A stretch of 64,000 nucleotides of DNA from Chitinophaga pendula (lineage in GTDB: Bacteria; Bacteroidota; Bacteroidia; Chitinophagales; Chitinophagaceae). The translations under genes were made by a program, and so were the position numbers. Position 1 is the stretch's first letter. Each line of letters begins with the position of its first letter. This document shows, piece by piece, positions 1 to 64,000 of the stretch. The stretch covers positions 6,993,501 to 7,057,500 of the forward strand of contig NZ_CP077769.1 in NCBI RefSeq assembly GCF_020386615.1, written 5' to 3'. The notes under the pieces are model-generated. The model was not told the DNA's origin. It saw only the letters and a list, made by a program, of their open reading frames with translations, and did no database searches.

Positions 1-315
1 ATCATTGATCAAACCGATGTTTTTCAGACTTACCCCGGTAAAAATTCCGAAATTATTCGAGAAGTTGTGGTTGATATTCACGCCTATATGCAGAAAGGCA
101 GAGAATCGGGGAATGTTACGTACATGATTGCCGTTAGATTTCATCTGGGCAAAAGATAAGATCGCTCCGTCACCACCCCAGGTCAGATAGGTACGGCTTT
201 TATACCTGGAAGGAGCTTCATAATGGGAAGTGCTACGGCTACTATCTTGTTGGGCAATAGCTGGCAGGCATGCCAATAACAGGCAGGCGGCGTACAGTGC
301 GAAAATTTTTTTCAT
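1..315 (-). CDS. Secreted outer-membrane protein, partial (3' end outside window)
   Basis: Start ATG is at 313-315 on the minus strand and the frame stays open to base 1, giving 105 residues of an incomplete protein. The N-terminus (MKKIF, a leucine/alanine core, then LPAIAQQ) is a typical Sec signal peptide cleaved after AQ. The rest contains alternating-hydrophobicity segments such as LHIGVNINHNF and FGIFTGVSLKNIG, as in Bacteroidota outer-membrane beta-barrel (PorT-like) proteins. That family assignment is an inference from pattern only, because most of the protein lies outside the window. Signal peptide and frame are directly visible. Confidence 0.65.
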   Translation of the reverse strand, partial: MKKIFALYAACLLLACLPAIAQQDSSRSTSHYEAPSRYKSRTYLTWGGDGAILSFAQMKSNGNHVRNIPRFSAFLHIGVNINHNFSNNFGIFTGVSLKNIGLIND

Positions 316-402
316 AGTGTTGTTGATTATACCGTCGGATAATGCGTTTCCACTGGTAAGACGATCAACGTGGAATAAAGTTTCAACGGGAATTTATAAT
401 TA

Positions 403-867
403 TCAGAAATTACGGTGAGCAGCCACCCAATCCGCAATGTAAGCAGATATCTCCTGGGTATTGGTGCCCGGTGGGAACAACTTTCCTACCCCCATCGCCT
501 GGAGCTCCTGCATGTCCATATCAGGAATAATACCGCCACCGGTCAGCAGTACATCATCCATACCTTTCTCTTTCATCAAGGCAATGATCTTGGGGAAAAC
601 GGTCATATGAGCACCAGACAGGATACTGATACCGATGGCATCCACGTCCTCCTGCAAGGCCGCATTCACGACCATTTCCGGCGTCTGCCGGAGCCCGGTG
701 TATATTACTTCCATACCTGCATCCCGCAGAGCAGCGGCTATTACCTTCGCTCCCCGGTCATGTCCGTCCAATCCTACTTTGGCTACTAGTACCCTCAACG
801 GGCGTTTTGTCGGGTTGACCATACCTGTTTTACTTAAGGTTGTAAATGTATGATTTTTTTGCGCCAT
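403..867 (-). CDS. Cobalamin (B12)-binding domain protein, mutase small-subunit type
   Basis: 154 residues, almost entirely one B12-binding Rossmann domain as found at the C-terminus of methylmalonyl-CoA mutase or as the separate small subunit of related acyl-CoA mutases. The cobalamin signature is complete: DGHDRG (DxHxxG, with the Co-coordinating His), the SILSGAH segment and the GGGIIP loop. The first 15 residues are weakly conserved in character, so translation may start at Met16 ([11 protein letters not shown]), giving about 139 residues. No mutase large subunit is present in the window, so the partner must be elsewhere. It would act in the cytosol on a B12-dependent carbon-skeleton rearrangement; the substrate cannot be told from sequence. 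Confidence 0.88.
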
Positions 868-1046
868 ACCGCATCACCGCTCACAGCATACATGTTAGCA
901 CTCCCCACTCCTCCCCTCGCATCCTTCCTTCTACCATGCCTCGCTTCCTTCCTCCTCCCACACCACCATCTGCCCACACCCTCCCCACCGTTCCTCTCAT
1001 ACACAACGCCTCCCCGCCCCGCCACTCCTTCGTAGACTATTTTAGT
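868..1046. other. Intergenic region with C/T-rich strand bias
   Basis: No gene is supported here. From about 900 to 1030 the plus strand is almost all C and T (runs such as CCTTCCTCCTCCCACACCAC). Open frames across it are low-complexity Pro/Ser/Thr-rich and are not believable proteins. Similar C/T-rich stretches occur at 19220-19600 and 39190-39300. Confidence 0.6.
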
Positions 1047-1054
1047 TATATTTG
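1047..1054 (+). promoter_or_regulatory. Candidate -7 promoter element of glnS
   Basis: TATATTTG matches the Bacteroidota -7 consensus TAnnTTTG and lies 23 nt before the glnS ATG. No good -33 TTTG is visible at the usual distance. Confidence 0.5.
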
Positions 1055-1077
1055 CCGTCCTGTAAACTGTAAATATT

Positions 1078-2745
1078 ATGAGTGAAGAACGATCTCTCAA
1101 TTTTATCGAACAAATTGTAGAGGAAGATATAGCCAACGGCAAACACGGAGGACGCATCCTGACCCGATTCCCCCCCGAACCTAACGGCTATCTGCACATC
1201 GGCCATGCTAAATCCATCTGCCTCAATTTCGACCTCGCAAAGAAATATGGCGGCCAGACCAACCTGCGCTTTGATGACACCAACCCCGTAACAGAAGATA
1301 CTGAATACGTAGACTCCATAAAGGCCGACATCAGTTGGCTGGGCTTCCAATGGGCCCAGGAACTGTATGCCTCCGACTATTTCGACCAACTGTACGCATT
1401 CGCCGTAACACTCATCCAAAAAGGATTAGCTTACGTCGATGACCTGTCATCAGAACAGATCGCTGCTCTTAAAGGCACCCCCACCGAACCCGGAAAAGAC
1501 AGCCCGTTCCGCAATCGCACTATAGAAGAAAACCTCGACCTCTTCACCCGCATGCGCAACGGCGAATTCAAAGATGGAGAAAAAGTACTGCGCGCCAGAA
1601 TAGATATGGCCGCTATCAATATGCACATGCGCGATCCCATCATCTACCGGATCAAACATGCACACCACCACCGTACCGGCGACAAATGGTGCATCTATCC
1701 CATGTACGACTTTGCCCACGGACAAAGCGATAGCATCGAACAGATCACCCACTCCCTCTGTACCCTCGAATTCATACCGCACCGGGAACTGTATGACTGG
1801 TTCATCGAAAAACTGGAAATCTTCCCCTCCCGCCAATACGAATTCTCCCGCTTCAACCTCGGATACACTGTAATGAGTAAACGTAAACTCAAACAATTGG
1901 TGTCCGAAGGCCACGTACGTGGCTGGGATGATCCTCGTATGCCTACCATCAGCGGACTGCGCCGCCGCGGATACACCGCTGCCAGCATCCGTATGCTCTG
2001 CGAAAAAATAGGCGTACAAAAACGCGATAACCTCATCGACATGAGCCTCCTCGAATTCTGCATCCGGGAAGAACTCAACAAAACAGCTAATCGCGTAATG
2101 GCCGTCCTCGATCCGGTAAAACTAGTCCTCTCCAACTTTCCCGCCGACCTGGTAGAATACACCCAGGCCGACAACAACCCGGAAGATCCCAACGCCGGCC
2201 ATCGCATGCTGCCGTTCAGCCAAACCCTCTACGTAGAACGGGAAGACTTCATGGAGAACCCTCCCAAGAAATTCTTCCGCCTCGGACCCGGCCTCATGGT
2301 ACGCCTCAAAAATGCGTATATCATTAAATGTGAAGGCTTCGATAAAGACGAAAATGGAGAAATAAGCACCATCTACTGTACTTACATCCCCGAAAGCAAA
2401 AGCGGAGCAGATACCAGCGGTATCAACGTAAAAGGTACCATCCACTGGGTAAGCGCCGCCCACGCCGCTAAAGCAGAAGTACGCCTCTACGATCGCCTGT
2501 TCACAACAGAAACTCCAGGCAGCGAAGAAGAAGACTTCAAATCCTTTATCAACCCTAACTCCCTGCAGGTCATCTCCGAAGCCTATATAGAGCCCGGACT
2601 GCTGGAAGCCAAACCAGGCGACCGTTTCCAGTTCCTACGCAAAGGCTACTTCACCGTCGATCCCGATACCACTGCCGATAAAGTAGTGTTCAACAGGACC
2701 GTTACCCTCAAGGACACCTGGGCAAAAGAGGCCGCCAAAGGATAA
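1078..2745 (+). CDS. glnS: Glutaminyl-tRNA synthetase
   Basis: 555 residues, the usual length of bacterial GlnRS. It charges tRNA-Gln with glutamine in the cytosol. The class I signatures are clear: [16 protein letters not shown] carries HIGH at about residues 40-43, and MSKRK at about 266-270 is the KMSKS loop. The N-terminal half is the catalytic Rossmann domain; the C-terminal part (from about 340) fits the two anticodon-binding beta-barrels, with the typical [12 protein letters not shown] segment. The presence of both GlnRS and a GluRS next door implies direct glutamine charging for at least one route. Convergent with gltX; both end at one strong hairpin. Start ATG is supported by the upstream promoter box and by homology starting at once. 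Confidence 0.97.
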
Positions 2746-2761
2746 ATAAAAAGATTAACAT

Positions 2762-2803
2762 AAAAAGAGAAGGGAGCGGTCATCACCGCTCCCTTCTCTT
2801 TTT
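2762..2803. terminator. Bidirectional terminator between glnS and gltX
   Basis: Perfect 18-bp inverted repeat (2762-2779 and 2786-2803) with a 6-nt loop. The arms begin with five A and end with five T, so both strands give a G+C-rich stem followed by a T-tract. It lies between two convergent genes and can end both transcripts. Confidence 0.9.
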
Positions 2804-2818
2804 ATTTCAGTAGTTATC

Positions 2819-4351
2819 TTATGCATTGATAGCCGCCAAACCCTGTTGTATACGGGAAATGGTCTCCTCTTTTCCAAGCGTTGCCGCAATCTGGAATACC
2901 GCCGGCCCAAACTTACCCCCGCAAAGCATAATGCGGAAAGGTAGCTGTAACTCTCCCATCTTGATGTTTTTGGCCGCTGCCAATGCCTTGAAACTCTCCT
3001 CCAGCCCTGCGAAACTAAAGTCCGCCTGACCCTCCAGCTGACCCGCCCAGTCCAGGAAGAACTGCTGCTTGTCATCATTCCATTTAGGCTTCACCGCCGC
3101 AATATCATAACTCTCCGGCTTGCCGAAGAAGAAAAAGCCGTGATCCCAGATCTCATTTACATAATGACAACGGTCCTTTACAAGCCCCGCTACAGTCGTT
3201 ACATAATCAGGCGTCGCCGTCACCCCCTTCTCTGCTAGCACCGGCATAAAGAGCGCCGCTAACCTGCTGTCCGCAGCCTGCTGGATATATTGATGGTTGA
3301 ACCAACGCGCTTTCTCAATGTCGAACTTCGCACCAGACTTATGTACACGCTCTATGGAGAACTTAGATACCAGCTCCTCCAGCGAAAATATTTCCTGGCC
3401 GCTACCATCATTCCATCCCAGCATCGCCAGCATGTTCACAAATGCCTCCGGCAGATAACCACGTTCCCGGAAGCCCTGCGTCAGGTCTCCGGTTTTTGCG
3501 TCTTGCCAGTTCATCGCATACACCGGAAAACCTAAACGGTCTCCATCACGTTTACTCAACTTACCATTACCATCCGGTTTTAATATCAGCGGCAAATGCG
3601 CCCACTGAGGCATGTACTCCAGCCATCCCAGCTGCTTCCAGAGCATAATATGCACCGGCGCCGATGGCAGCCATTCCTCGCCCCGGAAAGCATGCGATAT
3701 CTTCATCAGGTAGTCATCCACCACTACCGCAAGGTGATAGGTCGGCATACCGTCCGCTTTCAGCAGCACTTTGTCATCTACCGTACCCGTGTTAAACTGC
3801 ACTTCGCCACGCACCATATCCGTAAAACTCACCGTCTCATCCGAAGGCATCTTGATACGGATCACATGAGGCGTATTCTTCGCCAGCAACTCCTGTACGT
3901 CCGCATCTGGCATCGTCAGCGAATTGCGCATATGCTGCCGCGTAATATGATTATACTGAGGAGAAGGATTCTCTGCCGATTTCAGGCGCTCCCGCATCGC
4001 GTCCAGCTCCTCCGGTGTTTCAAAAGCATAATAAGCATCGCCCTGCTGGACCAGCTGCTCCGCATATTGACGATACGACGCCTTCCGCTCACTCTGGCGA
4101 TAAGGTGCAAAAGGTCCACCCACATGAGGGCCCTCATCCGCATTCAACCCACACCAACGCAAACATTCAATAATATATTCCTCTGCCCCGGGTACATAGC
4201 GGGTCTGGTCTGTATCTTCTATCCGCAACACAAAATCTCCTTTGTGCTGCTTCGCAAATAAATAGTTGAATAATACCGTACGTACACCACCCAGGTGCAG
4301 CCCTCCCGTAGGACTGGGCGCAAAGCGTACTCTTACTTTGTCATGTGCCAT
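2819..4351 (-). CDS. gltX: Glutamyl-tRNA synthetase
   Basis: 510 residues from the ATG at 4349-4351 (MAHDKVRVRFAPSPTG). An upstream in-frame TTG would add three residues but is less likely. It attaches glutamate to tRNA-Glu. The discriminating-type signature FAPSPTG followed by HLGG (about residues 19-22, the HIGH motif) and KLSKRD (about 264-269, the KMSKS loop) are both intact. The C-terminal third is the helical anticodon-binding domain. Length is normal for the family. It converges with glnS and is divergent from the deacetylase gene at 4473. A TAnnTTTG box ends only 6 nt before the ATG, which suggests a leaderless or nearly leaderless mRNA. Confidence 0.96.
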   Translation of the reverse strand: MAHDKVRVRFAPSPTGGLHLGGVRTVLFNYLFAKQHKGDFVLRIEDTDQTRYVPGAEEYIIECLRWCGLNADEGPHVGGPFAPYRQSERKASYRQYAEQLVQQGDAYYAFETPEELDAMRERLKSAENPSPQYNHITRQHMRNSLTMPDADVQELLAKNTPHVIRIKMPSDETVSFTDMVRGEVQFNTGTVDDKVLLKADGMPTYHLAVVVDDYLMKISHAFRGEEWLPSAPVHIMLWKQLGWLEYMPQWAHLPLILKPDGNGKLSKRDGDRLGFPVYAMNWQDAKTGDLTQGFRERGYLPEAFVNMLAMLGWNDGSGQEIFSLEELVSKFSIERVHKSGAKFDIEKARWFNHQYIQQAADSRLAALFMPVLAEKGVTATPDYVTTVAGLVKDRCHYVNEIWDHGFFFFGKPESYDIAAVKPKWNDDKQQFFLDWAGQLEGQADFSFAGLEESFKALAAAKNIKMGELQLPFRIMLCGGKFGPAVFQIAATLGKEETISRIQQGLAAINA

Positions 4352-4357
4352 AGGCAG

Positions 4358-4365
4358 CAAATATA
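4358..4365 (-). promoter_or_regulatory. Candidate -7 promoter element of gltX
   Basis: On the minus strand 4365-4358 reads TATATTTG, a full match to TAnnTTTG, only 6 nt from the gltX ATG. If used, transcription would start at or next to the start codon. No clear -33 box. Confidence 0.45.
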
Positions 4366-4444
4366 ATGTATAGTTTTATATTGATCCCGACGCCCAGCAT
4401 ACTAACAATCCCATTCATCGAACCGTAGCGTCGGGAAAACGTTA

Positions 4445-4452
4445 TAACTTTA
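4445..4452 (+). promoter_or_regulatory. Possible -7 element for the deacetylase gene
   Basis: TAACTTTA matches TAnnTTTG at 7 of 8 positions (last base differs) and lies 20 nt before the ATG at 4473, the same distance seen for the better boxes in this window. Confidence 0.3.
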
Positions 4453-4472
4453 CCTTCACTTAAACGACATCC

Positions 4473-5099
4473 ATGTTTTATTTGACCAAAACACCGGCAA
4501 TAGTCAAGGCGATATATAAAAGCTGCACCTGGAACCTCTCTCCGGCAAATCACACCATATATCTCACCTTCGACGATGGACCGCATCCTACAGCTACTCC
4601 CTTCGTACTCGAACAGCTAAAGAAATACGAGGCCAAAGCCACCTTTTTTTGTATAGGCAAGAACGTAGTCGCCTACCCTGACATCTACCAACGCATACTG
4701 GAAGAAGGGCATGCCGTCGGCAACCATACACATAACCACCTCAATGGCTGGAAAACAGGCACCGATAAATATATTGCCAACATACTGGAAGCCCGCCAGT
4801 ATATCAATTCCAACCTCTTCCGACCACCTTATGGCAGGATCACCCCCTTCCAGATCAAAAGCCTGAAATCCAAAATACAAGATGCCAAAATAATAATGTG
4901 GGACGTGCTGAGCGCCGATTTTGACACCACTATCACCGGCGAACAGTGCGTACAGAATGTCGTATTCAAAACAAAACCTGGATCTATCATCGTATTCCAC
5001 GATAGCGAAAAAGCCTGGGACAGAATGTCCTACGCACTCCCCAGGATACTGGAATTTGGCAGGAAAGAGAAATATGCCATGAATGCGATCCCGTACTAA
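4473..5099 (+). CDS. Polysaccharide deacetylase family protein (NodB fold)
   Basis: 208 residues forming one NodB homology domain, a metal-dependent carbohydrate esterase family 4 fold that removes N- or O-acetyl groups from peptidoglycan or other polysaccharides. Motif 1 TFDDGP (32-37) holds the catalytic base and metal Asp, motif 2 HTHNH (85-89) gives the two metal His, and motif 3 RPPYG (117-121) shapes the groove. Motif 4 (MWDVLSADFD) and motif 5 (IIVFHDS) follow in order, so the enzyme looks active. There is no clear signal peptide: the N-terminus is short and only weakly hydrophobic, so the place of action is unsure. Single gene, facing a terminator and a convergent lipoprotein gene. 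Confidence 0.92.
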   Translation: MFYLTKTPAIVKAIYKSCTWNLSPANHTIYLTFDDGPHPTATPFVLEQLKKYEAKATFFCIGKNVVAYPDIYQRILEEGHAVGNHTHNHLNGWKTGTDKYIANILEARQYINSNLFRPPYGRITPFQIKSLKSKIQDAKIIMWDVLSADFDTTITGEQCVQNVVFKTKPGSIIVFHDSEKAWDRMSYALPRILEFGRKEKYAMNAIPY

Positions 5100-5117
5100 A
5101 CATACCCATAAATAGTA

Positions 5118-5146
5118 AGGGCTAGCCAGGATATCTGACCAGCCCT
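5118..5146. terminator. Imperfect hairpin between convergent genes
   Basis: AGGGCT at 5118-5123 pairs with AGCCCT at 5141-5146, with an inner CAG/CTG pair. It lies between the convergent deacetylase and lipoprotein genes. The T-tract is weak, so this is a tentative terminator. Confidence 0.4.
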
Positions 5147-5173
5147 CTTATAGTGGATTGCTTGCCTGCTTAG

Positions 5174-6055
5174 TTATCTGGGCAGTTTCACCTCTTTGCT
5201 CTTACCATCCAGCGTGATGGTCGCTAAGTCGTCACAGATACCCGTGCCATAATCCAGCTTCGCCTGCACACCGTCAAATTGGAGCGTAGCAATACCCTTG
5301 CTGGGCCACGCACAATCTACCCGCTTTACCACCGCGTTCGTAGTCGTTACTACCGTCGCCCCTCCCGGATATTTCAAGGTAGTAGTACCCGTAATGCTGT
5401 AAGCATCATCCAGCACATCCAGCGGCGTATTGGCCCCCTCCGTCTGTGTCACCGTCCTCGCAGCAGTATACCCCAGGCTCACCGTATCCAGTTTAATAAC
5501 ACCGCCTTCAACAGCAGTGCTGTATTTTAAACCACTACCTTCGCTCTGGTTGGTGATCGTTTTGGTACCTTGTACGGAAATACCGTTCACCGTATAGTTC
5601 TCCAACATAATCTTGGCCGTAGCACCTTTCTTCAAGAAGAAGTCAGAGAGCACAATGTTCACCTTCCCAGTACGGATACGACCACCCTGGTCCGCACAAC
5701 CGGTCTTGAAATCCAGTACGATCGTCTTCGGCCATTTGAATGGCTCCGCTGGGCTGATCGTCGGCTGAAAACAATTCCCCAGCCTAGCATAAGACACCCC
5801 TTCTCCATGTAACCGCCCGTTGTTCACATTCTCACTCTGCCCTATCTGTAAGGCTACCTCAAAAAGATCGTCATACAACGCACTGGCACTGGCCTCATGG
5901 CCGGCCGCCGCTATCGCCTTGTTGTCCCGATCATTGGAAGGAGCATTGTCTTTATTGTTCTTGCTGTCTTTACTGCAGGCAAAAAAGATAGTGGCGAGCG
6001 CCACGATAAATATTACCACCGCAAGGATGCGATTGAAACAAAAATAGCTTTTCAT
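5174..6055 (-). CDS. Hypothetical lipoprotein
   Basis: 293 residues. The N-terminus is a lipoprotein signal: basic start, hydrophobic stretch, then the lipobox IFFAC, followed by a Ser/Lys/Asn/Asp-rich linker (about residues 28-50). The mature part is beta-strand rich, with repeats of short Thr/Val/Gly segments (for example TIVLDFKTGCADQGGRIRTGKVNIVLSD split around a GC turn). Paired cysteines near the GNCFQP, TGCAD, VDCAW and GICDD segments could form disulfides. I do not recognise a family with a known function. It probably sits in the outer or inner membrane facing the periplasm or surface. Divergent from tatD. Confidence 0.8.
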   Translation of the reverse strand: MKSYFCFNRILAVVIFIVALATIFFACSKDSKNNKDNAPSNDRDNKAIAAAGHEASASALYDDLFEVALQIGQSENVNNGRLHGEGVSYARLGNCFQPTISPAEPFKWPKTIVLDFKTGCADQGGRIRTGKVNIVLSDFFLKKGATAKIMLENYTVNGISVQGTKTITNQSEGSGLKYSTAVEGGVIKLDTVSLGYTAARTVTQTEGANTPLDVLDDAYSITGTTTLKYPGGATVVTTTNAVVKRVDCAWPSKGIATLQFDGVQAKLDYGTGICDDLATITLDGKSKEVKLPR

Positions 6056-6089
6056 GGTATAGTTATTTTCTTTTAGGTTCTTCAGGCTG

Positions 6090-6097
6090 TACTTTTG
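6090..6097 (+). promoter_or_regulatory. Candidate -7 promoter element of tatD
   Basis: TACTTTTG matches TAnnTTTG. It sits inside the palindrome CTGTACTTTTGTACAG (6087-6102), which might also be an operator for the divergent pair. Predicted 5' leader of about 80 nt before tatD. Confidence 0.4.
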
Positions 6098-6182
6098 TAC
6101 AGTGATTGAATGGAAATATTAGGATTTTTACAAATTTATTAAAATAAGTCTTACTGCAAAATAAATCTTCATTAACTATCGG

Positions 6183-6962
6183 ATGGATATGAGCACCTGG
6201 ATCGATACACATACACACCTCTATAGCGAAGAATTTGAAGCCGACCGGGAAATAATGGTCGAAAGAGCACTGTCCGCAGGCGTCAATACCTTGCTGATGC
6301 CCAATATCGACAGCACCTCCATAAATGGAATGCTCGCCCTGGAACAACGCTTCCCGGGTCAATGCCTCCCCATGATGGGATTACATCCTTGTTATGTAAA
6401 AGAAAATGTAGCCAGCGAACTGGCTACCGTAGCAGACTGGCTGGCTAAAAGACACTTCTGGGCAGTAGGCGAAATAGGGCTCGACTTCTACTGGGATACC
6501 ACCTTCCGCGAACAACAACACCTCGCTTTCCGCGAACAACTCAAAATGTCCGCACAATACAAACTGCCTGTGGTCATCCACAGCCGCTCCTCCACCCGAG
6601 AATGTATCGACGATGTAAAAGCCCTGCAGGATGGCCGGCTCACCGGCGTATTCCATTGCTTCTCCGGCACCCTCGAAGATGCCCTCGAGATCATCGACCT
6701 GGGATTTTACCTGGGCATCGGCGGCGTCGTAACATTCAAAAAAGCTGGCCTCGACAAACTGATCGAACAGATCAGCCTAGATCATATCGTACTCGAAACC
6801 GATGCACCCTACCTGGCGCCAGTGCCCTATCGCGGCAAACGAAACGAAAGCGCCTACCTCACGCTGGTAGGAGAAAAGATAGCAGATGTAAAAAATCTAA
6901 AAATAGAGGATGTAGCTACCGTTACTAACAGTAATGCGCGGAAATTATTCAAAATTCCCTAA
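6183..6962 (+). CDS. tatD: TatD family metal-dependent hydrolase (DNase)
   Basis: 259 residues, the normal TatD length. TIM-barrel hydrolases of this family are cytosolic 3'-5' exonucleases/DNases linked to DNA repair and degradation. Metal ligands are all visible: DTHTH at residues 8-12, the Glu of GEIGLDFYWD, the His of VVIHSR, the His of FHCFSG and the Asp of ETDAPYLAP. The AP endonuclease-like turn PVPYRGKRNES is also typical. Translation may start at the second Met (6189), two codons in. Upstream gene is divergent; the asparaginase gene follows 41 nt downstream with its own promoter box. Confidence 0.95.
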   Translation: MDMSTWIDTHTHLYSEEFEADREIMVERALSAGVNTLLMPNIDSTSINGMLALEQRFPGQCLPMMGLHPCYVKENVASELATVADWLAKRHFWAVGEIGLDFYWDTTFREQQHLAFREQLKMSAQYKLPVVIHSRSSTRECIDDVKALQDGRLTGVFHCFSGTLEDALEIIDLGFYLGIGGVVTFKKAGLDKLIEQISLDHIVLETDAPYLAPVPYRGKRNESAYLTLVGEKIADVKNLKIEDVATVTNSNARKLFKIP

Positions 6963-6974
6963 CCGTTTAGTGGA

Positions 6975-6982
6975 TACCTTTG
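6975..6982 (+). promoter_or_regulatory. Candidate -7 promoter element of the asparaginase gene
   Basis: TACCTTTG is a full TAnnTTTG match 21 nt before the ATG at 7004. It overlaps the in-frame TTG at 6980, which argues against that codon as the start. Confidence 0.55.
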
Positions 6983-7003
6983 CACGCAAGTTGCTGTTTA
7001 AGA

Positions 7004-8056
7004 ATGACTAAGATACTTATAATTTACACCGGGGGGACAGTGGGCATGATCTACGATGAGAAGACGAAAGCATTACGCCCAATCGGATTCAACGAGATCA
7101 GGAACAATTTACCGGAACTATACCGGATGGGGATCGATTTCTATGTCTACACTTTCAATCCCCCCATGGACTCCTCTGATATGCATCCCGATACATGGGT
7201 CGAGATCGCAGGTATCATCGAAGACCGATACGATCGATACGATGGCTTCGTCATCCTGCATGGATCAGATACCATGGCATTCACAGCTTCTGCACTCAGC
7301 TTCATGCTAGAGAACCTCAGCAAACCAGTCATCCTCACCGGGTCCCAACTCCCCATCGGAAAGATCCGCACCGATGCCAAAGAAAATATCATCACCGCCA
7401 TGGAGATAGCTTCTACCCGCATTCAAGGCGAAGCAAGCGTACCCGAAGTAAGTATCTATTTCGACTTCTCCCTCTTCCGCGGTAACCGCAGCAAAAAATA
7501 TAACGCAGAAAAATTCGAGGCATTCTATTCCATGAATTATCCACCACTGGCAGAGGCCGGTATAGATATCAAATACAAACGACAATTTGTATTACCTATG
7601 CCGGAACTGCCGCTAAAAGTGCATAAGAACCTGGATGATAATGTAACCGTATTGAAAATATTCCCGGGAATATCCCGCAAAGCCGTAGAAGCTACACTCG
7701 GTGTACCCGGCCTCAAAGGAGTGATACTCGAAACCTTCGGCAGCGGTAACACCAACACACAACCCTGGTTTATCGAATGCCTCAAAAAAGCCATCGACAA
7801 AGGCGTATTAATGGTGAACATCACCCAGTGCGATGGTGGCTCCGTAGACCTCGGCAAATACGAAACCAGCCAACAACTACTCGAAATAGGCGTCGTAAGC
7901 GGCCACGATATGACCTTCGAAGCAGGTGTCACCAAACTGATGTTTGTACTCGGACTCGGACTATCACCCGAAGATGCCAAACAAATGATACAAACACCAC
8001 TTCGAGGCGAACTCACCCCGATCGTTCACCAAATATCAGATAGCATCAATAGTTAA
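7004..8056 (+). CDS. ansA: Type I L-asparaginase
   Basis: 350 residues from ATG 7004 (MTKILIIYTGGTVGM). It hydrolyses asparagine to aspartate and ammonia. The first nucleophile loop TGGTVG (residues 9-14) and the second signature HGSDTM (86-91, with the Thr-Asp pair) are intact, as is the Lys-containing TDAKENI segment. The absence of a signal peptide and the length near 340-350 indicate the cytosolic type I enzyme rather than the periplasmic type II. The frame extends upstream to a TTG at 6980, but that region holds the promoter box. It ends 7 bp before the convergent isomerase-like gene. Confidence 0.95.
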   Translation: MTKILIIYTGGTVGMIYDEKTKALRPIGFNEIRNNLPELYRMGIDFYVYTFNPPMDSSDMHPDTWVEIAGIIEDRYDRYDGFVILHGSDTMAFTASALSFMLENLSKPVILTGSQLPIGKIRTDAKENIITAMEIASTRIQGEASVPEVSIYFDFSLFRGNRSKKYNAEKFEAFYSMNYPPLAEAGIDIKYKRQFVLPMPELPLKVHKNLDDNVTVLKIFPGISRKAVEATLGVPGLKGVILETFGSGNTNTQPWFIECLKKAIDKGVLMVNITQCDGGSVDLGKYETSQQLLEIGVVSGHDMTFEAGVTKLMFVLGLGLSPEDAKQMIQTPLRGELTPIVHQISDSINS

Positions 8057-8063
8057 ATGCAGC

Positions 8064-8999
8064 CTATACGTCCGCCAGCATCAGACGTAACGTATCCACA
8101 TCTTTTTTTAGCTTGCCAAGTACGATCTGCTGCTTTTCCTTCACCGGAAGAGCGGCTTCCTGCTTACTCAGTAAGTCATATTCCAGGTGAAGACTGACAG
8201 GCACATGTATACCCAGCCGCTTTACCCACTTGAAGTACGACACATAGTCAACCATCCCCTCTCCTAACGGCATATTCTCCAACACATACTTGCTGCCCTG
8301 CCGCACCCAACGCGTATCCTTGATCACAATCGTATTGATACGCGACGCAATAAGCTGCAAGCCCAACGGCCAGCTGTTGGCACCCTCCACCGTAGCATGC
8401 CGGATATCATATTGTACACCCACCCATGCCGGATCTACCGTTTTGATCATCTCGTACAGATCCCACACCGCCGCACCGATCTTCATACCCGCATGATTTT
8501 GATACGAAGCCTGTATGCCATACTGTTGGTTGATCGCAGCTAATCGCTGCAACTGAACGCTATGCCGCTGTATCGACGCTGGCAACGGCATCCCCTGGTC
8601 GTAATCAAACCAGGCCGTCCGGTAATAACGGATACCTTGCTCCGCCGCCGCTCTTAAAATAGGTACCGTATATCGCTCCGTTGCATCCGCGATAGCAGTA
8701 GTCATCAGCAATAGCTTTAGTCCGCGCTTCCGCGCCGCCGCCGCCGCTTTCGGCAGATCCTCCAATACCCGCTCCGGCAATATATGCCCCTCCGGTCGTA
8801 TCGAATAATCGATCCCATCTAACCCCGCCGCCGCAAATGTCTCCGCCAGCATATCATAGTCCATCCATTGAAAAGGTTTGCTGAAACAATGGACCTCCCA
8901 TTTGGGTGCCGCCAAAGCAGAATAGGCTAATCCTTTTAGCGGCAGCGAAGCCCCCGCCAGTGCTAACGTTTGCAGGAAATTTCGACGGTTATATTGCAT
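8064..8999 (-). CDS. Tat-exported sugar phosphate isomerase/epimerase-like TIM-barrel protein
   Basis: 311 residues. The N-terminus NRRNFLQTLALAGASLP is a twin-arginine signal, so the folded protein is sent to the periplasm. The mature part is an AP endonuclease family 2 / xylose isomerase-like barrel: GLDGIDYSIRPEGH near the start, a run of beta-alpha units, YQNHAG in the middle, VGVQYDIRHATVEG and a late IKDTRW segment, all places where this family has metal and substrate residues. The C-terminal HLEYDLLSKQE fits the last strand. Substrate is unknown; periplasmic members in Bacteroidota often accompany sugar use. Convergent with the asparaginase gene, divergent from the regulator at 9116. 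Confidence 0.88.
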   Translation of the reverse strand: MQYNRRNFLQTLALAGASLPLKGLAYSALAAPKWEVHCFSKPFQWMDYDMLAETFAAAGLDGIDYSIRPEGHILPERVLEDLPKAAAAARKRGLKLLLMTTAIADATERYTVPILRAAAEQGIRYYRTAWFDYDQGMPLPASIQRHSVQLQRLAAINQQYGIQASYQNHAGMKIGAAVWDLYEMIKTVDPAWVGVQYDIRHATVEGANSWPLGLQLIASRINTIVIKDTRWVRQGSKYVLENMPLGEGMVDYVSYFKWVKRLGIHVPVSLHLEYDLLSKQEAALPVKEKQQIVLGKLKKDVDTLRLMLADV

Positions 9000-9092
9000 A
9001 ACACATAATTGATGTCTAACAAAATAGCGCTTTTTTAACGGAATCTATAATCACCGCGCGTTAGATATAATGAACTCTTACAGTCTTTTTAT

Positions 9093-9100
9093 TACATTTG
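9093..9100 (+). promoter_or_regulatory. Candidate -7 promoter element of the propeller regulator
   Basis: TACATTTG, a full TAnnTTTG match, 15 nt before the ATG at 9116. It overlaps the TTG at 9098 that extends the open frame, so the ATG is the better start. Confidence 0.5.
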
Positions 9101-9115
9101 AAGCGAGAGACACAT

Positions 9116-12019
9116 ATGCGCAAGTTGCTGTATCTGCTAATATGCAGTTTTTTTTATTCCACGTTTGCCATCGCGCAAAATACCATCGGCTTGCCCGCTA
9201 TCGTAAACTATAGCAAAAAAGAGTTTCGTGGCGGTGCCCAGACCTGGGATACGCAGCAGGATAAAAACGGGATACTTTATTTCGCCAACAACGAAGGCCT
9301 CATCTCTTTCGATGGTGGATACTGGAAGGTCTATACCCTGCCCAACAAAACCATCGTGCGCTCACTACGCATCGATACCGATGGCAAGATCTATGTCGGC
9401 GGACAAGACGAATTCGGCTACTTCTTCCCCGATCAGTCAGGTATACTCCGCTACCACTCGCTCAAACATCTCATCCCATCACAATTCCGCGAATTCGCAG
9501 ATGTATGGAATGTCGTTATCCTCCGCGACGAAGTCTACTTTCAATCCAACGACCGCATCTTCCAATATAAAGGGAATAATATCCGCGTCTTCAAACCCAT
9601 TCGCGAATGGAACTTCCTCGCCAGTGCCGGTGGCCGCCTCTTCGCTCAAGACCGCTCTCATGGACTCCTCCAGTTCAATGATGGCATCTGGCAGCCTATC
9701 AGCAACTTTTTCAGCAATGGCAACCAGATCACCGCTATACTCCCCTACGGAAATGATACCGTCCTGATCACTACCATGAAAACAGGTATGTACCTTCTAC
9801 ACGATGGTAAGATCACCCGCAAACAAACAGAAGCCGATGCCCTCCTCGCAGCAGATCGTATATACAAGGCCGTAAACATCAACGAACAACTGCTCGCAAT
9901 AGGTACCACCTCCGGCGGTTGCATCGTCATGGATCATAACGGTAAGATCATCCAACGCTTTACCATGCTCGATGGCCTGCAGAAAAACAACATACTCAGC
10001 ATATTCGCCGATGCCGCACAGAACCTCTGGATCGGAATGGAAAATGGTATCGACTTCGTCGCCTATAACAGCGCCGTCAAATACATACTGCCGGATAAAC
10101 ATAATCCCAATAGCAGCTATACCATCCGTATCCACGATCAACACTTGTACATCGGCACCTCCAACGGCCTCTATAGCGTTCCGCTCAATATGACACAGGA
10201 AGACCTGAGCTACTCAAAAGGCGACTTCTCATTAGTCGCCAATACCGAAGGCCAGGTATGGAACCTCACCGAACTCAATAAACAACTACTGCTCGGACAC
10301 GAATATGGTACCTACGTGGTCAACCCCCGCAGCGCCCAATCCATATCCAGTGCCGTAGGCACCTGGCGCTTCCTCCCATTGTCCACTTTCTACCCGGCGA
10401 CCGAGATCATCACCGGTACCTATACCGGACTATACACCCTCCAGTATAAAGACAATCGCTTCATCGAAGGGTCAAGGATCAATGGACTCATCGAATCTCT
10501 GCGCTTCATCGCATTAGACAATAACAACGTCATCTGGACATCACATCCCTACCGCGGTGTCTTCAAACTGGTGCTGGCGCCAGATCATACATCCCTGAAG
10601 GCCACACTATATACAGATAAAAATGGACTGCCCTCCACATTGGGCAACTTCGTATACCATATCAAAAACAGGGTCATGGTCGCCACCGAAAAAGGCCTGT
10701 ACGAGTTCGACGAATCCAGGAATAAATTCGTCGCCTCCAGCCTGCTGTCAGATGTGACCGGCCCACCCTATTTCCGCTACCTGCAGGAAGATCCCAGCGG
10801 CAATATCTGGTTCGTACAGAATAAAACAGTAGGCGTCGCCGACTACTCCCGGCCACAAGGCAACAAACCCTATTCCCTCTTATACTTCCCCGAACTGACC
10901 GCCAAAGTCGTAACCGGCTTCGAACATATCTATCCTTTTAATGCAGAAAATATTTTCATCGGCTCAGAAAGAGGCGCCATCCACCTCAACTATCAGAAAT
11001 ACCAGCAATCAGCACAACGCCTGCGGGTAATACTCAGCGAAGTACATACCGTAGGCCCCAAAGACAGCGTCATCTTCGGCGGCTACTTTACACAGGGAAG
11101 AACGACACCACGGCTCGATAATCACCAGAACTCATTCCGATTCGCCTTCTCCTCCAACCTGTTCGAACAGCTGGATAATATCACCTATAGCTACCGCCTC
11201 ATAGGCTTCGATAGCGACTGGTCAGAATGGAGTAGCAAACGCGAAAAAGACTATACCAACCTGCCCATGGGGAGATATACCTTCCTGGTCAAAGCTCGTA
11301 ACAACCTGGGGGTAGCCTCCTCCCCCGTCGCCTATACGTTTATTGTCGCCCCCGCCTGGTACCAGACATGGTGGGCCATCGCCGCATACCTCGCACTGGC
11401 TGGCGGACTGGCATGGTGGATAGTACGCTGGCAACGCGAACGCTTCCGCCGCCAGCAACAACAGTTCGAAGAAGAACAGAAACGACTCACCTACCTCCAC
11501 CAACTCGAACTGGATCGTAATGAAAAAGCAATGGTCTCATTGCAGAATGAAAAACTGGCAACAGAAGTAGATTTTAAGAATAAGGAATTGGCCACAGTGA
11601 CCATGCACCTCGTCCAACGGGGCAAATTATTGTCAGCTATAAAAGAAGAATTGATCAAATGGCATAAACAAAAACCAGGTACAGGCACCAATAACCCCGC
11701 TACCGCCACCGACCTCCGTAAAGTATTACACCTGCTCAATGATGCAGAAAAAAACGATAACGACTGGGATCAGTTTGCCATCCACTTCGACCAGGTACAT
11801 AGCAACTTCCTCTCCGTACTGAAAGCCCGCTTCCCACAACTAAGCGCTACCGACCTGAAGTTATGCGCCTATCTGCGAATGAACCTTTCCTCCAAAGAGA
11901 TCGCACAGCTGCTGAATATCTCCGTTCGCGGCGTAGAAGTCAGCCGCTATCGCCTCCGGAAAAAACTGCAACTACCTACCGAGGTCAACCTGTTCGATTA
12001 CCTCATGCAGATCGTATAA
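9116..12019 (+). CDS. Membrane one-component regulator: two-component-type propeller, Y_Y_Y and LuxR HTH
   Basis: 967 residues from ATG 9116. A signal peptide (ending AIAQ) is followed by a large periplasmic beta-propeller (about 30-640) with recurring NLWIGMENGID, ENIFIGSERGA-type blades, then a triple-tyrosine domain (about 665-735; YSYRLIGFDSDWSEWS, TNLPMGRYTFLVKARN). One transmembrane helix (about 743-765, WWAIAAYLALAGGLAWWIV) leads to a cytosolic coiled coil and a C-terminal LuxR-type helix-turn-helix (about 900-960; LKLCAYLRMNLSSKEIAQLLNI split around the turn). It has no histidine kinase or receiver domain, so it appears to bind DNA from the membrane after sensing a ligand outside. The target genes are not evident; the neighbours are unrelated. 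Confidence 0.92.
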   Translation: MRKLLYLLICSFFYSTFAIAQNTIGLPAIVNYSKKEFRGGAQTWDTQQDKNGILYFANNEGLISFDGGYWKVYTLPNKTIVRSLRIDTDGKIYVGGQDEFGYFFPDQSGILRYHSLKHLIPSQFREFADVWNVVILRDEVYFQSNDRIFQYKGNNIRVFKPIREWNFLASAGGRLFAQDRSHGLLQFNDGIWQPISNFFSNGNQITAILPYGNDTVLITTMKTGMYLLHDGKITRKQTEADALLAADRIYKAVNINEQLLAIGTTSGGCIVMDHNGKIIQRFTMLDGLQKNNILSIFADAAQNLWIGMENGIDFVAYNSAVKYILPDKHNPNSSYTIRIHDQHLYIGTSNGLYSVPLNMTQEDLSYSKGDFSLVANTEGQVWNLTELNKQLLLGHEYGTYVVNPRSAQSISSAVGTWRFLPLSTFYPATEIITGTYTGLYTLQYKDNRFIEGSRINGLIESLRFIALDNNNVIWTSHPYRGVFKLVLAPDHTSLKATLYTDKNGLPSTLGNFVYHIKNRVMVATEKGLYEFDESRNKFVASSLLSDVTGPPYFRYLQEDPSGNIWFVQNKTVGVADYSRPQGNKPYSLLYFPELTAKVVTGFEHIYPFNAENIFIGSERGAIHLNYQKYQQSAQRLRVILSEVHTVGPKDSVIFGGYFTQGRTTPRLDNHQNSFRFAFSSNLFEQLDNITYSYRLIGFDSDWSEWSSKREKDYTNLPMGRYTFLVKARNNLGVASSPVAYTFIVAPAWYQTWWAIAAYLALAGGLAWWIVRWQRERFRRQQQQFEEEQKRLTYLHQLELDRNEKAMVSLQNEKLATEVDFKNKELATVTMHLVQRGKLLSAIKEELIKWHKQKPGTGTNNPATATDLRKVLHLLNDAEKNDNDWDQFAIHFDQVHSNFLSVLKARFPQLSATDLKLCAYLRMNLSSKEIAQLLNISVRGVEVSRYRLRKKLQLPTEVNLFDYLMQIV

Positions 12020-12031
12020 CCGTCGCATATA

Positions 12032-12940
12032 TCAGGTGATGTAAATACCATTGGCAGAAGGTGCCACAGGAGCAGGAATATCCGCCTCACCCATCATCTC
12101 CATCAGGTTGATCTCAATAGTTCGGGTGATACTGTCCAAAGGAATAGACGTCTGGTTCTCCTCAAAAGGATTCATAATGCTTACCCCATTCTGGTGCGTA
12201 ACATGAAAGACAAAACCAAAGGCCCACCCAAAAAGGATCGCCCAGTAGTCTACCGTCTCCGTCATCATCAGCGTATTCATAATCACATAAAACCAGATAA
12301 AGACACGGGTAAAGAAAATATAGCTGGGAGGAAATACCGTATTGTTGATCCGCTCCGATTTTCCCATCCCATCACACAACTTCACCAGCAGATCACTGAT
12401 ATCCCGGAACCTGAACCCGTCAATCGCATGCCGCTTACTCAGCTCCTGCAAATCACGCGCCTGCAGATCCAGGATCGCATTCGGTGTGTTCGCCTGATCA
12501 TCCACTTCCGATAGCTCCCCTTCAGTCAGGTAACGGGTGTAATAACGGTCGCCATTCCGCCTTAAGCCGGCTTTTAATGCATAAAGAAATGCAATATGCC
12601 GGTAGATCATCCGCTCCACAATATCAGCAGCCTTCGCATCGTCAGAAGTATCCACATAATGCAGCAACGAACGCGCCCACGACCGCGAATCATTCACCAA
12701 GCCCCCCCAGATGATCCTGGCCTCCCACCAACGACCATACGCCTGGTTATTGTTGAAACCGATGAAAAACGCAATAGCAGTACCAAGTACCGCCGAAATA
12801 CTACTGGGGATCGAAATATGGCCCTGGATCAGGTAAGTGTCCATCAGATACGCCGCCGTACAGCATAGCAATATCAACAGATCTACCTTCCAGGTCAGCC
12901 GGAATATTTGCCTTAGCGACAGTTGGTGGCGGAGTAACAT
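12032..12940 (-). CDS. Bestrophin family membrane protein
   Basis: 302 residues, the normal length of bacterial bestrophins, which form pentameric ion channels in the inner membrane. The hallmark FNNNQAYGRWWEARIIWGG segment (about residues 60-80) and the following LVNDSRSW are present. Hydrophobic helices occur at about 18-36, 45-62, 205-225 and 228-245. The C-terminal NPFEENQTSIPLD segment is the conserved acidic motif. No selectivity can be assigned from sequence. It ends 12 bp from the convergent regulator gene and has no partner gene nearby. Confidence 0.93.
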   Translation of the reverse strand: MLLRHQLSLRQIFRLTWKVDLLILLCCTAAYLMDTYLIQGHISIPSSISAVLGTAIAFFIGFNNNQAYGRWWEARIIWGGLVNDSRSWARSLLHYVDTSDDAKAADIVERMIYRHIAFLYALKAGLRRNGDRYYTRYLTEGELSEVDDQANTPNAILDLQARDLQELSKRHAIDGFRFRDISDLLVKLCDGMGKSERINNTVFPPSYIFFTRVFIWFYVIMNTLMMTETVDYWAILFGWAFGFVFHVTHQNGVSIMNPFEENQTSIPLDSITRTIEINLMEMMGEADIPAPVAPSANGIYIT

Positions 12941-13003
12941 GACATCTTTTTTCTATTTACGAATTGGCGGATATCATAAGGTAATATATCCCAATCATAT
13001 ACG

Positions 13004-13029
13004 CAAAAAAAATCTGCCGTAAGGCAGAT
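13004..13029 (-). terminator. Rho-independent terminator (second of two, minus strand)
   Basis: ATCTGCC at 13012-13018 pairs with GGCAGAT at 13023-13029 around a 4-nt loop. On the minus strand the stem is followed by a T-tract (13012-13005). It lies downstream of the metalloprotease gene and behind another hairpin, as a backup. Confidence 0.7.
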
Positions 13030-13047
13030 CATCACCAGCATAGTAAT

Positions 13048-13099
13048 AAAAAACACTTTTGCAGGGATGTATAATAACACATAAACCTGCAAAAGTGTT
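13048..13099 (-). terminator. Long terminator hairpin after the metalloprotease gene
   Basis: Perfect 14-bp arms (13052-13065 and 13086-13099) with a 20-nt loop. On the minus strand the right-hand end runs into six T. It is placed about 75 nt after the stop codon of the metalloprotease. Confidence 0.75.
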
Positions 13100-13124
13100 G
13101 ATCGTAGCTTCTCCTCTTCTAAAA

Positions 13125-13138
13125 ACTCTCCCCGGAAA
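13125..13138 (+). repeat. Inverted repeat copy A flanking the metalloprotease gene
   Basis: ACTCTCCCCGGAAA, 36 bp downstream of the stop codon. Its exact reverse complement lies upstream of the gene at 14210-14223. Confidence 0.6.
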
Positions 13139-13174
13139 TTATAACTATTAAAATGCGCTAGTTACGACGCAGCA

Positions 13175-14158
13175 TCACGGTTGAGCAAAACCGTTACGAC
13201 CGCCACCAACAGCAAAGGTTGCCATCATCCTGTCTCTCTGTCCGCAAGTAAACATATATAAACAAGCATCATCAGAGTAGTCCATATAGTTCATGGTCTG
13301 CTCGATAGGGGTACCTGTACAGGTGCTTCTGTGAGGATAGGTAGGACAACCGAAGTTAGCAGCATTATGCAAAGGAGTATCGCCAACAAAGTCATTACCG
13401 CAATTAGCATCACCCCAAATATGACGCAGGTTTAACCAGTGTCCTATCTCGTGTGTAGCCGTACGGCCTTTGTGGAACGGTGCAGCAGCAGTACCAATAG
13501 TACCAAAGCCAGAGAAAGTGATTACCACACCGTCAGTAGCAGCAGCGCCACCAGGGAACTGAGCATATCCCAGTACACCACCACCCAGGTTACAAACCCA
13601 GATGTTCAGTACGGAATCAGGTGAAGTAGGGTTGATACCGCCAGAAGTAGCGCGCTTCATAGCGTCGTTAGTTCCCCAGCTGGTAGTAGTAGTAGATTTA
13701 CGCACTACGCTTTTTAAACGGAAACGGATATTGGTACTACACTTCGCGTTTGCAAATATACCGGGAGGTGTCTCCGGATTAGTACCACTGAAATCTGCGT
13801 TCAGTACATCGATCTGGGTTTGTATCTGCGCATCAGAAATGTTCTGAGTCGCATTAGCATATAAAATGTTAATCACAACAGGAATTTCAATGATACCATT
13901 GGGTAACAGCTTGCCCATCTGATTTCCTTGGACAAGTCTTTGTGTAGCCTGTTCAATGGATTCCATTCTTTGACGCAAAGATGGATCTTCCTGCAATTGA
14001 CGTTGCAATACTTCCATACTTCCGCAGGTACGTTGGGCTATTGGGTTAGAAGTCTCACTGGAAGGATTTTGATTATCATCTACGGGTGGCTTTTGATCTT
14101 TACTACACGCGGCGGCAAACAGGGCAACAATGATTAGAATACCAGATAGTTTTTTCAT
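13175..14158 (-). CDS. Secreted M43-type (pappalysin/cytophagalysin) zinc metalloprotease lipoprotein
   Basis: 327 residues. A lipoprotein signal ends in AAAC (residue 18), followed by a polar linker. The catalytic site HEIGHWLNLRHIWGD (about 237-251) matches the metzincin pattern HExxHxxGxxH-like form of family M43 (HExxHxxxLxHxxG), and NYMDYSDD near residue 290 is the Met-turn. Several cysteines after the active site (NCGNDF, FGCPTY, STCTG, DACLYMFTCGQ) probably form the usual disulfides. The protein ends soon after the catalytic domain with no sorting domain, so it is likely cell-anchored. It stands alone, with two terminators behind it and a 14-bp inverted repeat on both sides. Confidence 0.92.
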   Translation of the reverse strand: MKKLSGILIIVALFAAACSKDQKPPVDDNQNPSSETSNPIAQRTCGSMEVLQRQLQEDPSLRQRMESIEQATQRLVQGNQMGKLLPNGIIEIPVVINILYANATQNISDAQIQTQIDVLNADFSGTNPETPPGIFANAKCSTNIRFRLKSVVRKSTTTTSWGTNDAMKRATSGGINPTSPDSVLNIWVCNLGGGVLGYAQFPGGAAATDGVVITFSGFGTIGTAAAPFHKGRTATHEIGHWLNLRHIWGDANCGNDFVGDTPLHNAANFGCPTYPHRSTCTGTPIEQTMNYMDYSDDACLYMFTCGQRDRMMATFAVGGGRNGFAQP

Positions 14159-14209
14159 GATTAAACAGATTTTGGTTACTCGTACATCTATCTTTTTAGG
14201 GTTTCAGAT

Positions 14210-14223
14210 TTTCCGGGGAGAGT
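14210..14223 (-). repeat. Inverted repeat copy B flanking the metalloprotease gene
   Basis: Reverse complement of the 14-bp sequence at 13125-13138, placed 51 bp upstream of the metalloprotease start codon, probably in its promoter or 5' leader. Confidence 0.6.
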
Positions 14224-14483
14224 AGATAGATATTTTGAGGATCAGGTTTACCTATCGAATATAATCAAAATTGTAATGCAAACCCTGCAACCTTCGTGTC
14301 ATTGATATGTAAGAAATTGATGCGCTAAATATGCCGCCAAACCCATACTGATGGCAAAGTTAACGATTGTGCCTGCGCTAATTCAATGGCCTCCCGCTTT
14401 GCATTTATTGGCGCAAAGTACTGCTGAAAAAACATCGCATCAGAAATAAAATGATCGTGTATCACTTACACTTAGTGTGGATG

Positions 14484-14522
14484 TTTTTTATTATAGTGTC
14501 AACAAGACACTATAATAAAAAA
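14484..14522. repeat. 17-bp perfect palindrome overlapping a terminator
   Basis: Arms 14484-14500 and 14506-14522 with a 5-nt AACAA loop. The right arm shares its A-run with the terminator hairpin at 14520-14548, so the two structures compete. It lies in the 412-bp gap 14159-14570, in which I see no gene. Confidence 0.6.
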
Positions 14523-14548
14523 AGGATAGCACATCGTGCCATCCTTTT
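14517..14548 (-). terminator. Terminator of the 14571-15263 gene
   Basis: Hairpin with arms 14520-14532 and 14536-14548 (one mismatch, 3-nt loop). On the minus strand the stem is followed by seven T. It starts 22 nt after the stop codon of the upstream minus-strand gene. Confidence 0.85.
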
Positions 14549-14570
14549 CCGCTATTAAACATACTGCTTC

Positions 14571-15263
14571 CTATTTGATAGCAGTAATGACACTTCTCTC
14601 CGTCAGCTTGCCCTTTAAATAGGCCTCTGACTTCACAATACCGTAACCAGGCACAAACCACTCCGTAATGTCAAGTTTCATCGGAATATTAATACCAACT
14701 ACCTTAAATTTCACATTCAATACGTAAGTGATCTTGAAACTCTCCCAGCTACCTATCGGCGTAGACACCTTCTCCTTACCGGATACTTTGCGGTCTTCTA
14801 CCTTGAAATTCACCTTCATAGACTTACCTTTCGTAGTACCATTCAGATTGAAATCTAGAGAAGACTCCAGCGTCTGACCAATCTTAGGATCAGCAGGATA
14901 AGTCAGGTAAGAGGTTTTGGTGTTACTCTCGATCGCCGGATTGTTCACATCCTGTTTGGGTAAACCAACCGTCAGATCAAAATACAAATTACCACCATTA
15001 CACTTCACCACACCCTTAGAGCTACTGTTGCCCTCATTGCCGCTTTTGGTCGTCGTGATATTCGCAATGCGCTCACCTCCCTTATCCTCTACACCACTGA
15101 TCTCTTGTACTTCTTTGCGGATTTCCTTGCCGTTGCCATCATATACAACACTCTCTATACGCGCATTGTCCTTGAAGTATATGTACTTGCTGCAATCCTG
15201 CGCATGCGCAAAGGATACTGCACCCAACGCCAGTAAGGAAAAGAACATCTTTTTCATTTTCAT
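14571..15263 (-). CDS. Small secreted protein, DUF3108/TapB-like
   Basis: 230 residues. A signal peptide (basic MKMKKMFF, alanine-rich core, ending SFAHAQ) is followed by DCSKYIYFKDNARIESVVYDG. The mature protein is all-beta in character with alternating hydrophobic residues and a late IGSWESFKITYVLNVKFKVVG stretch and WFVPGYGIVKSE, resembling the DUF3108 group of small periplasmic beta proteins. That resemblance is recalled, not tested. Function unknown. Single gene with its own terminator; no partner genes. Confidence 0.82.
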   Translation of the reverse strand: MKMKKMFFSLLALGAVSFAHAQDCSKYIYFKDNARIESVVYDGNGKEIRKEVQEISGVEDKGGERIANITTTKSGNEGNSSSKGVVKCNGGNLYFDLTVGLPKQDVNNPAIESNTKTSYLTYPADPKIGQTLESSLDFNLNGTTKGKSMKVNFKVEDRKVSGKEKVSTPIGSWESFKITYVLNVKFKVVGINIPMKLDITEWFVPGYGIVKSEAYLKGKLTERSVITAIK

Positions 15264-15777
15264 AAGATTTCACTTGAGGTTTAAGAATTGATTGTTATTT
15301 AATGATTAAAACTGTTGGATGCGGTCCGCAATACGCCACTGACAAATAGGTACAGCCACAACCGGCCCCTGCGTCAATAGCGCATCGTCGGAGATTTAGT
15401 GACAGCTATGGATTCTGGATAATTGTACAACATTACTGTAGCAGCCTGCGAAATACAGTATGTATACTAAGATGTGATAGTTAAAAGGGGAACAACCTGG
15501 GGCTGTTATAATCGATTATTGTATCGCCCTGCAATAAGGTTCAGGTGATTTCGCATCCAAAAATAAACTAATTTATCATTCCAACAAATTTTCTCTCTAA
15601 CGTATGATCTCCATCCTGCAAATATGAAAGTGCCATACTCATCCGTCCTGCTAAAATTGAGCTTGATACCCAATCCCTACCCAAATTATATGCCATCTTG
15701 TTAAGTTTTTAATTAACTTCAACTCGACGTTTTTCCAGCTATGTCCATTTTCCACGTAAAAGCATTCTAACAGTAGT
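15264..15777. other. Intergenic region, nothing recognised
   Basis: 514 bp between divergent genes. No plausible coding frame, tRNA or strong hairpin was seen. It must hold the promoters of both neighbours, but no full TAnnTTTG box was found. Confidence 0.5.
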
Positions 15778-16374
15778 ATGAAGTTTACACCTCCGCTGTC
15801 GGATGAAAAAAAACTCCTGTCGCTCACCGCACAGGGCGACAGACAAGCCTATGCCTCCATCTATACCCACTACTACAGCAGCCTCTATCGGTTCCTGTTC
15901 TTTATTAACCAATCCCCCGAAGACACCGAAGAGATCATACAAGACGTATTCCTAAAAGTATGGGAAAAAAGAACCCAACTCCCTAACATCCTCTCCTTCG
16001 AAGACTATCTCTTCAGAATGGCCAAAAACAAATGGTTTGATATCGCCAAAAACAAACAAACCAAACGTAAAGCCCTAAACATCGCCACCAGCCGCCAACC
16101 CACATCCGTTAACGCCACAGAACACGATACTATCTATAAAGAATACTACCAGATCGCCATCAACGCCATCGGACAACTATCCGATAAAAAGAAAAAGATA
16201 CTCCGCATGCGCACACAGGAAAATATGTCCCTTGATGAAATCGCATCCTCCCTAAATATCTCCCGCTCCGCCGTCAAAAAACAACTTTACGCCTCCATCA
16301 CTTTTATCAAAGAACACCTGCGCAGATACGCGGGATGGACCACCCTGATCCTCGCCCTCCTCACTACAAAATAA
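15778..16374 (+). CDS. ECF sigma factor, Bacteroidota expansion type, without adjacent FecR
   Basis: 198 residues with region 2 near the N-terminus (YRFLFFINQSPEDTEEIIQDVFLKVWEKR) and region 4 helix-turn-helix near the C-terminus (MSLDEIASSLNISRSAVKKQL). It would direct RNA polymerase to a small set of promoters. A hydrophobic tail (WTTLILALLTT) ends the protein, a feature seen in FecI-like factors of this phylum. Normally a FecR anti-sigma gene follows; here the next 900 bp contain no gene of that kind, so the factor is an orphan at this locus. Confidence 0.9.
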   Translation: MKFTPPLSDEKKLLSLTAQGDRQAYASIYTHYYSSLYRFLFFINQSPEDTEEIIQDVFLKVWEKRTQLPNILSFEDYLFRMAKNKWFDIAKNKQTKRKALNIATSRQPTSVNATEHDTIYKEYYQIAINAIGQLSDKKKKILRMRTQENMSLDEIASSLNISRSAVKKQLYASITFIKEHLRRYAGWTTLILALLTTK

Positions 16375-16513
16375 CCTCCCCCAACCCCGCTCCCGCTTCA
16401 CCATTTCTAAAATATTTCTGCTCAATTGGGTAAAAATTCATTTTAAATGTATCTATTCTAGTACATAAGCACAGTGAATGTATCCAGCCTTCCTGTTTGC
16501 GGAGATAGGAAGT

Positions 16514-16550
16514 CATCTTGCCTGCCCGGTGTGCAAGGGCAGGCAAGATG
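16514..16550. repeat. Strong intergenic hairpin
   Basis: Perfect 14-bp G+C-rich arms (16514-16527 and 16537-16550) with a 9-nt loop and no T-tract on either side. It is about 140 nt after the sigma gene and may be a 3' end processing or RNA structure element. Confidence 0.6.
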
Positions 16551-16674
16551 CTGGTTACAGCTATAACAAGCCAGGTGCCACGATAAATACGACTAATTCT
16601 ACGTCCTAATAGGTTTCAGGTACAGAACGAGAGTGAAAAAACAGGGTTTTTCATCAACAATAAGGAAAATGTGG

Positions 16675-16704
16675 ACAACCGGCATCTGCCGGTTGTATTT
16701 TTTT
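16675..16704 (+). terminator. Rho-independent terminator on the plus strand
   Basis: Perfect 10-bp arms (16675-16684 and 16687-16696) with a 2-nt turn, followed by a run of T. No gene ends just before it; the nearest plus-strand stop is 300 nt upstream (sigma gene). It may end a long 3' leader or an unannotated RNA. Confidence 0.7.
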
Positions 16705-16980
16705 ATACCCTAATTCCCCCACCAGACCAGCATTTAATAATTTTCTGAAAAAAATAACCCCTATATGGGTAAAACAACAAAATCCAGGTATCTATACTGG
16801 TATGAAGGCGTGTGCCCCGGCAAATCCCCTTCACAAAACTGTTACACTTAACCATTCTATCGAGCACCCAATAAAGCATTGCCTGTGTAAATGTGACCAA
16901 TGCATGAGCTAACAGAAAAACATCACATAGAAGATAATGTGCAGAAAGGAAAAGGCAATGCTTTACACGTTCTTTCTCAA

Positions 16981-17012
16981 AATAAAAAATGCCCCTGCAA
17001 GAATACAGGGGC
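16981..17012 (-). terminator. Rho-independent terminator on the minus strand
   Basis: GCCCCTG at 16991-16997 pairs with CAGGGGC at 17006-17012; on the minus strand a T-rich tract follows. The only candidate transcript that would end here is the small reading frame 17028-17237 or a non-coding RNA. Confidence 0.7.
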
Positions 17013-17027
17013 CATCATTCACCAACT

Positions 17028-17237
17028 TTAGTATTTGCGTTCAGTTTCTACTGAACTATCAACCAGTGTTCTACTACATCTGAATGAATCTATAAGTAAG
17101 ATACCAGAGGACCCAAAATTTACCCTCTGATCGGTAGAATAATTTAACGGGAGCGTTTTTTTTAAAGCAGTATAATACACCAAATTAGTTGTACTGGTAA
17201 GTATAGTATATTTGATGGTAGAACAAGAGAAGCGCAT
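17028..17237 (-). CDS. Doubtful 69-aa ORF ending just before a terminator
   Basis: Its only support is that the stop codon lies 16 nt before a good minus-strand terminator. The translation is Ser/Thr-rich, has no recognisable domain and overlaps the likely promoter of the sigma gene at 17301. It may be a small gene, or the terminator may belong to a non-coding RNA. Confidence 0.2.
   Translation of the reverse strand: MRFSCSTIKYTILTSTTNLVYYTALKKTLPLNYSTDQRVNFGSSGILLIDSFRCSRTLVDSSVETERKY
17207..17214 (+). promoter_or_regulatory. Candidate -7 promoter element of the FecI-type gene
   Basis: TATATTTG, a full TAnnTTTG match, with a TTG 15 nt upstream (shorter than the usual spacing). It leaves a leader of about 80 nt before the ATG at 17301. 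Confidence 0.4.
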
Positions 17238-17300
17238 CAGGAGGGCGACCGCCGCCTCGTCAGTAACAACTGGGCTGCATTAAAAAGAACCTGCAAATTA

Positions 17301-17888
17301 ATGGCTGAGATACTTAATACGGATGAACAGGAACGCTGGAGATCATTCCAGTCCGGCGATAAGCACGCATTGGAATATTTTTTTAATAAATATGCGGACG
17401 ACCTGTACAACTATGGATACCGGTTTGCACAAGATCAGGAACTCATTAAAGATGCCATCCAGGATGTCTATATCCGCCTGTGGACCACCCGCGAACGCAT
17501 CGCCGTACCCACATCCGTAAAGTTCTACCTGCTGAGAAGCTTTAGGAACGCTCTCACCAGAAAGCTCTCCAAAGCCGCCAAAGATCAACATGGCCAGCTG
17601 GATGAACAATACCTGTTCGAAGTAGAATTGTCTGCTGAAGATCTCAGGATCAATGACGAAAAACAAGCCATCCTGCAGCAACGCCTCCAAAAGGCCATCG
17701 CGCAGCTACCGCCCCGACAGCGGGAAGCCGTATTCCTGCGCTTTTATGAGAATACGTCTTATGAAGATATCGCCCTCATCATGGGCACCAGCGTCAAAGC
17801 AACCTATAAAGCTGTCTTCCGCGCACTGGGCAAACTAAAAGAAATAATGACAGTAATGCTGATTAGCCTGCTGTTACTGAAAGCATAA
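17301..17888 (+). CDS. FecI-type ECF sigma factor
   Basis: 195 residues. Region 2 is visible at about 25-80 (LYNYGYRFAQDQELIKDAIQDVYIRLW) and region 4 at about 130-180 (LPPRQREAVFLRFYENTSYEDIA, then the recognition helix SVKATYKAVFRAL). A short hydrophobic tail ends the protein. The FecR anti-sigma gene follows after 101 bp and a SusC gene after that, the classical arrangement in which an outer-membrane receptor signals through FecR to this sigma factor to switch on its own operon. Confidence 0.93.
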   Translation: MAEILNTDEQERWRSFQSGDKHALEYFFNKYADDLYNYGYRFAQDQELIKDAIQDVYIRLWTTRERIAVPTSVKFYLLRSFRNALTRKLSKAAKDQHGQLDEQYLFEVELSAEDLRINDEKQAILQQRLQKAIAQLPPRQREAVFLRFYENTSYEDIALIMGTSVKATYKAVFRALGKLKEIMTVMLISLLLLKA

Positions 17889-17989
17889 AAAAACCACCGG
17901 CTCGCCGGAAATACATACACCAAGAATAAAAAAAGAAATTGACAAACGTGTATCAGGGGTAATACACCAAGTCGTTAACCAGACTAGTT

Positions 17990-19024
17990 ATGATACGAAA
18001 ACATACTAAACAGGAATATGCTACCTTCACTACCGACGACCTCCTGGCAGACGAGTACTTCCAGGAATGGATACTACACCGTCGTCCGGATGTAATAGCC
18101 TTCTGGCAGGATTTCCTGACCTCCTGTCCACACCAAGAACAAAATATAAAAGAAGCCGCCGCACTGCTCAATCAGCTGCACTTCAAAACATTCAAACCCA
18201 ACGAACAACAACGCGCAGAAATGTGGGCCGCCATAGACCTCGCTACCCCTACCTCCACATCAGGTAAGATTCGTCGTCTCACCCGCAATCGATGGATGGC
18301 CGCTGCCTCCATCACCCTCCTCCTCCTCGCCTCCGCATGGTGGCTCACACGCCCCTCCCATAAAGAGATCAGCATCGCCACCGCCAGCCAGGAAACAAAA
18401 GATATCACCTTGCCCGATAACTCTGTCGTGCACCTCAACGCCAACTCCTCCCTCAGATACAATACCTCCTTCCTGCAACACAACAGAGAACTGTGGATCG
18501 AAGGAGAAGGCTACTTCAAAGTAACCTCCCGTACAGACAATGGACAAAAACAACCCTTCGTCGTACATACCTCACACCTTGATGTAAACGTGACCGGTAC
18601 CGCCTTTAACGTTTACCAACGTGGAGACCGCACCCGGGTATTCCTCTCCCACGGTGGCGTAACGGTCAATTTTAAAAACCACGCACAAGCCCCCCAGCAA
18701 CTCGTCCCCGGAGACCTCCTCTCCCTCGAAAACGGAAACACCTCCCTCCAGCATGCCGTCGATTCAGCCGTATTCGGTGCCTGGCAACAACGCATATTCC
18801 TGTTTAAAGACGTAACACTCGCCAGCGCCGCTACCATCATCGGCGAATTCTATGGCTATAAAATAGTCTTTCAGCAACAAAAAATATCCGCCATCCTCGT
18901 CAACGCAAAACTTACCGCTACAGACCTGGCTACCCTTACCGCCACCCTCTCCGAAGCCCTCCAGATCTCCATCAAACAAAAAGGAGATACCCTTATATTC
19001 GGTACCCGGCAACCAGCTAAGTAG
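17990..19024 (+). CDS. FecR family anti-sigma regulator
   Basis: 344 residues. A cytosolic N-terminal part that should hold the sigma factor is followed by one transmembrane helix (about 97-115, ASITLLLLASAWWL) and a periplasmic FecR domain (TLPDNSVVHLNANSSLRYN, ELWIEGEGYFKV, VNVTGTAFNVY), ending in the DUF4974-like C-terminal fold (GAWQQRIFLFKDVTLASAATIIGEFYGYKI). It should receive a signal from the SusC receptor through its STN domain and control the FecI factor just upstream. Same strand as both neighbours. Confidence 0.93.
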   Translation: MIRKHTKQEYATFTTDDLLADEYFQEWILHRRPDVIAFWQDFLTSCPHQEQNIKEAAALLNQLHFKTFKPNEQQRAEMWAAIDLATPTSTSGKIRRLTRNRWMAAASITLLLLASAWWLTRPSHKEISIATASQETKDITLPDNSVVHLNANSSLRYNTSFLQHNRELWIEGEGYFKVTSRTDNGQKQPFVVHTSHLDVNVTGTAFNVYQRGDRTRVFLSHGGVTVNFKNHAQAPQQLVPGDLLSLENGNTSLQHAVDSAVFGAWQQRIFLFKDVTLASAATIIGEFYGYKIVFQQQKISAILVNAKLTATDLATLTATLSEALQISIKQKGDTLIFGTRQPAK

Positions 19025-19892
19025 CAGAGGATTAAATAGTTAAATGTTGATTGGTGGCGGGTTTGCAAATATTGCTGCTCTATTTGCTATAAAGAGACAA
19101 ATAGTCTTGTAATAGCCTGATGGTGAATTGCTTATAGCTCGCGTCCACCTATCCTGTATCATTCGTATAGTTCTCCTATAAGCTACCTATATCCATACGT
19201 TAACTATCGCTTACTTGATAATTACAATACCCCCCATGTCTTATTCCTCTCCTCTTTACCCTCTCTCACAGGTCCCTCTCACAGGAACAGCCCTTAAACA
19301 TCCCTTACTTCCCCACAATTACTCCCTGCCCTGACTACGCCTCCTTACTTCCTTTTACCCTTCCTTAGTCCCTCCGCTCCCTCCCAACTCCTCCTCCTTT
19401 CCCCTCCTCTCCCTACAATCTAATGGCCCCCTCCTTGCCCCCGCTCCTTCCCAACCCCTCCTCTTCCTACAATCTAATGGCCCCCTCCTTGCCCCCGCTC
19501 CTTCCCAACCCCTCCTCTTCCTACAATCTAATGGCCCCCTCCTTGCCCCCGCTCCTTCCCAACCCCTCCTCTTCCTCCCGCACCCTCCCTGCCACAATTG
19601 TGTAAATCCTACACACCCGTGTTTTTTTTTATTTATTCGAATCATCTCTAAAAGAAGTATTTTTACTAAGAGCTGAATCGCTGATCAGAATAATTGTCGA
19701 CACAACAGAGTGAGCGTATTTCTTTGGATGGATTAGACTCCCCTTTTTATTAAATAGGTTACACATCCCTAACCCTCATACCTGAAAAGCTGGTCGCTTA
19801 ATAAGGTGGATTGCTAAAACATTTTAGCTACTGAAAGGGCAGGAGTGAACAATCAAAATCAACTGTAGCACTAAAACAGTATAGTAATACAA
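19025..19892. other. 868-bp intergenic region, C/T-rich with a minisatellite
   Basis: No gene is supported. From about 19220 to 19600 the plus strand is strongly C/T-rich; a 54-bp tandem repeat lies within it. After the repeat, a weak hairpin (TGTGTA/TACACA near 19600) precedes nine T at about 19622-19630 and may end the FecR transcript. The last 250 bp should contain the susC promoter; TTTATTTG near 19900 is a 7 of 8 match to the -7 box but overlaps the predicted start. Confidence 0.55.
19360..19592 (+). repeat. 54-bp pyrimidine-rich minisatellite, three full copies plus partial ends
   Basis: The marker CTACAATCTAATGG begins at 19413, 19467 and 19521, exactly 54 bp apart; the remainder of each unit is C/T-rich with tracts such as CCCCCGCTCCTTCCC. 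Degenerate partial copies lie on both sides. Because 54 is a multiple of three, the repeat is open in several frames (for example an MAPSLPPLLPNPSSSYNL repeat), but there is no other sign of coding. The complementary strand is G-rich and could form G-quadruplexes. Confidence 0.85.
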
Positions 19893-22800
19893 TTGGACGC
19901 TTTATTTGCAAAAAAAGTACAACGGCAGTCACATGACAAAAAGATATCGCGCGCCTGCCGGCACTTTAGGTTATACGGATGGATCTGCTGCCTGGGCACA
20001 TTACTGCCACTGCTGGCTATTGCCAGACAGGCAACTGTCCCCTTGGTATCCGTACACGTGAAAAAAACCACCCTCAATCAACTCATCGCGCACCTGCAAC
20101 ACCAGGTAGATTTCGAATTCATATATACCTACCAGAAAGAACATCCCTCCAAAGGCAGGATCACCATCAATATGGACAACGTCCCGCTTACCACCATATT
20201 GGATAAAGCACTGACAGGTACCCGTCTCGAATATATCCTCCGCGGAAAAGTGATCATCATCCGTGAACCACTCCTCCCAGAGCCAACATCCACAGATACA
20301 ACTACTAAACAGATCACCGGGTACGTCCACGACGAAAATAACCAACCCATCCCCTTCACCAGCATCTGGTGCAGCGACGGCCAACGCACACATACCGACA
20401 GGAATGGCTTCTTTAGCATCAATACCAATCCTGTCAGCCGGCTAAAATTCACCTGCATAGGATTTTACCAGCTAACCCTGTCAGCAGATGATAAACAATT
20501 AAACGATGTCCGCCTCCGCAAACTGTCAGAACAGATGAAAGAGGTCGTCGTCAATGGATACCAGCAGCAACAAAGCTGGGAGATAACAGGCGCCCTCAGT
20601 AAACTCAGATGTACCGCCGCCTCAGATGGCTACTACCGCCTCGATCAATCCTTGCAGGGACAAGTACCCGGCCTCGCCGTCAGCATCACCTCCGGCGCCG
20701 TCGGCGCTAATCCTATCGCCCGTATCAGGGGCGCCACTACCCTCGTCGGTAGCCGCGAACCTGTATGGGTAGTAGATGGTGTCGTACGCGAAGATTGGGA
20801 ATTCTATGAACAGGGCTTCGATAAAGGCGCCCTGCAAACCAGCGAAATGATCGCCCTCAAGGCACGGCAAAGCGTTATCGGAAACAGTATCCTCGGACTC
20901 AACCCTGATGATATCGCTTCCGTCACCATCCTCAAAGATGCCGCCGCCACCTCCATATACGGTGCAAGAGCTGCCAACGGCGTCATCGTCGTCACCACCA
21001 AAAAAGGCAAGGTCGGCCCCCCTTCCATTACCTTGCGCACAGAAATATCCATCGCCGATAAACCCTCCTATCGCACCATGGATCGCATGAACTCCGCCGA
21101 AAGGGTCGCCCTCTCCAAAGAAGTACTGAAAGATGGTACCATATACCCCGATCGCAGAGTACCACAGGTAGCCTACGACGGACTATGGCAACGTTGGGCC
21201 AATAAAGAGATCGACCAGGCAGAATATAACCGTGAAATGGAAATACTGGAAAAGAATAACACCGACTGGTTCAATATCCTCTTCCGTAACAGCATATCCA
21301 AAAATACATACCTCAATATCAGCGGCGGTGGCCACCGCGCCACCTATTACGCCTCCATAGGTTATATGGACGAAGCCGGCAACGCCAAAGGGAATGATAT
21401 GAAACGCATCAGCTCCTTGCTGAAATCGACGTTCAGGATCACCAACGCCATCGAATTAGGCGTACAGCTGAACACCTCCTTCCGCAGGGTCAAAGGTTTC
21501 TATGATGGGCTCAATCCATACGAATACGCCTACAATACAAACCGCGCCATCAAACCGGAAGAGTACTACGAAGCTTCTCTCGGCCCGCAATACCGCCCGG
21601 CAGATTTCTCCGCCAACACACCACTGCTGCATTTCAATTTCCTCAATGAATTGCAACATACCGGCAATACCAGCAAAAACGATGATATCAACCTCTCCGC
21701 ATGGCTCAAAATAAGATTGGGTAAACACCTACTCTGGGAAAGTTTATTCGCACCCCGATTCGTCAATACCTACAACCGCCGCTGGGCAGACGAACACTCC
21801 TACGCCGCCGCCTTACAAAGAGGCGCCGACTTCGACCCGGCCAATGCCGGCATGAAAGACATCGTCAATACCGATACCCTGCAGATGAGAAGTTATACCG
21901 TACGCAGCACGCTACAGTTCTCACGTCCTGTCGGCCCCACCTTGCAACATTCCTTCTCCGCCCTGGCAGGCGCCGAAATACGCAGCACCGCCTATAGAGG
22001 TATCCTCGGCGGCCAACCACAGGAACCGTTCACCGGCACACGCCTCTTCGTCGATCCCGAACCGGAAGAACTCCTGTCTGCACGTACTTTTAAACAGTAT
22101 AACTTCCTCTCCGTATTCGGTAACGCCTCCTACGCCTACCGGCAGAAATATATCGTCTCCTTCAACGCCCGCACCGATGCCTCCAATCGCATCTCCGCCT
22201 CCTCACCCGACCGGTTCAACCCGGTATGGTCCGCTGGCGTAAGATGGAACATCAAAGAAGAAAACTGGCTGAACAAAAGCAAAACCATCGATCAACTCGC
22301 CATACGCGCCTCCTGGGGATACCAGGGCAATACCGTACCAGCCATCGCACCCGTACTCTGGCTCACTAACACCACCGACCCTTATACACCAGGTACCATC
22401 CGCATCGGCGGCCTCCCCTATCAGGACCTCCGCTGGGAACGTACCCGCGCCCTCAACGTAGGCATCGAAATAGAACTGTTGGATGGCCGCATAGGATGCT
22501 CCTTCGACTACTATAACAAACGCACCAAAGATGCCTTACTCAAACAACCCGTGCCCGTCGAATTCGGCGTCGCAGAAGCATATATCAATGGTGCCGAAAT
22601 AAGGAACAAAGGATACGAATATTCCATCTTCGCCAAACCGGTATCCACTACAGACTGGACCTGGAACATCCAATGGGTCTTCAATTACAACCGCAACGAA
22701 GTATACCATGTCAGGGAAAATGCCTCCCTCAAAGCACTCCTGTCCGGCAGCGGCATCGTCAACGGCAAACCCGTAGGGGGCATCTGGTCATTCCGATATG

Positions 22801-23513
22801 CCGGCCTCTCCGCCCAGGATGGACAGCCTAACTTCTACAGCCTCGATGTAGATCCCAAAACCGAACTACTCAGAGAAGGTCGCCCACAGCACTACCTCCT
22901 CTACCAGGGCGCCTCAGAGCCGACCTTCACCGGTGGCCTCACCACCAACCTCCGCTACAAACGCTGGTCCCTCGCTGCCAGCTTCAGCTACCAGGGTGGT
23001 GGCTACGTACGCCTCAACCCACTGGCACAAGGCGGCGATGGCGGATACTGGCGATTACCTACCCCCGACCGCAACGTCAGCAAAGAACTTAACACCCGCT
23101 GGAAACAACCGGGCGACGAAAAACATACCAATGTACCCGCCGTCACCAGCTTCCGCATACTACCCCCCTCCTATTCAATCGCCCCCTACTTCGGCGATGT
23201 ATCCATGCTTGATAAAGAGGGTAACCTCTATCGGTACACTTTATACAACTATAGCGACCTGCGTACCGTCAGCGCCGCTAACCTCCGCTGTAATAACATC
23301 TCCCTGCGTTGTAACCTCGACGATATCGTCCGGCAATGGACACGCCACGTCACGCAGATCACCGTCACCACCGGTGTTAACAATGCCTTCTTATGGGCTA
23401 ACAAACAACTTAAAGGACAAGACCCAGAACTGGGATACATGTCCGCCACAGAAAATACAGCCATCCTGCCACGCTACCGAAGCTATTACTTCAGCGTTAT
23501 GTTAGGATTCTGA
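19893..23513 (+). CDS. SusC/RagA family TonB-dependent receptor with STN domain
   Basis: 1,206 residues as an open frame. It imports a ligand, probably a glycan or peptide, through the outer membrane using TonB energy, with SusD as lid. Order: an N-terminal hydrophobic stretch (about 28-46), an STN signalling domain (about 50-120, VKKTTLNQLIAHLQHQVDF), a carboxypeptidase-like beta domain (about 130-210, ITGYVHDENNQPIPFTS), a plug (LQGQVPGLAVSI, VVDGVVRE, SVTILKDAAATSIYGARAANG) and a long beta-barrel ending in YFSVMLGF with terminal Phe. No ATG exists in frame upstream of the signal segment; the only start is TTG at 19893, so the start is uncertain. The STN domain fits the FecI/FecR pair upstream. 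Confidence 0.92.
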   Translation: MDALFAKKVQRQSHDKKISRACRHFRLYGWICCLGTLLPLLAIARQATVPLVSVHVKKTTLNQLIAHLQHQVDFEFIYTYQKEHPSKGRITINMDNVPLTTILDKALTGTRLEYILRGKVIIIREPLLPEPTSTDTTTKQITGYVHDENNQPIPFTSIWCSDGQRTHTDRNGFFSINTNPVSRLKFTCIGFYQLTLSADDKQLNDVRLRKLSEQMKEVVVNGYQQQQSWEITGALSKLRCTAASDGYYRLDQSLQGQVPGLAVSITSGAVGANPIARIRGATTLVGSREPVWVVDGVVREDWEFYEQGFDKGALQTSEMIALKARQSVIGNSILGLNPDDIASVTILKDAAATSIYGARAANGVIVVTTKKGKVGPPSITLRTEISIADKPSYRTMDRMNSAERVALSKEVLKDGTIYPDRRVPQVAYDGLWQRWANKEIDQAEYNREMEILEKNNTDWFNILFRNSISKNTYLNISGGGHRATYYASIGYMDEAGNAKGNDMKRISSLLKSTFRITNAIELGVQLNTSFRRVKGFYDGLNPYEYAYNTNRAIKPEEYYEASLGPQYRPADFSANTPLLHFNFLNELQHTGNTSKNDDINLSAWLKIRLGKHLLWESLFAPRFVNTYNRRWADEHSYAAALQRGADFDPANAGMKDIVNTDTLQMRSYTVRSTLQFSRPVGPTLQHSFSALAGAEIRSTAYRGILGGQPQEPFTGTRLFVDPEPEELLSARTFKQYNFLSVFGNASYAYRQKYIVSFNARTDASNRISASSPDRFNPVWSAGVRWNIKEENWLNKSKTIDQLAIRASWGYQGNTVPAIAPVLWLTNTTDPYTPGTIRIGGLPYQDLRWERTRALNVGIEIELLDGRIGCSFDYYNKRTKDALLKQPVPVEFGVAEAYINGAEIRNKGYEYSIFAKPVSTTDWTWNIQWVFNYNRNEVYHVRENASLKALLSGSGIVNGKPVGGIWSFRYAGLSAQDGQPNFYSLDVDPKTELLREGRPQHYLLYQGASEPTFTGGLTTNLRYKRWSLAASFSYQGGGYVRLNPLAQGGDGGYWRLPTPDRNVSKELNTRWKQPGDEKHTNVPAVTSFRILPPSYSIAPYFGDVSMLDKEGNLYRYTLYNYSDLRTVSAANLRCNNISLRCNLDDIVRQWTRHVTQITVTTGVNNAFLWANKQLKGQDPELGYMSATENTAILPRYRSYYFSVMLGF

Positions 23514-23550
23514 AAATCTGATCATCATTCACACTTTTAGTATTCGACCA

Positions 23551-25059
23551 ATGAAAGCGATAAAGAACCAGCAACACCTGATACCACCACTGCTCCTCCT
23601 GGCAGCACTCATCTGCTGCCTCTGTGCCAGCTGCAAAAAATTCCTGGAAGAACGCCCGCAAGACGAACAGGTACCTGCCAATATCAAACAGCTGGAACAA
23701 CTCCTGCTGTCCGAAACATACCCGCTCCCCTCACAACCTGTCCACTTCTTCCTCTCCATGCTGGATGATGATGTCAAATACATCCCACTCAAGAACAACA
23801 CACCATACGATGCCAGCACAGCCGGCCTGCCAGCCTACTCCTGGGATCGCAACCTGTATAAAGAAATGAAACGCGCCGGCGCCGGATTCCCCGATGCCTA
23901 CACACAATACTATAACCGCATCAAAGGTGCCAATGCCATCCTCGATGTCATCAATAAAGTTGCCGGCGATGAGAAACTGAAAATGAAAGTGGAAGGAGAA
24001 GCCCGCATCCTCCGCGCTTACTACTACTTCATGCTGGTCAACCTCTACGCCGCTCCCTACAACGATAGCAACAATGGCCTCGCCCCAGGAGTACCTCTCA
24101 TCCTCTCCGCTACCATCAAAGATGCCCTCCCGCCACGCAACACCGTCGGGACCGTCTACCAACAGATCGTCAACGACGTAAGAGCCGGTTGCTCCCTGCT
24201 CGAACAACTGCCCGCCGAACCCACCCACGCCCGCATCGATAAACGCGCCGCCTGGCTCATCGCCGGCAGAATATTCCTCTACATGGAAAAATGGGAAGAC
24301 GTAATTTATTACACCGACCTGCTCCTCAAAGAAGCACTGCCACTCACAACACTAAAAGTACCTCCACGATTCACCACATTAGGGCTCGCTGCCGTTCCCT
24401 CGCCTACACCACCGGCTGCATCTACCAAACCCTCATTCCTCGAGTTAAGCAACGAAGAAATATTGTTTTACACCGGCAGCGAAACGGAACTTACCCTCCT
24501 CCTCACTGCCAACAGTAACTCCCGCTCCGAATCCGGATACTATGTATCCGACGAACTGGAAGCATTATACGAATCAACAGACCTCCGGCCAGATAACTTC
24601 TTCGCATTCGAAACAGATGGATATAAAGTGAATAAAATAGCAAACACCGGCATCGGCAAATGCTGGCGCCTCGCCGAAGCATATCTCAACAGGGCAGAAG
24701 CCGCCGCTAACCTCGCCATCTCACAAGGATTCAATCCCGCAAAAGCCATAGATGCACTCAACCAGCTACGTAGCACCCGGTTCAATCCCGCATTCTATCA
24801 ACCACTGGCTGCCGCAGACTTTAATGGAGATATGAAAAAACTCCTGCAACTTTGCAAAGAAGAACGTCGCAGAGAACTCTGCTTCGAAGAACATCGCTGG
24901 TTCGACCTCCGCAGATGGCAACGGCCAGCCTTCACACACACATATAAAGTCCAAAATGCCGTCCGCACTTTCCGGCTGCAACAAGGCGCCAACGCTTACC
25001 TGCTGCCAATACCGGACGAAGCATTGGCCAACAATCCATCATTGACCCAAAATCCATAA
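23551..25059 (+). CDS. SusD/RagB family nutrient-binding lipoprotein
   Basis: 502 residues, 37 bp after susC. The lipobox is near residue 28 (CLCASCKKF), so the protein is anchored on the outer-membrane surface, where it caps the SusC pore. Typical segments: AYYYFMLVNLYAAPYND after a helix of the TPR-like region, GRIFLYMEKWEDV, RLAEAYLNRAEAAANLAI and the C-terminal EERRRELCFEEHRWFDLRRW. Length is normal. It is second in the operon and precedes the small lipoprotein gene by 2 bp. Confidence 0.94.
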   Translation: MKAIKNQQHLIPPLLLLAALICCLCASCKKFLEERPQDEQVPANIKQLEQLLLSETYPLPSQPVHFFLSMLDDDVKYIPLKNNTPYDASTAGLPAYSWDRNLYKEMKRAGAGFPDAYTQYYNRIKGANAILDVINKVAGDEKLKMKVEGEARILRAYYYFMLVNLYAAPYNDSNNGLAPGVPLILSATIKDALPPRNTVGTVYQQIVNDVRAGCSLLEQLPAEPTHARIDKRAAWLIAGRIFLYMEKWEDVIYYTDLLLKEALPLTTLKVPPRFTTLGLAAVPSPTPPAASTKPSFLELSNEEILFYTGSETELTLLLTANSNSRSESGYYVSDELEALYESTDLRPDNFFAFETDGYKVNKIANTGIGKCWRLAEAYLNRAEAAANLAISQGFNPAKAIDALNQLRSTRFNPAFYQPLAAADFNGDMKKLLQLCKEERRRELCFEEHRWFDLRRWQRPAFTHTYKVQNAVRTFRLQQGANAYLLPIPDEALANNPSLTQNP

Positions 25060-25061
25060 AT

Positions 25062-25943
25062 ATGTGGCATAAAAACGTCAGGACAGTTTGCAGCTATCTG
25101 CTCATAATAACAGCACTCGCCTGTGCAAAAGAAAAAGTACAGGTCTCCGAAAAAGAAAATACCTACTATAAAATACCACAGGGAAATGCCCCGTACGACC
25201 AGCAAGTAGTGGATTGGTACAACAAATACGGTACCTACGTACTATATCAATACCCTAAGTCAGAATACGAATATGCTATTATCGGCTACTACGGACTCAA
25301 TATGGAACACCCAGCCGATAAAACCGCATTGCCCGCCGTCATGAACTTTATCCAGCAATACTGGTTCGATTTCTATCCCGAGGACTTCCTCAAAAAATAC
25401 CTGCCTAGAAAAATACTCCTGGGCGGTATCCTGCAATACGACGCAGGAAATAATACCAAACCCGATACCCTGGCAAATCCCATAGCAGGATTCAACTTCA
25501 TCATGCTACCAGGACTGGATGCCAACTTCCCCAAACAATTAGAGAAAGAACGAAGAATCTGGAAAGCCAGCCTCAACTCACTGTTCTTCTCTACCCTCTT
25601 CTACGGCACCACCGAAGAGATAAAGGCAAAACTACCCCTCCCCGAAGCATTCTTCCAGGTCAGCAAATACCAACAACTTAAAGCCTCAGTAAACAACCTG
25701 TACGACAACGGATATCTCGCACCAGATCCCTCCGATCCCACCAAGATCCCCTCGCCAAAAAATGACCTGAAAAACTACTTGTACATCATGTGTCGATACT
25801 CAGAGGAAGAACTGGAAAAAAATTACTTCTCGGAAAAATTCGATAAAAAAGGACTGATCCGCAAAAAACATCAGCTACTGAGAAAGTATATCAAAGACAA
25901 CTGGAACGTCGACCTCCAGAATATCGGCAACAAACAAAACTAA
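25062..25943 (+). CDS. Substrate-import zinc metallohydrolase-like lipoprotein, active site lost
   Basis: 293 residues, 2 bp after susD, clearly in the same operon. Lipobox LACAK near residue 22. The position and several segments fit the lipoprotein family known as substrate import-associated zinc metallohydrolases (DxxxVxWYxxY start, VMNFIQQYW, FLKKYLPRKILLGG, LPLPEAFFQVS, and the closing RKKHQLLRKYIKDNWNVDLQNI). Members normally carry HExxH before the PxxFxxVS segment and a later Glu-Asp-Phe. Here the corresponding stretch reads SLNSLFFSTLFYG with no HExxH anywhere in the protein. I infer a non-catalytic descendant that may only bind substrate. The family link is from memory and should be tested by profile search. 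Confidence 0.7.
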   Translation: MWHKNVRTVCSYLLIITALACAKEKVQVSEKENTYYKIPQGNAPYDQQVVDWYNKYGTYVLYQYPKSEYEYAIIGYYGLNMEHPADKTALPAVMNFIQQYWFDFYPEDFLKKYLPRKILLGGILQYDAGNNTKPDTLANPIAGFNFIMLPGLDANFPKQLEKERRIWKASLNSLFFSTLFYGTTEEIKAKLPLPEAFFQVSKYQQLKASVNNLYDNGYLAPDPSDPTKIPSPKNDLKNYLYIMCRYSEEELEKNYFSEKFDKKGLIRKKHQLLRKYIKDNWNVDLQNIGNKQN

Positions 25944-25945
25944 AT

Positions 25946-25970
25946 ACTCCGGCAGCCACGCCACCGGAGT
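25946..25970. terminator. Hairpin between the susCD operon and the convergent peptide gene
   Basis: ACTCCGG (25946-25952) pairs with CCGGAGT (25964-25970) around an 11-nt loop. On the minus strand a T-rich stretch (ATTTAGTTTTG) follows. It can end the peptide transcript and perhaps the import operon. Confidence 0.55.
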
Positions 25971-25990
25971 AAACTAAAAAGGGACAGCTA

Positions 25991-26197
25991 TTAAATACCT
26001 TTACAAGTACCGATAATACCAAACTTATAATCACAATAACAGACAAAACCACCATCACCACAGGATGGCGCCCATACACTGCATGCTTTACCGGTATTAC
26101 AAACAGCCGCCGCCAACCGGCCGCCACCACCTTGGATGCCGCCCAGTGCCCGCCGGCCTAACGCTTCAAAAGATGAAAGAACAATCGTTTTTTTCAT
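25991..26197 (-). CDS. Six-cysteine peptide precursor B with glycine-rich leader
   Basis: 68 residues from ATG 26195-26197, preceded by a purine-poor leader. The N-terminal half (MKKTIVLSSFEALGRRALGG, then IQGGGG) resembles a double-glycine export leader with the pattern FExLxRxxL...GG. The core after the glycines has six Cys at 33, 39, 46, 53, 55 and 65 (segments CNTGKAC, APSCGDGGF, VCYCDY, GIIGTCKGI). Spacing and flanking residues match the upstream paralogue exactly. Known double-glycine leaders are cut by C39 peptidase ABC exporters; none is in the window. Function unknown: it could be a secreted disulfide-rich peptide, bacteriocin or modified (RiPP) peptide. Confidence 0.75.
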   Translation of the reverse strand: MKKTIVLSSFEALGRRALGGIQGGGGRLAAAVCNTGKACSVWAPSCGDGGFVCYCDYKFGIIGTCKGI

Positions 26198-26275
26198 AAC
26201 AAAAGGGAGGAAAATGAAACAAAAGGAATTACCACCATCACCGCCGGAACGGAATGATAACAGCATAAAAAAGAC

Positions 26276-26319
26276 GGAAAAAGAAAACAACCCGGTGCGA
26301 ATGTCAACCACACACCGGG
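26276..26319 (-). terminator. Terminator between the two six-cysteine peptide genes
   Basis: CCCGGTG (26291-26297) pairs with CACCGGG (26313-26319). On the minus strand the stem is followed by TTGTTTTCTTTTT. It lies 12 nt after the stop codon of peptide A, so each peptide probably has its own transcript. Confidence 0.7.
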
Positions 26320-26331
26320 CTATAAAACGGC

Positions 26332-26535
26332 TTATCTGCCCGTACACTTACCTACAATCCCATCACGGAACTGACAATAACAGGTAAACGTACTACCGCC
26401 ACACGCAGGCTCGTCGATCGTACAGATCGCACCGGTGTTACAGTTGGCCTGGCTTAAACTGGCGCCTCCGCCGTTAACATGACTGAGTACAGTACGTGAC
26501 AGTACTTCAAAGTTTTTCATCGATACGTGCTTCAT
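26332..26535 (-). CDS. Six-cysteine peptide precursor A with glycine-rich leader
   Basis: 67 residues (ATG at 26533-26535; Met6 at 26520 is an alternative start that gives MKNFEVLSRTVLSHVNGGG). The leader shows FEVLSRTVLSHVNGG and the core carries Cys at 32, 38, 45, 52, 54 and 64 (segments CNTGAIC, DEPACGGSTF, TCYCQF, GIVGKCTGR). The six-Cys spacing 6-7-7-2-10 is identical to peptide B, and both share CNTG, PxCG, FxCYC and GIxGxCxG. This conservation in two adjacent small genes is the main evidence that both are real. The downstream terminator supports an own transcript. No modifying enzyme or exporter gene is visible nearby. Confidence 0.78.
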   Translation of the reverse strand: MKHVSMKNFEVLSRTVLSHVNGGGASLSQANCNTGAICTIDEPACGGSTFTCYCQFRDGIVGKCTGR

Positions 26536-26897
26536 AGCAAGTGGAAATTTGGGTTATAAAAGAATAGTGAATAAAAGCGATCTGGTTTCCTTAAAATCAA
26601 CGTAATAACAGCTGTAAGACGGAATTACATGGTTCCCTAAAGTGTAATTGAATGTAAGAAATAATATGATCTCAACAAAAAGGAAATGACGAAATGATAA
26701 TATAATACATCATATCCTCATCCTACCAAATCCACCTACTCAAAAAAAAGTACATACGATTATCTGATTATGGTTAACAATTGGTTAACTTAACTGCTAA
26801 CTTGCATTGGCTAATTTGTTATTTCCGCATCGAAATAACCATATCCCGGACATGTGCAGTAGATAGTATTGCCATTCACCAGCCTCAAAATCCATTT
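26536..26897. other. Intergenic region between divergent peptide A and sensor kinase genes
   Basis: 362 bp, AT-rich, with no full TAnnTTTG box on either strand and no clear hairpin. It must contain promoters for both directions. Confidence 0.4.
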
Positions 26898-28634
26898 ATG
26901 ATGAAAGATACCCTAATGCGCCTGCTCAAAACAGGTACCCAAGGCTTAGAAGACGCAACGGAACGAAGATCAGTGGTTATTATCAATACCTTGACACTCA
27001 TAATGGTGGCAATGGTATTAGGCATAGGTCTATTCTTTTATTACCTGAAGAGCTCCCTGTTTATACTCATCCCCGTTATCCTGGAAGCCGTCAGCTTTTG
27101 CGCCGTATTCCTGCTCAATAGACGAAAACAATACTTCTACGCCAACGCTACCATGTTCGCCATCCACAGCGTAGCCACCATATACTGGGCCACCGCCCTG
27201 GGAACAGCCGTACCCGTAGAAGTCATCATGGCCTTCCTGTTCATGATCGTATTCCACATCTGGGGATCATTCCTCCTCTACAAACAAAGAAAACTACTCA
27301 TCGCCTGCCTCATCGCAGGTATCTTCGTTACCGTCGGCGTACAACTCAACTATCACTACAAAATCATCAAACCCCTCCAGCTTGATCCACAAGATGCCAA
27401 CATCATGCGCTGGTTCACCACCGGCGGTTTCCTGTTCCTCATCTTCCTTATCATGTTCTCCTACATCCGGAGAATAGAAATACTCCTCTCCGCCCTTAAA
27501 CACTCCAATAACGTACTGTCCGCCAAAAGCGCATTCCTCCGCGAAACCTGTCATGAACTACGTACCCCCCTCAACGGCGTATTCATGATCTCCCAACTAT
27601 TCCAACTCCGGAAAGAAAAATATATGAACTCCGACGAAATTGCCGAAATAGACGACCTCTACGCCGCCAGCTACACCGCACGCAATATCGTCAATAGTGT
27701 ACTCGACCTCTCTATCATAGAATCCGGCCGCTTCTATACCATCAAAAAAGAAGCACTCAACCTCCGCAGCTACGTCCAGCACTGCGCTACCATGAACAGC
27801 TACGTCGCCAACACCAGAGGTATCACCATCATGGTCGACTTCGATAAACGACTACCCGTACTGGTCAATAGCGATAAAATAGTACTGACCAAGATCATTA
27901 ATAACCTCCTCTCCAATGCCGTGAAATTCTCACAACCCGATAGCCAGGTCATGATCAAAGTACATGGCAACGACGAACATATCTTCTTCCAGGTCAAAAA
28001 CAAAGGCACCATCAGCCGGGAAAAAATAGATCGCGTATTCCTCCCCTTCGAAAGCGAAAGAAATAACTTCATAGAAGGCACCGGCCTCGGTCTCTATATT
28101 ACCAAACACCTCGTCGAACTACTGGAAGGCCGTATCATCGTCACCGCCGATGAAAAAGATAACAGCACCACCGTATCATTCAGTACACCACTCGAACTGG
28201 TCACAGAAAGTATATCCGAAACAGAACCCTTCGACTTCAAATCCGGACGCTTCTCCGGCGCACGCGTAGTCGTCGTCGAAGATGATAAAATGACCCGTAT
28301 CCTTCTTCGAAAATTCCTGACAAAAATGGGCATAGAACCCATCATGACAGAAAGCGTAGAAAATGGACTGGCCCTCATCATCGAAGAAAAACCAGACCTC
28401 GTTATCTCCGACCTGCATATGGAAAACTCAGGAGGTGAAGACCTCCTGATGCATATCCGTAACACGGCATCCATTAAGGATGTTCCCGTACTGATCATCT
28501 CCGGCGACGCATTCAAAGAAGCGCGCGAAGCCATCCTGCGGGCAGGTGCCAATGGATTCCTTACAAAACCATTGCTTTACAATGACCTGTATATCTCATT
28601 GAGCAAACTGATCCGTCATTTCGAAGTCTTTTAA
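26898..28634 (+). CDS. Hybrid sensor histidine kinase with C-terminal receiver domain
   Basis: 578 residues from ATG 26898 (MMKDTLMRLL); the open frame goes further upstream but without coding character. Six or so transmembrane helices (about 35-195) form a membrane sensor with no large periplasmic domain. HisKA follows, with the phosphorylated His in FLRETCHELRTPLNG (about 219); the ATPase domain has NNLLSNAVKFS (N box, about 334) and GTGLGLYI (G box, about 394). The receiver has the acidic pair in VVEDDKMTR (about 459), the phospho-Asp in ISDLHM (about 503) and Lys in LTKPL (about 554). No output regulator is adjacent. It is divergent from the peptide genes and converges with the terpene synthase gene 6 bp away. 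Confidence 0.93.
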   Translation: MMKDTLMRLLKTGTQGLEDATERRSVVIINTLTLIMVAMVLGIGLFFYYLKSSLFILIPVILEAVSFCAVFLLNRRKQYFYANATMFAIHSVATIYWATALGTAVPVEVIMAFLFMIVFHIWGSFLLYKQRKLLIACLIAGIFVTVGVQLNYHYKIIKPLQLDPQDANIMRWFTTGGFLFLIFLIMFSYIRRIEILLSALKHSNNVLSAKSAFLRETCHELRTPLNGVFMISQLFQLRKEKYMNSDEIAEIDDLYAASYTARNIVNSVLDLSIIESGRFYTIKKEALNLRSYVQHCATMNSYVANTRGITIMVDFDKRLPVLVNSDKIVLTKIINNLLSNAVKFSQPDSQVMIKVHGNDEHIFFQVKNKGTISREKIDRVFLPFESERNNFIEGTGLGLYITKHLVELLEGRIIVTADEKDNSTTVSFSTPLELVTESISETEPFDFKSGRFSGARVVVVEDDKMTRILLRKFLTKMGIEPIMTESVENGLALIIEEKPDLVISDLHMENSGGEDLLMHIRNTASIKDVPVLIISGDAFKEAREAILRAGANGFLTKPLLYNDLYISLSKLIRHFEVF

Positions 28635-28640
28635 TACAAC

Positions 28641-29576
28641 CTAAGCATAACGATTACTGTCAAGCGCCCAATCATAATAGGCCTTCAATACCACAAAAAG
28701 CCCGTCTACATAAGTGTTCAACTGCTCGTTGATACGTTTGCCCCAATAAGGCAGCTGACGACGGCATTGCTCCAACAATGACAACTGGTCATTGTGATGA
28801 TCCATCAGCAACTGTACCGCCTCTTCCTGCGATACCTGCAACTCCTGCTGGAAAATGAAGATCAGGTTGAAACCCGCCGTATCCAGCTGCTGCTCCCGGT
28901 GCAACGAATGAATGTCGTTGGCCAACCCGCCCGCCAGGTTCAATGCCAATTCCATACGTTGCAACACCTCGTGCTTGTACACCTCGTCCGGCAACTCCAG
29001 CTTACTGAAAATTCCTACCAGCGGAAACATAATGCTGAAGCCCGTCTTAGCTCGCATCGCCCAGTACTCCGCAATCGTCGGCACATAGTCCTTCACCTGG
29101 TTGTCTATCTCCCAAAAACATTCATTCAGATACACCCGGATGTAATGACATAACTGCTCATACAAATACAGTGAACTGATCGCCGCAAAACGCTGCATCA
29201 CATGCTGCAACCCCCTGTTCATCGGCGTGTCCGCATCCACCGGTCGCCCATCAAGGATGTCCAGGAAATCACGCAGCTGCACCCGCACAGTCGCCGCCGC
29301 CGCCCGGTCAGAAGATGCCCGGTCACACCGGTCATCCACAAAAAATAACCATGTGATCAGATCCGCCGTCAGACAGATCTCCGCACAACTCGCCCCGGGA
29401 AACTCCCGGGCCGCATAAATACCAAATTTAGCCTTCCGCAAACCATTCACATGTTTGGGATCAGGCACCAGGCCGAAGTCGATCGCCCAGTTAATAGTGT
29501 GTTCTTGAGCTGCTTCAGCATATGGACTGATAGCAGACGGCGCTGGAAATTCCAGGCAGTACTCGGTCTTTCTCAT
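28641..29576 (-). CDS. Class I terpene synthase
   Basis: 311 residues from ATG 29574-29576 (MRKTEYCLEFP); a TTG eight codons upstream also fits the frame. It cyclises a prenyl diphosphate to a terpene in the cytosol. The first metal motif is DDRCD at 81-85 (FFVDDRCDR) and the second is NDIHSLHRE at about 219-227, matching the NSE/DTE triad ND(L/I)xSxxxE. A late Arg-Tyr pair (NRYA) ends the protein, as in bacterial sesqui- and diterpene cyclases. Length is typical. No prenyltransferase or P450 is adjacent, so the product and chain length cannot be told. Confidence 0.93.
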   Translation of the reverse strand: MRKTEYCLEFPAPSAISPYAEAAQEHTINWAIDFGLVPDPKHVNGLRKAKFGIYAAREFPGASCAEICLTADLITWLFFVDDRCDRASSDRAAAATVRVQLRDFLDILDGRPVDADTPMNRGLQHVMQRFAAISSLYLYEQLCHYIRVYLNECFWEIDNQVKDYVPTIAEYWAMRAKTGFSIMFPLVGIFSKLELPDEVYKHEVLQRMELALNLAGGLANDIHSLHREQQLDTAGFNLIFIFQQELQVSQEEAVQLLMDHHNDQLSLLEQCRRQLPYWGKRINEQLNTYVDGLFVVLKAYYDWALDSNRYA

Positions 29577-29832
29577 AATAAAGGATTGAAGTTTTAGCAA
29601 TATCTCAATACAATGATGGTCCTGTTAGTTTGCATTCTTCAGAAATAGTGACAGCAGGGTAACCTACCAGAAATTAGGGTATCAAGATGAGATATTATGA
29701 CAGTACGCATATCACCAATTCGTGTAATGCAGTCCGGTACAGCGTCCGCAAATAACCCGCCGGTATAGCTACAGTGCCGGAAAATGGCAGCGAACACATT
29801 TATTTACAACAGGTTAAAAATCAAATGAGCTT
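29577..29832. other. Intergenic region before the second import locus
   Basis: About 260 bp containing the terpene synthase promoter on the minus strand. No gene, repeat or full promoter consensus recognised. Confidence 0.4.
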
Positions 29833-29870
29833 AAAAAAAGAACGCTCCCCGGTATCCACCGGAGAGCGTT
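29833..29870 (-). terminator. Terminator of the second susCD operon
   Basis: Arms AACGCTC...CCGG at 29841-29853 and CCGG.GAGCGTT at 29859-29870 form a stem with one small bulge. On the minus strand it is followed by seven T. It begins 33 nt after the susD stop codon. Confidence 0.88.
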
Positions 29871-29903
29871 TCCACAGCTGGGCAACAAACAACAGCGCTA
29901 TAA

Positions 29904-31484
29904 TTATTTCTTATCCCACCACAATCGGGTACCTCCATTATCCGCCCCTCCCAACAGCCCGGTCGCCTTCGTCACCTCATCCCGGTTGTTCTTATACTCA
30001 TCCGGCGGAAATGGCAAACGCTTGATAAACCCGGTAATACTACCCCCACTGTAATTCACCACATTCATCCATAACTTGGGATAACCCGTCCGGCGAAACT
30101 CCGACCACGCTTCCTGCCCGTCAGGATACACACTGATCCACTTCTGCGTAAGGATCCGCTCCTGCTTTACCTCAAAAGAAGCGGCATCATCCCACGCAAT
30201 CGTAATGTTAGTGCCGGCAGCCGTATTGTTCACCGTATTCACCGCATCCGCATATGCCGCAGGAACACTGGTCTTATCAGCAATATATGTAGCCGCATTG
30301 CTAAGCTGATACTGATCAAAAGAAGTACTGATACCTTGCTCATACAAAGCCTTCTCACTCCCTTTCATATCCCATCCCCACAACGCTCCTTCCGCACGCA
30401 GAAAATATACTTCCGCAGCAGTCATCAGCTTAATAGGTGTCGCACGTTCTATGTTCAGTCCCGAAAATCCAACATAGTCCTCCTTACTCCGGATATCAAT
30501 ACCATTACGGATACCCTTGTAAGTACCGGCTTTCGTCGGTCGGAAATAGGCGGCCATACGCGGATCTTTATAACCACCCAGGATAGATTCCATCGCAGCA
30601 CCCATCCTGACATCATTATACTCCTGGCTGATCACATACAGGGAATTACTCACCGTAATACCATTACCGCTTTTTACGAACGCATTGCCGCTGTTGTCCG
30701 TTATCACGCCATAAGCATGTTTCACCGCTTCCTCCGCTTTCGTCTTCGCCAGCGCACGGTTCGCATATACCATACGCATCGCCAGCCGTAGCTTCAGCGA
30801 ATTCGCCAACCGTACCCACTTCGCATAGTCACCGTTATACACCAGGTCAAATGGCCGCAACTGCTCCTTCCCGCCCGGATTGGTCTGATCAAACTCTACC
30901 AGCTTGGCAATAGCTGCATCCAGCTCCTGGAAGAAAGTATTGTAAATACTCTCCTGGCTATCGTAAGAGGTGGAAAACCCACCGGTACCAAACTTGGAAT
31001 AAGGGATCGGTCCATACACGTCCGTTACCCGGTGCATCGCCAATACCTTGATGATGGTAGCTACCGCAAACAGGTCGGGCCGCAGCTGCTCCCCGCGTTG
31101 CTTCACTTCCTTCCACCCACTCATTACATTATCATAAGCTACCTTGAATGACCAGTTGTTCCAGTCCATCATAAAGTAGTTAGAGTTGTTCTTTCCGCTG
31201 TTGAACGGCGTAGGAATGCCCATATAACCGGAATACAGGTCCGCATTCAGGTTTTGTTGCAGCTGGTACTGCCAGTCCACCGTAGAGTAAATACTGGTCT
31301 GCATACCTGGCAGGAAGGCGCCCACATATTTATAGTCGTACTTTAATAAGGAATCCGTCAGCTCATTAGGATTGGTATTGAATTGCTCGAATTTTTTAGT
31401 ACAGGATACCTGTAGCAGCAATACCGGCAATAGGGCTGCTGCAATTGATTTTATAGCGATCGGCGTTTTGAATGATAGCTTCAT
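29904..31484 (-). CDS. SusD-like outer-membrane lipoprotein (SusD/RagB group)
   Basis: 526 residues. Signal with lipobox near residue 28 (LLLQVSCTKKFE). The start FEQFNTNPNELTD and the segments GGFSTSYDSQESIYNTFFQELDAAIAKL and WVRLANSLKLRLAMRMVYANRALA are typical of the SusD-like_2 subgroup; the C-terminus has QKWISVYPDGQEAWSEFRRTGYPKLW. It would sit on the cell surface and pass substrate to the SusC pore. It is second in the operon, 20 bp after susC, and ends at a strong terminator. No enzymes accompany it, so the substrate is unknown. Confidence 0.94.
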   Translation of the reverse strand: MKLSFKTPIAIKSIAAALLPVLLLQVSCTKKFEQFNTNPNELTDSLLKYDYKYVGAFLPGMQTSIYSTVDWQYQLQQNLNADLYSGYMGIPTPFNSGKNNSNYFMMDWNNWSFKVAYDNVMSGWKEVKQRGEQLRPDLFAVATIIKVLAMHRVTDVYGPIPYSKFGTGGFSTSYDSQESIYNTFFQELDAAIAKLVEFDQTNPGGKEQLRPFDLVYNGDYAKWVRLANSLKLRLAMRMVYANRALAKTKAEEAVKHAYGVITDNSGNAFVKSGNGITVSNSLYVISQEYNDVRMGAAMESILGGYKDPRMAAYFRPTKAGTYKGIRNGIDIRSKEDYVGFSGLNIERATPIKLMTAAEVYFLRAEGALWGWDMKGSEKALYEQGISTSFDQYQLSNAATYIADKTSVPAAYADAVNTVNNTAAGTNITIAWDDAASFEVKQERILTQKWISVYPDGQEAWSEFRRTGYPKLWMNVVNYSGGSITGFIKRLPFPPDEYKNNRDEVTKATGLLGGADNGGTRLWWDKK

Positions 31485-31504
31485 ACTTTTCTTTTTTCAA
31501 TGGT

Positions 31505-34500
31505 TTAGAAAGAAACCCGCAGGTTCACACCAATATTGCGCTGGCTGGGCATACCGAAGTAGTCATATCCCTGGAAGGCATTGGTGGTAAAGGCAGTGAT
31601 CTCCGGATCATAAGGGGCCTTCTTGTAGATCATCCATACATTACGACCTACTACAGAAAGCTGGATCTGCTGTATCTTATTGTTGAATAACGAACCTGGT
31701 AAAGTATAACCGAGCGATATCTCCCGCAGCCGTACGTTAGTAGCACTGTAAGTATATAATGCCAGCGCAGAAGACGTAGCACCAGTCAGGTTCTGGTAAT
31801 AACTCTTCGCATCCACCTTTGTTCCGTTTACCACCACGCCGCCATTGTCACGGGCTTCCGCACTGCGTTTGGATACGCCGAAGTTATCCATGATCGCCTC
31901 CGTAGTAGATACTACCTCGCCGCCTATACGGGCATCGATCAGGAAGTTCAGCTGGAAGTTTTTGAAGGTAATACCGTTATTCCAGCCCAGCTGGTACCGT
32001 GGATTGGCATTACCCACCTTGATGTAATCACCTACTTCAGGCAGCCCCTTATCATTGAGCGCGATCTTACCACTGGCATCCCGCTTGATATCCTTCGCAT
32101 AGATGTCGCCGAAAGCACCGCCTTTCTTCACCCACAGCTGATAACCACCGAAGTCGGATATCTTGAACTCATCCTGTGTACGCAGCGTACCCGTAGCCGG
32201 GTCGGTATAGGTCATCATCTCCACTATCTTACTGCGGTTCAGCGCAAACGTCAGCGTCGGGTTCCAGCTTACCTTGCCAAAGGTGGCATGATAACCGGCA
32301 CTGGCTTCTATACCCTTGTTCTGTACATTACCGGCATTGATATAATAAGAGCTGTAACCTACAGATGGAGATACATCTACTTTGAAGAACTGGTTCTTGG
32401 TATGCGTGTTGTAGAACGTACCGCTGAGGCTCAGCTTATTGTCTAAGAAACGAAGGTCCAATCCCGCTTCCACAGAGCTGGTACGCTCCGGTTTCATATC
32501 GGTAAAGGGCTTGGCATGTATAGGCTGTATCGCCCCGCCATTAGGGATGGGAATGGTAGGATTGGAGATATAGGGAGGGATCGCATTACCCACTTCACTG
32601 TAAGAGGCACGCACCTTGGCAAACGAAATAGCCTTCGGCAATTGTACCATCTCACTGATAATACCGGTCAGACCCACAGATGGATAAAAGAAGCGTTTAT
32701 TGCTGGTGAAAGCCAGCGGGGAAGCCCATTCCTGGCGGGCCGTACCTTCCAAGTACAACAGCTCTTTAAAGCCCAGCTGCGCCGTAGCAAAGATCGCCTG
32801 CGTCTGACTGCGATCGTATTGTTGCACCGGCGACCAACGTGTGAAATCAATGTTCGACATCGTGAACATGTTCGCATAGTTCAGCAGGTAACCATTCGTC
32901 CAGCCATTCCCTTCTACCAGCACATCCTGTATGCTGGCGCCCAGGTTAGCTTGCAGGCTGAAGTCAGACCACTTCTTATCCAGGCCGAACAACAGGTCGC
33001 CATAGGTCTGCTTGATAGCACGCTGCGTATAGTTGTAACGGCCATTGGTGCCACTCAGGAAAGTGGCCACATTACTCGCATAGTTACGGCCATCCTCTAT
33101 CTCATTGGTACGATCCTGGCGTATACGGCCCGTCACCTTCAGCCAGTCGGTAATATTGTATTGCGCCGCCACTGATCCGATAAAACGGTTACGCTTCAGC
33201 GAGTAAGTATTGCGGTTCACGATCCAGTAAGGGTTCTGCAACATCATCCCCAGGTCGCCGTAAGGCCAGTTCTGTAAGTTGAGGTTACGGTTGGGATCGT
33301 ACTTTTCAAAGGTCTTGTACTGGTTGAAATCATCCGAACGGGGAAACAGGTATAACCCTACCAACGGATTGAAATACTGCCCCTGCCCGGGGATATTATC
33401 CTGTGTCTGACTGATATACTGTGCACTCACATCCAGCGTCAGCTTGTCGTCAAACAAAGAGCTGCTGTTGCGCACATTCAGGTTATACCGGTCGAAAGTG
33501 TTTTTAGGAATGATACCCTTCGCATTGACAGCTGCGGCAGAAAAGTAGGTCTGGTTCTTCTCCGTACCGGTAGACACATTGATCGCATGTGTATAGCTGG
33601 CGCCCGTCTGGAAGAAATCCTTCGCTGAAAAATTGCTGGACTGTTTAGGCCCCCAGCTCTGGAACGAAGGCGCCTGCCCGCTGGGCGTCGGCGTAGTGCC
33701 GTAAGTGGTCTGGAACTCCGGTAGCAGCAGGGGGGTGCTGAAGTTCATGTTCATCGAGTAGTTCACACTGGTCTTGCCCGCACGTCCTTTTTTGGTGGTC
33801 AGCAGGATCACCCCGTTGGCCGCTTGGCTACCATACAGGGCCGCTGCAGAGGCGCCGGTAAGCGCCGTTACGCTCTCGATATCGTCCGGGTTGATATTGG
33901 AGATACCATCGCTACCGCCGGATACCGCAAAGCCGTCCGGGTTGTTTTGCGTACTCAGGTTAGGCAGCGGGATACCGTCAATCACATACAGGGCATTGTT
34001 GTTGCCGAAGATGGACTTGTTACCACGCATCACCGCTTTGGTAGCACCACCCGGTCCGGACGAACTGTTGTTGATCACCAGGCCGGCTACCTTACCACTC
34101 AGCGTATTCACCAGGCTCGGATCTTTTACGTTGTTCAGCTCTCCGCCCGATACCGTCTGCACATTGTAGGTCACCGCTTTGGAAGCCTTTTTGATACCCA
34201 GCGCCGTTACTACCATCTCCTGTAGTTTGTTGACACCTTGTTTCATCACCACGGTCAGTGTCACCGGTGCAGCGCCTACTGTTACCGGCCGCTCCTGGGC
34301 GTCATAGCCAATAAAGGAAAAGGTCAGGGTATAGCTGCCGCTCGCGATGTCGGTGAGCATGAAATTACCGTCTGCGTTGGTCTGCGTACCTTTCTTCAGC
34401 TCTTTCACATACACTGTTACCCCCGGTATAGGATGACCGCCTTCATCCGTCACCTGCCCGCTGATTTGTTGCCGCAACACCGGTATACTAAGTAGTGCCG

Positions 34501-34891
34501 GTTGCTTCCGGATCACGATAATACGGTCGGTAATGGTGTAGGTCAGCGGCAGCCCTTCCAGGCATTTATTCAGCACGGTCTCCACGGAGGCGTTGGTGAC
34601 AGCAATGTCGATATGGCCAGCTTCTTTGATGAGTTTATTGTCATAAAGCATAGAGTAGCCGCTCTGCTGTTGAATGATGGCGAATACACGGCTAAGGGAA
34701 ATGTTCTTGCGGGAAATGGTGATCTGCTGCGAAAAGCCGCGGGCACCCACCTGTAGCAGGCCGCAAAGTAGCAATAACGTGGTTAGTTTCATGATCCGTA
34801 ACATTTTGATCCGGAACGGGTAGTGGAGAATGGTGTCACTGCGCAAAGCGCTGCGTCCGGGCGCGGCTTTGCATTGCATAAATAGATGCAT
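31505..34891 (-). CDS. SusC/RagA family TonB-dependent receptor with STN domain
   Basis: 1,128 residues from the first ATG (34889-34891); Met5 (34879) and the later MLRIMKLTTLLLL are alternative starts, the last being the signal peptide itself. After cleavage near ARGFSQ comes an STN domain (ISRVFAIIQQQSGYSMLYDN), a carboxypeptidase-like domain (QISGQVTDEGGHPIPGVTVYV), a plug (NTLSGKVAGLVINNSSSGPGG, ALYVIDGIPLPN, SVTALTGASAAALYGSQAANG) and a beta-barrel ending in GVNLRVSF with terminal Phe. It imports an unknown ligand. The STN domain implies signalling to the FecR encoded upstream. A predicted antisense RNA covers its leader. Confidence 0.95.
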   Translation of the reverse strand: MHLFMQCKAAPGRSALRSDTILHYPFRIKMLRIMKLTTLLLLCGLLQVGARGFSQQITISRKNISLSRVFAIIQQQSGYSMLYDNKLIKEAGHIDIAVTNASVETVLNKCLEGLPLTYTITDRIIVIRKQPALLSIPVLRQQISGQVTDEGGHPIPGVTVYVKELKKGTQTNADGNFMLTDIASGSYTLTFSFIGYDAQERPVTVGAAPVTLTVVMKQGVNKLQEMVVTALGIKKASKAVTYNVQTVSGGELNNVKDPSLVNTLSGKVAGLVINNSSSGPGGATKAVMRGNKSIFGNNNALYVIDGIPLPNLSTQNNPDGFAVSGGSDGISNINPDDIESVTALTGASAAALYGSQAANGVILLTTKKGRAGKTSVNYSMNMNFSTPLLLPEFQTTYGTTPTPSGQAPSFQSWGPKQSSNFSAKDFFQTGASYTHAINVSTGTEKNQTYFSAAAVNAKGIIPKNTFDRYNLNVRNSSSLFDDKLTLDVSAQYISQTQDNIPGQGQYFNPLVGLYLFPRSDDFNQYKTFEKYDPNRNLNLQNWPYGDLGMMLQNPYWIVNRNTYSLKRNRFIGSVAAQYNITDWLKVTGRIRQDRTNEIEDGRNYASNVATFLSGTNGRYNYTQRAIKQTYGDLLFGLDKKWSDFSLQANLGASIQDVLVEGNGWTNGYLLNYANMFTMSNIDFTRWSPVQQYDRSQTQAIFATAQLGFKELLYLEGTARQEWASPLAFTSNKRFFYPSVGLTGIISEMVQLPKAISFAKVRASYSEVGNAIPPYISNPTIPIPNGGAIQPIHAKPFTDMKPERTSSVEAGLDLRFLDNKLSLSGTFYNTHTKNQFFKVDVSPSVGYSSYYINAGNVQNKGIEASAGYHATFGKVSWNPTLTFALNRSKIVEMMTYTDPATGTLRTQDEFKISDFGGYQLWVKKGGAFGDIYAKDIKRDASGKIALNDKGLPEVGDYIKVGNANPRYQLGWNNGITFKNFQLNFLIDARIGGEVVSTTEAIMDNFGVSKRSAEARDNGGVVVNGTKVDAKSYYQNLTGATSSALALYTYSATNVRLREISLGYTLPGSLFNNKIQQIQLSVVGRNVWMIYKKAPYDPEITAFTTNAFQGYDYFGMPSQRNIGVNLRVSF

Positions 34892-34898
34892 ACCTTTG
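34868..34898 (+). promoter_or_regulatory. Full-consensus promoter facing away from susC
   Basis: TTTG at 34868-34871, 19-nt spacer, TACCTTTG at 34891-34898: both the -33 and -7 boxes of the Bacteroidota promoter at normal spacing. It is on the plus strand, opposite to susC, and overlaps the susC start codons. It is the only plus-strand promoter in the window for which I found both boxes perfect. Confidence 0.7.
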
Positions 34899-34903
34899 AA
34901 TGG

Positions 34904-34991
34904 TTTAGGTGTAAATAATTAGCAGTTAGCAACGTGCTTTTAGTAAAACCTGGACAGTCCAGCCGGGAGTGCGCCAACACCCCGGCTTTTT
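34904..34991 (+). ncRNA. Predicted antisense small RNA over the susC leader
   Basis: Predicted from a consensus promoter (34868-34898) and a terminator 60-90 nt further on (34961-34991). The RNA, about 88 nt with an approximate start, would be fully complementary to the 5' leader of the susC mRNA. It contains a small hairpin (CTGGAC/GTCCAG, 34950-34962) before the terminator stem. In Bacteroides, cis-antisense RNAs such as DonS repress SusC-type genes from the same position. No reading frame of note. The structure is visible; function is inferred. Confidence 0.55.
34961..34991 (+). terminator. Terminator of the predicted antisense RNA
   Basis: AGCCGGG (34961-34967) pairs with CCCGGCT (34981-34987) around a 13-nt loop and is followed by TTTTTC on the plus strand. 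All genes around it are on the minus strand, so it has no other obvious user. Confidence 0.65.
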
Positions 34992-35121
34992 CAGGCCTTG
35001 ATTGTCCCTCTTTCTTTATTGGTTAGGAATATTCATACGTTCACAAGTAGTAGTGGCGTACGCGGATCGCCACATAAAAAGATTTGCTCAGACATCGATG
35101 TTATCCTATTTAGTTTTGGTC

Positions 35122-36309
35122 TTATGGCAGGATGATCAGCCGCTTGCCCTCCAGCCGGCAATGCACATCACTGAGTTGTAATGCTTTCATCACACCGGAT
35201 AAATAAGCCGTCCTGCTGATCTTACCACTAAATTCCCGCGCCGGCGGCTGACCTTCATATTGCACCTCCAGGTCGTACCAGCGTGCGATCTGGCGGATCA
35301 GCTGCGGAAGCGGTGTGCCGTCAAATTGAAAATAACCGTTCTTCCAGGCCAGCACCTGCTCCAGGTCGGCCATTTTAACCAATCGCAGGGCTTCATTGTT
35401 CACTTGCGCCTGCTGACCGGGTTTTAACACCACATCACTGTTGCCTTGCCGGCATCTTACGGCCCCCTCCACCAGCGTAGTGGTCTGGGTCTGCTCATCA
35501 GTATAGGCATTGATATTGAAATGGGTACCCAGCACATCCACCGTCGTATTGCCGGCTTTTACCCGAAAAGGCTGGTTCGCCATGGGCGCTACCTCAAAAT
35601 AACCTTCTCCTGTCAATTCCACCTCCCGGCTGCTACCGCCGAAATGAGAGGGGAACCGCAGCGATGAAGCGGCATTCAGCCACACCACCGTACCATCGGC
35701 CAGTGCTATCTGGTATTGGCCGCCCCTGGGGGTAGAGATTGTGTTGTAAGTCAACGTATTACTGGCCGCCCCTTTGTAGGACAACTGGCCGTTTTTCAGT
35801 TTTATCACCTGTGTTGCACCTTGCTGTGCCAATAGCCCATCCCGGGCACTGTCCAGTACGATGGTGCTGCCATCGGCCAGTGTCAGCAAGGCCCGGTTGC
35901 CTCCGGGAGCCTGGTCTGCGACCGCAGCCGCCGTCACCAGCTGTTTACCGGGAGATCCTGCCGGCCGCCATAAATAATAAATGCCGGTGCCGATCCCTAT
36001 CAATACCGCCGCGGCGGCTGCTACACGCACCAGCAAATGCCGCTTGCGCCCTCCGGTAGGTGCCGGTAATGCCGCCAGCGTAGCCGCATCCAGCTTACGC
36101 TCCAGCGCCTCCCTGAAAGCATCGCTCATAGCTGGATATGCACCTAGCGGAGCCGGCAGATCCTGGCATTGGTCCAGCGCCGCATGAAACTCCGCCGGAC
36201 TCACCTCCGCCAGCCAGGACTGGAACCGCACCGCATCCTCTCCGGATAATGTCCCGTTCGCATACTGCTCCAGCATGCGGATAATTTGCTCCTGGTCATT
36301 CGCTTTCAT
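35122..36309 (-). CDS. FecR family anti-sigma regulator without adjacent sigma factor
   Basis: 395 residues from ATG 36307-36309 (MKANDQEQIIRMLEQY). N-terminal cytosolic helices, one transmembrane helix at about 93-112 (LVRVAAAAAVLIGIGTGIYYLW), then the FecR domain (LADGSTIVLDSARDG, TYNTISTPRGGQYQIALADGTVVWLNAASSLRFP split by turns, VELTGEGYFEVAPM) and the DUF4974-like end (FQFDGTPLPQLIRQIARWYDLEVQYEG). It should transmit the SusC signal to an ECF sigma factor, but no sigma gene lies upstream; the next gene is divergent. Whether the orphan sigma factor at 15778 serves it is a guess. Confidence 0.92.
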   Translation of the reverse strand: MKANDQEQIIRMLEQYANGTLSGEDAVRFQSWLAEVSPAEFHAALDQCQDLPAPLGAYPAMSDAFREALERKLDAATLAALPAPTGGRKRHLLVRVAAAAAVLIGIGTGIYYLWRPAGSPGKQLVTAAAVADQAPGGNRALLTLADGSTIVLDSARDGLLAQQGATQVIKLKNGQLSYKGAASNTLTYNTISTPRGGQYQIALADGTVVWLNAASSLRFPSHFGGSSREVELTGEGYFEVAPMANQPFRVKAGNTTVDVLGTHFNINAYTDEQTQTTTLVEGAVRCRQGNSDVVLKPGQQAQVNNEALRLVKMADLEQVLAWKNGYFQFDGTPLPQLIRQIARWYDLEVQYEGQPPAREFSGKISRTAYLSGVMKALQLSDVHCRLEGKRLIILP

Positions 36310-36583
36310 TAGTATAAAGACGGCCAACCAGACAAATTGGACACCCAGCCTCCGATTTTTTTTAAAAAAATGGTAACACAGCCTTCTTACCCGCTTTTTC
36401 CATCGGCTACTGTTAGGGGAATACGGCGCTGTGGGTAAACTTTTCTTCCTAGTAGATAGGATAACACGTATTAGTCTGGTTTCTATATATTAAATTTGCA
36501 CTTTCCGGATATCGGAAAATATTTATAGATTAGTTTCCTTATACCATAGGAAAGCAAGACTAAATCACTGAACGGAACTAACA
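36310..36583. other. Divergent promoter region of fecR and the acyltransferase gene
   Basis: 274 bp. No remnant of a sigma factor gene was found. A full TAnnTTTG box lies at 36491-36498 for the rightward gene, followed by a small hairpin TTTCCG/CGGAAA (36502-36518) in the predicted leader. Confidence 0.5.
36491..36498 (+). promoter_or_regulatory. Candidate -7 promoter element of the acyltransferase operon
   Basis: TAAATTTG, a full TAnnTTTG match, about 86 nt before the start at 36584. Confidence 0.45.
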
Positions 36584-37405
36584 TTGACGGAGACGAAAAA
36601 ATACATTGACGTTGAGGAGGTGATAAAAAGCAAGAACAAAACGCTTGCGAAGTGGATGCCGGGATTTATCATGCGCTATATCAAGAGGATAGCGCATGAG
36701 GATGACATTAACGAGACCATGGCTGCTGTAGGCCATTTGCATGGGCTGGAGTTTGTGAATGCAGCCCTGAATCACCTTAATACCAAAGTCAGTGTGAAAG
36801 GAAAGGAGAACATTCCTGTTACGGGGGGCGTTATAATGGCTGCCAATCATCCCCTCGGCGGATTGGACGGCATCGCTTTCCTGCAGGCGGTGGGTACGGT
36901 AAGAAGTGATATGAAGTTCCTGGTAAATGACGTATTATTGAATATCAAAAACTTCCAGCCACTGTTCCTGCCGGTCAACAAACACGGCAGTAACCCCAGG
37001 GAATCGTTAAAGCTCATCGATGAAGCCTACGCATCAGATGCTGCAACCATGATATTCCCGGCAGGGCTGGTATCCCGGAAGCTACCTGATGGTATTGCTG
37101 ACCTGGAATGGCATAAAAGTTTCATTTCAAAAGCAGTGAAATATAAAAAAGATGTCATACCAGTCCACATTGATGGTAGAAATTCCAATTTTTTTTATAA
37201 TCTTTCAAAACTAAGAAGGAAACTAGGGATAAAGTCAAACGTGGAGATGTTCTACCTGGCTGATGAAATGTTCAGTCAAAGAGGTAAAACCATTACCATT
37301 ACCTTTGGAGAACCCATCCCGTACAGTACTTTTGACAATCATAAATCGCAGCAGGAATGGGCTGCATATGTTAGACAGAAAGTTTATTCCCTGGCGAGCA
37401 AATAG
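36584..37405 (+). CDS. Lysophospholipid/glycerol acyltransferase family protein (GlsA/OlsA-like)
   Basis: 273 residues, starting at TTG 36584, the only start codon after the upstream in-frame stop that keeps the conserved N-terminus. Motif I is NHPLGG (in MAANHPLGGLDG, the degenerate HxxxxD acyltransferase site seen in the OlsA-like group), with FLVNDVLLN, LFLPVNKHGS and IFPAGLVSRK (motif III, usually FPxGxxS) following. It transfers a fatty acyl chain to a lyso-lipid at the inner membrane. The next gene, 4 bp downstream, is an OlsB-like N-acyltransferase, so the pair resembles glsA/glsB of Bacteroides, which make glycine lipids, or olsA/olsB for ornithine lipids. The amino acid used is unknown. 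Confidence 0.88.
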   Translation: MTETKKYIDVEEVIKSKNKTLAKWMPGFIMRYIKRIAHEDDINETMAAVGHLHGLEFVNAALNHLNTKVSVKGKENIPVTGGVIMAANHPLGGLDGIAFLQAVGTVRSDMKFLVNDVLLNIKNFQPLFLPVNKHGSNPRESLKLIDEAYASDAATMIFPAGLVSRKLPDGIADLEWHKSFISKAVKYKKDVIPVHIDGRNSNFFYNLSKLRRKLGIKSNVEMFYLADEMFSQRGKTITITFGEPIPYSTFDNHKSQQEWAAYVRQKVYSLASK

Positions 37406-37409
37406 TAAT

Positions 37410-38369
37410 ATGCAAGAAATAATACCAGCCATAGACCACAAGCTGATCCTGGAAGAGCTGACCGAAGACAAGTTTTTGAGGCACACCAGCAAAGACGGGA
37501 ATCTGCTCTACCTGATCACCCATCACGATTCGCCTAATGTAATGCGCGAAATAGGACGCCTGCGCGAACTATCTTTCAGAGCAGCAGGCGGTGGCACCGG
37601 TAAAGAAATCGACATTGACGAATACGATACCTCTGAATTCCCTTATCAACAGCTCATCGTTTGGAATCCCGATGCCTGCGAGATCATCGCCGGCTACCGG
37701 CTGATGAAATGCACCGATGCCGCTAAAGACGCCCACGGCGAAATACTCACCGCCACTGCGCACCTTTTTAACCTGTCAGATATCTTTCATAAAGAATACC
37801 TGCCGTATACCCTCGAACTGGGCCGCTCCTTTGTACAACCTAAATACCAAAGCAGAGGCACCTCCACCAAAGGGATATACTCACTCGATAACCTCTGGGA
37901 TGGGTTGGGCGCCATCGTCGCTAAAAATCCGGACATCAGATACCTGTTCGGCAAAGTGACCATGTACCCCGACTATAACCGCGAGGCCCGCAATATGCTC
38001 CTCTCTTTCATGCATAGCTACTTCCCGGACAATATCGGCCTCGGCACTCCCATCGAGCCGCTCATTACCAAGGAAGAACTGGCGCCCTACGATCATATGT
38101 GGGAAGGCCTCAGCTACAAAGAAGGACATACCCTCCTCAATAAAAATATCCGGGAAAGAGGCGAAAACATCCCGCCACTCATCAATTCATATATGAACCT
38201 CAGCGCTTCCATGAAAACTTTCGGGACCGCTGCCAACTATGAATTCGGAAAAGTAGAAGAAACCGGTATCCTCGTGACTATCGACGACATCTACGAGGCC
38301 AAAAAGGAACGGTATATCCGCACTTATGAAGCCCATAAGGATTTCAATAATCCCCCGGCAAAACAGTAA
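37410..38369 (+). CDS. GNAT family N-acyltransferase (GlsB/OlsB-like)
   Basis: 319 residues from ATG 37410, 4 bp after the acyltransferase stop; the open frame reaches back into the previous gene but without coding sense there. Family members attach a 3-hydroxy fatty acid to the amino group of glycine or ornithine, the first step of amino-lipid synthesis. Supporting segments: VMREIGRLRELSFRAAGGGTG, a GNAT beta-sheet with IVWNPDACEIIAGYRLM, TLELGRSFVQPKYQSRG (acceptor/CoA loop) and RYLFGKVTMYPDYNREA. The lysyl-rich end is variable. It forms an operon with the O-acyltransferase and ends at a terminator. Confidence 0.88.
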   Translation: MQEIIPAIDHKLILEELTEDKFLRHTSKDGNLLYLITHHDSPNVMREIGRLRELSFRAAGGGTGKEIDIDEYDTSEFPYQQLIVWNPDACEIIAGYRLMKCTDAAKDAHGEILTATAHLFNLSDIFHKEYLPYTLELGRSFVQPKYQSRGTSTKGIYSLDNLWDGLGAIVAKNPDIRYLFGKVTMYPDYNREARNMLLSFMHSYFPDNIGLGTPIEPLITKEELAPYDHMWEGLSYKEGHTLLNKNIRERGENIPPLINSYMNLSASMKTFGTAANYEFGKVEETGILVTIDDIYEAKKERYIRTYEAHKDFNNPPAKQ

Positions 38370-38411
38370 ACCACACCACAGTACCATAATAAAGTAGTAT
38401 ACTTTACTTAT

Positions 38412-38457
38412 ACAGGTTGATCAGTTTAACAATAATTGGTCAACCTGTTCGTTTTTA
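38412..38457 (+). terminator. Terminator of the acyltransferase operon
   Basis: ACAGGTTGATCA (38412-38423) pairs with TGGTCAACCTGT (38437-38448) with one G-T type mismatch and is followed by CGTTTTTATC. It starts 43 nt after the stop codon. Confidence 0.8.
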
Positions 38458-38502
38458 TCCCATCTTTAGCATTATTATTACCTATCACCTGTACGATCAT
38501 CC

Positions 38503-39189
38503 ATGCACATCCGCCTGAAAAAATCGCTCAAATACACCGGCTTCACCCTGCTGGCCCTCCTCCTGGCAGTAATACTTTACCTGCTAGCAGCCTTTGGATT
38601 GTCTGCCATCACCGTAGCAAAAGAAGGCAACACTGCTGAAGAAGTCCCCATCTACCTACTTACTAACGGCGTACACACCGACCTGGTAGTGCCTGTGTGG
38701 CATGCGGCCTGCGACTGGAGTCAGTTCACCCCTTTTGAAAACACGCTGGCGCGCGACAGCTCCGCTTCCTACGTTGCATTCGGATGGGGCGATAAAGGAT
38801 TTTATCTCCATACCCCCACCTGGGCCGATCTCACCTTCGCTACCGCCTTCAAAGCAGCCTTCAATCTCAGCTCCGCCGCCATGCACGTTACGTACTACCA
38901 CCCCCTGCTGGAAGATAGTACCTGCAAACGCCTATTCATCAGCAACGAACAATACGCCCGCCTGGTCACCTATATCAAATCGGCTTTCACGCTCGACAGC
39001 AGTGGTCATACCATCCTGATACCTACAGACGCAGTATATGGCCGTACCGATGCTTTCTATGAAGCAAAAGGCAGCTATAACCTGTTCTATACCTGTAATA
39101 CCTGGGCTAACAATGGTCTTAAAGCATGTGGCCAGACCGCAGCCTGGTGGACACCTTTCGACACTGGTATCTTCCGCCATTATAAATAA
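38503..39189 (+). CDS. TIGR02117 / DUF2459 family protein
   Basis: 228 residues. One N-terminal transmembrane helix (about 10-33) anchors a periplasmic domain. Conserved family segments: IYLLTNGVHTDLVVPV, YVAFGWGDKGFYLHTP, TYYHPLLED, and YNLFYTCNTWANNGLKACG near the end. The His-Thr-Asp and Cys-Asn-Thr-Trp segments resemble the active region of papain-like/NlpC-type folds, but the biochemical role is unknown; related proteins were first noted near urease genes in other bacteria. Single gene after a terminator. Confidence 0.88.
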   Translation: MHIRLKKSLKYTGFTLLALLLAVILYLLAAFGLSAITVAKEGNTAEEVPIYLLTNGVHTDLVVPVWHAACDWSQFTPFENTLARDSSASYVAFGWGDKGFYLHTPTWADLTFATAFKAAFNLSSAAMHVTYYHPLLEDSTCKRLFISNEQYARLVTYIKSAFTLDSSGHTILIPTDAVYGRTDAFYEAKGSYNLFYTCNTWANNGLKACGQTAAWWTPFDTGIFRHYK

Positions 39190-39443
39190 AACCTCCCTCT
39201 CATCCTGCTCCTCCTCTTTCTACCACCACCAACATAACCTTCTTCCTACCCGCCATCACCGCCATATCCTGCCCTCTTGCACCACCACCATCACCTCCGC
39301 TTGCTCTTAACAATAGCTGCGCCCGCATGGCTTAAACTTTCTCCGTTTTCCATGGTCTTAATTGGACTTGTTTTTGTGCAATGGATCTCCTGAAGGGTCC
39401 TGGCATTGTGAATGATTTCCTTATGGCATAAACCCAGTCGCAT
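39190..39443. other. Intergenic region with C/T-rich strand bias
   Basis: The first 120 bp are almost purely C and T/A-interrupted CT tracts (CACCACCACCATCACC and similar), the third such stretch in the window. No gene or full promoter box recognised. Confidence 0.5.
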
Positions 39444-40895
39444 ATGATGGCAACTTCGGAAAAGTTACAAATGCAACACCTGGCCTGGAGGGCCGGCTTC
39501 GGTCAGCCACTATCCGTGATCAACGAGTGGACCGACAAACGGCGCAAAGCGATCGTGAACAAAGTCCTGATCGGCCCGGATAAAAGTGCCTTGCAGCCGC
39601 TGGCGGTGATCGCAGAGAAAGACCTGCCCGACTATCGCAAACAGAAGGACATGAGTCAGGAAGAAAAGAAGATGGTACAGCAGATGAACAACCAGGGTAT
39701 CAAAGACCTGAATGTATCCTGGATGCTGGTCATGTCGGAAACAGATCATCCGCTGCGGGAGAAAATGGCCCTCTTCTGGCATGGTCACTTTGCCTGCCGC
39801 ACACAGAACGTATTGTTCAGCCAGCAGCTACTACAGGTGATCCGTGAAAATGCATTGGGCAACTTCGGCGACCTGCTCGCCGGCGTATCCAAAAGCCCGG
39901 CTATGCTCGAGTTCCTCAACAATCAGCAGAACCGTAAGCAACGCCCCAACGAAAACTTTGCCCGCGAAGTGATGGAGCTATTCACCATGGGGCGGGGCAA
40001 CTACGCCGAAAAAGATATCAAAGAAGCCGCCAGAGCCTTCACCGGATGGGGATTTGATGAGATGGGCCAATTTGTATTCCGTAACAAAGTACATGACGAT
40101 GGAGAAAAGACAGTGCTGGGCAAAACGGGCAACTTCAATGGCGACGACGTACTGAAAATATTGCTGGAACAAAAACAAACCGCCCGCTTTATTGCCGGTA
40201 AGCTCTTTTCCTACTTTGTAAATGATACGCCCGATCCGCAACGGATCGATCAGCTGGCAGATAAATTCTATCAATCCGGTTATGACATCAAAGCACTGAT
40301 GAAAGAGATCTTTATGTCCGACTGGTTTTATGATGACCGTTATATTGGCAACCGTATCAAGTCGCCGGTAGAGTTGCTGGTAGGTATCCGCCGTACGGTG
40401 CCGATGGACTTTGAACAGGAGGAGGTGATGCTGGTATTCCAGCGGGTACTGGGACAGCTGTTGTTCTATCCTCCCAATGTAGCTGGCTGGCCGGGAGGAC
40501 GTAGCTGGATAGACAGCTCCAGCCTCATGTTCCGGCTGCGTGTGCCGCAGATCATCCTGTATTCGCAGGCATTCAATGTGCAACCCAAAGAGCTGACACC
40601 CGAGATGGGAGAAGGAAAAAACTACCGGCAGACATTACAGATCAACGATTTCCTGAAAAGACAATACGCCCGCAAGGTCAACGCCCGGGTCAACTGGGAC
40701 CCTTATGTGCAGAGCTACGGGCAGGTGCCCAGGGAACGGCTGGCTACCACTATTGCAGCTACTTTGCTGCAAAAAAATTCCGGCGCTGTCAGCAATGCCT
40801 TGCTGGAAAAATATGCGGATGCTTCCTCCCGCGAGAACTATATCAAAACAGTTACCATAGATGTAATGAGCACGCCGGAATACCAGCTGTGCTGA
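39444..40895 (+). CDS. DUF1800 family protein
   Basis: 483 residues. Typical features of the family: LAWRAGFGQP start, a long middle region with MALFWHGHFA, RPNENFAREVMELFTMG, GWGFDEMGQFVF, GDDVLKILLEQKQTARFIAGKLFSYFV and the closing PPNVAGWPGGRSWIDSS. No signal peptide is obvious at the predicted start. The function is not known; the gene nearly always precedes a DUF1501 gene, as here (31 bp). Members occur in periplasmic or secreted settings in planctomycetes and Bacteroidota. Confidence 0.93.
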   Translation: MMATSEKLQMQHLAWRAGFGQPLSVINEWTDKRRKAIVNKVLIGPDKSALQPLAVIAEKDLPDYRKQKDMSQEEKKMVQQMNNQGIKDLNVSWMLVMSETDHPLREKMALFWHGHFACRTQNVLFSQQLLQVIRENALGNFGDLLAGVSKSPAMLEFLNNQQNRKQRPNENFAREVMELFTMGRGNYAEKDIKEAARAFTGWGFDEMGQFVFRNKVHDDGEKTVLGKTGNFNGDDVLKILLEQKQTARFIAGKLFSYFVNDTPDPQRIDQLADKFYQSGYDIKALMKEIFMSDWFYDDRYIGNRIKSPVELLVGIRRTVPMDFEQEEVMLVFQRVLGQLLFYPPNVAGWPGGRSWIDSSSLMFRLRVPQIILYSQAFNVQPKELTPEMGEGKNYRQTLQINDFLKRQYARKVNARVNWDPYVQSYGQVPRERLATTIAATLLQKNSGAVSNALLEKYADASSRENYIKTVTIDVMSTPEYQLC

Positions 40896-40926
40896 TGCTT
40901 TACTCCACTTTTTAAAAACGACACTT

Positions 40927-42129
40927 ATGCTGATCATTAACAGAAGACGGTTTTTACAGGTAGGATCATTGGCATCCGCAGCGGCACTCCTGCCTAAGTT
41001 TTTAAAAGCACTGGAGAAAGGGGCGCTGGTACCGCCGGGTAATAAAGTGCTGGTGATCGTACAACTGTCCGGTGGCAACGACGGCCTCAATACGGTTATT
41101 CCCTACCGTAACGATATTTACTACCGCATGCGGCCGGCATTGGGAATCAAAAGGGAGCAGGCATTATCGCTCAGCGATGATATCGGCATACATCCTGCGC
41201 TGAAGAGTTTTAAGGCGCTGTACGATGAGGGATCGTTGTCGGTATTGAACAATGTAGGGTATCCTAATCCGGACCGTTCTCACTTCCGATCTATGGATAT
41301 CTGGCATACTGCCAGTGAGTCGAAGGACTACTGGACTACCGGCTGGATAGGCCGTTACCTGGATGCACAATGTAAGGGATGTGACAAGCCCACGCAGGCA
41401 TTGGAAATAGACGATACGCTAAGCCTGGCTTTGAAGGGGAATGCTGCCAAAGGGCTGGCGCTCTCCGATCCCAACCGGCTCTATAATGCCAGCAATGGTG
41501 CGTACTTCAACGACCTGCTGAAGGCGCATCCTACACAAGACGATCATCAGAACGTAGACTATTTATACAAGACGATGGGAGAGACCATCTCTTCGGCCTC
41601 CTATATACAGCAGCAGTTCAAAACCTACAAGTCCAAGGAGCAATACCCTAACTCGGATCTGGGCAAACAGATGAAGACCATTGCGGAGCTGATCATGTCG
41701 GATATCAATACGAAGGTGTATTATGTGTCTCACGGTAGCTTTGACACCCATGTGGGGCAGCAGGGGCAGCAGGAACGTTTATTCAATCAGTTGGATGAGG
41801 CAGTGAATGTATTTGTACAGGACCTGAAGAAGAATAACCGTTTCCAGGATGTGGTGGTGATGACCTTTTCGGAGTTTGGACGGCGGGTAGGACAGAATGC
41901 CAGTGGCGGTACCGACCATGGCACCGCCAATAATATGTTTATGATAAGTGGCGGACTGAAAAAGCAAGGGCTGATCAATGAAGGCCCTGACCTGGTGAAC
42001 CTGGTAGATGGCGACTTGCAGTACAAAGTGGACTTCAAGAGTGTGTACGCTACCTTACTGAACAAGTGGTTGTCTGCCGATGACAAAGCCATCCTGCAGC
42101 ACCCGTATGGTTACCTGGATTTCGTGTAG
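40927..42129 (+). CDS. DUF1501 family protein with Tat signal
   Basis: 400 residues. The N-terminus NRRRFLQVGSLASAAALLP is a twin-arginine signal, so export is in folded form. The core is sulfatase/alkaline-phosphatase-like in outline: LVIVQLSGGNDGLNTVIPY with the metal-type NDG, SHFRSMDIWHTA, SHGSFDTHVGQQGQQ, TFSEFGRRVGQNASGGTDHGTAN (several His/Asp). Catalytic activity has not been defined for this family as far as I know. It forms an operon with the DUF1800 gene; the two products probably work together outside the cytosol. Confidence 0.93.
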   Translation: MLIINRRRFLQVGSLASAAALLPKFLKALEKGALVPPGNKVLVIVQLSGGNDGLNTVIPYRNDIYYRMRPALGIKREQALSLSDDIGIHPALKSFKALYDEGSLSVLNNVGYPNPDRSHFRSMDIWHTASESKDYWTTGWIGRYLDAQCKGCDKPTQALEIDDTLSLALKGNAAKGLALSDPNRLYNASNGAYFNDLLKAHPTQDDHQNVDYLYKTMGETISSASYIQQQFKTYKSKEQYPNSDLGKQMKTIAELIMSDINTKVYYVSHGSFDTHVGQQGQQERLFNQLDEAVNVFVQDLKKNNRFQDVVVMTFSEFGRRVGQNASGGTDHGTANNMFMISGGLKKQGLINEGPDLVNLVDGDLQYKVDFKSVYATLLNKWLSADDKAILQHPYGYLDFV

Positions 42130-42138
42130 CAGTCATTG

Positions 42139-42645
42139 TTATTGTTTCGTTGTCATGGTAGCCCGGAAGAAGCCGTTGTATACGGAGCGGGGTGGTGTTT
42201 CTTCGTAGAGGTCTTCGAGTACGGCGTCAAAGCTGGCTTGAATGGTGCTGTCTTTTAGCTCTAATATCCGTACCGTCAGTGAACCTTTCTCATCGTCGCT
42301 GACCAGCGTGGTCAGCCCGGTATCGTTCAGCTCCACGGACATGGTGTTGCCCGCGGTAGTGCTGGAGTAAACGCCTGGCACGAACATCGGTGCATCCGTA
42401 TGTAAAGTGAACGTGATCAATTCCCCTTTATAGCTATAACCACTTAATACCAGCGACGTATGATCGTTGGTAGGATCATTATCTGTAAGATTGGCGGGTA
42501 CCAATAAGGCCCGGGGTTTTTCAGAGAGGACGATCTTTTCATCCAGTCTGAAAGAGATGAATTTACGCGGAGGTCCATCCTCTTCTTTTTTACAACCGGC
42601 TAAGAGGGTTACGGTACAGGATAAAGCGATCAGTAAGTTGCGCAT
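42139..42645 (-). CDS. Small lipoprotein, unknown function
   Basis: 168 residues from ATG 42643-42645 (MRNLLIALSCTVTLLAGCKKEEDGPP): a clear lipoprotein signal with lipobox LAGC and acidic linker. An upstream in-frame start at 42690 would spoil the signal and overlaps the terminator. The mature part is beta-rich (FISFRLDEKIVLSE, LVLSGYSYKGELITFTLH, GVYSSTTAGNTMSVEL, GSLTVRILELKDSTIQASFDAVLED) and resembles small Bacteroidota surface lipoproteins of the DUF6252-like type; no known function. Convergent with the DUF1501 gene. Confidence 0.8.
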   Translation of the reverse strand: MRNLLIALSCTVTLLAGCKKEEDGPPRKFISFRLDEKIVLSEKPRALLVPANLTDNDPTNDHTSLVLSGYSYKGELITFTLHTDAPMFVPGVYSSTTAGNTMSVELNDTGLTTLVSDDEKGSLTVRILELKDSTIQASFDAVLEDLYEETPPRSVYNGFFRATMTTKQ

Positions 42646-42660
42646 AGTCAACGAAGATTT

Positions 42661-42698
42661 ATAAAACAAGTACGAAGTGCTGTCGGGCACTCCGTACT
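42661..42698 (-). terminator. Terminator of the OPT transporter gene
   Basis: Arms 42669-42680 and 42687-42698 (12 bp, one mismatch, 6-nt loop). On the minus strand TTGTTTTAT follows. It begins 32 nt after the OPT stop codon. Confidence 0.8.
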
Positions 42699-42729
42699 AA
42701 GTTATTGCTATTTATTGAATGTTGTATGA

Positions 42730-44802
42730 TCAAACCTTGCGGCCGACCAGATAAAGTGTCAGACCCATCAATACGAAGAAGGCGGTACCGAATACAAAGT
42801 AGCCACCGGTGCTGAGCAGATCGCTGAGCCAGTGTTCACAGTTGACCGCCGCGAGTGCCCCCGGCAGGTCTATTTTGAGACCGAAGATATGGAAGGTATC
42901 GATGCCGGACAGGATGGCGATGATCACGCCAGCTACCGCACCACCTGCTACCAGGCCGGTAGCAAACAAGTTGCCTTTGCCCAGTTCTTCTTCTTCGGCA
43001 GACAGTTTAATGTTCTTTTTCTTTTGTTGGTGTTCTACCGCGCCACGGATAGCGCCACCTACGAAGATGGGCAAGGTGGTGGACAATGGCAGGTAGGCAC
43101 CTACCGCGAATGACAGGGACTTCACGCCACAGAGTTCCATGGTAATAGCCAGGAATACCCCTACCAGTACAAATTGCCAGTCGAGGTTGAAAGAGAGGAT
43201 ACCTTTCGCGAGGGTGGCCATCAAGGTACCTTGCGGAGCGGGGTAGTAAGCGCTACCGATCGCGTGGTCTGTTACACCTTTGCTGATCATATCGGCGGTG
43301 GGTTTGTCCAGGAACTTCACGGTCAGCCCTATCACTATGGAGGATACGATCGCACCGATGAAGAGGGCCAGCTGCTGGTTGCGCGGGGTGGCTCCAACGA
43401 TGTAGCCGGACTTGAGATCCTGGGAGGTAGCACCTGCGTTGGCAGCGGCGATACAGATCATGCCACCTACTACCAGTGCCATGGGTTCGTATACTTTACC
43501 GGTCCAGCCTACGGCAATGAACACCAGACAGGTACCCATGAGGGTCGCGATGGTCATACCGGAGATGGGGTTGTTAGAGCTACCTATCAGGCCTACGATA
43601 CGGCTGGATACCGTTACGAAGAAGGCGCCGAAGATCACTACCAGCAAACCTACCAGCAATTTTTTACCGATAGAGTCGCCCGGCAGCTGGGGCAGGAAGG
43701 CCATCAGTAATACGAGTGCCAGGCTGCCGAACAGTACCACTTTGATATTGAGGTCGCGTTCCGTACGAGGTACGGTGCCGTCGGCGGATGCTTCGTTGCG
43801 CTCTTTGATAGAGCCGATGCTGCCTTTGAAGGAGTTGATGATAGTAGGGATGGTTTTGATCAGGGTGATGAAACCACCTGCTGCTACTGCTCCGGCACCG
43901 ATCTGCCTTACATAGGCGTAGTAGATAGCGGAAGAGTAGTTGGCAAAAGTATGGGTGGCAGGGTCCCAGCCACCTTGACCGCCGGGGGTGTTGAGGTTAG
44001 CGAGATAACCCAGCTTCACCAACTGGCCGGCGATGATATCGGCTGGTACCAGGGATGCCAGCAGGGGGATCAATCCTAACCAGGACAGTACGCCGCCGGC
44101 TACCAACACACCCGCGATGCGGGGGCCAATGATATAGCCTACGCCCATGTATTCAGGGGTGATCTCGCCGCTGACGCGGGCAGAGGGGAAGAAGCGGTTG
44201 CTTTGTTTGGTCATGAAGGCCGGCGCTTCTGCGATGATATGCAGTATTTTCTGCAGTACCGCATACACGAAGGCGAAGCCCAGGCCGAGGAAGGCCATTT
44301 TGGCGAAATCGCCCCCTTTTTCACCCGCTTTCAGTACATCGCCACAGGCAGTACCTTCCGGATAAGGAAGGGTATCATGCTCTTTCACGATCAGGGACCG
44401 GCGCAGCGGTATCATCATAAGGGTACCCAATACGCCCCCGAAGATGGCCAGTATCAGAATGGTGATGTAGTTGAAGAATTGGTCGCCACCGCCATCGGTG
44501 AGGAACAGGAAGCCGGGTAGGGTGAACACCACGCCTGCGGCAATGGATTCACCAGCGGAGCCGGTGGTCTGGATGATGTTGTTCTCCAGGATAGTTGTCT
44601 TAAAGAATTTCCGCCCAAGGGTGATGGCTATCACGGCGATAGGGATAGAAGCGGAGACAGTCAGACCTGCTTTCAGTGCCAGGTAAACAGTTGCGGCGCC
44701 AAAGATGACACCGAAAATGCAGCCCAGCACAATGGATTTGAGTGTGAATTCTTTCATGTTCACCTCCGCAGGTACAAAGGGCTTAAAATTGTTATCAGCC
44801 AT
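42730..44802 (-). CDS. OPT family oligopeptide transporter
   Basis: 690 residues with about 14-16 hydrophobic helices across the whole length, typical for OPT symporters of the bacterial branch. They import small peptides or metal chelates with protons. Characteristic parts: the N-terminal EFTLKSIVLGCIFGVIFGAATVYLALKAGLT region split by turns, the PYPEGTACGDVLKAGE segment, GVGYIIGPRIAGVL, and NNPISGMTIATLM. No regulator or peptidase is next to it. It is divergent from the Rhs gene across the TATA array. Confidence 0.93.
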   Translation of the reverse strand: MADNNFKPFVPAEVNMKEFTLKSIVLGCIFGVIFGAATVYLALKAGLTVSASIPIAVIAITLGRKFFKTTILENNIIQTTGSAGESIAAGVVFTLPGFLFLTDGGGDQFFNYITILILAIFGGVLGTLMMIPLRRSLIVKEHDTLPYPEGTACGDVLKAGEKGGDFAKMAFLGLGFAFVYAVLQKILHIIAEAPAFMTKQSNRFFPSARVSGEITPEYMGVGYIIGPRIAGVLVAGGVLSWLGLIPLLASLVPADIIAGQLVKLGYLANLNTPGGQGGWDPATHTFANYSSAIYYAYVRQIGAGAVAAGGFITLIKTIPTIINSFKGSIGSIKERNEASADGTVPRTERDLNIKVVLFGSLALVLLMAFLPQLPGDSIGKKLLVGLLVVIFGAFFVTVSSRIVGLIGSSNNPISGMTIATLMGTCLVFIAVGWTGKVYEPMALVVGGMICIAAANAGATSQDLKSGYIVGATPRNQQLALFIGAIVSSIVIGLTVKFLDKPTADMISKGVTDHAIGSAYYPAPQGTLMATLAKGILSFNLDWQFVLVGVFLAITMELCGVKSLSFAVGAYLPLSTTLPIFVGGAIRGAVEHQQKKKNIKLSAEEEELGKGNLFATGLVAGGAVAGVIIAILSGIDTFHIFGLKIDLPGALAAVNCEHWLSDLLSTGGYFVFGTAFFVLMGLTLYLVGRKV

Positions 44803-44976
44803 AAGGTTAGTCGTATTAGTAAAAATAGGTTTAGGCGCTAAAAATAGCGAAAAATGTGCTTCCTGCTCCTGAACGCTATATACCCGCAGTCAGGGAAGGG
44901 ATAAGCGGCCCTATTGCCGGATAGGGAGGGGTATATAGGGAAGTGTGCACGTAGAGGATTGGTTATTAGGTAATTG
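44803..44976. other. Promoter-side region of the OPT gene
   Basis: 174 bp between OPT and the TATA array. Purine-rich (GGGAAGGG, AGGGAGGGG). Degenerate TATA-like pieces near 44900, 44912, 44921 and 44932 may be decayed further units of the array. Confidence 0.4.
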
Positions 44977-45164
44977 TATACATGTTGTATAAGCGTTCTA
45001 TAACCGTTGTATAAGCATTGTATAAGCTGGCTATAGTCATTGTATAGGCAAGGTATACCGATTCTATAGCCATCGTATAAGTTTGGATAGGGTTAGCTTA
45101 TACAATGACTATACGAATGTTATACGAATGATACAGGAGCGCTATAGGAATGATATAGGAACGG
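44977..45164. repeat. 11-bp-periodic TATA array (17 units)
   Basis: TATA starts at 44977, 44988, 44999, 45010, 45021, 45032, 45043, 45054, 45065, 45076, then (after one degenerate 12-bp unit) 45099, 45110, 45121, TACA at 45132, 45143 and 45154. The seven bases between cores vary. Left-half units such as CATTGTATAAGC recur inverted on the right as GCTTATACAATG, so the array is also roughly mirror-symmetric about 45087. It lies 111 bp upstream of the Rhs gene, in non-coding DNA. Confidence 0.85.
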
Positions 45165-45275
45165 GACCTGTGGAAATGATTTTTTTAATATGTGGCGCCG
45201 ATGTGTTTATTTTGTTGTTAACCGTACTGTAGTGGCAATTGTGCTGTACTATTCAATAACATCATCCCGGACCTT

Positions 45276-48200
45276 ATGAGGCGATTTATCCAACTTTTTG
45301 CTGTTAGTTTCCTTACCGTAGGTATTGCGGATACTTATGCCCAGCAGCCGAATGGAAGTACCCAACCGGCAGCAAGTGCGCAAGCTGTACCCGCCGCTTA
45401 TAGCAATACCAGTATCAACTACGTCCGTACCTGGGAGCCATCGGTGCCGATGACCGATCCTGCGGCCGTAGCTGGCAATAATAACGTGCGGCAGGTAAAA
45501 CAGAACACCCAGTATTTCGACGGGCTGGGACGCCCATTACAGACGGTGAGTAAAGCGATGGGCACCGGCGGTAAGGACATCGTTGCCCCGGTGGTGTACG
45601 ATGCTTTCGGGCGGGAGCAGTTTAAATACCTGCCTTATGTATCCCCGGCTGGTGATGGTAAGTTCAAAGCGAATCCTTTTGCGGAGCAGTCTCAGTTTAT
45701 GAGCGGGTATTATCCTGGAGAATCCGTTTACTATGGAGAGACGGAATTCGAAGCCTCTCCGCTGAACCGGGTGATGAAATCCTATGCGCCGGGCAACAGC
45801 TGGGCACGTACGGGCGGCAATCGTCCTGCCGGGAGTGAGTACCTGGTGAATACCGCTGCCGATGCGGTAACGATCTGGGACATGCCGTTGAACGGTACTT
45901 TACCTTCCCGGGTAGGTGCATATCCTGCGGGAGAGTTGTACAAGAACGTCGTGAAGGACGAACATGGCAAGAGTGTAGTAGAGTTTAAAGACAAGCAGGA
46001 CCGGGTGATCCTGAAGAAAGTACAGTTGCTGGATAATGCCGTGGATGGACATGCGGGCTGGCTATGCACTTACTACGTGTATGATGATCTCAATAACCTG
46101 CGTTTCGTATTGCCACCTAAAGCGGTAGAATCCCTGCTCAGCAACAACTGGACGTTTGCCGCCGGGGTAGCGGAGGAATTATGTTTTCAGTATAAATACG
46201 ATGGCCGTCGCCGGATGATCGAAAAGCGGGTGCCCGGTGTGACGGCTCCTACAGAGCTGACGTACGATGTGCGCGACCGTTTAGTTTTCAGTAGAGATGG
46301 TAATCTGGCTGCTGCCGGTAAGTGGCTGGTGACCTTTTACGATGGGCTGAACCGTCCTACCATGACAGCGTTTTACGCCAGTACGGATGGCCGGGAGACT
46401 TTGCAGACAGGCATGAACGCCGCCGTATCCAATACGACTACGGTGACCTATGATTTCCCGGTGCCTGCTGTACTGACGGTGAGTCAGCATGATAATCGCC
46501 CGAAATACCAGGCTTCTCAGAATATAGACTTTATGGATGGATTTGATACCAACAGTACCGATACGGATGGAGAGATTGTTCCGGGCGGTAAAGTAGGTAC
46601 TACCATACTGACTGTTACCAATCCATTGCCTACGCTGGATGCCAGCAAGGTCGATCCACTGACCTATACTTTTTACGATAATTATGAGTACACCGGCGCA
46701 CATGCCTTGCGCGCTGCCGACCTGAATAAACCACAGAGTACGGACCCTGCCCGTGAAGTAGCTACCGCTGCCAGCAGCATGATCCGTGGGCTGGTAACCG
46801 GTACTAAAGTGCGCGTACTGGGTACCAACCAATGGTTGACCACCACTTCCCACTATGACGACAAAGGCCGCGTGATCCAGGCGATCGCCGATAATGTGAA
46901 TGGCAACCAGGATGTGGTGAGCACATTGTATGGATTTAACGGTCAGGTACTCAGTACTTACCAGTATCATAACAATGCGAAGAGTGTCCCTACTACCAGT
47001 ACGCGCATACTGACGGTGCTGGACTACGACGATGCCGGCAGATTACTTACGGTGCGTAAACAGATCAATGATCAGCCTTTGAAGGTGATTGCCACCAACG
47101 AGTATGACGCCATGGGTCAGCTGCAAACCAAAACCCTGGGTAACAACCTCGAGACACTGAACTATGCCTACAATATCCGTGGCTGGCTGAAAGGGATCAA
47201 CAAAAATTATATCACCGCCAACGAAACACATTTCTTCGGGACTGAGTTGCACTATGACTACGGTTATACCGCTGGTCAGTACAACGGTAATATCGCCGGT
47301 GCTACCTGGCGGAGTGCCGGAGATGGACAGCGCCGCTCTTATGGTTACGGCTATGATGCTGCTAACCGCCTGCTGAAAGCGGACTTCACCGAAGGGAATG
47401 GCAGCACCTGGGCCACCGGCGCAAAAAACTTCAGCATACAGATGGGAGATGGGATCAATCCTACTTCCGCCTACGATGCGAATGGTAATATCAAAGCCAT
47501 GACCCAGCAAGGTTTGAAGGGCACCAGCAGTGCCCCGATCGACCAGCTGACTTACGAATATTTAGCGAATAGTAATAAACTGAAAGGTGTGACCGATGCG
47601 GTGAATGATCCTACCTCTACACTGGGAGATTTTAAAGAGATCAACGGCACCGGTACGAACGACTACGCCTACGACAGCAACGGTAACCTGACCCAGGATG
47701 GCAACAAAGGGATCGCTGCTAATGGGATCGTCTATAATCACCTGAACCTGCCGGCGCAGATCACCGTAGCTGGCAAAGGAACTATCTCTTATTTGTATGA
47801 TGCCGCTGGTGCCAAACTGCGTAAGACCGTAGTAGACAATACCGGTGGTACTGCTAAAACGACCATCACCGATTACATCGGTGGGTTTGTCTACCAGAAT
47901 GACACCTTACAGTTCTTCGGCCACGAAGAAGGCCGGGTACGCTGGGTAGCCGGTGGTCCGGTATTCGACTATTTCTTAAAAGATCACCTGGGCAACACCC
48001 GCATGGTGCTGACCGAACAGACGGACTTCTCCATGTATGCCGCTACGATGGAATCATCCAACGCAGCGAAAGAGAATGCACTATTCAGCAATATCGAAGA
48101 GACGCGTAGTCCTAAACCGGTGGGTTACCCATCCGGGCAGGATCAAAACGAATTCACCGCCAAACTGAACGCCAAAAGCGGCGGCAAAAAGATCGGTCCT

Positions 48201-49625
48201 TCCCTGGTACTGAAAGTAATGGCCGGTGACACCATCCAGCTGAGTGCGCAGGCGTTCTATAAATCACAAGGACCTTCCAATAACAAAGTCGCCACCCCGG
48301 TAGAAGATATGGTCGCCGACCTGGCTGCTGCCTTCAGTACCAGCACGCAGGAGTCCTCGATACACGGCAATGCGCAGCAGTCCGGCAACAGTCCGTTTAC
48401 CAGCAACTTCTACAGCAATGATTACCAACGTCTGAAAGAACGCGACCAGGACCCGAATCAGCCCGATAAACCCAAAGCCTACCTGAACTTTGTATTGTTC
48501 GACGAGCAGTTTAACTTAGTAGAAGATAACAGTGGCGTGAAGCAGGTGAAAGCCGAGCCGGATCAGTTGCAGCAGCTGGCGGTCGATAAGACGGTGATGA
48601 GTAAGAGTGGTTACCTGTATGTCTACACCTCTAACGAAAGTCAGCAGGATGTGTTCTTTGATAATGTAATGGTAGGTAGAGCAGCAGGGCCTATCCTGGA
48701 GGAGACGCATTATTATCCTTTTGGATTGACGATGGCAGGGATAAGTAATAGTGCGTTGAAAGGTGCGAATTACCCGGAGAACAGGAAGAAGTATAACGGG
48801 ATAGAGTTTACGAATGAGTTGGATTGGGATACGTATGATGCCTTTTATAGAAACCTGGACCCTCAGATCGGTAGATGGAACCAGATAGATCCGAAGACGG
48901 AGAATATGGAGATGTGGAGTCCGTATGTATCTAATTATGATAATCCTGTTCGTTTTAATGACTTTTTAGGTGATGAGCCGGATGGGCCTGGCGATGAAGA
49001 CAAGCGGTATGGATTGATTACAGGGAGGGAATATGCATTGACATCAGCCACTGATTTCGGTTCTTCTCTTAAACGGGTAGGACAATACACTGTGGGAGTA
49101 TTAAATGAATTAGTAGCAGGAATAAATCAGAATCTAAATCCAGTTTACTTTGCAGGAAATGGTGCTCAGGCTTTAGTTACGGGTAAGGACTTTCAAACTG
49201 GGAAACCGATGAATACTGGCGATGCAGCAGTTAGTATTTTATCTGCTATTCCGGTTGGTAAAGCTTTTCAAATGATAGGAAAACTATCAGGTGTAGTTGA
49301 GGGGGCTGCGATTCAAACAACAGGACGAGCTGTGAAGCAAGCAGCCAATTTAAACTTGAGTCCATACAATGATGCTCTTGGTTTGGCTAAAACAAAAGGT
49401 GGTGATTTTGCCAAAGCTGCTGAAGTGACGAGGACATTTGCGGAAGGGATTGATAAGAAATTTATTAAAAATCTCAAAGCAGAAGGTATTGTTACTAAAG
49501 ATGGCTTAAAGCAGTATCAAGGGCAATTAAATAAGGCAATAGAACAGTTTAAGGCTAGGGAAAAAGATTACTCAGTGCAAGAAGCAAGATTGGAAACAAT
49601 TAATAAAGTACTAAAATTATGGTAA
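45276..49625 (+). CDS. Rhs/YD-repeat polymorphic toxin with DUF6443 N-terminal domain
   Basis: 1,449 residues. Signal peptide (ending DTYAQQ), then a DUF6443-type start (SINYVRTWEPSVPMTD, QYFDGLGRPLQTVSKA), many YD repeats forming a shell (for example DYDDAGRLLTVRKQ, NEYDAMGQLQTK), DHLGNTRMVLTEQ, and the conserved Rhs core end KYNGIEFTNELDWDTYDAFYR and QIGRWNQIDP near 1170-1205. Beyond about residue 1240 the sequence turns AT-rich and variable: this is the exchangeable C-terminal toxin (about 210 residues, ending LETINKVLKLW) of a type I do not recognise. The next gene overlaps by 7 nt and is probably its immunity gene. Confidence 0.93.
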   Translation: MRRFIQLFAVSFLTVGIADTYAQQPNGSTQPAASAQAVPAAYSNTSINYVRTWEPSVPMTDPAAVAGNNNVRQVKQNTQYFDGLGRPLQTVSKAMGTGGKDIVAPVVYDAFGREQFKYLPYVSPAGDGKFKANPFAEQSQFMSGYYPGESVYYGETEFEASPLNRVMKSYAPGNSWARTGGNRPAGSEYLVNTAADAVTIWDMPLNGTLPSRVGAYPAGELYKNVVKDEHGKSVVEFKDKQDRVILKKVQLLDNAVDGHAGWLCTYYVYDDLNNLRFVLPPKAVESLLSNNWTFAAGVAEELCFQYKYDGRRRMIEKRVPGVTAPTELTYDVRDRLVFSRDGNLAAAGKWLVTFYDGLNRPTMTAFYASTDGRETLQTGMNAAVSNTTTVTYDFPVPAVLTVSQHDNRPKYQASQNIDFMDGFDTNSTDTDGEIVPGGKVGTTILTVTNPLPTLDASKVDPLTYTFYDNYEYTGAHALRAADLNKPQSTDPAREVATAASSMIRGLVTGTKVRVLGTNQWLTTTSHYDDKGRVIQAIADNVNGNQDVVSTLYGFNGQVLSTYQYHNNAKSVPTTSTRILTVLDYDDAGRLLTVRKQINDQPLKVIATNEYDAMGQLQTKTLGNNLETLNYAYNIRGWLKGINKNYITANETHFFGTELHYDYGYTAGQYNGNIAGATWRSAGDGQRRSYGYGYDAANRLLKADFTEGNGSTWATGAKNFSIQMGDGINPTSAYDANGNIKAMTQQGLKGTSSAPIDQLTYEYLANSNKLKGVTDAVNDPTSTLGDFKEINGTGTNDYAYDSNGNLTQDGNKGIAANGIVYNHLNLPAQITVAGKGTISYLYDAAGAKLRKTVVDNTGGTAKTTITDYIGGFVYQNDTLQFFGHEEGRVRWVAGGPVFDYFLKDHLGNTRMVLTEQTDFSMYAATMESSNAAKENALFSNIEETRSPKPVGYPSGQDQNEFTAKLNAKSGGKKIGPSLVLKVMAGDTIQLSAQAFYKSQGPSNNKVATPVEDMVADLAAAFSTSTQESSIHGNAQQSGNSPFTSNFYSNDYQRLKERDQDPNQPDKPKAYLNFVLFDEQFNLVEDNSGVKQVKAEPDQLQQLAVDKTVMSKSGYLYVYTSNESQQDVFFDNVMVGRAAGPILEETHYYPFGLTMAGISNSALKGANYPENRKKYNGIEFTNELDWDTYDAFYRNLDPQIGRWNQIDPKTENMEMWSPYVSNYDNPVRFNDFLGDEPDGPGDEDKRYGLITGREYALTSATDFGSSLKRVGQYTVGVLNELVAGINQNLNPVYFAGNGAQALVTGKDFQTGKPMNTGDAAVSILSAIPVGKAFQMIGKLSGVVEGAAIQTTGRAVKQAANLNLSPYNDALGLAKTKGGDFAKAAEVTRTFAEGIDKKFIKNLKAEGIVTKDGLKQYQGQLNKAIEQFKAREKDYSVQEARLETINKVLKLW

Positions 49626-49888
49626 ATAGTGACTTGATATTAAAATTTGAAAATACAACCGAAGCACCGTTAATGATCGTTATAGATCCTCCTTGTACAG
49701 ATTATACAGTAGAGCCGGGGCAAAATCTGAAATTAAAAATAGTAGGCTATAGAGATATTAGTGAAGATGTTAGCAACATTGTTGACGTGAGATATTCTAA
49801 TCAAAATGTAATTAATATTGATATCAATTATAGTTTTAGATTAATTGTTGTTATCAATAATGAAGAAGAAATAATATGGGGATTCTAA
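49619..49888 (+). CDS. Probable immunity protein for the Rhs toxin
   Basis: 89 residues; its ATG lies inside the last codons of the Rhs gene (7-nt overlap), the usual coupling of toxin and immunity genes. The sequence is a small beta-rich acidic protein (ILKFENTTEAPLMIVIDPP, YTVEPGQNLKLKIVGY, FRLIVVINNEEEIIWGF). No family recognised. Base composition is AT-rich like the toxin end. Role inferred from position only. Confidence 0.7.
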   Translation: MVNSDLILKFENTTEAPLMIVIDPPCTDYTVEPGQNLKLKIVGYRDISEDVSNIVDVRYSNQNVINIDINYSFRLIVVINNEEEIIWGF

Positions 49889-50122
49889 TATGGAGAAAAT
49901 AAGAGAACATCTCATTCTTATTTAGAAAATCAAAGATTTTAGATATACTGACGTTTTTATCAAACTAAGATGGTATATATAAATTTTGCTTTGATTTAGC
50001 AATTAAGAAATACTATATTTCAGCATATTGAGATATTTAGAGAACTGTCTCGGTTGCAGCTAAATACTCTATTGTAAATACAGGCTGTTATTTTGTTGTT
50101 TTAGAAGCCCTCTTGAGTTAGA
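49889..50122. other. AT-rich intergenic region
   Basis: 234 bp with no supported gene. A 12-codon frame starting ATG 49891 ends at once and is probably debris. Confidence 0.4.
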
Positions 50123-50350
50123 CTAAGTTTCAGACAATAATTCATTGGCATCGACTTCAAGTGCCAGCATTAATTTAATTACCGTTGATAATCTGACATC
50201 GCTTTCCCCTCGTTCAATTTTACCTACTTGAATATGTTCCATATCGGCTAGCGCAGCAAGTGCACGCTGGCTTAAACTTTTTGCTTCTCTGAGAGATTTC
50301 AGGTTCTGTCCGAACTTTATTAACCGATTTGTAATCTCATTCTCCATCAA
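50123..50350 (-). CDS. XRE family transcriptional regulator
   Basis: 75 residues forming one Cro/C1-type helix-turn-helix (LKSLREAKSLSQRALAALADM, HIQVGKIERGESDVRLSTVIKLMLALEV). It should bind DNA as a dimer. A 34-bp palindrome lies 23 bp upstream of its start codon and is a good candidate operator for self-control. Two decayed pieces of close relatives of this gene lie at 54632-54718 and 55257-55303, so the gene has been copied within the island with each cassette. Confidence 0.88.
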   Translation of the reverse strand: MMENEITNRLIKFGQNLKSLREAKSLSQRALAALADMEHIQVGKIERGESDVRLSTVIKLMLALEVDANELLSET

Positions 50351-50372
50351 ACAAAGTCAAAGGAAAAAAATG

Positions 50373-50406
50373 ACAATATTGGAGTATTATAGTACTCCAA
50401 TATTGT
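50373..50406. promoter_or_regulatory. 34-bp palindrome upstream of the xre gene
   Basis: ACAATATTGGAGTA (50373-50386) and its exact inverse (50393-50406) separated by TTATAG. It lies between the xre start and the rightward gene at 50536, as an operator would. T-runs flank it on both sides (50407-50413 on the plus strand; on the minus strand after 50373), so a terminator is the alternative. Confidence 0.6.
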
Positions 50407-50535
50407 TTTTTTGTTTTACCTTCGTGACACTATAATAGAGAATGTTATGTAGCCTGCTACGAAGATTGATCATGTACTGAATAGCATTATTGAAGCATAG
50501 CCAATTACTAGTCATATTCTAAAATCAAATACCAC

Positions 50536-50802
50536 ATGAAGAGAACCAATCCCCAAAATGGAAACATGCTTTTTGATATCCACAGCATGTTATTTGATAC
50601 CCCGATTACATTTAGAGAGAAAGTATGTGAGCAATGCTCATGGAGCGTCCCCACTTTTTACAGGAAAATGAAAAGTATGGATAGAGTTAGCGGTAAAAAG
50701 CTAATTTCTGCCCTGAGTAATGCTGAAGTAGATATGATAATGAAAGTTTTTGATGAAGTGTATAGAGATACATGGAATTACTTTGATAAGTACAGAAAGT
50801 GA
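50536..50802 (+). CDS. Hypothetical protein, possible DNA-binding
   Basis: 88 residues, acidic and basic helices, with CSWSVPTFYRKMKSM followed by SGKKLISALSNAEVDMIMKVFDEVY; the first part could be a helix-turn-helix. I do not recognise the family. It is divergent from xre across the palindrome and is followed by a 9-bp hairpin (50822-50842). A partner of the XRE regulator is possible. Confidence 0.55.
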   Translation: MKRTNPQNGNMLFDIHSMLFDTPITFREKVCEQCSWSVPTFYRKMKSMDRVSGKKLISALSNAEVDMIMKVFDEVYRDTWNYFDKYRK

Positions 50803-50821
50803 TAAGAGCATTGTACTTTAA

Positions 50822-50842
50822 CGTAACCCCGAAGGGGTTACG
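50822..50842. repeat. Small perfect hairpin after the 88-aa gene
   Basis: CGTAACCCC and GGGGTTACG around GAA, without a T-tract. Possibly a weak terminator. Confidence 0.45.
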
Positions 50843-50892
50843 AATTGGTTGTGATAATTGTAAAGAGAGAATAGTGTTGTATTTATAAGGGG

Positions 50893-50970
50893 AAGCCCAA
50901 AGCCTGCCTGGACTTTGTATTGTTCGACGAGCAATTTAACTTAGTGGAAAATAATAACAGGGTGAAATAG
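50893..50970 (+). pseudogene. Fragment of an rhs core gene
   Basis: Reads KPKACLDFVLFDEQFNLVENNN then RVK and a stop. It matches the intact Rhs gene at 48468-48545 (KPKAYLNFVLFDEQFNLVED) with about 12 mismatches over 75 bases. The frame has no start and stops at TAG 50968. It is the relic of a second rhs gene whose toxin end has been lost, and directly precedes a small immunity-like gene. Confidence 0.85.
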
Positions 50971-50987
50971 TGCCAATATATTACTAT

Positions 50988-51320
50988 ATGAGCCATAAAT
51001 ATATAGTTGTTCCTAAGAATCAAGAAGCAATGGATGCTTTAAATTATGATAATGCAACCCCCGAGCAATTAATCGAAATAGTTTTAACAGATCAGGAATT
51101 TCAGATATTATCTGATAAAGACTTTTTTCAGTCTATTAATACAATTGCTACTGTTAATATTGATATTTATGAAGATGATAGTATAAAAGATAGAGAAGAG
51201 TTAGAAAGAGTGCTTAAAAGCGATATTTTTAAAATTGAATATATCGATAAGATTAAGCAAATTAGAATTCTCTTTGAAGAAGCTTTAGAGAGGGCGACTG
51301 GAGTATTCTTTTATTTCTGA
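50988..51320 (+). CDS. Immunity-like hypothetical protein
   Basis: 110 residues from ATG 50988 (MSHKYIVVPKNQEAMDAL); a GTG at 50970 would overlap the rhs relic. Acidic, helix and strand mixed (TPEQLIEIVLTDQEFQIL, ATVNIDIYEDDSIKDREELERVL). No family recognised. Placed 18 bp after an rhs fragment, so it is likely the immunity gene of a lost toxin. Confidence 0.55.
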   Translation: MSHKYIVVPKNQEAMDALNYDNATPEQLIEIVLTDQEFQILSDKDFFQSINTIATVNIDIYEDDSIKDREELERVLKSDIFKIEYIDKIKQIRILFEEALERATGVFFYF

Positions 51321-51611
51321 CGAACTATACTTATAAATTCAGCTCATTGCTACTGTTATAATAAGCGAACCTATATGAAATAGCGTATGTTACAATACAT
51401 GAAAGTTCTAACTACAATAGATCATTTTGAGAATAAAGCTATTGGGTTATTGAAGGACAAATATCAATTCAAGTAAAAGGACTTTTTTGAAATGGGCTTA
51501 AGAATGTGTTAATCGGAATAGGTATTAGAAGAGAGGGATAAAAATGAAGATACAAGACCTGAAGTAACATAATTATTGAGAAATCAAAAATCAAGTAGCA
51601 CACAATAATTG
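51321..51611. other. AT-rich stretch with gene debris
   Basis: 291 bp. Contains a copy of GAACCTATATGAAATA (51367-51382) that also forms the last codons of the intact gene ending at 54184, so it is probably the decayed 3' end of a relative of that gene. A 25-codon frame from ATG 51399 ends at TAA and looks like debris. Confidence 0.5.
51367..51390 (+). repeat. Direct repeat copy 1 (gene 3'-end relic)
   Basis: 16-bp exact match plus partial extension with 54173-54196. In the second copy the sequence encodes the REPI-stop end of an intact gene. Confidence 0.6.
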
Positions 51612-52166
51612 ATGAAAAAGATATTTTTTTTGACGATCTATTTTTTATTTCTAATAGGTTGCCAACCTGCTCTTCCCGAAAAATATACAATAGGTGTAGT
51701 AGCGCTCCATATACCTGCCAATATGAAAATTGTTGAAGGAAACGGAACTGATAGCCGCGTGTCATACTGGATCAATAGGCATAATGATACTTTTTATGTT
51801 GAGTATGGAGCGCCTAACATAATTGATAATCTATTCAACCCACCACCTGTGGTATACGACATGAAAAATATTGAACTGCCAAAAAGAATTTTGGGCAGGA
51901 TACCAGCGCCTGATGAAGCTTTGTTTTCGAAAACTCCCAAGGAAGATATGGAGCAGAATGTATTTGATCAAAACTACTATAGGTATGATACAATTAATGG
52001 GATTGTAGCAAAAATAATTCAACCAAAAGTTATAGGAAAAGGAATGACGGGTATTTACATATACGAACTGAAGGATAAACATGCTCTCAGTATCTATGCA
52101 ATGGATCTGGATTATAAATCAAATGATGAAGCTTTGGGTGTTTTTAGAACTATTAAATACAAATGA
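51612..52166 (+). CDS. Hypothetical lipoprotein of the toxin-immunity island
   Basis: 184 residues from ATG 51612. Lipoprotein signal with lipobox LIGCQP at residue 18. The mature part (VVALHIPANMKIVEGNG, VSYWINRHNDTFYVEYG, NYYRYDTINGIVAKIIQPK, GMTGIYIYELKDKHALSIYAMDL) resembles small membrane-anchored beta proteins. Membrane anchoring would suit protection against a toxin acting in the periplasm or at the membrane. Family and function unknown. Confidence 0.65.
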   Translation: MKKIFFLTIYFLFLIGCQPALPEKYTIGVVALHIPANMKIVEGNGTDSRVSYWINRHNDTFYVEYGAPNIIDNLFNPPPVVYDMKNIELPKRILGRIPAPDEALFSKTPKEDMEQNVFDQNYYRYDTINGIVAKIIQPKVIGKGMTGIYIYELKDKHALSIYAMDLDYKSNDEALGVFRTIKYK

Positions 52167-52216
52167 TTTTGCTTGTGACAGAACCGTTCGAAGCATTAAG
52201 ATAAATAATTGATATT

Positions 52217-52582
52217 ATGGATTTTGATAGTTACTATTGGCATGATTCTATTTTAGAGAGTATTTTTATTGATAGGAGAGATCCTGGCAATAATGATATT
52301 ATTGAGATGATCATTGATTGGTATGAAGGGGAGTCAAAGTCAAAAATTATATTTAAGGGGGTTTGCCTATTTAAGGCGACAATGAATGCTGGCATTGTTG
52401 TAAATGAAGCAATTGATATTGCTTATATAGCTCCTGTTGATGATCCAGATCTATTATCTTTTTATCAAAGATGGAAAGGAGGATTTGACAACGTTAAGTT
52501 ATATTGCTATATAATAAAGACATCTGCAACGGGAAGTGAAATAAAGATATTAGCTCAAACAGTAGAGGAGGTTCTAATATAG
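52217..52582 (+). CDS. Immunity-like hypothetical protein
   Basis: 121 residues starting MDFDSYYWHDSILESIFIDR. The YYWHDS start and the later KIIFKGVCLFKATMNAGIVV segment recall a group of small beta proteins that often follow Rhs genes in Bacteroidota. Role as immunity protein is inferred from that and from the setting; no toxin partner is left beside it. Confidence 0.6.
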   Translation: MDFDSYYWHDSILESIFIDRRDPGNNDIIEMIIDWYEGESKSKIIFKGVCLFKATMNAGIVVNEAIDIAYIAPVDDPDLLSFYQRWKGGFDNVKLYCYIIKTSATGSEIKILAQTVEEVLI

Positions 52583-52700
52583 AAGGAGAATGTAGTAGAG
52601 ATGATACATCTTTAATAACCTTACCTAGATACGTTTCATCTCATACAGTGCTGTGAGCGTATGCAGCCATAAGTTTTGGCTTCTTGCAAAATATATAGCT

Positions 52701-52961
52701 ATGGAAGAATATCCAATTTTGGCTGGGAATCAGGTTGCGTTACTTAGAGCCGCATTTGATACCGGGCATGTACTTGATGAAGATCAGCGACTAGCGATCA
52801 ATAGTGACCAAAAAGTTTATACTGTATTTGAAAATATCGATGAGGCATTGATAGCTGCCAGTGAAATAATAAATGGGAATAAAAATATTGAATGTGTTAT
52901 ATATGATAAGGATGAAAATCCAATGCACTATCTGACTTATAAAGATATGAACTGTTTATAG
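52701..52961 (+). CDS. Hypothetical protein, immunity-like
   Basis: 86 residues from ATG 52701 (MEEYPILAGNQVALLRAAFDTG). The frame extends back to a GTG at 52653, but those codons look random. Segments DQKVYTVFENIDEALIAASEII and ECVIYDKDENPMHYLTY suggest a small alpha/beta protein. Unknown family. Confidence 0.5.
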   Translation: MEEYPILAGNQVALLRAAFDTGHVLDEDQRLAINSDQKVYTVFENIDEALIAASEIINGNKNIECVIYDKDENPMHYLTYKDMNCL

Positions 52962-53103
52962 ACTTCTATCACCTTCTATTGGGGCTAGTATAGAATGTTT
53001 GACGAACTGGTGCCTGTATATGCATAATTAAAAGTGTAATTGGACATATATAGGCAAAACACATAGTACCCAATTGCAAAAAGCAAGATTTAATATAAAT
53101 AGG
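52962..53103. other. Short AT-rich gap
   Basis: 142 bp between two island genes; nothing recognised. Confidence 0.4.
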
Positions 53104-53586
53104 ATGAATACTGAAGAAGAAATGAAAGAAAAATCAATGTCGGAGTCGGGTTTAGATATTGACTGGTATTTTACAGATGCTTCAGGGAAAATTGCCATTG
53201 TCGCTTCTGCAGGTGGGATGTTACCTGACGTAGTTGTAAATAATATGGAGAAATTGAAGGGGATGATTAAATATTTTCGATCTCTTCCTGTATTATCTAA
53301 TGAGATTTTGATAGAAGAACGGGTGGTTCAAGAGATATCTGGTCATTCAGAAGAACAAAAAAAGGCATATTTAAGAGACGTGCATTATATGGTCTCTAGG
53401 GGGTTCTACTATTTCGATAAAGAAGTACTAAATAACTACTATGATTTACGATATTATTTGAAAGCAAGTCCGATAAAACCTTTAATTATCAATCGAGATA
53501 CTGATGGGCACTTGTTTTTACCTGAAGCGATTATAAATAGTAATCTGTCGGATTTGAAGGCGTTCACCGTTGATCAAATCAAATAA
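53104..53586 (+). CDS. Immunity-like hypothetical protein
   Basis: 160 residues from ATG 53104 (MNTEEEMKEKSMSESGLD); a TTG ten codons upstream also fits. Contains LDIDWYFTDASGKIAIVASAG and YYFDKEVLNNYYDLRYYLKA. Proteins with the DWYFTDxxGKIAxVASAG start are common in Bacteroidota near Rhs genes, from memory, and are thought to be immunity proteins. No domain name assigned. Confidence 0.6.
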   Translation: MNTEEEMKEKSMSESGLDIDWYFTDASGKIAIVASAGGMLPDVVVNNMEKLKGMIKYFRSLPVLSNEILIEERVVQEISGHSEEQKKAYLRDVHYMVSRGFYYFDKEVLNNYYDLRYYLKASPIKPLIINRDTDGHLFLPEAIINSNLSDLKAFTVDQIK

Positions 53587-53665
53587 CAATATTAGCTGGA
53601 CCAAAAGTATAAAGGCTAGTATTTATAGGTGTCAATTCATATAGGATAAAATCTATTTTTTGAAC

Positions 53666-54184
53666 ATGCATTTCTTAAAATCATCTTTTTTTCGAAAGTT
53701 ATCACCTAGTAAAAAACAAGCACCCACAATAGAAATGCCACTTTCTTCAACATTTGCGCGAGATGTAGAAAAAGCCATATGTCTATTAAGTAATGGAGAT
53801 GGGAGTAATAGTAACGAGGAAGTTTTGACGTTATTTATTGATAACGGAATAAAGCGTAGAGAAGCTGGAGAGATTTTACTGTTCTTACCTATTGTGTTTG
53901 TACGGCTTTTACTTCCGCAATTTGATTGGCCTGATTCATTTTACGAACCAATTACTGGACAGCAGAATGAGTACGTAACAAAGCGATATGATGAAGTTCC
54001 CTCATTTCGAATTATCTCGCAAGTAGCAAATGCCTATTTTGAAAATAAACCTGAAAAAGATACTATACTGAAAATTGCGGGACGTAGTGCCGAATTTCAT
54101 TCAATTAACAATTTGCTTTTGAAAGGATTGAAACTAGATGAAATTAAGGTGACATTAAGTGTTGTAATGCGTGAACCTATATGA
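53666..54184 (+). CDS. Hypothetical protein of the immunity island
   Basis: 172 residues from ATG 53666 (MHFLKSSFFRKLSPSKK). Helical throughout (TFARDVEKAICLLSNG, EAGEILLFLPIVFVRLLLPQF, LRIISQVANAYFENK-like segment, EFHSINNLLLKGLKLDEIKV). Its last codons match the relic at 51367-51390. No family recognised; the long hydrophobic helix in the middle could touch a membrane. Confidence 0.58.
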   Translation: MHFLKSSFFRKLSPSKKQAPTIEMPLSSTFARDVEKAICLLSNGDGSNSNEEVLTLFIDNGIKRREAGEILLFLPIVFVRLLLPQFDWPDSFYEPITGQQNEYVTKRYDEVPSFRIISQVANAYFENKPEKDTILKIAGRSAEFHSINNLLLKGLKLDEIKVTLSVVMREPI

Positions 54185-54196
54185 AATAACGGATGT
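54173..54196 (+). repeat. Direct repeat copy 2
   Basis: Partner of 51367-51390, overlapping the stop codon of the 53666 gene. Confidence 0.6.
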
Positions 54197-54202
54197 AAAA
54201 TT

Positions 54203-54568
54203 ATGATATCAATCGGGAAGAACGGAGAATTGTTAGAGTATCTTACTGGAGATAACTCTCTTATAAGTGCTAAGATTAACAAAATTGAAATTGAGTTTAA
54301 TGAAGAATCTGGAGACTCAGTAGGGATATATATTGACAGACTATATGCGAAAAGTAATAAGCGAATTTTACTACTCTTTACAAATATCAGCACTTTTGAT
54401 TTTGGTTATGATGGGCCTAAATATTCCTATTATATTGACCGATATAAACTGATTGCTACTAAAGAAGATTTCTATTTTTGTATCGATCCATTAGATGATT
54501 CTGATTTAATATCTCCAAGTGATCAAAATATAATCAGGTCTCAAAATATCGAGGGTTTCCTTATTTAG
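54203..54568 (+). CDS. Immunity-like hypothetical protein
   Basis: 121 residues, 18 bp after the previous gene. Acidic beta-rich protein (NKIEIEFNEESGDSVGIYIDR, RILLLFTNISTFDFGYDG, DFYFCIDPLDDSDL). Pattern suits a toxin-neutralising protein; family unknown. An xre relic lies downstream. Confidence 0.55.
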   Translation: MISIGKNGELLEYLTGDNSLISAKINKIEIEFNEESGDSVGIYIDRLYAKSNKRILLLFTNISTFDFGYDGPKYSYYIDRYKLIATKEDFYFCIDPLDDSDLISPSDQNIIRSQNIEGFLI

Positions 54569-54631
54569 TTTAGAAATACTGTTAATGTTTATTTCAAAAC
54601 ATTATACATCAGACGATAGTTTATTTTTCTC

Positions 54632-54718
54632 CACTTCAGGTGCAAGAATTAATATCATTATCGTTGAAAATCTGACATCGCTTTCCCCTCATTCAATTTT
54701 ACCTATCTGATTACGTTC
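54632..54718 (-). pseudogene. Fragment of an xre regulator gene (copy 2)
   Basis: Matches 50153-50238 of the intact xre gene over about 87 bp, including the exact block TCTGACATCGCTTTCCCCTC. It corresponds to the C-terminal half of the helix-turn-helix and has no complete frame. Confidence 0.8.
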
Positions 54719-54751
54719 GTTATTAAATCTTGTAAATCCAATTTCCTAAAC

Positions 54752-55252
54752 ATGGAAAAACAGATAATATTTATAGTGTTTTTGGTTGGCTTATTTTTTT
54801 CAAGCGATGCGCAAAATATAGTTGCGACGAAGCAATTTGAGATAGTAGAGCTACCAAATTATTATAAGGCAAATGGTATCCTCTTTAAGGAACATTATCG
54901 TATAGGAATCGATATAAAAGACAACAGAGAAAGATATACGCCCTCCATCGAGGATATTGAAAAGGCAGAAGAAGTTTTTATTAACAAGTATAAGCAGTTA
55001 CAACATGCAAATATTGATGATAAAATTTCTTTCTGTTGTTGGGTTAGACAATACGTTGGCTTTATCGATAGTAAAGGCAGAAAAAATGTGATCCTCCAGC
55101 TAATCAATAACAAAAAGCCCGGTAAAATCAATCGGCTTTTAGGTAAAGGATGGGAGACAAATTTTGTCCTTATGTTGTCGGATAATTTTTATGCGGTGAG
55201 CGCTCGCTATAGAGTTAATATCGATACAGGAGAAATGACAACAGGGATATAA
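54752..55252 (+). CDS. Secreted hypothetical protein of the immunity island
   Basis: 166 residues. Signal peptide (MEKQIIFIVFLVGLFFSSDAQ) with cleavage after DAQ. Mature part has GKGWETNFVLMLSDNFYAVSARYR and an early FEIVELPNYYKANG. Family unknown. A periplasmic place could protect against a toxin delivered there. Followed by another xre relic 4 bp after the stop. Confidence 0.6.
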   Translation: MEKQIIFIVFLVGLFFSSDAQNIVATKQFEIVELPNYYKANGILFKEHYRIGIDIKDNRERYTPSIEDIEKAEEVFINKYKQLQHANIDDKISFCCWVRQYVGFIDSKGRKNVILQLINNKKPGKINRLLGKGWETNFVLMLSDNFYAVSARYRVNIDTGEMTTGI

Positions 55253-55256
55253 CTGA

Positions 55257-55303
55257 TCAAGTGCTGACATTAATTTAATAACTGTTTATAATCTGATTTC
55301 ATT
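55257..55303 (-). pseudogene. Fragment of an xre regulator gene (copy 3)
   Basis: TCAAGTGCTGACATTAATTT and the following bases match 50157-50203 of the intact xre gene with a few changes. Too short to code; the third xre-related piece in the island. Confidence 0.65.
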
Positions 55304-55336
55304 ATTCAGCCCTCGAACGTTATTAATCAATTAAGT

Positions 55337-55547
55337 ATGCAGAAGATTTTTTTTGATTTCAATAACTGTGATACGATGGGTAGAGTGCGTTTAAATACGA
55401 GGGGGAACTTCTGATGATCTAGATCGCTTAAATCTTAAACTTAAACAGGGGTTGAAATTGTTGCTATATGACGACGACGAATTGAAGGCAGTTGGGATTG
55501 TGGAGTTCTCTCTGGAAGGGAACATATGGGTTGCAAGTTTTGAATAG
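55337..55547 (+). pseudogene. Frameshifted immunity-like gene
   Basis: Reads MQKIFFDFNNCDTMGRVRLN in one frame, then breaks at GGGGG (55401-55405) and goes on in the next frame as DDLDRLNLKLKQGLKLLLYD and VEFSLEGNIWVASFE to TAG 55545. Removing one G restores a 69-residue protein. The repaired sequence resembles small Bacteroidota proteins that start FFDFNN and end in a WVA strand, seen near Rhs genes. Single-base insertion in a G run; mutation or base-calling error. Confidence 0.7.
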
Positions 55548-55669
55548 ATCATTTATGACATGTTGGTTAGCGCAGCATATTATACAGAAGTGGCTTAAAG
55601 ATTGGAACCTACAGAATAGATTAGAAAAGAACGAGTTATTTGGAGATAACAAAAAACATTATTCTAGGC

Positions 55670-55975
55670 ATGGGACATATTATCAGCTGGATATCAAATT
55701 GGTTATCGTCTCACTGTAATGGAGACTGGGAGCATGAATATGGAATGAAGATTGAGACTTTAGATAATCCTGGTTGGTCAGTTATAATAGACTTGGCTTT
55801 TACAGAGTTGGATCACTTGGATTTTGAAACAGATATGGTGGAGACTGATGATGCCGATTGGTATGTTTATAAGGTTAGAGACAAACAATACGTTGCGGCG
55901 GGCGATTTAACTAAATTAGAACTTTTATTGGAGAAGTTTAAAGAATTGGTTGAATCAAATCAAAAGGTAGATTAA
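55670..55975 (+). CDS. Immunity protein 53 (Imm53) family protein
   Basis: 101 residues from ATG 55670 (MGHIISWISNWLSSHCNGDW); an upstream ATG at 55640 is less likely. The block CNGDWEHEYGMKIETLDNPG followed by WSVIIDL is the signature of the Imm53 family of polymorphic-toxin immunity proteins, which are about 100 residues long. It neutralises a cognate Rhs-type toxin in the cytosol. No intact toxin gene precedes it, so it is an orphan kept perhaps for protection against neighbours. Confidence 0.88.
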   Translation: MGHIISWISNWLSSHCNGDWEHEYGMKIETLDNPGWSVIIDLAFTELDHLDFETDMVETDDADWYVYKVRDKQYVAAGDLTKLELLLEKFKELVESNQKVD

Positions 55976-56015
55976 TTGTATCCGATTCAACTGAGTCAAA
56001 CTGTAAATACATAAA

Positions 56016-56238
56016 ATGGATACATATACTTTCCTGATGGAATTTAAAGGGGGAACATATTAGTCAAATTAGAGCAATCAACTTGCAGGAAGCAAAGATA
56101 GGTTGGTGGAATAAGCTTAATACTGATGATATACCACACCTCTGTGAGAAAAGCCATATATAGATGTTAAATGAGTTTCATAATATAGAACCGATTCCTA
56201 TCAAAGGAATGATTATAATGAAGCAATGGATAAGATGA
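56016..56238 (+). pseudogene. Decayed immunity-like gene (frameshift and nonsense)
   Basis: Starts MDTYTFLMEFKG, breaks at GGGGG (56049-56053), continues in the shifted frame as ISQIRAINLQEAKIGWWNKL and PHLCEKSHI, meets an in-frame TAG at 56161 and goes on as MLNEFHNIEPIPIKGMII to TGA 56236. One extra G plus one nonsense change explain the damage. The next gene starts with ATGA overlap at 56235, which suggests former translational coupling. Confidence 0.65.
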
Positions 56239-56564
56239 AATTATTAATAACCTTTATTGTTATTGTTGGAGTCATTGGTGGTGGATTATATTGGATTGCT
56301 GCAAATGCAGGTAGGGAGAAAAAGATAAAAATCGAACAGTTAAATAAGGGCTATGGCTATGGGAAAGGAATCATTGTAGATAAAAAATTTTATAAAGGAC
56401 ATAGTATTGAAGTCAGATATCAGATAAGTGGGAAGGAATATACTTATAGTGGTGGATGGGACAAAAATCCACGTAACCTCAATGTAAGAGATTCAATAGA
56501 ATTTAAATATGCCTTGGATACTCCAGTGCAAATTATTACCGAATTGAATAATGAATATGAATAA
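56235..56564 (+). CDS. Small membrane protein, immunity-like
   Basis: 109 residues from ATG 56235, overlapping the stop of the decayed gene (an ATG at 56226 gives three more residues). One transmembrane helix at about 3-22 (LLITFIVIVGVIGGGLYWIA), then a small soluble domain (GYGYGKGIIVDKKFYKGHSI, VRYQISGKEYTYSGGW, IEFKYALDTPVQII). Proteins with a helix followed by such a DUF3592-like beta domain occur as immunity genes. Unknown function. Confidence 0.58.
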   Translation: MKLLITFIVIVGVIGGGLYWIAANAGREKKIKIEQLNKGYGYGKGIIVDKKFYKGHSIEVRYQISGKEYTYSGGWDKNPRNLNVRDSIEFKYALDTPVQIITELNNEYE

Positions 56565-56568
56565 CTAA

Positions 56569-56691
56569 GCTATAGAAAGTTTAGTTTGTTTGTTTCCGAA
56601 CAAAAATGGAGACATGTTATTTCACGAAAGATCTAAAGATCATAAAGGTGGGAAACGGATAAGGTATTATATAAGTATTTACCATGGATGA
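56569..56691 (+). pseudogene. Relic of an Rhs toxin C-terminus
   Basis: An open frame without start that ends NGDMLFHERSKDHKGGKRIR then YYISIYHG and TGA at 56689-56691. Its stop codon overlaps the ATG of the next gene (56684) by 8 nt, exactly as toxin and immunity genes overlap. The basic, aromatic tail looks like a toxin end rather than random sequence. No toxin family named. Confidence 0.55.
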
Positions 56692-57118
56692 GACAAAAGC
56701 GTTAGTAATAGAAAGTATAGGATCTGATGTTCTGACTGTTAAGTTATCAGAGATATTAAATTGCATTACTGATGGAGATCAATATGTGTGGTCGTTGTTA
56801 TGGATAACTGCGATTGGTAGTCCTGATGATCTATTAGTACTTGAATTTGAGGAGAAAATAAATAAATCTGCAAATGGTTGTATTCATGATTGGAAGGAAC
56901 TATTTGAATTATCATTTCGATTTCATCAAATTATTGAAATACTTATTATTGGAGCTTTAGACAGCTCTAAGTTACATAGATATACTTCAGATGAGGAAAT
57001 GTACGAGAGCTGCCACTTCGTTTTGGAGTTAGTAGATTCTTCATACTGGGAAGTACACACCAAAAGTGATATAGCTTTTAGAAAAATGAAAGCTGAATTA
57101 CCAGTATTAGTGCAATGA
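56684..57118 (+). CDS. Probable immunity protein overlapping a toxin relic
   Basis: 144 residues. Acidic, helical protein (VLTVKLSEILNCITDGDQYV, SPDDLLVLEFEEKINKSA, WKELFELSFRFHQIIEILII). Its start codon overlaps the stop of the toxin relic upstream, which is the main reason for calling it an immunity gene. No family recognised. Confidence 0.62.
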   Translation: MDETKALVIESIGSDVLTVKLSEILNCITDGDQYVWSLLWITAIGSPDDLLVLEFEEKINKSANGCIHDWKELFELSFRFHQIIEILIIGALDSSKLHRYTSDEEMYESCHFVLELVDSSYWEVHTKSDIAFRKMKAELPVLVQ

Positions 57119-57214
57119 AAATTAGGCTTTCGGTAGAAGAGCTTTGGTCTTCGTACCAGTTTTCTTATTGATGCTAACTTTGAGATATCAGCAAACCCAA
57201 TCCATATAAAAATC

Positions 57215-57813
57215 ATGAAAATTCTAATAATAGGGGCCAATGGAACGATTGGTAAAAGACTTACACCGATTTTAAAAGATCGTCACGACGTAATTACGGC
57301 AGCTAGAAATAGCGGCGATGTAAGAGTAGATGTGTCATCTGAGGATTCAATAAAAAGCATGTTCAATAGTCTAAAACACATTGATGCCTGCATTTGTATT
57401 GGTGCTTCTGGGCCAATGGATAATTTCTCAACACTTACTGAAAATAGCTTTTGGAAGATTTCAAAGGAAAGCTCTTTGGGCAAATGAACCTGGTGTTAAT
57501 TGGTCAGCATTATCTCAAAGACAATGGTTGTTTTACGCTTACATCAGGAATTTTTGCAGATATTCCGCATAAGGGTATTACGGGCGGAGCTGTCATAAGT
57601 GGCGCTTTACATAGTTTTGTCTTATCTGCATCCATAGAATTGCCAAGGGGACTACGAATTAACGTAGTAAGTCCAGGTATGGCAGAAGATTCGGCAAAGG
57701 ATTTCGGATACTTGTTCCCGAATTTAACGCCTGTGTCGATGAAAGACCTGACAGATGCGTATGAAAAAACTGTTGAGGAAAAGATCACAGGGCAAATATT
57801 GAGAGTATATTAA
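57215..57813 (+). pseudogene. Short-chain dehydrogenase gene with a frameshift
   Basis: First part MKILIIGANGTIGKRLTPIL carries the NAD(P)-binding GANGTIG; it breaks at the TTTT run 57449-57452 and resumes in another frame as EDFKGKLFGQMNLVLIGQHY, FTLTSGIFADIP, GGAVISGALHSFV and INVVSPG to the stop at 57811-57813. One extra T would give a continuous protein of about 199 residues, the length of this small SDR group. The catalytic Tyr-x-x-x-Lys is not evident (the place reads GAVISGALHSF), as in related small SDRs that lack it. It is not an immunity gene, and sits in the island as a passenger. Confidence 0.8.
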
Positions 57814-57847
57814 TAAAACTGCTACATCGAAAGGAGTTGAATATACG

Positions 57848-58207
57848 ATGAGCTGCAAATTGCGTAAGAAAAATATACAGTATATGTGGACACCTATTAC
57901 ATACGATGAATTATATAGTCAGATATTGGAGTTCGAGGAAACACAAACAGGAGAGTTATATAATTTTTGGCTTACCATAAAAATAGATCCGGCTAAATGG
58001 GAAGAAGAAGAATACGGGGCAGAAGGTAACGGTTTTTGGGTGGTGGCTTTAATCGGGAATAGAGTAATATGGTATAATGATATCGAAGAAGGCTTCAACA
58101 TATCCACGTACAAAAAGTATGGTACAATTGCTGAATATTGGTGTAACCAGGATAAACTATATATAGCAATAAACTCTCTTTGGAATGCTATAAAATTATG
58201 GACATAG
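57848..58207 (+). CDS. Immunity-like hypothetical protein
   Basis: 119 residues from ATG 57848, or 107 from Met13 (57884, MWTPITYDELYSQILEFEE), which is the more natural start. Contains LYNFWLTIKIDPAKW, GFWVVALIGNRVIWYNDIEE and FNISTYKKYGTIAEYWCNQD. The FWVVAxxGxxVxWYNDIEEGFN pattern recurs in Rhs-linked small proteins, from memory. Last gene of the AT-rich island before core DNA resumes. Confidence 0.6.
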   Translation: MSCKLRKKNIQYMWTPITYDELYSQILEFEETQTGELYNFWLTIKIDPAKWEEEEYGAEGNGFWVVALIGNRVIWYNDIEEGFNISTYKKYGTIAEYWCNQDKLYIAINSLWNAIKLWT

Positions 58208-58312
58208 TTTATTCCCTCCCTCTCTTTGTTCAATTACACACCTGAACATATTCTGCATTACTCCCTCGCTGACTTACAATTTTAGTTACGTTACGATATT
58301 TCAGACTCCCCC

Positions 58313-58347
58313 AAAAAAGCAATGGCGGCTAGAAAATAGCCGCCATT
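58313..58347 (-). terminator. Terminator of the POT transporter gene
   Basis: Perfect 11-bp arms (58321-58331 and 58337-58347) with a GAAAA loop; on the minus strand GCTTTTTT follows. It starts 27 nt after the transporter stop codon and marks the edge of the toxin island. Confidence 0.88.
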
Positions 58348-58373
58348 GTTATAATAATATGAAAATAAATCGC

Positions 58374-60083
58374 TTATCTCACACCATGCATGCCTCTTTT
58401 CAGCAGGCCGGTCAGCAGGAACAGCAATACAGCTGCTGCACCTGGCAGGATGACGAATACCATGAAGAATTCGTACAGGTTATGGATGGTGAAGCCTACG
58501 AAGGTAGGGTAGTGAGTAGGCAGTTTCAGTGTTTTCAGTTGTTCCAGCTGAGCAGCGGTAGCGGAGATGGTACCATCAAGGATACCTTGCAGGTCGATGC
58601 CGGCTTTGGAGGCGGCAGCGTATTTATCGCCGGTAGGCGGCAGCAGGGCGCCGAGGGTACCTGCCAGTGCGTAGCCGGCAGCGTTGGCGAGGAACCATAC
58701 GCCCATCAGCAGGGAGGCAAAACGGCGGGGGGCCAGTTTGGATACCAGGGACAAGCCGATGGGTGACAGGCAAAGTTCACCCATGGTATGGAACAGGTAC
58801 ATGATGATGAGCCAGATAACACCCATTTTATCGTTGTTACCCAGGCCTTTCACCTGTAAGGCGATGATAAAGTAACCGAATGCCAGTAATCCGAGGCCGA
58901 TGGATTGTTTCATCGGGGAGATAGGCTCCAGGTTACGTTTCTGCAGCTGCATCCACAGGAAGCTGAAAGGTAATGCCAGCACGATGATGAAGATGGAGTT
59001 GGCATTTTGTATGAAGCTGGGAGGCATATCCCAGCCGAGAAGGCGGCGATCTGTCTGGTAGTCGGCGATGAAGGTGAGGGAAGACCCTGCCTGTTCGAAG
59101 CAGGCCCAGAAGAATATCACGAAGAAGGCGACTGCGTACATGACGAGGATGCGGTGGCGTTCAACGGTGGTGATGGATTTATCGGTCATGATCAGCACTG
59201 CCAGAGAGATACCGGAGGCGTAGATGAACGGATATACCCAGGATTTGATCGGGTTGGCGTCAGCGCTGAGGAAGTGTATACCGAGGAACAGTACGACCAT
59301 CAGTACAGCTACGCTGATGATGGAGGTAGTGGTAAAGTGGGCTTTGTCGGCCTCACCGTCGGTGCTGACAGTAGTATTGGAAAAGGCTGGTTTGCCGCCG
59401 ATGGGTTTACCATCCGGGGCTACCACATATTTATTCTTCAGGAAGTGGAACATAACGGTACCGATCAGCATGGCAAGACCGGCGGCCAGGAAGCCCCATT
59501 TGAAGGCAGATACGATACGAACGTCATTTACTTTCACGTCGCCCAGCAGGGGGCAGATGGTCATACCCAGGGTGGCGCCTACGTTGATACCCATGTAGAA
59601 GATGGTGAAAGCCGAATCCAGGCGGTTGTCGCCTTTGGGATACAGCTGCCCTACCATAGAGGAGATGTTGGGTTTGAAGAAGCCGTTGCCGATGATGATC
59701 ACGAACAAGGCTGCCCACATGACCAGTTTACCGGTATCTATGCTGCCTTCATATACGGTGGCGCTGGCAAACATCATGAGCTGCCCGATCGCCATGATCA
59801 GACCTCCCAGGATGATACAGTTGCGGTTGCCTAAGTAACGGTCGGAGATATAGCCCCCAAACATGGGGGTGAGATAGCTAAGGCCCAGGAAGCCGCCGTA
59901 GATGATGGATGAGTCGGCCTCTGAAAAAGCCAGTGCATTTACCAGGAAGAGGGTCAGTAAAGCCCTCATACCATAAAAGTTGAATCGCTCCCACATTTCC
60001 GTGGTAAATAATACAGCAAGGCCCTTAGGATGTCCTTTTTCCGAGACAGCCGGAGCTGCTGATGGCACAGCAGTCGTATTCAT
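58374..60083 (-). CDS. POT/PTR family proton-dependent peptide transporter
   Basis: 569 residues with about 12-14 membrane helices. It imports di- and tripeptides with protons at the inner membrane. Family signatures: FTTEMWERFNFYGMRALLTLF (the ExxER region; here EMWERF), GNGFFKPNISSMVGQLYP, and SAFTIFYMGINVGATLG. Near the middle the usual CFWACFEQAGSSL-type segment is visible as FFWACFEQAGSSLTF. A helix pair with an extended loop before residue 300 fits bacterial POTs. Divergent from purD; terminator behind. Confidence 0.95.
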   Translation of the reverse strand: MNTTAVPSAAPAVSEKGHPKGLAVLFTTEMWERFNFYGMRALLTLFLVNALAFSEADSSIIYGGFLGLSYLTPMFGGYISDRYLGNRNCIILGGLIMAIGQLMMFASATVYEGSIDTGKLVMWAALFVIIIGNGFFKPNISSMVGQLYPKGDNRLDSAFTIFYMGINVGATLGMTICPLLGDVKVNDVRIVSAFKWGFLAAGLAMLIGTVMFHFLKNKYVVAPDGKPIGGKPAFSNTTVSTDGEADKAHFTTTSIISVAVLMVVLFLGIHFLSADANPIKSWVYPFIYASGISLAVLIMTDKSITTVERHRILVMYAVAFFVIFFWACFEQAGSSLTFIADYQTDRRLLGWDMPPSFIQNANSIFIIVLALPFSFLWMQLQKRNLEPISPMKQSIGLGLLAFGYFIIALQVKGLGNNDKMGVIWLIIMYLFHTMGELCLSPIGLSLVSKLAPRRFASLLMGVWFLANAAGYALAGTLGALLPPTGDKYAAASKAGIDLQGILDGTISATAAQLEQLKTLKLPTHYPTFVGFTIHNLYEFFMVFVILPGAAAVLLFLLTGLLKRGMHGVR

Positions 60084-60357
60084 AGCGGGTGATTTTGTTG
60101 TTTGTTTTAAGGTTTAGTCCAGTGTTTAAATGTGGCAAGTTAAATAAATTCAGGTTTACCACTAAAAAAATGCACTATATGCCCGGATTTTGACCTTTCT
60201 TTGCAAAAAATTTGTCCGGGGCCCTCAGGCCTTCGCCGACAGTTCACCATCCACATGTTTTAAGTTTCACGGGGCAGGCAATACAAGCAGATCGGCAAAA
60301 GGCGAAACTTGTAAATTCGGATTGTTATTTATAGGGATTAGGAATTTAGCACTAGCA

Positions 60358-61635
60358 ATGAAAATATTACTCTTAGGCAGCGGTGGACGCGAACATGCAT
60401 TAGCCTGGAAAATGTCGCAAAGCCCTCTTTGTACACATTTGTTTATAGCCCCCGGTAATGCCGGCACGGCACAGTATGGCCAAAATTTAGACTTCGGCGT
60501 ATCTGCTTTCAGCCAGATCAAGGATTGCTGTTTGTCCGAACAGATAGACCTCGTAGTACCCGGATCGGAAGAATCCCTCGTAAACGGCATCTACGATTTC
60601 TTCCAATCGGACGCGGCATTGGCGCACATCCCGGTAATGGGGCCCTCTGAATACGGTGCCCGCCTGGAAGGTAGTAAAGCCTTTGCCAAACAGTTCATGG
60701 AGCGCCATAACATCCCTACCGCTGCCTATCGTGAGTTTGACGAGACGACCTACGAAGATGGAGTAGCCTACCTGCGCCAGCATAGCCTGCCTATCGTACT
60801 CAAAGCCGATGGCCTGGCTGCCGGTAAAGGGGTGGTGATCCTAAGCGACCATGAAGCTGCTGTAGCGGAGTTCACCCAGATGATCAAAGAAGCCAAATTC
60901 GGCGATGCCAGCCGTAAAGTGGTGATAGAGCAGTTCCTGACAGGTATCGAACTATCCGTATTTGTGATCACCGACGGCAAAAACTACCAGATATTACCCA
61001 CCGCAAAAGACTATAAAAGGATAGGAGAAGGCGATACCGGCCTAAACACCGGCGGTATGGGTGCCGTATCCCCCGTACCCTTTGCCGACCAGCAGTTCAT
61101 GTCGCTGGTAGAGCAGCAGGTGATCAAACCTACCGTAGATGGCCTGGCAGCAGAAAAGATCGCCTATAAAGGATTTATCTTCTTCGGCCTGATCAATGTA
61201 GACGGCGCACCGTTTGTCATCGAATACAACTGCCGTATGGGCGATCCCGAGACAGAAGTGGTGATGCCAAGACTGCAAAACGACCTGGTGGAACTCTTCC
61301 AGGCAGTAGAACAAGGAAAGCTGGCAGAAGTGCAGATAGTAGAAGATCCCCGTGCAGCCGTAACCATCATGCTGGTATCCCAGGGATATCCGGAAGCCTA
61401 CGAGAAAGGAAAAGAGATCAGCAATATACCGGCGCCCACTCGCGACCAGATCGTGTTCCACGCCGGCACAAAAGCCAACGGAGCAGCTATCCTGACCAAT
61501 GGAGGCAGGGTGCTGGCTATCACATCTCTGGCAGAGAGTTTGCAGGTAGCGCTGTCACATAGCCGCCAAACCGCCGAAACGATCACATTCGATGGTAAAC
61601 AGTACCGTCGCGATATCGGCTATGAGTTTCAATGA
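60358..61635 (+). CDS. purD: Phosphoribosylamine-glycine ligase (GAR synthetase)
   Basis: 425 residues from ATG 60358 (MKILLLGSGGREHALAWKM); upstream codons in the same frame are not coding. It joins glycine to phosphoribosylamine, the second step of purine synthesis. ATP-grasp features in order: GSGGREHALAW, GPSEYGARLEGSKAFAKQFM, LKADGLAAGKGVVI, EQFLTGIELSVFVITDG, GDTGLNTGGMGAVSPVP, and YNCRMGDPETEVVMPRL. Length is normal. It is the only purine gene here. Confidence 0.97.
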   Translation: MKILLLGSGGREHALAWKMSQSPLCTHLFIAPGNAGTAQYGQNLDFGVSAFSQIKDCCLSEQIDLVVPGSEESLVNGIYDFFQSDAALAHIPVMGPSEYGARLEGSKAFAKQFMERHNIPTAAYREFDETTYEDGVAYLRQHSLPIVLKADGLAAGKGVVILSDHEAAVAEFTQMIKEAKFGDASRKVVIEQFLTGIELSVFVITDGKNYQILPTAKDYKRIGEGDTGLNTGGMGAVSPVPFADQQFMSLVEQQVIKPTVDGLAAEKIAYKGFIFFGLINVDGAPFVIEYNCRMGDPETEVVMPRLQNDLVELFQAVEQGKLAEVQIVEDPRAAVTIMLVSQGYPEAYEKGKEISNIPAPTRDQIVFHAGTKANGAAILTNGGRVLAITSLAESLQVALSHSRQTAETITFDGKQYRRDIGYEFQ

Positions 61636-61877
61636 TACACCGGGTTACACCGCATGTGAGCAAGACACTTATCAGGCAAATTTGTGAAGGTAGACAATTA
61701 AATCAGGTGTTCAGCGTTTTGCCAGACAGAGTGATCTGTACAGGGTAAATACCCATCCGAAACAATAAACAAGATTTTTTAATATTTAAGTATGTAATTG
61801 CGGGGTCATCCGGTTTTTGCATCGTATATTCGTTGGAAATATTCATTTTTGCATCATAATATTTGACCGTATCAACA
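61636..61877. other. Intergenic region upstream of mreB
   Basis: 242 bp. Only a near-consensus promoter for mreB (below) was recognised; no terminator for purD with a clear T-tract was seen. Confidence 0.4.
61858..61865 (+). promoter_or_regulatory. Possible -7 promoter element of mreB
   Basis: AATATTTG matches TAnnTTTG at 7 of 8 positions, with TTG 22 nt further upstream, and ends 12 nt before the ATG. It overlaps the in-frame TTG at 61863. Confidence 0.4.
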
Positions 61878-62900
61878 ATGGGATTTTTTAATTTTTTAAC
61901 GCAGGAGATAGCGATAGACTTAGGGACAGCAAATACGCTGATCATACACAATGACCAGGTGGTGGTGGATGAGCCTTCCATTGTGGCCATAGAGCGTGCA
62001 AGCGGTAAAATAGTGGCCGTCGGTAAGAAGGCCATGATGATGCATGAAAAGACGCATGAATACCTGCGCACCATCCGCCCATTGAAAGATGGCGTGATCG
62101 CAGACTTCAATGCGGCTGAAGGGATGCTGAGAGAGCTGATTAAAATGGTGTATCCTAAAAAGCCTCTTTTCGCACCCAGCTGGCGGATGGTGATATGTAT
62201 CCCTTCCAGCATCACAGAAGTAGAAAAAAGAGCCGTGCGTGACTCAGCAGAGCAGGCCGGCGCCAAAGAGGTATACCTCATACATGAACCCATGGCTGCG
62301 GCCCTCGGTATAGGCATCGATGTAGAAGAGCCTGTAGGTAACATGATCATCGACATCGGTGGCGGTACTACCGGTATCTCCGTAATCGCCCTGGCAGGTA
62401 TCGTCTGCGACCAGAGCATCCGTATCGCCGGTGATGAATTCACCGCCGATATCATGGAAGCCCTCCGCCGATACCATAGCTTACTGATCGGTGAGCGTAC
62501 CGCCGAACAGATCAAGATCCAGATCGGCTCTGCCCTCAAAGAACTGGATAACCCACCAGATGACGTACCCGTAAATGGTCGTGACCTGGTAACCGGTATC
62601 CCCAAACAGATCATGGTATCTTACCAGGAGATCGCCGAGGCACTGGATAAGTCCATCTTTAAGATAGAAGAAGCCATCCTGAAAGCGCTGGAAACAACGC
62701 CGCCCGAGCTGGCTGCAGATATCTACCGCAGAGGCCTCTACCTGACCGGTGGTGGTGCCCTGCTCCGTGGCCTGGACAAACGCCTGGCCCAAAAGATCAA
62801 ACTGCCCGTGCATGTTGCAGACGATCCGCTGCGCGCAGTGGTGAGAGGCACCGGCATCGCGTTGAGACACGTAGGGAAGTATCCTTTCCTGATGCAATAA
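61878..62900 (+). CDS. mreB: Rod shape-determining protein MreB
   Basis: 340 residues from ATG 61878. Actin-like ATPase that forms filaments on the inner membrane and guides side-wall synthesis. Visible parts: MGFFNFLTQEIAIDLGTANT (phosphate 1 loop, residues 13-20), VCIPSSITEVEKRAV-like segment reading MVICIPSSITEVEKRAVRDS, HEPMAAALGIGIDVEEP, IDIGGGTTGISVIAL (phosphate 2) and LTGGGALLRGLD (adenosine loop). Length is usual. It heads the mreBCD operon; a 10-bp hairpin lies between it and mreC. Confidence 0.97.
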   Translation: MGFFNFLTQEIAIDLGTANTLIIHNDQVVVDEPSIVAIERASGKIVAVGKKAMMMHEKTHEYLRTIRPLKDGVIADFNAAEGMLRELIKMVYPKKPLFAPSWRMVICIPSSITEVEKRAVRDSAEQAGAKEVYLIHEPMAAALGIGIDVEEPVGNMIIDIGGGTTGISVIALAGIVCDQSIRIAGDEFTADIMEALRRYHSLLIGERTAEQIKIQIGSALKELDNPPDDVPVNGRDLVTGIPKQIMVSYQEIAEALDKSIFKIEEAILKALETTPPELAADIYRRGLYLTGGGALLRGLDKRLAQKIKLPVHVADDPLRAVVRGTGIALRHVGKYPFLMQ

Positions 62901-62919
62901 TATTTGAAAATCCACCCCC

Positions 62920-62953
62920 CCCGGTATACAGGCGCCAGCGCAGGTATACCGGG
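62920..62953. repeat. Hairpin in the mreB-mreC gap
   Basis: CCCGGTATAC (62920-62929) and GTATACCGGG (62944-62953), 14-nt loop, no T-tract. Might tune the mreB to mreC transcript ratio by processing or pausing. Confidence 0.5.
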
Positions 62954-62983
62954 ACATGGAATCTCCAAATTAAGATCTAACAG

Positions 62984-63871
62984 GTGCGTAATCTCATCAT
63001 CTTCTTACGGCGGTATTTTAACTTCTTTCTGTTCCTCATACTGGAAGTGATCTGCCTCGTACTGGTATTCAGTAATAACAACTTCCAGCATACCGCCTAC
63101 CTCAATTCTGCCAACGCTATCAGTGGAAAAATGTATGACCGCTACAACGACGTACAATACTACTTCCACCTCAAAGCCACCAACGACAGCCTGGTATCCG
63201 AAAATACCCGCCTGCACAACCTACTGCGTACCAGCTTCGATAGTGCCGTCAATAACAACATCGCCAAGACCGATACTATCAGAAAATTCAGCGACGATAC
63301 CTTACACAAAGTAGTCGGCACAGAACTACGCCGTTACCTCTACCGCGAAGCAAAGGTCATCAACAACTCTGTTAATAAGCCCATGAACTATATCACCATC
63401 CACCGCGGTAGCCTGGATGGTATCCGCCCTAATATGGGCGTAATAGGCCCCAGCGGTGTAGTAGGCGTCGTACGGAGCGTAAGCGATCACTATGCTGTGA
63501 TCCTGTCGCTGCTGTCCCGCTCTTCTACCTTTGGATTCAGCGCCCGCCTGAGCCGCTCCCGCGAAATGGGGACCGTACACTGGGATGGCGAAAATCCCGG
63601 ATATGCCGTCATGAAAGATGTGCCCAAAAGCGTAAAACTGACCAAGGGAGACACCGTCACCACCAGTGGCTACTCCGCCCTCTTCCCCGAAAATATTCAT
63701 ATCGGATACGTAGAGAGCTTCAGCCTGGCCGACAAATCCAGCACAGCATACACCATCCGTATCAAGCTGGCGACCAACTTTTACAACCTGCAATACGTTT
63801 ACGTGATAGATAACTTGCTGAAAGAAGAACAGCAACGATTGGAAGACTCAACATACCGGCTGACCAAATGA
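62984..63871 (+). CDS. mreC: Rod shape-determining protein MreC
   Basis: 295 residues starting at GTG 62984 (MRNLIIFLRRYFNFFLFLIL). Membrane anchor helix at about 10-32, a coiled coil at about 45-80 (KATNDSLVSENTRLHNLLRT) and two beta-barrel parts with NYITIHRGSLDGIRPNMGVI and GPSGVVGVVRSVSDHYAVIL. It links MreB to the cell-wall synthesis enzymes in the periplasm. It overlaps mreD by 4 nt (ATGA). Confidence 0.95.
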   Translation: MRNLIIFLRRYFNFFLFLILEVICLVLVFSNNNFQHTAYLNSANAISGKMYDRYNDVQYYFHLKATNDSLVSENTRLHNLLRTSFDSAVNNNIAKTDTIRKFSDDTLHKVVGTELRRYLYREAKVINNSVNKPMNYITIHRGSLDGIRPNMGVIGPSGVVGVVRSVSDHYAVILSLLSRSSTFGFSARLSRSREMGTVHWDGENPGYAVMKDVPKSVKLTKGDTVTTSGYSALFPENIHIGYVESFSLADKSSTAYTIRIKLATNFYNLQYVYVIDNLLKEEQQRLEDSTYRLTK

Positions 63872-64000
63872 GTATACTGTTAAGAAATATTATCCGTTTC
63901 GCACTTTTATTGCTGCTACAGGTATTTGTGCTCAACAAAATACTGGTACACCAGCTGGTAAGTCCGTACCTGTACGTACTGTTCATCATCGCATTACCAT
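63868..64000 (+). CDS. mreD: Rod shape-determining protein MreD, partial
   Basis: The first 44 codons of a membrane protein: MSILLRNIIRFALLLLLQVF, then KILVHQLVSPYLYVLFII. It starts with ATGA overlap at the mreC stop and runs off the window. Position after mreC and the membrane-helix start with a NKI-(L/V) turn identify it as MreD. Confidence 0.88.
   Translation, partial: MSILLRNIIRFALLLLLQVFVLNKILVHQLVSPYLYVLFIIALP

Follow-up and report, generated by a model that had tools for sequence, protein, structure and literature searches.

Double-glycine-leader, six-cysteine precursors of Chitinophaga pendula and their candidate exporter and disulfide oxidase

Two small cysteine-rich precursors encoded in a 64-kb stretch of the Chitinophaga pendula chromosome (called the window when the whole stretch is meant) are, judging from their sequences, members of a family with 88 detected representatives in the same genome rather than an isolated pair. 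The family is probably a library of leader-guided, exported, disulfide-rich mini-proteins oxidized by a VKOR-type enzyme, with the window pair being served in trans. This reading is built on the family itself, its leader, the cysteine frameworks, the linkage between genes and the intact cysteines of the predicted oxidase. From these features we infer leader cleavage, export, disulfide formation, the fold and service in trans, and any statement about targets is a guess.

The precursor pair and its relatives

A sequence-only reading of the window had described two adjacent minus-strand genes for paralogous peptides, and both were recovered (Table 1) together with the features ascribed to them. 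The leaders contain FEALGRRAL...GG and FEVLSRTVL...GG, the motifs CNTG, P.CG, F.CYC and GI.G.C.G occur in both peptides, and the six cysteines are placed identically, with Cys-to-Cys steps of 6, 7, 7, 2 and 10. The two proteins are 43% identical, and one retrieves the other in a genome search at E 1.4e-15. When the window was scanned for open reading frames (ORFs) with a Met start, 11-40 residues, a hydrophobic-x-x-hydrophobic-x-GG/GA motif and a core of 20-90 residues carrying at least four Cys, exactly these two genes were returned, and the reversed window gave none. The first ATG is the likely start of precursor 1, because a 91% identical relative from another assembly (P0012) carries Leu at the second possible start. 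For precursor 2, which has a relative in another assembly (P0009) listed at 81% identity, we placed the start at the ATG of 26197, whereas the mechanical ORF list begins the frame at a GTG (26347). Searches of NCBIfam and Pfam gave no name to the cores of the pair.

Table 1. Features of the precursor locus and RNA motif sites (window positions, except where a locus is named)
Feature	Position	Strand	Remarks
Precursor peptide gene 1, 67 aa	26332..26535	-	leader MKHVSMKNFEVLSRTVLSHVNGGG; six-Cys core of 43 residues (loops 5-6-6-1-9)
Precursor peptide gene 2, 68 aa	25991..26197	-	leader MKKTIVLSSFEALGRRALGGIQGGG; six-Cys core of 43 residues (loops 5-6-6-1-9)
Double-glycine leader of precursor 1	26464..26535	-	basis: family leader consensus, 64 members
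Six-Cys core of precursor 1, from 3 residues before first Cys	26335..26451	-	alignment A11
Six-Cys core of precursor 2, from 3 residues before first Cys	25994..26110	-	alignment A11
Divergent hybrid histidine kinase (HisKA, HATPase_c, response regulator)	26781..28634	+	judged not part of the system
DUF805b RNA site	L067:5078-5114	-	
DUF805b RNA site	L067:18402-18438	+	
DUF805b RNA site	L070:4261-4297	+	
DUF805b RNA site	L079:14908-14944	+	

The source genome is a single contig of 7,663,439 bases. A single window peptide used as query finds six further places in this genome and none in the other 78 genomes of the genus (1 of 79). A profile of 20 sequences (A1) locates at least 85 places in the genome at E <=0.1 and 78 at E <=0.001, with 150 of 249 candidates scored, and iterated searching of fetched regions yielded 114 members, of which 88 are from C. 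pendula and 26 from a genome (G030) that is evidently Chitinophaga nivalis. The C. pendula members fall into 43 places separated by more than 10 kb, and at 24 of these there is a single gene. Exactly six cysteines are present in 104 of the 114 members and in 81 of the 88.

The earlier suggestion that the pair could represent a new family of secreted disulfide-rich or modified peptides can thus be upheld in part. The pair sits in an 88-member family with double-glycine leaders and six cysteines, and comparative genomics points to C39-dependent export and disulfide-rich products, but the pattern is narrow. At E 0.001, profile A1 matches 9 of 79 genus genomes including the source, so the pattern is not confined to one genome, and seven of these nine have only 1-3 matches. 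An 82-member profile (A2) at 1e-4 matches 16 of 394 genomes of the taxonomic family including C. pendula, where up to 16 candidates were scored in each genome. A search of 5.8 billion proteins that relied on shared short words gave 10, 6 and 7 matches for three profiles, several of them from the source genome. The expansion looks narrow and lineage-specific.

At least some members look individually maintained, judging from eight members compared with their nearest relatives in other assemblies. Among these pairs, 248 of 293 non-Cys core residues, all 48 core cysteines and 139 of 172 leader residues are kept; the pairs were picked by similarity search alone, which favors conserved members, and four further proteins of other assemblies (P0015, P0016, P0017 and P0021) were left out. 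A few members look broken or misread. A copy of the L096 member in a sister record (P0017) is out of frame after the first Cys, the L080 member in C. pendula is a 38-residue fragment without a start, and a few profile matches contain internal stops, all of which may reflect decay or sequencing errors. Another departure from the usual form is seen in C. nivalis (L104:4506-5309), in which two adjacent, very similar precursors of ~100 residues each carry long Pro/Thr/Ser-rich inserts before the last Cys and lie ~100 bp from a VKOR fusion gene.

Conserved leaders and diverse cysteine frameworks

Across 64 members, the leader consensus counted from the end of the double glycine is F(-15) L(-12) R(-10) L/M(-7) I/V(-4) GG, with Arg at -10 in 63 of the 64, and the pattern R..[LM]..[IVLAF].G[GAT] is present in 83 of the 88 C. 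pendula members. The consensus is of a type that C39 peptidases recognize. Hydrophobic residues at positions -4 and -15 before Gly-Gly are a feature of C39 leaders. One published study assigns leader recognition to Leu-12 and Leu-7 before the double glycine (PMC6363468). Among the same 64 members, pairwise identity is 28% for the leaders and 10% for the non-Cys core loops (584 comparable core pairs), with 7% expected from composition alone. An alignment of 31 cores (A11) has six invariant cysteines and no other column conserved at 90% or more, which means that no Ser or Thr position is fixed.

The commonest cysteine order, C-C-C-CxC-C, is found in 88 of the 114 members. Nine others end in CxC, five contain CC, two have other six-Cys forms and the remaining 10 have four, five, seven or eight cysteines. 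Only 37 of the 88 C-C-C-CxC-C cores fall within the loop ranges that we set ourselves for squash knottins, and the window pair has this order with the short loops (Table 1) of squash-type knottins. All nine members with a terminal CxC, from a total of 104 six-Cys members, also carry CxxxC at loop 2. This combination, known from CS-alpha-beta peptides, is absent from the window pair.

Against the PDB, a profile of 31 of the 37 compact cores matched MCh-1 best (E 0.004), followed by MCh-2 (0.018) and MCoTI-II (0.52), and six further matches at E >=1.6 were a mixture of knottins (another two from plants), scorpion toxins (two), a phospholipase and reelin. The reversed profile found no knottin and gave two unrelated matches (best E 0.059). 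In another profile search, MCoCC-1 and MCh-1 ranked second and third. A profile of eight CxxxC/CxC members produced 159 matches (best E 1.2e-5) and none when reversed; the best 60 of the 159 consist of defensins, thionins or venom toxins, together with designed proteins of this kind. One C. nivalis member exceeds the Pfam cut-off for arthropod defensins (21.8 versus 20.4) and is named in UniRef by an invertebrate-defensin profile. The five CC members had no significant match in the PDB. These similarities are in cysteine order and spacing, and the knottin E-values are marginal. AlphaFold models lend a knottin fold no support; they are uninformative, with a mean pLDDT of 43 (full precursor) and 47 (core).

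Knottins pair their cysteines I-IV, II-V and III-VI. The family cores share the cysteine order and similar loop sizes of the squash-type knottins MCh-1, MCh-2, MCoTI-II and MCoCC-1 (PDB 2m2q, 2m2r, 2po8 and 2knp), a likeness of cysteine framework only, known from sequence, and they differ from these plant peptides by a bacterial double-glycine leader and a C39 exporter. The CS-alpha-beta peptides (arthropod and plant defensins and short scorpion toxins) resemble the nine CxxxC/CxC members and not the window pair, and they likewise differ from the family in its double-glycine leader; convergence and descent would look alike here.

An alternative is that the peptides are classical double-glycine bacteriocins, short pore-forming or receptor-binding antibacterials that each have their own immunity protein and whose cysteines would serve only for stability. 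This explanation is unlikely in our judgment, although it is a genuine contender. The Pfam Bacteriocin_IIc profile matches one window peptide at E 0.00015, which is below its cut-off, and the pair falls short of every cut-off compared. Of 82 members, seven match ComC and two Bacteriocin_IIc at E 0.01, with one ComC match above cut-off (L015:8650-8826, 31.3 bits), and UniRef names one C. nivalis member 'Bacteriocin'. Such matches fall mainly on the leader, however, and the commonest cysteine order is that of knottins. Moreover, there is no room for immunity genes either within the largest array, in which nine genes are separated by gaps of 26-181 bp, or in the 134 bp between the window genes. 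This lack of space is weak evidence against ordinary bacteriocins, and our guess is that it also points to targets beyond the producer's own kin.

Small proteins that bind metals or buffer redox state might also be rich in cysteine, and one of 82 members weakly matches the Pfam metallothionein profile (E 0.0026). This possibility seems hardly credible, since an export leader, linkage to an oxidase, a mostly even number of cysteines and hypervariable loops would fit such a function poorly.

A candidate exporter and oxidase encoded elsewhere

No modifying enzyme or exporter had been noticed in the window, and it was suggested that a C39 ABC transporter and an HlyD gene be sought in the rest of the genome. 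An exporter is indeed absent from the window, as is a disulfide-forming enzyme, and both of the genes sought were found beside nine family members, along with a candidate enzyme for forming disulfides. There are seven C39 matches in the C. pendula genome. At one of them (L015, 4.21 Mb), a C39 peptidase-ABC exporter gene and a short HlyD piece adjoin the nine-gene array. On the far side of the array lies a gene for a 548-residue fusion of C39-like, VKOR and Thioredoxin_4 domains, which holds the genome's single VKOR match. Another exporter, likewise accompanied by a short HlyD (L097, 0.57 Mb), has no family genes within 15 kb. Four other C39 loci (L098, L099, L100 and L101, at ~3.08, 3.44, 4.38 and 5.06 Mb) have as neighbors a split lantibiotic dehydratase, a LANC-like protein with a glycosyltransferase, a DUF4135-LANC_like protein and a radical SAM protein.

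The fusion shares its VKOR and Thioredoxin_4 domains and its redox cysteines with the VKOR-thioredoxin disulfide oxidases, which we take to be the proper class for comparison. Cys 218, 226, 297, 300, 411, 415 and 418 are invariant across 13 fusions. The protein is unlike these oxidases in having an extra N-terminal C39-like domain and in being encoded with double-glycine-leader peptides. The similarity of this domain to Peptidase_C39 (E 5e-13) begins at profile position 18, and there is a weak match to the start of HlyB-type exporters. The domain has no cysteine that is invariant across the 13 fusions; at the position of residue 15, four of the 13 rows have Cys, eight have another residue and one has a gap. 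We read this domain as one that may bind leaders or the exporter rather than act as a peptidase. The match of the HlyD piece at L015 is confined to positions 314-405 of an HlyD model 422 residues long. A protein so short may fail to span the distance to the outer membrane, leaving room for a periplasmic stage of oxidation.

On the reading we prefer, in which the precursors are exported and oxidized, the conserved double-glycine leader would guide every precursor to a C39 peptidase-ABC exporter for cleavage behind the glycines and export of the core. In the periplasm, the dedicated oxidase, with its degenerate C39-like, VKOR and thioredoxin domains in one chain, would form three disulfides to give a compact, stable six-Cys mini-protein, with squash-type knottin cysteine order in the window pair and most other members. 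One machine encoded at 4.21 Mb (exporter, short HlyD adaptor and oxidase) would serve precursors from across the chromosome in trans, perhaps helped by the second exporter at 0.57 Mb. The leader would have been kept while the cores diversified, and each core presumably meets a different external target. An arsenal of inhibitors or toxins directed at competing microbes or their enzymes is our guess as to the likeliest use. The linkage to a C39 exporter holds for the family (at L015 and also at L119) and not for the window pair, which lies 2.8 Mb from the L015 exporter and oxidase; given this distance, service of the pair in trans can only be presumed.

Other genomes provide additional evidence for a link between peptide and oxidase. 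The fusion is present in 39 of 79 genus genomes, including all nine with an A1 match (hypergeometric 0.001, uncorrected for kinship); 30 of the 79 have the fusion and no A1 match, and 40 lack it. In five of the eight other genus genomes with peptide matches (G014, G025, G026, G028 and G030), a peptide match and a fusion match are no more than 200 bp apart, and in the other three the peptide match is distant or on another contig. Of 15 other genomes of the taxonomic family with an A2 match, 12 are among the 41 of 294 with a fusion, although the two genome draws differ.

A wider sample was taken from named records, in which a search with 13 fusions (one with two fusions found none) was followed up for the best 80 of 275 loci, 79 of them distinct. 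These loci span Chitinophaga, Mucilaginibacter, Sediminibacterium, Pedobacter, Dyadobacter, Hoylesella and other Bacteroidota. A double-glycine-leader ORF with at least four Cys is present at 56 of the 79 loci versus 2 of 79 in reversed DNA, with none at the other 23, and profile A2 matches 18 of the 79 at 1e-4. Among 87 such ORFs, 56 have six cysteines in several frameworks, only eight of them C-C-C-CxC-C. An ORF with a C39 motif occurs at 53 of the 79 loci, some of which end at contig ends. Several Bacteroidota loci (L196, L203, L225, L245 and L272) carry double-glycine-leader six-Cys ORFs of other frameworks, including C-C-CC-C-C examples in records of Chitinophaga varians, C. fulva and Algoriphagus aquimarinus.

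A different fate for the cysteines would be modification in trans by lanthipeptide or radical SAM enzymes, making the precursors RiPPs with thioether, lanthionine or sactipeptide linkages and no disulfides. Proteins with Lant_dehydr_N and Lant_dehydr_C, DUF4135-LANC_like, LANC_like and radical SAM domains are indeed encoded beside other C39 genes, which could act on some members, and the profile TIGR04149 for rSAM-modified RiPPs weakly matches 3 of 82 members (best E 0.00083). We nonetheless consider this explanation improbable. The largest array adjoins the VKOR-thioredoxin oxidase and fusion loci elsewhere carry such peptides, whereas the five other C39 regions, of 15 kb each, yielded no member of the family. 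A Pfam scan detected no modifying enzyme among six window genes near the pair or three genes at the array, and the 31 aligned cores have no fixed Ser or Thr.

A stronger form of the preferred reading can be put forward tentatively, at somewhat less than an even chance. The ~90 dispersed genes, whose secreted mini-proteins would share a single type of leader and span three or more disulfide frameworks, might form a venom-like combinatorial arsenal that is handled in trans by one exporter and a leader-reading VKOR oxidase, as a module that recurs across Bacteroidota. The squash knottin, CS-alpha-beta and C-C-CC-C-C frameworks are otherwise typical of plants and animals.

Parts of this picture are of kinds already known, namely 'bacteriocin-like' peptides with double-glycine leaders and VKOR-thioredoxin oxidases. 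The NCBIfam family NF047798 (Bacteroidota double-glycine-leader 'bacteriocin-like protein') weakly matches 12 of 82 members (best E 0.00033), and one window peptide matches the CCPGW family NF047792 (E 0.0014, score 18.5 versus a cut-off of 80). We know of no oxidase link for either family. Multi-precursor RiPP systems such as LahA/LahT and ProcA, in which one tolerant C39 enzyme processes many substrates, likewise have divergent cores behind a conserved double-glycine leader; the C. pendula family has a linked oxidase instead. LahT150 is reported to cleave diverse leaders, and the LahA and ProcA peptides are RiPP precursors with Nif11-type leaders (PMC6363468). A search of open-licence literature found no papers on double-glycine-leader knottins, bacterial knottins or C39-VKOR fusions, which is weak evidence of absence. 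As far as that search goes, three things appear to be new, namely the size of the family, the combination of plant- and animal-like frameworks under a common type of leader, and the association with a C39-like/VKOR/thioredoxin fusion.

Knottin- and defensin-like mini-proteins are valued for their stability and tight binding and are known mainly from plants and animals. If the proposal is correct, bacteria hold large leader-directed libraries of such molecules, and a single genome would offer, for joint study, ~90 natural scaffolds, a C39 exporter of broad tolerance and an oxidase dedicated to disulfide formation. The Bacteroidota C39-like/VKOR/thioredoxin fusions would also gain a testable role, and the family would illustrate how cores can diversify strongly behind a leader that is conserved.

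The divergent kinase, candidate control elements and neighboring genes

The divergently encoded sensor kinase had been suggested as a possible partner of the pair, a proposal that finds no support. If the peptides were ligands of this hybrid histidine kinase, the divergent arrangement of the genes and the resemblance of some leaders to ComC competence pheromones would be readily explained. This signaling role is nevertheless very improbable, since relatives of the kinase are common in genomes that lack the peptides. At E <=1e-100, they are found in 38 of 79 genus genomes including the source (the best others being 47-48% identical), compared with window peptide matches in 1 of 79. Among 20 kinase loci inspected with ~1.5 kb of flank each, such peptides occur at the window locus only (1 of 20); one further ORF satisfying the leader and cysteine rule, in L289, looks spurious. 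Among the neighbors listed for other members, which were surveyed by eye, such kinases are no regular companion.

None of the 88 regions upstream of family genes contains the Bacteroidota promoter consensus TTG-N17-23-TAnnTTTG, which occurs in 2 of the 88 downstream regions, and a shared promoter of this type was rejected. Spread of the family on one repeated mobile element was also rejected. Dispersed members with 1-kb flanks gave 27 alignments of at least 40 bp, of which 13 come from the related region pair L096/L105, 7 from L065-L091 and 4 from one RNA motif, and no common carrier is seen among them. A match to the DUF805b RNA motif (RF02914) lies just upstream of four six-Cys precursor genes (Table 1), with one of the four above the Rfam gathering score. 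The genome has at least 15 matches to this motif at E 0.1, five of which exceed the gathering score (150 of 2542 candidates scored), and 7 of 14 control genomes showed weak matches, all of which fell short of that score. With sites at 4 of 88 genes, this RNA was dismissed as a general regulator of the family, and it may control part of it. No paper on DUF805b was found within the open-licence literature. A weak AACCCAA element is present in 10 upstream and 2 downstream regions, and 8 of the 10 sit 15-28 bp before the start.

Other genes near the pair were recorded as well. A terpene synthase gene lies beside the kinase (28641-29600, minus strand; Terpene_syn_C_2, E 1.2e-36), and a gene for a putative zinc metallopeptidase (25062-25943, plus strand; Peptidase_Mx1, E 2.5e-14) converges on the pair. 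Upstream of the latter are a SusD-family gene and a SusC-like ORF, the second recognized by eye. Farther away, an entry in the ORF list at 19355-19645 reads by eye as a repeated RKRRGWEGAGARRGPLDC unit and is possibly an intergenic tandem repeat.
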